A stretch of 11,795 nucleotides of DNA from positions 4,232 to 16,026 of the forward strand of contig PMCE01000274.1 of the NCBI GenBank assembly GCA_003154025.1. Direction: 5' to 3'. Below, piece by piece: positions 1 through 11,795 of this stretch. Source of the DNA: Syntrophaceae bacterium (lineage in GTDB: Bacteria > Desulfobacterota > SM23-61). The translations under genes were made by a program, and so were the position numbers. Below the pieces are notes generated by a model that saw only the letters and a list, made by a program, of their open reading frames with translations, did not search any database and was not told the DNA's origin. Every line of letters begins with the position of its first letter. Within the stretch, counting starts at the first letter, position 1.

Positions 1-1488
1 CGCGACGGTCCTGTTCCGCTTTATCGCCCAGCGGATCAGGGGATAGAGAATAGATACGATAGCGGCACAGAGGAAGACCGCGGAAATCGGATGGTGGAAG
101 AAGGTGGAATAGGAGCCGTTGGAGATGATCAGGGCGCGCCGGAAATGGGTTTCCAGCATGGGGCCCAGGACGATTCCCATGATCACCGGTGCGGAGGGAA
201 GATCGGCATGCTTCATGAAGTAGCCGATGACCCCGAAGATCAGGGTGACATAGACCTCCGTCACGCTGTTGTTGGTGGCATAGGTGCCGGTGATGGCGAT
301 GACCAGGATGAAGGGAAGGAGAAGGGGGAAGGGGATCTTCAACATCTTGACCCAGATGCCGATCAAGGGAAGGTTAATGACCAGGAGGAGGAAATTTCCG
401 ATATAGAGGCTGGCGATCAGCCCCCAGACCAACTCCGGGCTTTTCTGGAATAGAAGGGGGCCGGGGCGCAGTCCGTAGAGCATCAAGGCCCCCAATAGAA
501 CCGCGGAGACTCCGGTGCTCGGAATTCCCAGAGTCAGAAGAGGAACCATGGCCCCTCCGCTGGCCGCGTTGTTGGCCGTCTCCGGTCCCGCGACGCCCTC
601 GATGGCCCCTTTGCCGAATCTCTCCGGGTGCTTGGAACATTTTTTCTCCACCAGGTAGGAAACGACCGAAGCCAGGGTCGCGCCGCCTCCGGGCATGCAG
701 CCGATCAGAAACCCGATCACCGTGCCCCGGGCGATGGCCCATTTGCTGTCCGCCCAGTCTTTTAAAGAGGGCAGCAGGCCTTTGATCTTTTCCACGACCG
801 GCCTCATCATCTCCAATTCGGCGGTTAGCAAAACCTCGGCGATGGCGAAGAGCCCGATGGCCACCGGGAGGAACCCGATCCCGTCCATAAAATCGGGGAT
901 CCCGAAGGTGAACCGGTCCACCCCGCTCACCGGGTCGATTCCGACCGTTCCCAGGAAGATTCCGAAAGCGGCCATCAACAGGCCTTTGATGACCGATTCC
1001 CCCATCAACCCTCCCAGGGTGCAGAGGGCCAGGATGAGCATGGAGAAGTATTCCGTGGGACCGAAGCTCAACGCTACTTTGACCAAGGGCTCGGCCAGAA
1101 GCATCAACATCAAGGTGGCAAAAGTCCCGGCGATGAAGGAGCCAAAGGCCGCAATCCCCAGAGCCGGGCCGGCCCTTCCCTGGAGGGCCATCTGATAGCC
1201 GTCCAAGGTGGTCATGATGGCCGGCGCCTCGCCGGGCGTGTTGATGAGGATGGCAGTCGTAGAACCGCCGTACATGGCGCCATAGTAGATTCCGGAGAGC
1301 ATAATCATGGCGGCCGTGGGGTTCATGCCGAAGGTCATGGGAATGAGGATCGCCACCGCGTTCATCACCCCCAGGCCGGGAAGAACGCCGGTGACGGTCC
1401 CGATGAAAACGCCCAAAAGGCAATATAGAAAATTGGCGGGAGAGAGGGCGACGGTAAAACCGTACATGAGGTTATTGAAGATTTCCAA
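1..1488 (-). CDS. tctA: TctA, large membrane subunit of a tripartite tricarboxylate transporter (partial, runs off left edge)
   Basis: Large integral-membrane permease of a TTT-family secondary transporter, which takes up a carboxylate delivered by the periplasmic TctC protein. The frame is open from 1488 to base 1, giving 496 visible residues with no stop. TctA proteins are usually about 500 residues, so only a short C-terminus is missing. Seen directly: a hydrophobic start ([15 protein letters not shown]), the GVLPGLG motif near residue 35, [20 protein letters not shown] near residues 65-85, and a second copy of the family signature in the middle ([12 protein letters not shown], then [23 protein letters not shown]). 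Many hydrophobic stretches follow. I chose the TTG at 1488 because GGAGGG lies 5 nt upstream. The first ATG, at 1467, is too far from that site. It follows tctB after 12 nt, as expected for a tctCBA operon. The substrate cannot be read from the sequence. Confidence 0.93.
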
Positions 1489-1500
1489 GGAAACCCTCCG

Positions 1501-1956
1501 CTAGAACCCGAACCAGCCCTTCGGCAGGGGGACTTTCAACAGGGTGTCGAATAGAATATAAATCGAAATTGGAGTCACCAGGGAGAAGAATATGTTGAGA
1601 AACCATTTCCTCCGGTTAAAATAGGCCAGCAGCGCAAAAGTAACCACCCCGGTCGATAACAGGTAACCCAGTCGCTCGATGGTGAACCCGTAGACGAAGC
1701 ACCAGGCCACGATCCAGATAATCCGGTTCCACATCCGCTTCTCCGGGGGAGTGTCGGGGCCCTTGCCCGCCCCTTTGGGTTTTTGAACCAAAAGGGCGAT
1801 GGATAGCCCGGCCATGAACAAAGCGGCGATGGCCGGGAAGAAGAAGGGGCTGGGTCCCGAGGAGTCCGGAGGAGTGGGACTCCCCAGGATAAGAACCAGG
1901 ATCGTCCCGCTCAGGATGAGCATGAGCAGGCCGGTGTACATTTCCTTTTTCTTCAT
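1501..1956 (-). CDS. tctB: TctB, small membrane subunit of a tripartite tricarboxylate transporter
   Basis: Small, poorly conserved membrane subunit that partners TctA in the inner membrane. The 151 residues begin MKKKEMYTGLLMLILSG and show four hydrophobic segments, the usual TctB arrangement. They lie near residues 7-25, 38-55, 80-100 and 105-140. A conserved-looking GPSPFFFP stretch lies between the first two. The C-terminus (LLKVPLPKGWFGF) matches the typical TctB ending, in which a Leu-Pro-x-G tail closes the protein. A longer form starting at TTG 2007 is possible, but its extra 17 residues are encoded in degenerate repeat sequence and no ribosome-binding site precedes it. The chosen ATG at 1956 also lacks a strong Shine-Dalgarno. 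Position between tctC and tctA is the strongest support for the assignment. Confidence 0.85.
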   Translation of the reverse strand: MKKKEMYTGLLMLILSGTILVLILGSPTPPDSSGPSPFFFPAIAALFMAGLSIALLVQKPKGAGKGPDTPPEKRMWNRIIWIVAWCFVYGFTIERLGYLLSTGVVTFALLAYFNRRKWFLNIFFSLVTPISIYILFDTLLKVPLPKGWFGF

Positions 1957-2079
1957 TTCGATGGACGCTGAAGGCGCAAGGCCGAGAATTCGAGGTTCAA
2001 GGATCAAAGGTCAAGGGCCAAGACAAAAAATGGAGGCCCGAGGCCGTCAACCCGTAACTCGGAACTCGAAACCCGAAAC
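1957..2079. repeat. tctC-tctB spacer made of degenerate short tandem repeats
   Basis: The 123-bp spacer is built largely from imperfect direct repeats. Around 2051-2080 the unit resembles AACTCGAAACCCG, and around 1990-2020 it resembles CAAAGGTCAAGGG. No gene is visible. On the minus strand a small GGCC-TCG-GGCC hairpin followed by ATTTTTT (about 2044-2025) could weaken or end transcription after tctC, but the 4-bp stem is poor evidence for a terminator. Confidence 0.4.
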
Positions 2080-3054
2080 TTATTTTTTCGAAAGTCCCAA
2101 CTCATCCATGATGGGTTTCACCATGTTATAGTCGTTGTCCGCGTCTTTGAGGAAATCCTCTTTCACCAGCCAGCCGTCTTCCAGGAGGCTGGTCTGCAGG
2201 AATTTCTTCCATTCCGGCGTTTTACGAACCTTATCCAGGACCGCAATCCAGTAATCGACCGCTTCTTTCGGGATTCCGGCCCGGCCGACGATGGAGCGGG
2301 TCTGGACGCTGATCACGTCATACCCCTGCTCGCGGAAAGTCGGTTGGTTGGGGAACATGGATGACCGCTTCTCCGTGCATACGGCGAGGATCTTAACCTG
2401 TTTGGCCTCGAGCTGGCCGATGCACTCATTGGGATTGGCCCAGGCGGCATCGATGTGCCCTCCCAGGAGGTTGGTCACGACCTCTCCGCCGCTGTTGTAG
2501 GGAACATAATTGAACTGCTGTTTCGTGGCCTTGTTGAGAACGAAATTTCCGACCTGATCAGGCCCCCCGATCCCCGTGCCGCCCAGGGAGATTGACTTGG
2601 GCCCCTTCTTCTTGACGGCCTCCACCAGGTCTTTGCCGTCCTTCAGGGGAGAGTCGGCCTTCACGATGATTAAGTTGATGTCACTGACGATCCGGGCGAT
2701 GTAGGCAAAGTCTTTCCGGTAATCCCACTTGGCCTTCCCGTCGATTTGATGGGAAACGGTAGCCAAATCGAAGCAGGTGAAGGAGTAACCGTCGACCGGC
2801 CTGGAAAGACAGAATGCTTTTCCGATCGACCCCCCTCCTCCTGGTTTGTTTACGATGTTGACCGGCTGGGGCACCAGCTTGTACTGGCTGATGATCTTCT
2901 CGATGTTGCGGAACATGATATCCGTTCCGCCGCCGGGAGCGTAAGGAACGATGATATCGATGGGTTTGGTCGGATACTTGCTCTGGGCCGGAGCCGATCC
3001 CGCCGCACCCAGGATCAGAAATCCCAAAGAGACAAACAGAAGCATTTTTTTCAT
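2080..3054 (-). CDS. tctC: TctC, periplasmic substrate-binding protein of a tripartite tricarboxylate transporter
   Basis: Extracytoplasmic solute receptor (Bug/TctC family) that binds the carboxylate in the periplasm and hands it to TctAB. It has 324 residues, a normal family length. Residues 1-23 form a signal peptide: MKK start, a hydrophobic core, and an APA-Q type cleavage site with no lipobox Cys. The mature start KYPTKPIDIIVPYAPGGGTD is the family's hallmark. Also present are NIVNKPGGGGSIG, a VPYNSGGEVVTNLLGGHIDAA segment near residues 185-205, and the late TFREQGYDV motif. The start is the ATG at 3054, with AAGGAGGG 8 nt upstream; a TTG two codons earlier sits too close to that site. 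It is separated from the genes to its right by a terminator-like palindrome, so it probably begins its own transcript. Homologues bind citrate, aromatic carboxylates or amino acids; the ligand here is unknown. Confidence 0.93.
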   Translation of the reverse strand: MKKMLLFVSLGFLILGAAGSAPAQSKYPTKPIDIIVPYAPGGGTDIMFRNIEKIISQYKLVPQPVNIVNKPGGGGSIGKAFCLSRPVDGYSFTCFDLATVSHQIDGKAKWDYRKDFAYIARIVSDINLIIVKADSPLKDGKDLVEAVKKKGPKSISLGGTGIGGPDQVGNFVLNKATKQQFNYVPYNSGGEVVTNLLGGHIDAAWANPNECIGQLEAKQVKILAVCTEKRSSMFPNQPTFREQGYDVISVQTRSIVGRAGIPKEAVDYWIAVLDKVRKTPEWKKFLQTSLLEDGWLVKEDFLKDADNDYNMVKPIMDELGLSKK

Positions 3055-3188
3055 CGACAAACCCTCCTTTTAGAATTGCAGCCAAAGATAATTGAAATGT
3101 TGGGTTTCAAATTCGAATGTTGAAATCCGATCCAGGTCCGAATTTCTAAATTCCAAACTTGATGGTCTCGAAAAAAAAGTCTCTCAGG

Positions 3189-3365
3189 TCGTCACCCCGG
3201 CGAAGCTGCTCCCGGCAGCTTTTAAACCGGGAGCCGGGGGCCAAGCATCGTCCCGCGAAAGCGGGGAACCATTAAATAAAACCTGGATTCCCGTTTTCAC
3301 GGGAAACCCTGGATTCCGGCGCCTCCCCCGGACCCGCTCCGGCTTTCGCCAGAAGGAATGACGGA
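3189..3365. repeat. Degenerate hairpin-rich intergenic repeat element
   Basis: The block begins TCGTCACCCCGGCGAAG and ends AGGAATGACGG, so its ends are roughly inverted (GTCAC/ATGAC). Inside are three hairpins: GCTCCCGG/CCGGGAGC (3208-3215 with 3227-3234), CCCGC-GAAA-GCGGG (3252-3265) and TTCCCGT-TTTC-ACGGGAA (3288-3305). A CCTGGATTCCxG direct repeat occurs near 3282 and 3307. This resembles the common bacterial intergenic repeats of the GTCATTCCCGCGAAAGCGGG type; that comparison is from memory. Its copy number in the genome cannot be judged from one window. Confidence 0.5.
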
Positions 3366-3430
3366 AGAACTTATTTCTGGCCTTTTTACGAAATCATCGG
3401 AATGGTACGGGGAAACTTTTGATGGAGTGG

Positions 3431-3439
3431 ATTATAGCA
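3431..3439 (-). promoter_or_regulatory. Possible extended -10 promoter for tctCBA
   Basis: On the minus strand the sequence reads TGC-TATAAT, a perfect -10 hexamer with the extended TGn motif. It is preceded by a run of eight A that could act as an upstream element. No good -35 lies at 16-18 bp (TTGGGA is only 12 bp away, TTGATA 27 bp). The site lies just beyond the palindrome that ends the upstream operon, which is where a promoter would be expected. Confidence 0.38.
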
Positions 3440-3518
3440 GGTTTTTTTTCCCAAGGGGAGAGATATCAATAAATGCTTCGGGATGAAAAGAAATCGCCGC
3501 AGCCGGGGCAGGGTGCGC

Positions 3519-3564
3519 AAAGTCCCTTCTCCTCGCGCCGAAAGAGCAGAGGAGAAGGGACTTT
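3519..3564 (-). terminator. Perfect 16-bp inverted repeat, terminator-like
   Basis: The arms 3519-3534 and 3549-3564 are exact reverse complements (AAAGTCCCTTCTCCTC on the + strand) around a 14-nt loop. It starts 4 nt after the stop of the Cys-type gene ending at 3569, so it most likely closes that transcript. There is no clear U-run after the stem beyond the stem's own CTTT, so protection of the mRNA 3' end is an alternative role. Confidence 0.65.
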
Positions 3565-3568
3565 GGCT

Positions 3569-4216
3569 TTACAGCCGGTTTACCGTGTACACGGGAACGA
3601 GATCCTTGAGCATTTCCACGGACCGGTAGGGGTTGACGATCCCGCAAGCGCACGGTGCGGCGACAATCAGGCTTGCCTCCCAGAGGTCCAGTTTGCCCGT
3701 TTTGATCCGGCGGATCACGTCCCGCACCAGCCGGGGGGAGACCATGCCGTGTCCGCACATGGTGGTGAACTGGCGGATGTCCGCCGGCGGGAGTCGGTCG
3801 GTGCGCCCGTGGATTCCGAGGGAGAGGTTGATGGTGTGGGGGTTCAGGCCAAGCTCGGCGGCCACCTCCCGCACCCGGTCCGCGACTCCGCTCACCATGA
3901 TGGAGATCCCTTCATCCATCTCCATGATCTTGGCCAGGGTCTTTTTGATCTTTTCTTTTTCGTTGAAGACGGAGTAGATCTTGGCCCCGTCTTTGATGCT
4001 CTTCAGGATCTCCTCCTGAGGAATCCCGAAATACATATTCTTGCGCAGGGTGCTCACGAGCATGTTGGCCGGGCCCTGGGTGTAGAGCATCTCCATCAGC
4101 CGCCGGGACTTCGGTCCGCTGCCATCGTAGTTGAACCCCCTGGCCGGATAGATGAAGAGGACGTACTCCTGGTTCAATAAATCCAAGGGTCCTTCACGGT
4201 GCAAGCTGTGGGTCAT
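3569..4216 (-). CDS. Unnamed CGHG/CxC family protein, cysteine version (copy A)
   Basis: I do not recognise a named family. The protein has 215 residues, appears soluble and cytoplasmic, and has no signal peptide or membrane segment. Conserved across the three copies in this window: an N-terminal ARGFN motif (residues 25-29), DxGISI-VSG near 101-110, LGIHGxT near 133-139, MCGHGxVS with Cys154 and His156, and PCxCGIxNPxR near the C-terminus with Cys189 and Cys191. The clustered Cys and His suggest a redox centre or a metal or Fe-S site (inference). The start is ATG 4216, which overlaps the stop of the preceding ferredoxin gene as ATGA, implying translational coupling. A longer form from 4276 would lie inside that gene in another frame. 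Position 191 is Cys (TGC) here but TGA in copy B, making this the cysteine twin of a predicted selenoprotein. The two proteins may act on the same partner or form a mixed complex. Confidence 0.85.
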   Translation of the reverse strand: MTHSLHREGPLDLLNQEYVLFIYPARGFNYDGSGPKSRRLMEMLYTQGPANMLVSTLRKNMYFGIPQEEILKSIKDGAKIYSVFNEKEKIKKTLAKIMEMDEGISIMVSGVADRVREVAAELGLNPHTINLSLGIHGRTDRLPPADIRQFTTMCGHGMVSPRLVRDVIRRIKTGKLDLWEASLIVAAPCACGIVNPYRSVEMLKDLVPVYTVNRL

Positions 4217-4950
4217 GAGTCTTTCCCCTTGTTGGCCCTTCCCAGGCCCATGTTGATTTTCGAGTTCGGCCGCCAAGTGTAGCCTTCGGCTTCGATGGTG
4301 TTGAGCACTTCCCGGGGAATGATCACCCCCGGCTCCAGCCGGGTATAAACATCCACCACGAAAACGCTGTCCACCTCTTTGGCCACTTCCTTGATAGTCC
4401 GGAGAACATGGCCCAGCTCGGACCTCTTCACCTTGAATTCCATGATGGCGCTGAGAACCCGCTCGCCCATCAATTCGGGCTTCAAGTCTCCGGTCTCCCG
4501 GACCTGAATCATGTCGTTAAAGGGATTCTCGGGCTCGATCTCGGTGATTCCCGCTTTGGCCATGGCCCGGGTGATCTTCTGGATGTTGGGCAGGTCCATC
4601 CCCAGGGTGGGGCGGCCCACTTCGATGGCGATGCCCACATCCTCCGGGCCGACCCGGTTGGTCACATCGTTGGTCTTGGATTCCTCGGTTCCCCGCCCGG
4701 CGATCCCGGTAAGGGCATGCGTAGCGGTGGGGTCGCTGAAGAATTTCCGCAGGGCCCGGGGGTAATCGAACACATAAGGCGACTCTTCGATGGCGTCCAC
4801 CGGGCAGATCTCCGACCGGAAACAGGTTCCGCACTCGTAGCAGATCTCCTGATCTACGGCACTTTTCAATTCTTCGAAATGGATGGCGTCCACCGGACAG
4901 TAGGGTTGACACCGCCCACAACCCACACAGAGATCTTTTCGGATTAGCAT
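4213..4950 (-). CDS. Two-cluster ferredoxin-domain protein with conserved C-terminal domain (copy A)
   Basis: Iron-sulfur electron carrier or enzyme subunit of 245 residues. Residues 1-55 form a bacterial 2[4Fe-4S] ferredoxin domain: CVGCGRCQPYCP (Cys8, 11, 14, 18) and CYECGTCFRSEICP (Cys37, 40, 43, 49). The remaining ~190 residues form a domain I cannot name, with a GRGTEES motif (85-91), TNDVTNR (93-99), IAIEVGRPTLGMDL (107-120), ENPFNDM, and a VVDVYTR stretch near 200. This is too long for a simple ferredoxin, so a catalytic or scaffold function is likely. The start is ATG 4950 with AAGGGG 9 nt upstream. The stop overlaps the start of the downstream CGHG/CxC gene by 4 nt. Copy B (5730-6467) is the same length and closely similar throughout, so this is a tandem duplication of a two-gene module. 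Confidence 0.88.
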   Translation of the reverse strand: MLIRKDLCVGCGRCQPYCPVDAIHFEELKSAVDQEICYECGTCFRSEICPVDAIEESPYVFDYPRALRKFFSDPTATHALTGIAGRGTEESKTNDVTNRVGPEDVGIAIEVGRPTLGMDLPNIQKITRAMAKAGITEIEPENPFNDMIQVRETGDLKPELMGERVLSAIMEFKVKRSELGHVLRTIKEVAKEVDSVFVVDVYTRLEPGVIIPREVLNTIEAEGYTWRPNSKINMGLGRANKGKDS

Positions 4951-4982
4951 GTTTATTTTTCCCCTTGTCCGCTAACAAAAAT

Positions 4983-5018
4983 CGGCAGCCTCCTTAGGGA
5001 CTCGGGAAGAGGCTGCCG
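4983..5018 (-). terminator. Stem-loop followed by T-run between the two ferredoxin modules
   Basis: CGGCAGCCTC (4983-4992) and GAGGCTGCCG (5009-5018) pair perfectly over 10 bp with a 16-nt loop. On the minus strand the stem is followed at once by ATTTTTG, as in an intrinsic terminator. It lies between the end of the selenoprotein gene and the start of the next ferredoxin gene, only 32 nt from that start. It may therefore be a partial terminator or attenuator that lowers expression of copy A relative to copy B. Confidence 0.5.
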
Positions 5019-5047
5019 GACTTGGTCCTACCATAGTGCAGGCGGAT

Positions 5048-5076
5048 GTAGGGGCGACCCGCCGGGTCGCCCCTAC
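5048..5076. repeat. Perfect 13-bp palindromic intergenic repeat (GTAGGGGCGACCC type)
   Basis: GTAGGGGCGACCC (5048-5060), the loop GCC, and its exact reverse complement (5064-5076). The same GTAGGGG...CCCCTAC frame occurs in two hairpins at 11116-11196, so this belongs to a dispersed short palindromic repeat family. It lies 9 nt after the proposed end of the selenoprotein gene and could also stabilise that 3' end. Confidence 0.6.
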
Positions 5077-5085
5077 GGTCTTCGA

Positions 5086-5733
5086 TCACAGACGGTTTAC
5101 GGAATAGAGGGGAACCAGTTCTTTGAGCATCTCTGCAGACCTGCAGGGGTTGAAAATCCCTCAGCTGCAGGGGGCGGCGGCCAGCAGGCTTGCCCCCCAG
5201 AGGTCCAGCTTCCCCGTCTTGACCCTGCGGATCAAGTCCTGGATCAGCATGGGCGAAACCATGCCATGACCACACATGGTGGTGAACTGGCGGATGTCCG
5301 CGGGCGGGAGACGGTCCGTCCGGCCGTGGATTCCCAGGGAGAGGTTGACGGTATGGGGGTCTATGCCGAGGTCCGCAGCGATCTCCCGGACCCGGTCGAT
5401 GACCCCGCTGATCACGATCGAGATCCCCTCGTCCATCTCCTTGATCTTGGCCAGGGTTTCCTTGAATTTTTCCTGGCCATCCAGCACGCAGAAAATCTTG
5501 GCCCCTTCCTTGATGCTGTCCAGGATTTCCTCTTGGGAAACCGCCAGGTACATGTTCTTCCGGAGGGTGGTCGCGAGGAGGTTGGCCGGACCCTGGTGGA
5601 AGAGCATCTCTCCCAGGCGCCTCACCTTGGGTCCGCTGCCGTCATAGTTGAATCCCCTTGCCGGGTAGACGAAGAGGACATACTCCTTCTCCAGCAGGTT
5701 AAGAGGGCCTTCACGGTGCAAGCTGTGAGTCAT
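5086..5733 (-). CDS. Predicted selenoprotein: unnamed CGHG/CxU family, Sec at residue 191 (copy B)
   Basis: Same unnamed family as the gene ending at 3569. Ordinary translation stops at TGA 5163-5161 after 190 residues, in the middle of the conserved C-terminal motif. Read as selenocysteine, the motif becomes PCSUGIFNPCR, matching PCACGIVNPYR in copy A and PCLCGIFNPDR in the copy at the right edge. The frame then runs 24 residues to a TGA at 5088-5086, giving 215 residues, exactly the length of copy A and with the same VNRL ending. Of those 24 residues, 18 are identical to copy A. A SECIS-like hairpin follows the TGA. Other conserved parts are ARGFN (25-29), LGIHGRTD (133-140) and MCGHGMVS (Cys154, His156). 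The ATG at 5733 overlaps the ferredoxin stop as ATGA. The role is probably redox or metal chemistry through the Cys189-x-Sec191 pair (inference). A nonsense mutation is the alternative, but it would not explain the hairpin or the preserved tail. Confidence 0.87.
5131..5163 (-). promoter_or_regulatory. Selenocysteine TGA codon with bacterial SECIS-like hairpin
   Basis: The TGA is at 5163-5161. Nineteen nucleotides later begins a GGTC tetraloop (5141-5138) closed by a 5-bp stem, CTGCA (5146-5142) with TGCAG (5137-5133), plus one more C-G pair after a mismatch. The 12-nt core TGCAGGTCTGCA (5145-5134) is, from memory, identical to the apical part of the E. coli fdhF SECIS element, where the same loop starts 18 nt after the UGA. 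The bulged U below the E. coli apical stem has no obvious match here. Confidence 0.8.
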
Positions 5734-6467
5734 GAATCTTTCCTCTTATTGGCCCTTCCCAGGCCCATGTTGATTTTGGCATTCGGTCGCCGGGTGTATC
5801 CTTCGGCCTCGATCGTGTCGAGCAATTCCCGGGGGATGGTGAGCCTCGGCCCGACGCGGGTGTACACGTCCACCACGAAGACGCTGTCCACCTCTTTGGC
5901 CGCTTCTTTGATGGTGCGAAGAGCCAGGCCGACCTGATCCGGCTTCACCTTGAATTCCATGATCGCGCTCAGGACCTTTTCGCCCATCAACTCCGGCTTC
6001 AAGTCTCCGGTGGCATGATTCTGGATCATGTCATTGAAAGGGTTTTCGGGCTCGATCTCGGTGAACCCGGCTTTGGCCATGGCCCGGGTGACCTTTTGGA
6101 TGTTCGTCAGGTCCATTCCCAGGGTGGGCCTTCCGAATTCGATGGCCATCCCCACTTCCCCGGGTACGACCCGGTTGATGACGTCATTGCTCTTCGACTC
6201 TTCCGTTCCCCGCCCGGCGATGCCGGTAAGGGCATGGGTGGCATTGGGGTCGCTGAAGAATTTCCGCAGCGCCCGGGGATACTCATACACGTACGGGGAT
6301 TCCTCGATGGCGTCCACCGGACAGACCTCGGAACGCAGGCAGGTCCCGCATTCATAGCAGACCTCCTGGTCCACGTTACTCTTCAGTTCTTCGAAACGGA
6401 TGGCCCCCACCGGACAGTAGGGCTGACACCGCCCGCAGCCGACACAGAGATCTTTTCGAACCAGCAT
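5730..6467 (-). CDS. Two-cluster ferredoxin-domain protein with conserved C-terminal domain (copy B)
   Basis: Paralogue of the ferredoxin-domain gene at 4213-4950, also 245 residues. It has CVGCGRCQPYCP (Cys8, 11, 14, 18) and CYECGTCLRSEVCP (Cys37, 40, 43, 49), each expected to hold a [4Fe-4S] cluster. These are followed by the same unnamed domain with GRGTEES (85-91), a shared TLGMDL segment, ENPFNDM and VVDVYTR. The start is the ATG at 6467, chosen because GGAGAGGA lies about 9 nt upstream and because it gives the same length as copy A. A much longer open frame reaching 7070 exists, but it lies inside the FAD oxidoreductase gene and encodes Arg/Pro-rich non-homologous sequence. It starts 2 nt after the oxidoreductase stop and overlaps the selenoprotein start by 4 nt, so all three are probably cotranscribed. 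It is the likeliest direct redox partner of the selenoprotein (inference). Confidence 0.88.
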   Translation of the reverse strand: MLVRKDLCVGCGRCQPYCPVGAIRFEELKSNVDQEVCYECGTCLRSEVCPVDAIEESPYVYEYPRALRKFFSDPNATHALTGIAGRGTEESKSNDVINRVVPGEVGMAIEFGRPTLGMDLTNIQKVTRAMAKAGFTEIEPENPFNDMIQNHATGDLKPELMGEKVLSAIMEFKVKPDQVGLALRTIKEAAKEVDSVFVVDVYTRVGPRLTIPRELLDTIEAEGYTRRPNAKINMGLGRANKRKDS

Positions 6468-6469
6468 TT

Positions 6470-7738
6470 CTATTTTTCCTCTCCAGGAATGAGCCTGGCC
6501 CTCCTGCGACCGGTCCCCCGCTCCGACAGGTTCGGGGACATGAGGCGGAAGGAAGGCTTGATTAATCTTTCGACTTGGGAACGGGAATCTCCGCCCTGGA
6601 TCATCCGGTGATGCAGAGGTCCCGCACCGGTAATGTCTCCCACCAGCGCTCCTCCGGTGATTCGACCCTCCCGCAGGAAGACTTGGCGAAGGAGGCCTTC
6701 CGAGGGCGTCGCATAAAGGATCTCCTCGGACCCCTCCGCGAAGGCCCCCAGCATGTTGAGGGCGAGACCCTGAAGGTTCATGGAGTTTACCCGGGTCAAT
6801 GCTTTGAGGGGGAGGGGGTTCGACCGGTACAGGTTCGCGGCAGCCAGTTTCCCCTGGGAAACCGCCTGGGGCCAGGTCCAGGGGGTGTACGTCTTCCCGT
6901 CCGGAGTGAGAATCGTGACCGCATCGCCGGCGGCAAAAATCCTTGGATTCTTTGTCTGGAGGGCGGCGGAAACCCGCAGCTTTCCTTCTTCCAACAACCC
7001 GGAACTTTCGAGGAAAGAGATATTGGGGGCTGACCCGATCGCCAGAAGCAGGGCATCGCAGGGGATCCATTGCCCTCCTGCTTTTGCCCTTTTAATCTTT
7101 CCGGTCTCACCCTCAACGGACTCGAGGGTCTGGCCCAGGTAGAGGTCGATGCCCATCCGGCGGAAGTGCTCTTCTATATATTTCGCTGTTTCTGTTCTCA
7201 GCGCCTGGGGAAGGAGATGGTCCTCCTTCTCCACAATCGCGATTTGGAATCCGGCGGTCCGGAGGTAAACGGCGGTTTTGACTCCCACGAGTCCGCCGCC
7301 CAGGACCACGATTCTCTGATCCTTGGTAATCCAGTTATGGACCCTCTCGGCTTCAGGGAGGTTGCGGACCGGGAAAACCCCCTCCAGGGAATCGGCCCCT
7401 TCTACACGGGGAATGATGGGCCGGCCTCCCGGAGCCAGGATCAGCCGTTCAAAAGCGATGGTCTCCCCGTCTTCCAGCTGAACCTTCTTCCCTTCTTTGT
7501 CCAGGGATTGAACCTTGGTCCCAGTCTTGACCATCAGCAGGGGATCTTCCGCGAGCTTGAAAAGAGAAAGCTTCTCTTCTTTTACCTGGCCCGCCATATA
7601 CTGAGGGAGCATGGGGCGGCAGGTACCGATGCTCTTTTCCCCTTCGATCAGAGTTACCGATTTCCGGGTCCAGCACTGCCGGCATTGAAGAGCGGCATGA
7701 ATGCCAGCGGGCCCGCTTCCGACGATGACGATGTCCAT
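6470..7738 (-). CDS. FAD-dependent NAD(P)H oxidoreductase (pyridine nucleotide-disulfide oxidoreductase family)
   Basis: Flavoprotein of 422 residues that moves electrons between NAD(P)H and a protein partner, probably a ferredoxin. Seen directly: an N-terminal FAD Rossmann motif GSGPAG (7-12), an NAD(P)-binding GGGLVG (147-152) after a hydrophobic strand, and the late FAD motif AAGDAV (269-274). There is no CxxxxC redox disulfide. A single Cys40 lies in TCRPMLPQYMAG, where relatives usually have a YSRxxLP stretch, and a further pair is in QCRQC (19 and 22). The C-terminal ~30 residues are basic and unlike the core. The ATG at 7738 has AGGAAGAG 8 nt upstream. The order CooF-like, CooS-like, FAD oxidoreductase recalls clostridial CO dehydrogenase loci, where such a protein couples ferredoxin to NAD(P)H. 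That parallel is established for those loci; coupling here is inference. Confidence 0.88.
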   Translation of the reverse strand: MDIVIVGSGPAGIHAALQCRQCWTRKSVTLIEGEKSIGTCRPMLPQYMAGQVKEEKLSLFKLAEDPLLMVKTGTKVQSLDKEGKKVQLEDGETIAFERLILAPGGRPIIPRVEGADSLEGVFPVRNLPEAERVHNWITKDQRIVVLGGGLVGVKTAVYLRTAGFQIAIVEKEDHLLPQALRTETAKYIEEHFRRMGIDLYLGQTLESVEGETGKIKRAKAGGQWIPCDALLLAIGSAPNISFLESSGLLEEGKLRVSAALQTKNPRIFAAGDAVTILTPDGKTYTPWTWPQAVSQGKLAAANLYRSNPLPLKALTRVNSMNLQGLALNMLGAFAEGSEEILYATPSEGLLRQVFLREGRITGGALVGDITGAGPLHHRMIQGGDSRSQVERLIKPSFRLMSPNLSERGTGRRRARLIPGEEK

Positions 7739-7829
7739 AGGAAATACTCTTCCTAAAAGTGCTGCGGTGCCTTACAATCCTTTTAATCTTTTGTACGGCA
7801 ACACGGCAGGACTGCAGAACGGCAGCACT

Positions 7830-9293
7830 CTATTTTATAAACCAATCCAAAATCTCTTCCGCCTGGGCCGGATGGTCATAATGAGTCAGGCTTCCGCCCA
7901 AAGCGGCCAGTTTTTCCTGCAGCAGATTGCGGACTTTTTCGCTTCCCCAGAGGGGCAGCGGTACGGCCACGCTGACCTTCAGGCCCATCCCGGCCAGCCC
8001 AAGGGCTACCCCCAGGTCCTGGCAGCTTTTCATTCCGGTAAAACATACCCCTTTCACATCTTTCACCCGTCCGGAGGCCGCCAGCGCTTTCAGCGCCAGA
8101 ATCGGCCCCTGCTCACCGCCGAGAATCTGGACGGGGGATTTCATTTTTGGGGAGGCAAGGCCCTTTTTGACCATCCATAACGCGCCATCCCCCCAGCTCG
8201 AAACCGCGAACCCCTTGCCCTGGAGGGCGGGGGTTACTTCGGTCGGGATCCAACCCAAGGGGTGGTAGGGATGATCGGCTCCACCGAGAAGGGCCAGTTT
8301 TTTTGCCGGCCCCTTTCGGAAGGATTCTTCCAAAAGCGACGCGCTGCCGGCCGCCTCGGCTTCTTCCACCAATGAAAGCTGTGGGTTGAAACCGGATTGC
8401 GGCGGGGCCCCTTTACCCTCTTTGACCTTGGCCCCTAGATTCCGCACCGATTTGGGATCCAGCGATGAAGCGGAAGGAATATTCAAGGTTCGGCAGAGCT
8501 CGAGGATGGAGGGATCGGTACCCGGTCCGGCAATCAAGAGCTTGATTTTCCCCGAGCTCAAAACCAGCTCGGATTCCCCCGAAGTGCAGACGCAGGGCAG
8601 GTAACTTCCATCCAGGGGGATGAATTCGCCCAGGGAGATAAGCTGTCCCCCGCCGGAAAGACTTCGGTTGACTTCGGCCAGGACCGCTTTCTGGAATTCA
8701 GAAGACGGCTGCCCACAGACCCCGATGTTGAAATCCTTTTGGGCCAGAAGGCCATAGCCGACAACCAGGGGGAGAGATTTTTTCCGTCCCTGGGACGCAG
8801 CTCCCTTGGCGAGCCAGCCGATCGTCAACAGGGCCAACCGCAAGGACTGGTTGAGCAGACCTTCGGGGGATTCCATGGGTCTCATTAAAAAGGAAGCGGC
8901 GGTCTGAATCTCCGCCGAAGAGATCTGTTCCCCTCCGAGCTTCTTCGAGGCCCGCGAGACCGCATCTTTCAAAGCGGCATCCCAGGAAAGTTCCCTGGCG
9001 GGAGCGGGCATGGCTTCCAGGGCCCCGGAGAGGCTCAGGCGAACCAGAAGCGCGGCAACCATGCCGTCCCGGTCGAGCCCGCAGAGCCCCCGTTCCGGTC
9101 CGCGGCCAAAGGGGTCGATTCGGCAGGGCCCCTGGAGGCAACCGTAAGGGCAGCTCAGCCCCATCCGGAGGAATCCATCCTGCGGCTGGAGTTTTTCGAA
9201 ACGGTCCCAGGTCAGCTTGATTCCTTTCTGGTAGGCGGATTTCAGAAGGTCCTGGCTGATGGGATCGACGGTCTTAACCTGGATTGTTTCCAT
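7830..9293 (-). CDS. Divergent CO dehydrogenase-like (CooS-fold) protein lacking most active-site ligands
   Basis: The N-terminus matches anaerobic CO dehydrogenase catalytic subunits: TVDPISQDLL, WDRFEKLQPQ, then SCPYGCLQGPCRIDPFG and GLCG. Cys48, 52, 57 and 71 fit the four B-cluster ligands. The positions of the dimer-bridging D-cluster cysteines read Asp39 (PQDGF for PQCGF) and Ser47. In the body, VGYGLLAQKDFNIGVCGQP aligns with the GHNP region but lacks the C-cluster His. CVCTSGESE (Cys234, 236) resembles the CCTGNE region, LALLGGADHP lacks the Cys of FAGCNN, SSWGDGALW lacks that of ATGCGAGAL, and MKSCQDLG (Cys424) fits the last ligand. At 487 residues it is far shorter than the usual ~630. 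Oxidation of CO by a normal Ni-Fe C-cluster is therefore unlikely. I infer an electron-transfer or scaffold role, or a different active site. The ATG at 9293 has AAGGAG 11 nt upstream and follows the CooF-like gene after 32 nt. Confidence 0.8.
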   Translation of the reverse strand: METIQVKTVDPISQDLLKSAYQKGIKLTWDRFEKLQPQDGFLRMGLSCPYGCLQGPCRIDPFGRGPERGLCGLDRDGMVAALLVRLSLSGALEAMPAPARELSWDAALKDAVSRASKKLGGEQISSAEIQTAASFLMRPMESPEGLLNQSLRLALLTIGWLAKGAASQGRKKSLPLVVGYGLLAQKDFNIGVCGQPSSEFQKAVLAEVNRSLSGGGQLISLGEFIPLDGSYLPCVCTSGESELVLSSGKIKLLIAGPGTDPSILELCRTLNIPSASSLDPKSVRNLGAKVKEGKGAPPQSGFNPQLSLVEEAEAAGSASLLEESFRKGPAKKLALLGGADHPYHPLGWIPTEVTPALQGKGFAVSSWGDGALWMVKKGLASPKMKSPVQILGGEQGPILALKALAASGRVKDVKGVCFTGMKSCQDLGVALGLAGMGLKVSVAVPLPLWGSEKVRNLLQEKLAALGGSLTHYDHPAQAEEILDWFIK

Positions 9294-9325
9294 AGTCGAT
9301 TAAACTCCTTGCTAATTTGGAAGTA

Positions 9326-9859
9326 TTATTTCAGGTCGAGAAGAAGCAAGCCCTTCTTCTTATTCTCGGCGATTTTTTTGGCTACTTCTAGCCTCCGGTG
9401 TTCGAATATTTTTTCAAACTCCTCCACCTCCACCAGCTCCAGCGCTTTGCAGGGGCAGACTTCCACGCAGACCGGATTGTCCATGAAAGCGCAACGGTCG
9501 CATTTCAGGGCGATCTTCCGGTCCGGCCAGGGGTAAATGACCCCGTAGGGACAGAACATGGTGCAAGTCCAGCAGGCGATGCAGCGGTCCTCCTGGACGA
9601 CCACCAGGTTCGACTTGGGGTCCCGGGTCAAGGCCCCGGTCAGGCAGGCGTCGATGCAGGGAGCGTTTAGGCAGTGGCGGCAATGCATGGGAAGGGGAAA
9701 CGGATTGCTTCCTTCCACGCGGACACGGGCCTTGGGCCGGGGAAATTCCTGGACGGCTTTCAGCAGAGTCTTCCCATCGCTTCCTCTTTCCGCCGCGCAG
9801 TAAAGCTCGCAGGTTCTGCATCCGGTACAACGATCCAAATGGACTCCGATGACCTTCAT
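9326..9859 (-). CDS. CooF/HycB-like polyferredoxin, four [4Fe-4S] clusters
   Basis: Electron-transfer subunit of 177 residues in the family of CooF, HycB and DMSO-reductase B subunits. Sixteen ligand cysteines fall in four groups: Cys11/14/17/21 (CTGCRTCELYC), 60/63/68/72 (CRHCLNAPCIDAC), 93/96/99/103 (CIACWTCTMFC) and 120/123/131/135 (CDRCAFMDNPVCVEVC). That is enough for four cubane clusters. The cluster-rich part ends near residue 140, and a charged, probably helical tail follows. There is no signal peptide, so it is cytoplasmic. The ATG at 9859 has AAAGGAG and GAAGGG upstream. It lies directly before the CooS-like gene, the same partnership as CooF with CooS, and would link that protein to the FAD oxidoreductase or to the ferredoxin modules downstream. 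Confidence 0.88.
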   Translation of the reverse strand: MKVIGVHLDRCTGCRTCELYCAAERGSDGKTLLKAVQEFPRPKARVRVEGSNPFPLPMHCRHCLNAPCIDACLTGALTRDPKSNLVVVQEDRCIACWTCTMFCPYGVIYPWPDRKIALKCDRCAFMDNPVCVEVCPCKALELVEVEEFEKIFEHRRLEVAKKIAENKKKGLLLLDLK

Positions 9860-9929
9860 AAAAACCCTTCACTCCTTTCGAGTGTAAAAAAAGTTCTCCT
9901 TTTTTTCTACCATGACTGGACGGAGGAAT

Positions 9930-10079
9930 AAAGAAAAATTCCAAATTCCAATCCCGCGAAACGCGGGACCAAATTCCAAATAGTCCCCAAACAAAAGGAA
10001 TAAACAAAACCCAAGCGGGTTTTGGTCATCGGGTTTTTTGATTTGGAAATTATTTGGGATTTGGAATTTGAGATTTGGA
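9930..10079. repeat. Degenerate ATTCCAAAT repeats with a CCCGCG hairpin in the pdxA-ferredoxin spacer
   Basis: The 190-bp spacer between the PdxA-like and CooF-like genes contains repeated ATTCCAAAT/ATTTGGAAT units on both strands (about 9938-9950, 9971-9981 and 10041-10079). They surround a perfect CCCGCG-AAA-CGCGGG hairpin (9953-9967). The right-hand units run into the 3' end of the PdxA-like gene and encode its last residues. No gene is visible in the spacer. Confidence 0.5.
10005..10024 (-). terminator. Possible terminator after the PdxA-like gene
   Basis: CAAAACCC (10005-10012) pairs with GGGTTTTG (10017-10024) around a 4-nt loop. On the minus strand the stem is followed by TTTATTCC. 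It lies 25 nt after the stop at 10050. The stem is half A-T and the T-run is weak, so readthrough into the CooF-like gene is quite possible. Confidence 0.4.
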
Positions 10080-11078
10080 GCTTGCCATCCGCACCGCAAC
10101 CCTGAGGGCCGCCTGAAAAGCTCCGATGTCCGCAATCCCCTTACCGGCTATATCATGGGCGGTGCCATGGGCCGGGGTGGTAATGGGGATGGGAAGCCCC
10201 CCGGAGACGGTCACTCCGCGGTCAAACCCAAGGAGTTTGGTGGCGATCTGCCCTTGATCGTGGTACATCGTCACGACGCCGAAAAATTCCCCCTTCCGAG
10301 ATCGGACAAAGATCGTATCCGCGGGGAAAGGCCCCTTGACCTCCATTCCTTCTTGCCTCGCTCTTTCCACCGCAGGCTTAATGATACTCTCCTCTTCCGG
10401 ACCGAAAAGGCCCTTCTCTCCGGCATGAGGATTCAGAGCCGCCACTCCAATCCGCGGGTTTTCGATTCCTCCCCGAAGCATGGCTCGGTGGAGGAGGGTA
10501 ATGGCCCTTAAGATCCGGTCAACCGTGAGTTGACTGCAGATTTCCCGGAAACCGATGTGAGAGGTAACCCGCGAGGTCCACAGGGGGTCCAACACGTTAA
10601 TCTCCCCGAAAAGTTCAGTCTTGGTCAGGTGCGCGAAGTGCTCCAATTCGCCTTTGTAGGGAGATCCCGCCAGGCGCATGGCCTGCTTGTTCAACGGGGC
10701 GAAGACCATGGCCTCTGCCTGCCCGGCCAACACCTGCGGAATGGCCCACTCCAGGTACTCGAGGCATGCCTTTCCGACTTTCGCGTTGACCTCGCCGATC
10801 TTGTATTCTTTCGGGTCCAGGTTGGCCAGGTCAAACATTTCCATCAGGCCGGCCTCCCCCCTGACGTCTCCCCAGCCCTTGCGGATGACGATCTTCAGGG
10901 GGACCCTGGTGAGCTTGATGGCTTCGGCCATCACCCGCGCATCCCCGACGACTGCGGGGAGACAGAGCCGACGGGTCTCTTCGGTATTCATGGCCTTGGC
11001 CACGATCTCCGGGCCGATGCCCGTGGCATCTCCCATGATGACGGCGATTTTGGGACGGTTCGCTTGATTGGAGTCCAA
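10050..11078 (-). CDS. pdxA: PdxA-family NAD-dependent dehydrogenase, probably catabolic rather than vitamin B6 synthesis
   Basis: Cytoplasmic metal- and NAD-dependent hydroxy-acid dehydrogenase related to 4-hydroxythreonine-4-phosphate dehydrogenase, 342 residues. The family start IAVIMGDATGIGPEIVAKA is clear. The three metal-binding histidines are present: in VTSHIGFRE, LNPHAGEKG and MYHDQGQ. Substrate residues differ from E. coli PdxA: the GHTE motif reads GELE (YKGELEHFAHLT), the late GVN reads GVT, and the IRTS segment reads PITT, so the Arg is lost. This argues against a 4-hydroxythreonine-phosphate substrate. PdxA relatives such as TphB act on dihydrodiols in aromatic acid breakdown and also lack GHTE, so an oxidised carbocyclic or hydroxy acid is plausible (inference). 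The start is TTG 11078 with AAGGAG 9 nt upstream; the next ATG lies inside the family start motif. The last ~10 residues (SSKSQIPNPK) are encoded by an intergenic repeat. Confidence 0.87.
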   Translation of the reverse strand: MDSNQANRPKIAVIMGDATGIGPEIVAKAMNTEETRRLCLPAVVGDARVMAEAIKLTRVPLKIVIRKGWGDVRGEAGLMEMFDLANLDPKEYKIGEVNAKVGKACLEYLEWAIPQVLAGQAEAMVFAPLNKQAMRLAGSPYKGELEHFAHLTKTELFGEINVLDPLWTSRVTSHIGFREICSQLTVDRILRAITLLHRAMLRGGIENPRIGVAALNPHAGEKGLFGPEEESIIKPAVERARQEGMEVKGPFPADTIFVRSRKGEFFGVVTMYHDQGQIATKLLGFDRGVTVSGGLPIPITTPAHGTAHDIAGKGIADIGAFQAALRVAVRMASSKSQIPNPK

Positions 11079-11115
11079 GATTTTTTTCTCCTTCTTAAAA
11101 GCGGGAAAAGAGCAA

Positions 11116-11143
11116 GTAGGGGCGATTCATGAATTGCTCCTAC
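11116..11143. repeat. Imperfect 28-bp palindrome (GTAGGGG type)
   Basis: GTAGGGGCGATTCA followed by TGAATTGCTCCTAC forms a 14-bp hairpin with two mismatched positions. It belongs to the same repeat family as 5048-5076 and lies in the 117-bp spacer before the PdxA-like gene. Confidence 0.5.
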
Positions 11144-11167
11144 CCGAGGGTTGCCGGTTCATCCCCC

Positions 11168-11196
11168 GTAGGGGAGGGTTTGAACCCCGCCCCTAC
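11168..11196. repeat. Palindromic GTAGGGG repeat abutting the end of the partial gene
   Basis: GTAGGGGAGGGTTT and AACCCCGCCCCTAC pair with one mismatch. The hairpin touches the stop codon of the partial CGHG/CxC gene and could act as its terminator or 3' stabiliser. No U-run follows. Confidence 0.5.
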
Positions 11197-11795
11197 TAAC
11201 CCACCATCTTTTTCAGAAGCTTGGCGGCCCGGTCCGGGTTGAAGATCCCGCAGAGGCAGGGTTTGGCCAGCTCAATCGCCGCCTTTTCCACGGTGATCTT
11301 TTTCTTCTTCATATCCTCCACCATCTTTTTTACCAGACGCCCGGAAACCAGCCCGTGACCGCACATGGTCACGAATTCCAGGATCTCGGGAGGCCAGAGC
11401 TTCTTGGTATTCCCATGGATCCCCAGGGCAAACTCAATGAGAGGAGGCTTGAGCCCCGCCTTGTTGCAGCACTCAAAGACTTCGTCAAAAAGCCCGGAAA
11501 CCACGATGGAGATACCCTGGTCTTTTTCTTTCAGCTCTTTCATGCAGCCGATCAGGCTTTCCTTATCCTTGAAAACGACCTGGCATCCCACGGTTAGCTT
11601 GTCCATGATCCCCGCGGCGTCCATCAGGTATTTGTTTCCGACCTTGCAGTCGCCGAAGTGAAGGTCCGTGTACTTGGTCATGGTCAGGGCAATCTGCTTC
11701 AGTCTGGGAGCGGCGTTCTTATCGTTGAATCCCCGGGCCACGTGGGCCAGCATGGGAAAGTCGGCCTTCAAACTCGGTAAGTCTCCCGTGCGGTG
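11196..11795 (-). CDS. Unnamed CGHG/CxC family protein, divergent third copy (partial, runs off right edge)
   Basis: The frame is open through base 11795, giving 199 residues in the window. The edge sequence HRTGDLPSL aligns with residues 6-14 (HREGPLDLL) of the two full copies, so only about five residues are missing. The TTG at 11771 and later ATG codons are therefore not real starts. It shares ARGFN, LGIHGNT, MCGHGLVS and PCLCGIFNPDR with the other copies, with Cys (TGC) at the position that is TGA in copy B. It is clearly more diverged elsewhere: richer in Lys and with a shorter C-terminus (LLKKMVG). By analogy with copies A and B, a ferredoxin-domain gene overlapping its start may lie just outside the window (inference). 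Its function is unknown. Confidence 0.82.
   Translation of the reverse strand, partial: HRTGDLPSLKADFPMLAHVARGFNDKNAAPRLKQIALTMTKYTDLHFGDCKVGNKYLMDAAGIMDKLTVGCQVVFKDKESLIGCMKELKEKDQGISIVVSGLFDEVFECCNKAGLKPPLIEFALGIHGNTKKLWPPEILEFVTMCGHGLVSGRLVKKMVEDMKKKKITVEKAAIELAKPCLCGIFNPDRAAKLLKKMVG

What the first reader, a model, noticed from the sequence alone, without database searches (positions are those of the whole stretch)
5086..5733. Predicted selenoprotein in a family I cannot name: in-frame TGA at a conserved cysteine
The TGA at 5163-5161 aligns with Cys191 of the tandem paralogue and with the equivalent Cys of the third copy, inside a conserved PCxCGIxNPxR motif. Reading through restores the motif, gives 18 of 24 tail residues identical to copy A, and ends at the same 215-residue length. 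Other genes here use TGA as an ordinary stop (both ferredoxin-domain genes), so a changed genetic code is unlikely. Standard gene callers would truncate this gene and hide the Sec.
Basis: partly seen in the sequence, partly recalled or inferred. Interest (0 to 1): 0.95.

Follow-up and report, generated by a model that had tools for sequence, protein, structure and literature searches.

The report
New selenoprotein in an unnamed family
A bacterial gene carries the codon TGA, normally a stop signal, exactly where its full-length relatives carry a cysteine, so it is predicted to make a protein with the rare amino acid selenocysteine, in a protein family that has no name in the two libraries checked and is likely part of an anaerobic electron-transfer system.

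Summary
Copy B (5086-5733, minus strand) reads 215 codons with one in-frame TGA (5163-5161) at the position of an invariant Cys; 18 of 24 tail residues match copy A.

The selenocysteine (Sec) reading is strongly supported, not proven. Of the 120 listed homologues (of 2,471), 12 stop exactly at this codon (190 aa) and 108 have Cys. Both kinds mix inside one clade; a single clade of stop forms is rejected (AU p = 0.0009). After the TGA lies a possible hairpin whose 12-nt core equals the E. coli fdhF SECIS at nearly the same distance (15 against 14 nt). In the nearest relative's order selA and selD occur in 8 of 8 genomes, selB and tRNA-Sec in 7 of 8, and SelD itself carries an in-frame TGA.

The protein matches no Pfam or NCBIfam family and is not in a 2026 table of 119 selenoprotein families. 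Sec191, Cys189 and Cys154 probably form a metal or redox site fed by the neighbouring 2[4Fe-4S] protein and flavoprotein; this is inferred.

Limits: the TGA is seen in DNA only here, folding energy does not single out the hairpin, and the window's own genome is not held.

The parts
5086..5733 (-). copy B: predicted 215-aa selenoprotein gene, Sec at codon 191, terminal stop TGA at 5086-5088
5161..5163 (-). in-frame TGA, predicted Sec codon
   Evidence: invariant Cys in the 80-row alignment with U entered as C
5133..5146 (-). predicted bacterial SECIS: 5-bp stem CTGCA/TGCAG, loop GGTC, loop 19 nt after the TGA; inner 12 nt equal to the E. coli fdhF SECIS
   Evidence: part of the best fold at 40, 46, 64 and 74 nt, not at 49, 50 or 53 nt
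5730..6467 (-). 245-aa partner B: N-terminal 2[4Fe-4S] ferredoxin domain plus a C-terminal domain with weak PII-like resemblance; its TGA stop overlaps copy B's ATG
3569..4216 (-). copy A: Cys191 tandem paralogue, 215 aa
4213..4950 (-). 245-aa partner A: 2[4Fe-4S] protein, 83% identical to partner B
11196..11795 (-). copy C: more distant Cys paralogue, start beyond the window
6470..7738 (-). FAD-dependent pyridine nucleotide-disulphide oxidoreductase (best NCBIfam model PadH, 162.5 bits, far below its cut-off of 475)
7830..9293 (-). 487-aa protein; only the N-terminal ~90 aa match the CO dehydrogenase catalytic subunit
9326..9859 (-). 4Fe-4S protein with several cluster motifs (called polyferredoxin here)
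10050..11078 (-). PdxA-family dehydrogenase
1..3060 (-). TctA (1-1488, cut by the window's end), TctB (1501-2007), TctC (2080-3060): tripartite tricarboxylate transporter genes
   Evidence: ORFs, synteny; the Tct names are recalled, these three were not run against a family library

Best explanation
The gene at 5086-5733 (minus strand) has an in-frame TGA exactly where its full-length relatives have cysteine, and this TGA is predicted to be read as selenocysteine, which would yield a 215-residue selenoprotein of an unnamed family. Predicted decoding: the SelB elongation factor, loaded with tRNA-Sec, binds the hairpin whose loop lies 19 nt after the UGA (stem CUGCA/UGCAG, loop GGUC), which has the same 12-nt core as E. 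coli fdhF. Inferred function: Sec191 and Cys189 (a CxU motif) together with Cys154, three positions that do not vary in the 80 rows aligned, likely form a metal (Fe-S) or selenosulphide redox site. Electrons likely pass between this site and NAD(P)H through the co-encoded 2[4Fe-4S] partner, the polyferredoxin and the flavoprotein, in the anaerobic use of a carboxylate imported by the adjacent Tct transporter. Shown: the TGA, its alignment, the mixture and tree, the hairpin's sequence, the machinery in relatives, the operon. Inferred: Sec insertion in this organism, ligand or redox role, substrate.
For: (1) 12 of the 120 listed homologues (2,471 in all) are exactly 190 aa and end PC[S/T/A]; the other 108 have PCxCGI. 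(2) Tree of 67 rows: a 29-row clade (support 100/92) holds 13 stop forms and 16 Cys forms; the whole tree needs 7 changes, at least 3 forced by starred branches. On a 35-row set chosen after that tree one clade of stop forms is rejected, AU p = 0.0009. (3) The tail stays coding: against the Cys orthologue L001 (89% identical) 3 replacements in 24 tail codons against 20 in 190 body codons, synonymous 8 and 49; neutral drift gives so few changes with P about 0.004-0.06 if 40-60% of the path is the window's branch (0.29 at 25%). (4) Hairpin: stem 5 bp, loop 4 nt with G first, 19 nt spacing, -9.3 kcal/mol over 40 or 46 nt, within the published bSECIS limits (PMC13188914, section 5). The 12-mer TGCAGGTCTGCA lies 15 nt after the TGA here and 14 nt after it in fdhF; synonymous-codon null P = 0.0003 in 20,000 draws; among the 87 loci then held only fdhF has it. 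(5) Machinery in the order of the nearest relative: selA 8 of 8, selD 8 of 8 (all 10 matches over the cut-off with one in-frame TGA), selB 7 of 8, tRNA-Sec 7 of 8 over the cut-off. (6) Cys154, Cys189 and position 191 are invariant in 80 rows (U entered as C). (7) Polyferredoxin, CODH-like gene, flavoprotein, 4Fe-4S partner and 215-aa gene stand together in 16 of 26 loci: L001, L003, L004, L006-L010, L012-L019.
Against: The TGA itself is seen in DNA only in this window: all 26 genome-contig loci have Cys, and the close matches in 8 of 395 and 9 of 395 genomes (two draws that largely overlap, E <= 1e-60) have no stop inside. For the 12 proteins of 190 aa only the protein is held, so their stop codon could be any stop. 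The window's own genome is not held. The general bSECIS shape is not rare: a stem as long arises in 25% of synonymous recodings and a fold as stable in 26%. Folding energy is no better than shuffles (z from -0.9 to 1.0 in five lengths), and in the 49-, 50- and 53-nt folds another pairing beats the hairpin. The fdhF identity was noticed after the fact, and the same pattern turns up elsewhere without meaning: of 8 hits in 395 genomes (1 for the reversed control) only 1 lies in a formate-dehydrogenase-like frame. The nearest relative G001 has no tRNA-Sec over the cut-off, and G006 no selB over it. Nothing shows a metal, an activity or a substrate.
Confidence: 0.88

Rival explanations
1. The TGA is a real stop: copy B ends at 190 residues and has lost the last 25, with a partly decayed tail still readable downstream.
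For: 12 database clusters end at the same residue, and general folding statistics do not single out the hairpin. A neutral tail would still look this good in 0.4-29% of simulations, depending on the branch share.
Against: Full-length Cys forms are nested among the stop forms: one clade of stop forms is rejected (AU p = 0.0009). The lost part holds one of three invariant Cys positions plus the invariant Gly192, Asn195 and Arg198. The tail ends at the family's usual length with no further stop.
Confidence: 0.08
2. Sequencing or assembly error (TGC or TGT read as TGA) in this window.
For: Only one DNA copy of the TGA is at hand.
Against: 12 further clusters (157 member sequences, 82-97% identical to the window's protein) end at the same residue.
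Confidence: 0.01
3. UGA is reassigned to another amino acid in this organism (changed genetic code).
For: One in-frame TGA is followed by conserved coding sequence.
Against: Of the 11 window genes whose stop lies in the window, 3 end in TGA: both ferredoxin-domain genes and copy B itself. Relatives carry the Sec machinery.
Confidence: 0.01
4. Sec is inserted, but its role is a CxU selenosulphide redox pair (Cys189-Sec191), not a ligand of a metal cluster.
For: CxU motifs occur in catalogued selenoproteins such as ferredoxin-thioredoxin reductase and rhodanese form 3 (PMC13188914 Table 1).
Against: A third Cys (154) in MCGH is just as invariant, and the partners are iron-sulphur proteins, which fits a metal site better. 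No geometry could be measured.
Confidence: 0.4

Closest known systems
E. coli formate dehydrogenase H (fdhF) UGA and SECIS
   Same: In-frame UGA followed by the identical 12-nt core TGCAGGTCTGCA, 14 nt (fdhF) or 15 nt (here) after the UGA.
   Different: Unrelated protein; over 46 nt the fdhF stretch folds as one long stem (-14.9 kcal/mol), the window's as two short hairpins (-9.3).
Catalogued selenoproteins with a CxU motif (ferredoxin-thioredoxin reductase NF041072, rhodanese form 3 NF041203, UshA-like NF041198, thioredoxin-like Sec.1 PF13192)
   Same: Sec two residues after a Cys; redox context (PMC13188914 Table 1).
   Different: Copy B matches none of them at E <= 1; among the relatives none is in the part of the lists shown (25 of 40 Pfam and 25 of 32 NCBIfam families). 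The sequence PCxUGIxNPxR is not in the table.
MCR activation complex (McrC, Mmp7, Mmp17)
   Same: A loose analogy only: small Cys/His-bearing proteins that hold Fe-S clusters in an electron path (PMC12176620, passages); one weak Foldseek row of the partner is McrD (E 0.045, rank 46).
   Different: No sequence or fold match to McrC or Mmp proteins was among the rows listed; Sec is not mentioned there in the passages seen.
PII-like signalling proteins (CPII, SbtB, GlnK)

Membership tests
Bacterial selenoprotein | In-frame UGA at the position of a Cys conserved in homologues | tested here: met
Bacterial selenoprotein | Other UGA-bearing homologues | tested here: inconclusive
   12 of 120 listed homologues end at this residue, but their codons could not be read
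[quoted passage not shown]
   5 bp, 4 nt GGUC, 19 nt, -9.3 over 40 or 46 nt (limits from PMC13188914). The criterion alone is weak: 25% of recodings have such a stem, and 49-, 50- and 53-nt folds prefer other pairings
Bacterial selenoprotein | selA, selB, selC and selD in the organism | tested here: inconclusive
   Own genome not held; in the order of the nearest relative 8/8, 7/8, 7/8 and 8/8
Bacterial selenoprotein | Sec shown in the protein | not testable with these tools
   needs 75Se labelling or mass spectrometry
Ferredoxin-thioredoxin reductase (CxU selenoprotein form) | Match to NCBIfam model NF041072 | tested here: not met
   0 NCBIfam families for P0002 at E <= 0.1 and at E <= 1
PII-like fold | Clear fold match over a whole domain | tested here: inconclusive
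McrC / Mmp proteins of the MCR activation complex | Sequence or fold match | tested here: inconclusive
   Not among listed matches; a missing row does not exclude a relation

The most novel reading that the evidence does not exclude
An undescribed family of anaerobic Fe-S selenoenzymes in which Sec is one of three invariant ligands (Cys154, Cys189, Sec191) of a catalytic metal cluster with an open coordination site, fed by a CODH-like, flavoprotein and ferredoxin chain for carboxylate breakdown, and in which Sec and Cys have been exchanged several times within one bacterial clade, with decaying SECIS remnants in Cys orthologues such as L001 and L002.
Probability: 0.3. Interest if true: 0.78.

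Novelty: new member of a known kind. Interest (0 to 1): 0.62.

Why it matters
It adds a selenoprotein family that gene callers appear to truncate (12 database clusters stand at 190 aa, 4 labelled 'hypothetical protein' and 8 without a name), in a widespread but unnamed Fe-S-linked operon. Because stop and Cys forms alternate among close relatives, and one operon holds both side by side (copy B and copy A), it offers a natural experiment on why selenium is kept or dropped. It also marks residue 191 as likely to be at the active site of an enzyme whose function is unknown.

Tried and rejected
Rejected: sequencing error, reassigned code, plain truncation (see rivals). Generic RNA folding of the hairpin region: no better than shuffles, and at 49, 50 and 53 nt another pairing wins, so energy is not used as evidence; the argument rests on the fdhF 12-mer and on the codons.

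Led nowhere: Rfam and tRNA search of the window (none); viral contigs (none); phylum-wide search for another genome with the TGA (close matches in 8 of 395 and 9 of 395 genomes, draws largely the same, none with a stop); class searches (5 of 8 genomes match; 1 of 1); solved structures by sequence (3 rows at E 0.04 or worse); Foldseek in viral models (no E <= 0.001); neighbour genes in distant loci (two proteins in L022 resemble formyl-CoA-transferase-type models below cut-off; in the others no clue to function). One distant paralogue has a TAG inside (L056; not followed up). The McrC/McrD idea, prompted by one weak Foldseek row for the partner and looked up in PMC12176620, has no sequence support in the rows listed and was dropped. 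The 12-mer pattern in 395 genomes: 8 hits, 1 for the reversed control; only L093 lies in a long frame that resembles fdhF by eye (not run against a family library); the other 7 look like chance.

Literature: searches. Seen: PMC13188914 abstract, passages, section 5, section 7 parts 1-2 of 3 (these hold the whole of Table 1) and section 8; passages only of PMC9312934, PMC8318568, PMC12013277, PMC10779653, PMC12176620. Not read: the groundwater selenoproteome study cited in PMC13188914 as reference 66, and all supplements, so a listing there cannot be excluded.

Full report
WHAT IS THERE. On the minus strand, 5733-5086 encodes 215 codons with a single in-frame TGA at codon 191 (5163-5161) and ends in TGA. 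The TGA sits in PCS-U-GIFNPCR.

SURROUNDINGS. The minus-strand cluster reads copy C (cut), PdxA-family dehydrogenase, polyferredoxin, a 487-aa protein with a CO-dehydrogenase-type N-terminus, a FAD pyridine-nucleotide oxidoreductase, then two pairs of a 245-aa 2[4Fe-4S] protein and a 215-aa protein, then a three-gene Tct-type transporter (the Tct names are recalled). Polyferredoxin, CODH-like gene, flavoprotein, 4Fe-4S partner and 215-aa gene stand together in 16 of 26 genome loci; L002, L005 and L011 are cut by contig ends, and L020-L023 show only the pair of 4Fe-4S and 215-aa genes.

FAMILY. No Pfam or NCBIfam family matches the 215-aa protein at E <= 0.1; hits at E <= 1 across 80 relatives are scattered, 40 Pfam and 32 NCBIfam families, none with more than 16 members, and I take them as chance. 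The invariant residues in the 80 rows (30-86% identical to copy B) include His6, Arg7, Cys154, His156, Cys189, Cys/Sec191, Gly192, Asn195 and Arg198.

POSITION 191 IN RELATIVES. Of 2,471 homologues 120 are listed; 12 are exactly 190 aa and end PC[S/T/A], and 108 have PCxCGI. The 12 stand for 157 member sequences (sum over). A second search with the 190-aa profile lists the same 12 and no other 190-aa protein among its best 120 of 1,665. On a 67-row tree the 13 stop forms (window included) and 16 Cys forms share a 29-row clade with support 100/92; the label changes at least 7 times on the tree, 3 of these forced by starred branches. On a 35-row set chosen afterwards one clade of stop forms is rejected (AU p = 0.0009). 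A lost Cys and tail would hardly come back with the right residues; a Sec codon needs one base change to become Cys. The stop codon of the 12 is not known, because only proteins are held.

TAIL. Against L001, the closest DNA relative (89% identity, Cys), 3 of 24 tail codons and 20 of 190 body codons differ in amino acid, with 8 and 49 synonymous differences. Fourfold sites differ at 26 of 87. Neutral simulation gives three or fewer replacements and no stop with P 0.06, 0.018 and 0.004 for 40%, 50% and 60% of the path, and 0.29 for 25%. This supports a coding tail, but one pair cannot prove it.

HAIRPIN. After the TGA come 19 nt and then the loop GGUC on the stem CUGCA/UGCAG. It is part of the best fold of 40, 46, 64 and 74 nt; at 49, 50 and 53 nt another pairing is more stable, and no length folds clearly better than shuffles (z -0.9 to 1.0). 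It meets the four published bSECIS limits (PMC13188914 section 5). Those limits are loose: 25% of synonymous recodings have as long a stem, 26% as low an energy. What is not loose is the sequence TGCAGGTCTGCA, the same 12 nt as in the E. coli fdhF SECIS read here from NC_000913.3, at 15 against 14 nt; P = 0.0003 under synonymous recoding, none in 200 shuffles of the window, and of the 87 loci then held only fdhF has it. Across 395 genomes the pattern occurs 8 times against 1 for its reversed control, but only one of the 8 lies in a frame that resembles fdhF, so the pattern alone is no proof. In the Cys orthologues L001 and L002 the aligned 12 nt read TGCAGGTCCGCG and TGTAGGTCTGTA, keeping AGGTC, while copy A has TACCGGTCCGTG; AGG also occurs there in several distant paralogues, so a SECIS remnant is only suggested.

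MACHINERY. The window's genome is not held. In the 8 genomes held of the order of the nearest relative, selA is over the cut-off in 8, selD in 8 (all 10 such matches with one in-frame TGA; that of G009 is a fragment), selB in 7 (not G006), tRNA-Sec in 7 (not G001). G001 is the genome of L001 itself; it has selA, selB and two selD copies, and its contig numbers run past 350, so a missing tRNA may be a gap.

STRUCTURE AND ROLE. The 215-aa model is confident (pLDDT 90.8, pTM 0.86): an N-terminal alpha/beta domain and a C-terminal helical part in which Cys154 and the 189-191 loop stand between helices. No fold match is convincing. The partner model (pLDDT 81.9) is a 2[4Fe-4S] ferredoxin domain joined to a second alpha/beta domain. 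From three invariant Cys/Sec positions, a His, two ferredoxin clusters in the partner and a flavoprotein next door I infer a metal or selenosulphide redox site within an electron-transfer enzyme; a carboxylate substrate is inferred from the transporter and the PdxA neighbour. Distances between the three residues could not be measured here.

NOVELTY. Table 1 of PMC13188914 (119 families and subfamilies, read in full) lists no such protein, nor do the passages seen of PMC12013277 and PMC8318568. The groundwater study cited there as reference 66 was not found in the library and the supplements were not read, so a listing there remains possible. The kind (bacterial selenoprotein with fdhF-type SECIS) is known; the family looks new.

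Noticed in passing
window 7830-9293 (-): 487-aa protein of which only the first ~90 residues match CO dehydrogenase (TIGR01702); the rest has no family, yet it is a conserved member of the operon in relatives.
   Followed up: partly
L005 (620-1264) and L086: Cys orthologue with a perfect 5-bp stem CTGCC-GCTC-GGCAG at the place of the predicted SECIS (both loci are from genome G003); a possible further remnant, or chance.
   Followed up: no
L084, L085 and 8 of 8 genomes of the G001 order: SelD carries an in-frame TGA, so this order makes SelD itself as a predicted selenoprotein.
   Followed up: partly
L001 39-1454: Group II intron reverse transcriptase just upstream of the polyferredoxin gene in the nearest relative, where the window has PdxA.
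   Followed up: no
window 5048-5076: Perfect 14-nt inverted repeat GTAGGGGCGACCCG just after copy B; a palindrome at 11116-11143 shares the start GTAGGGGCGA, perhaps a repeated intergenic element.
   Followed up: no
L014 12187-12831: Second close 215-aa copy (67% to copy A) in one cluster besides the one at 10001-10642, so Cys copies can also be duplicated.
   Followed up: no
L056 (G004:C121): A distant paralogue of the 215-aa family with one in-frame TAG inside the match.
   Followed up: no
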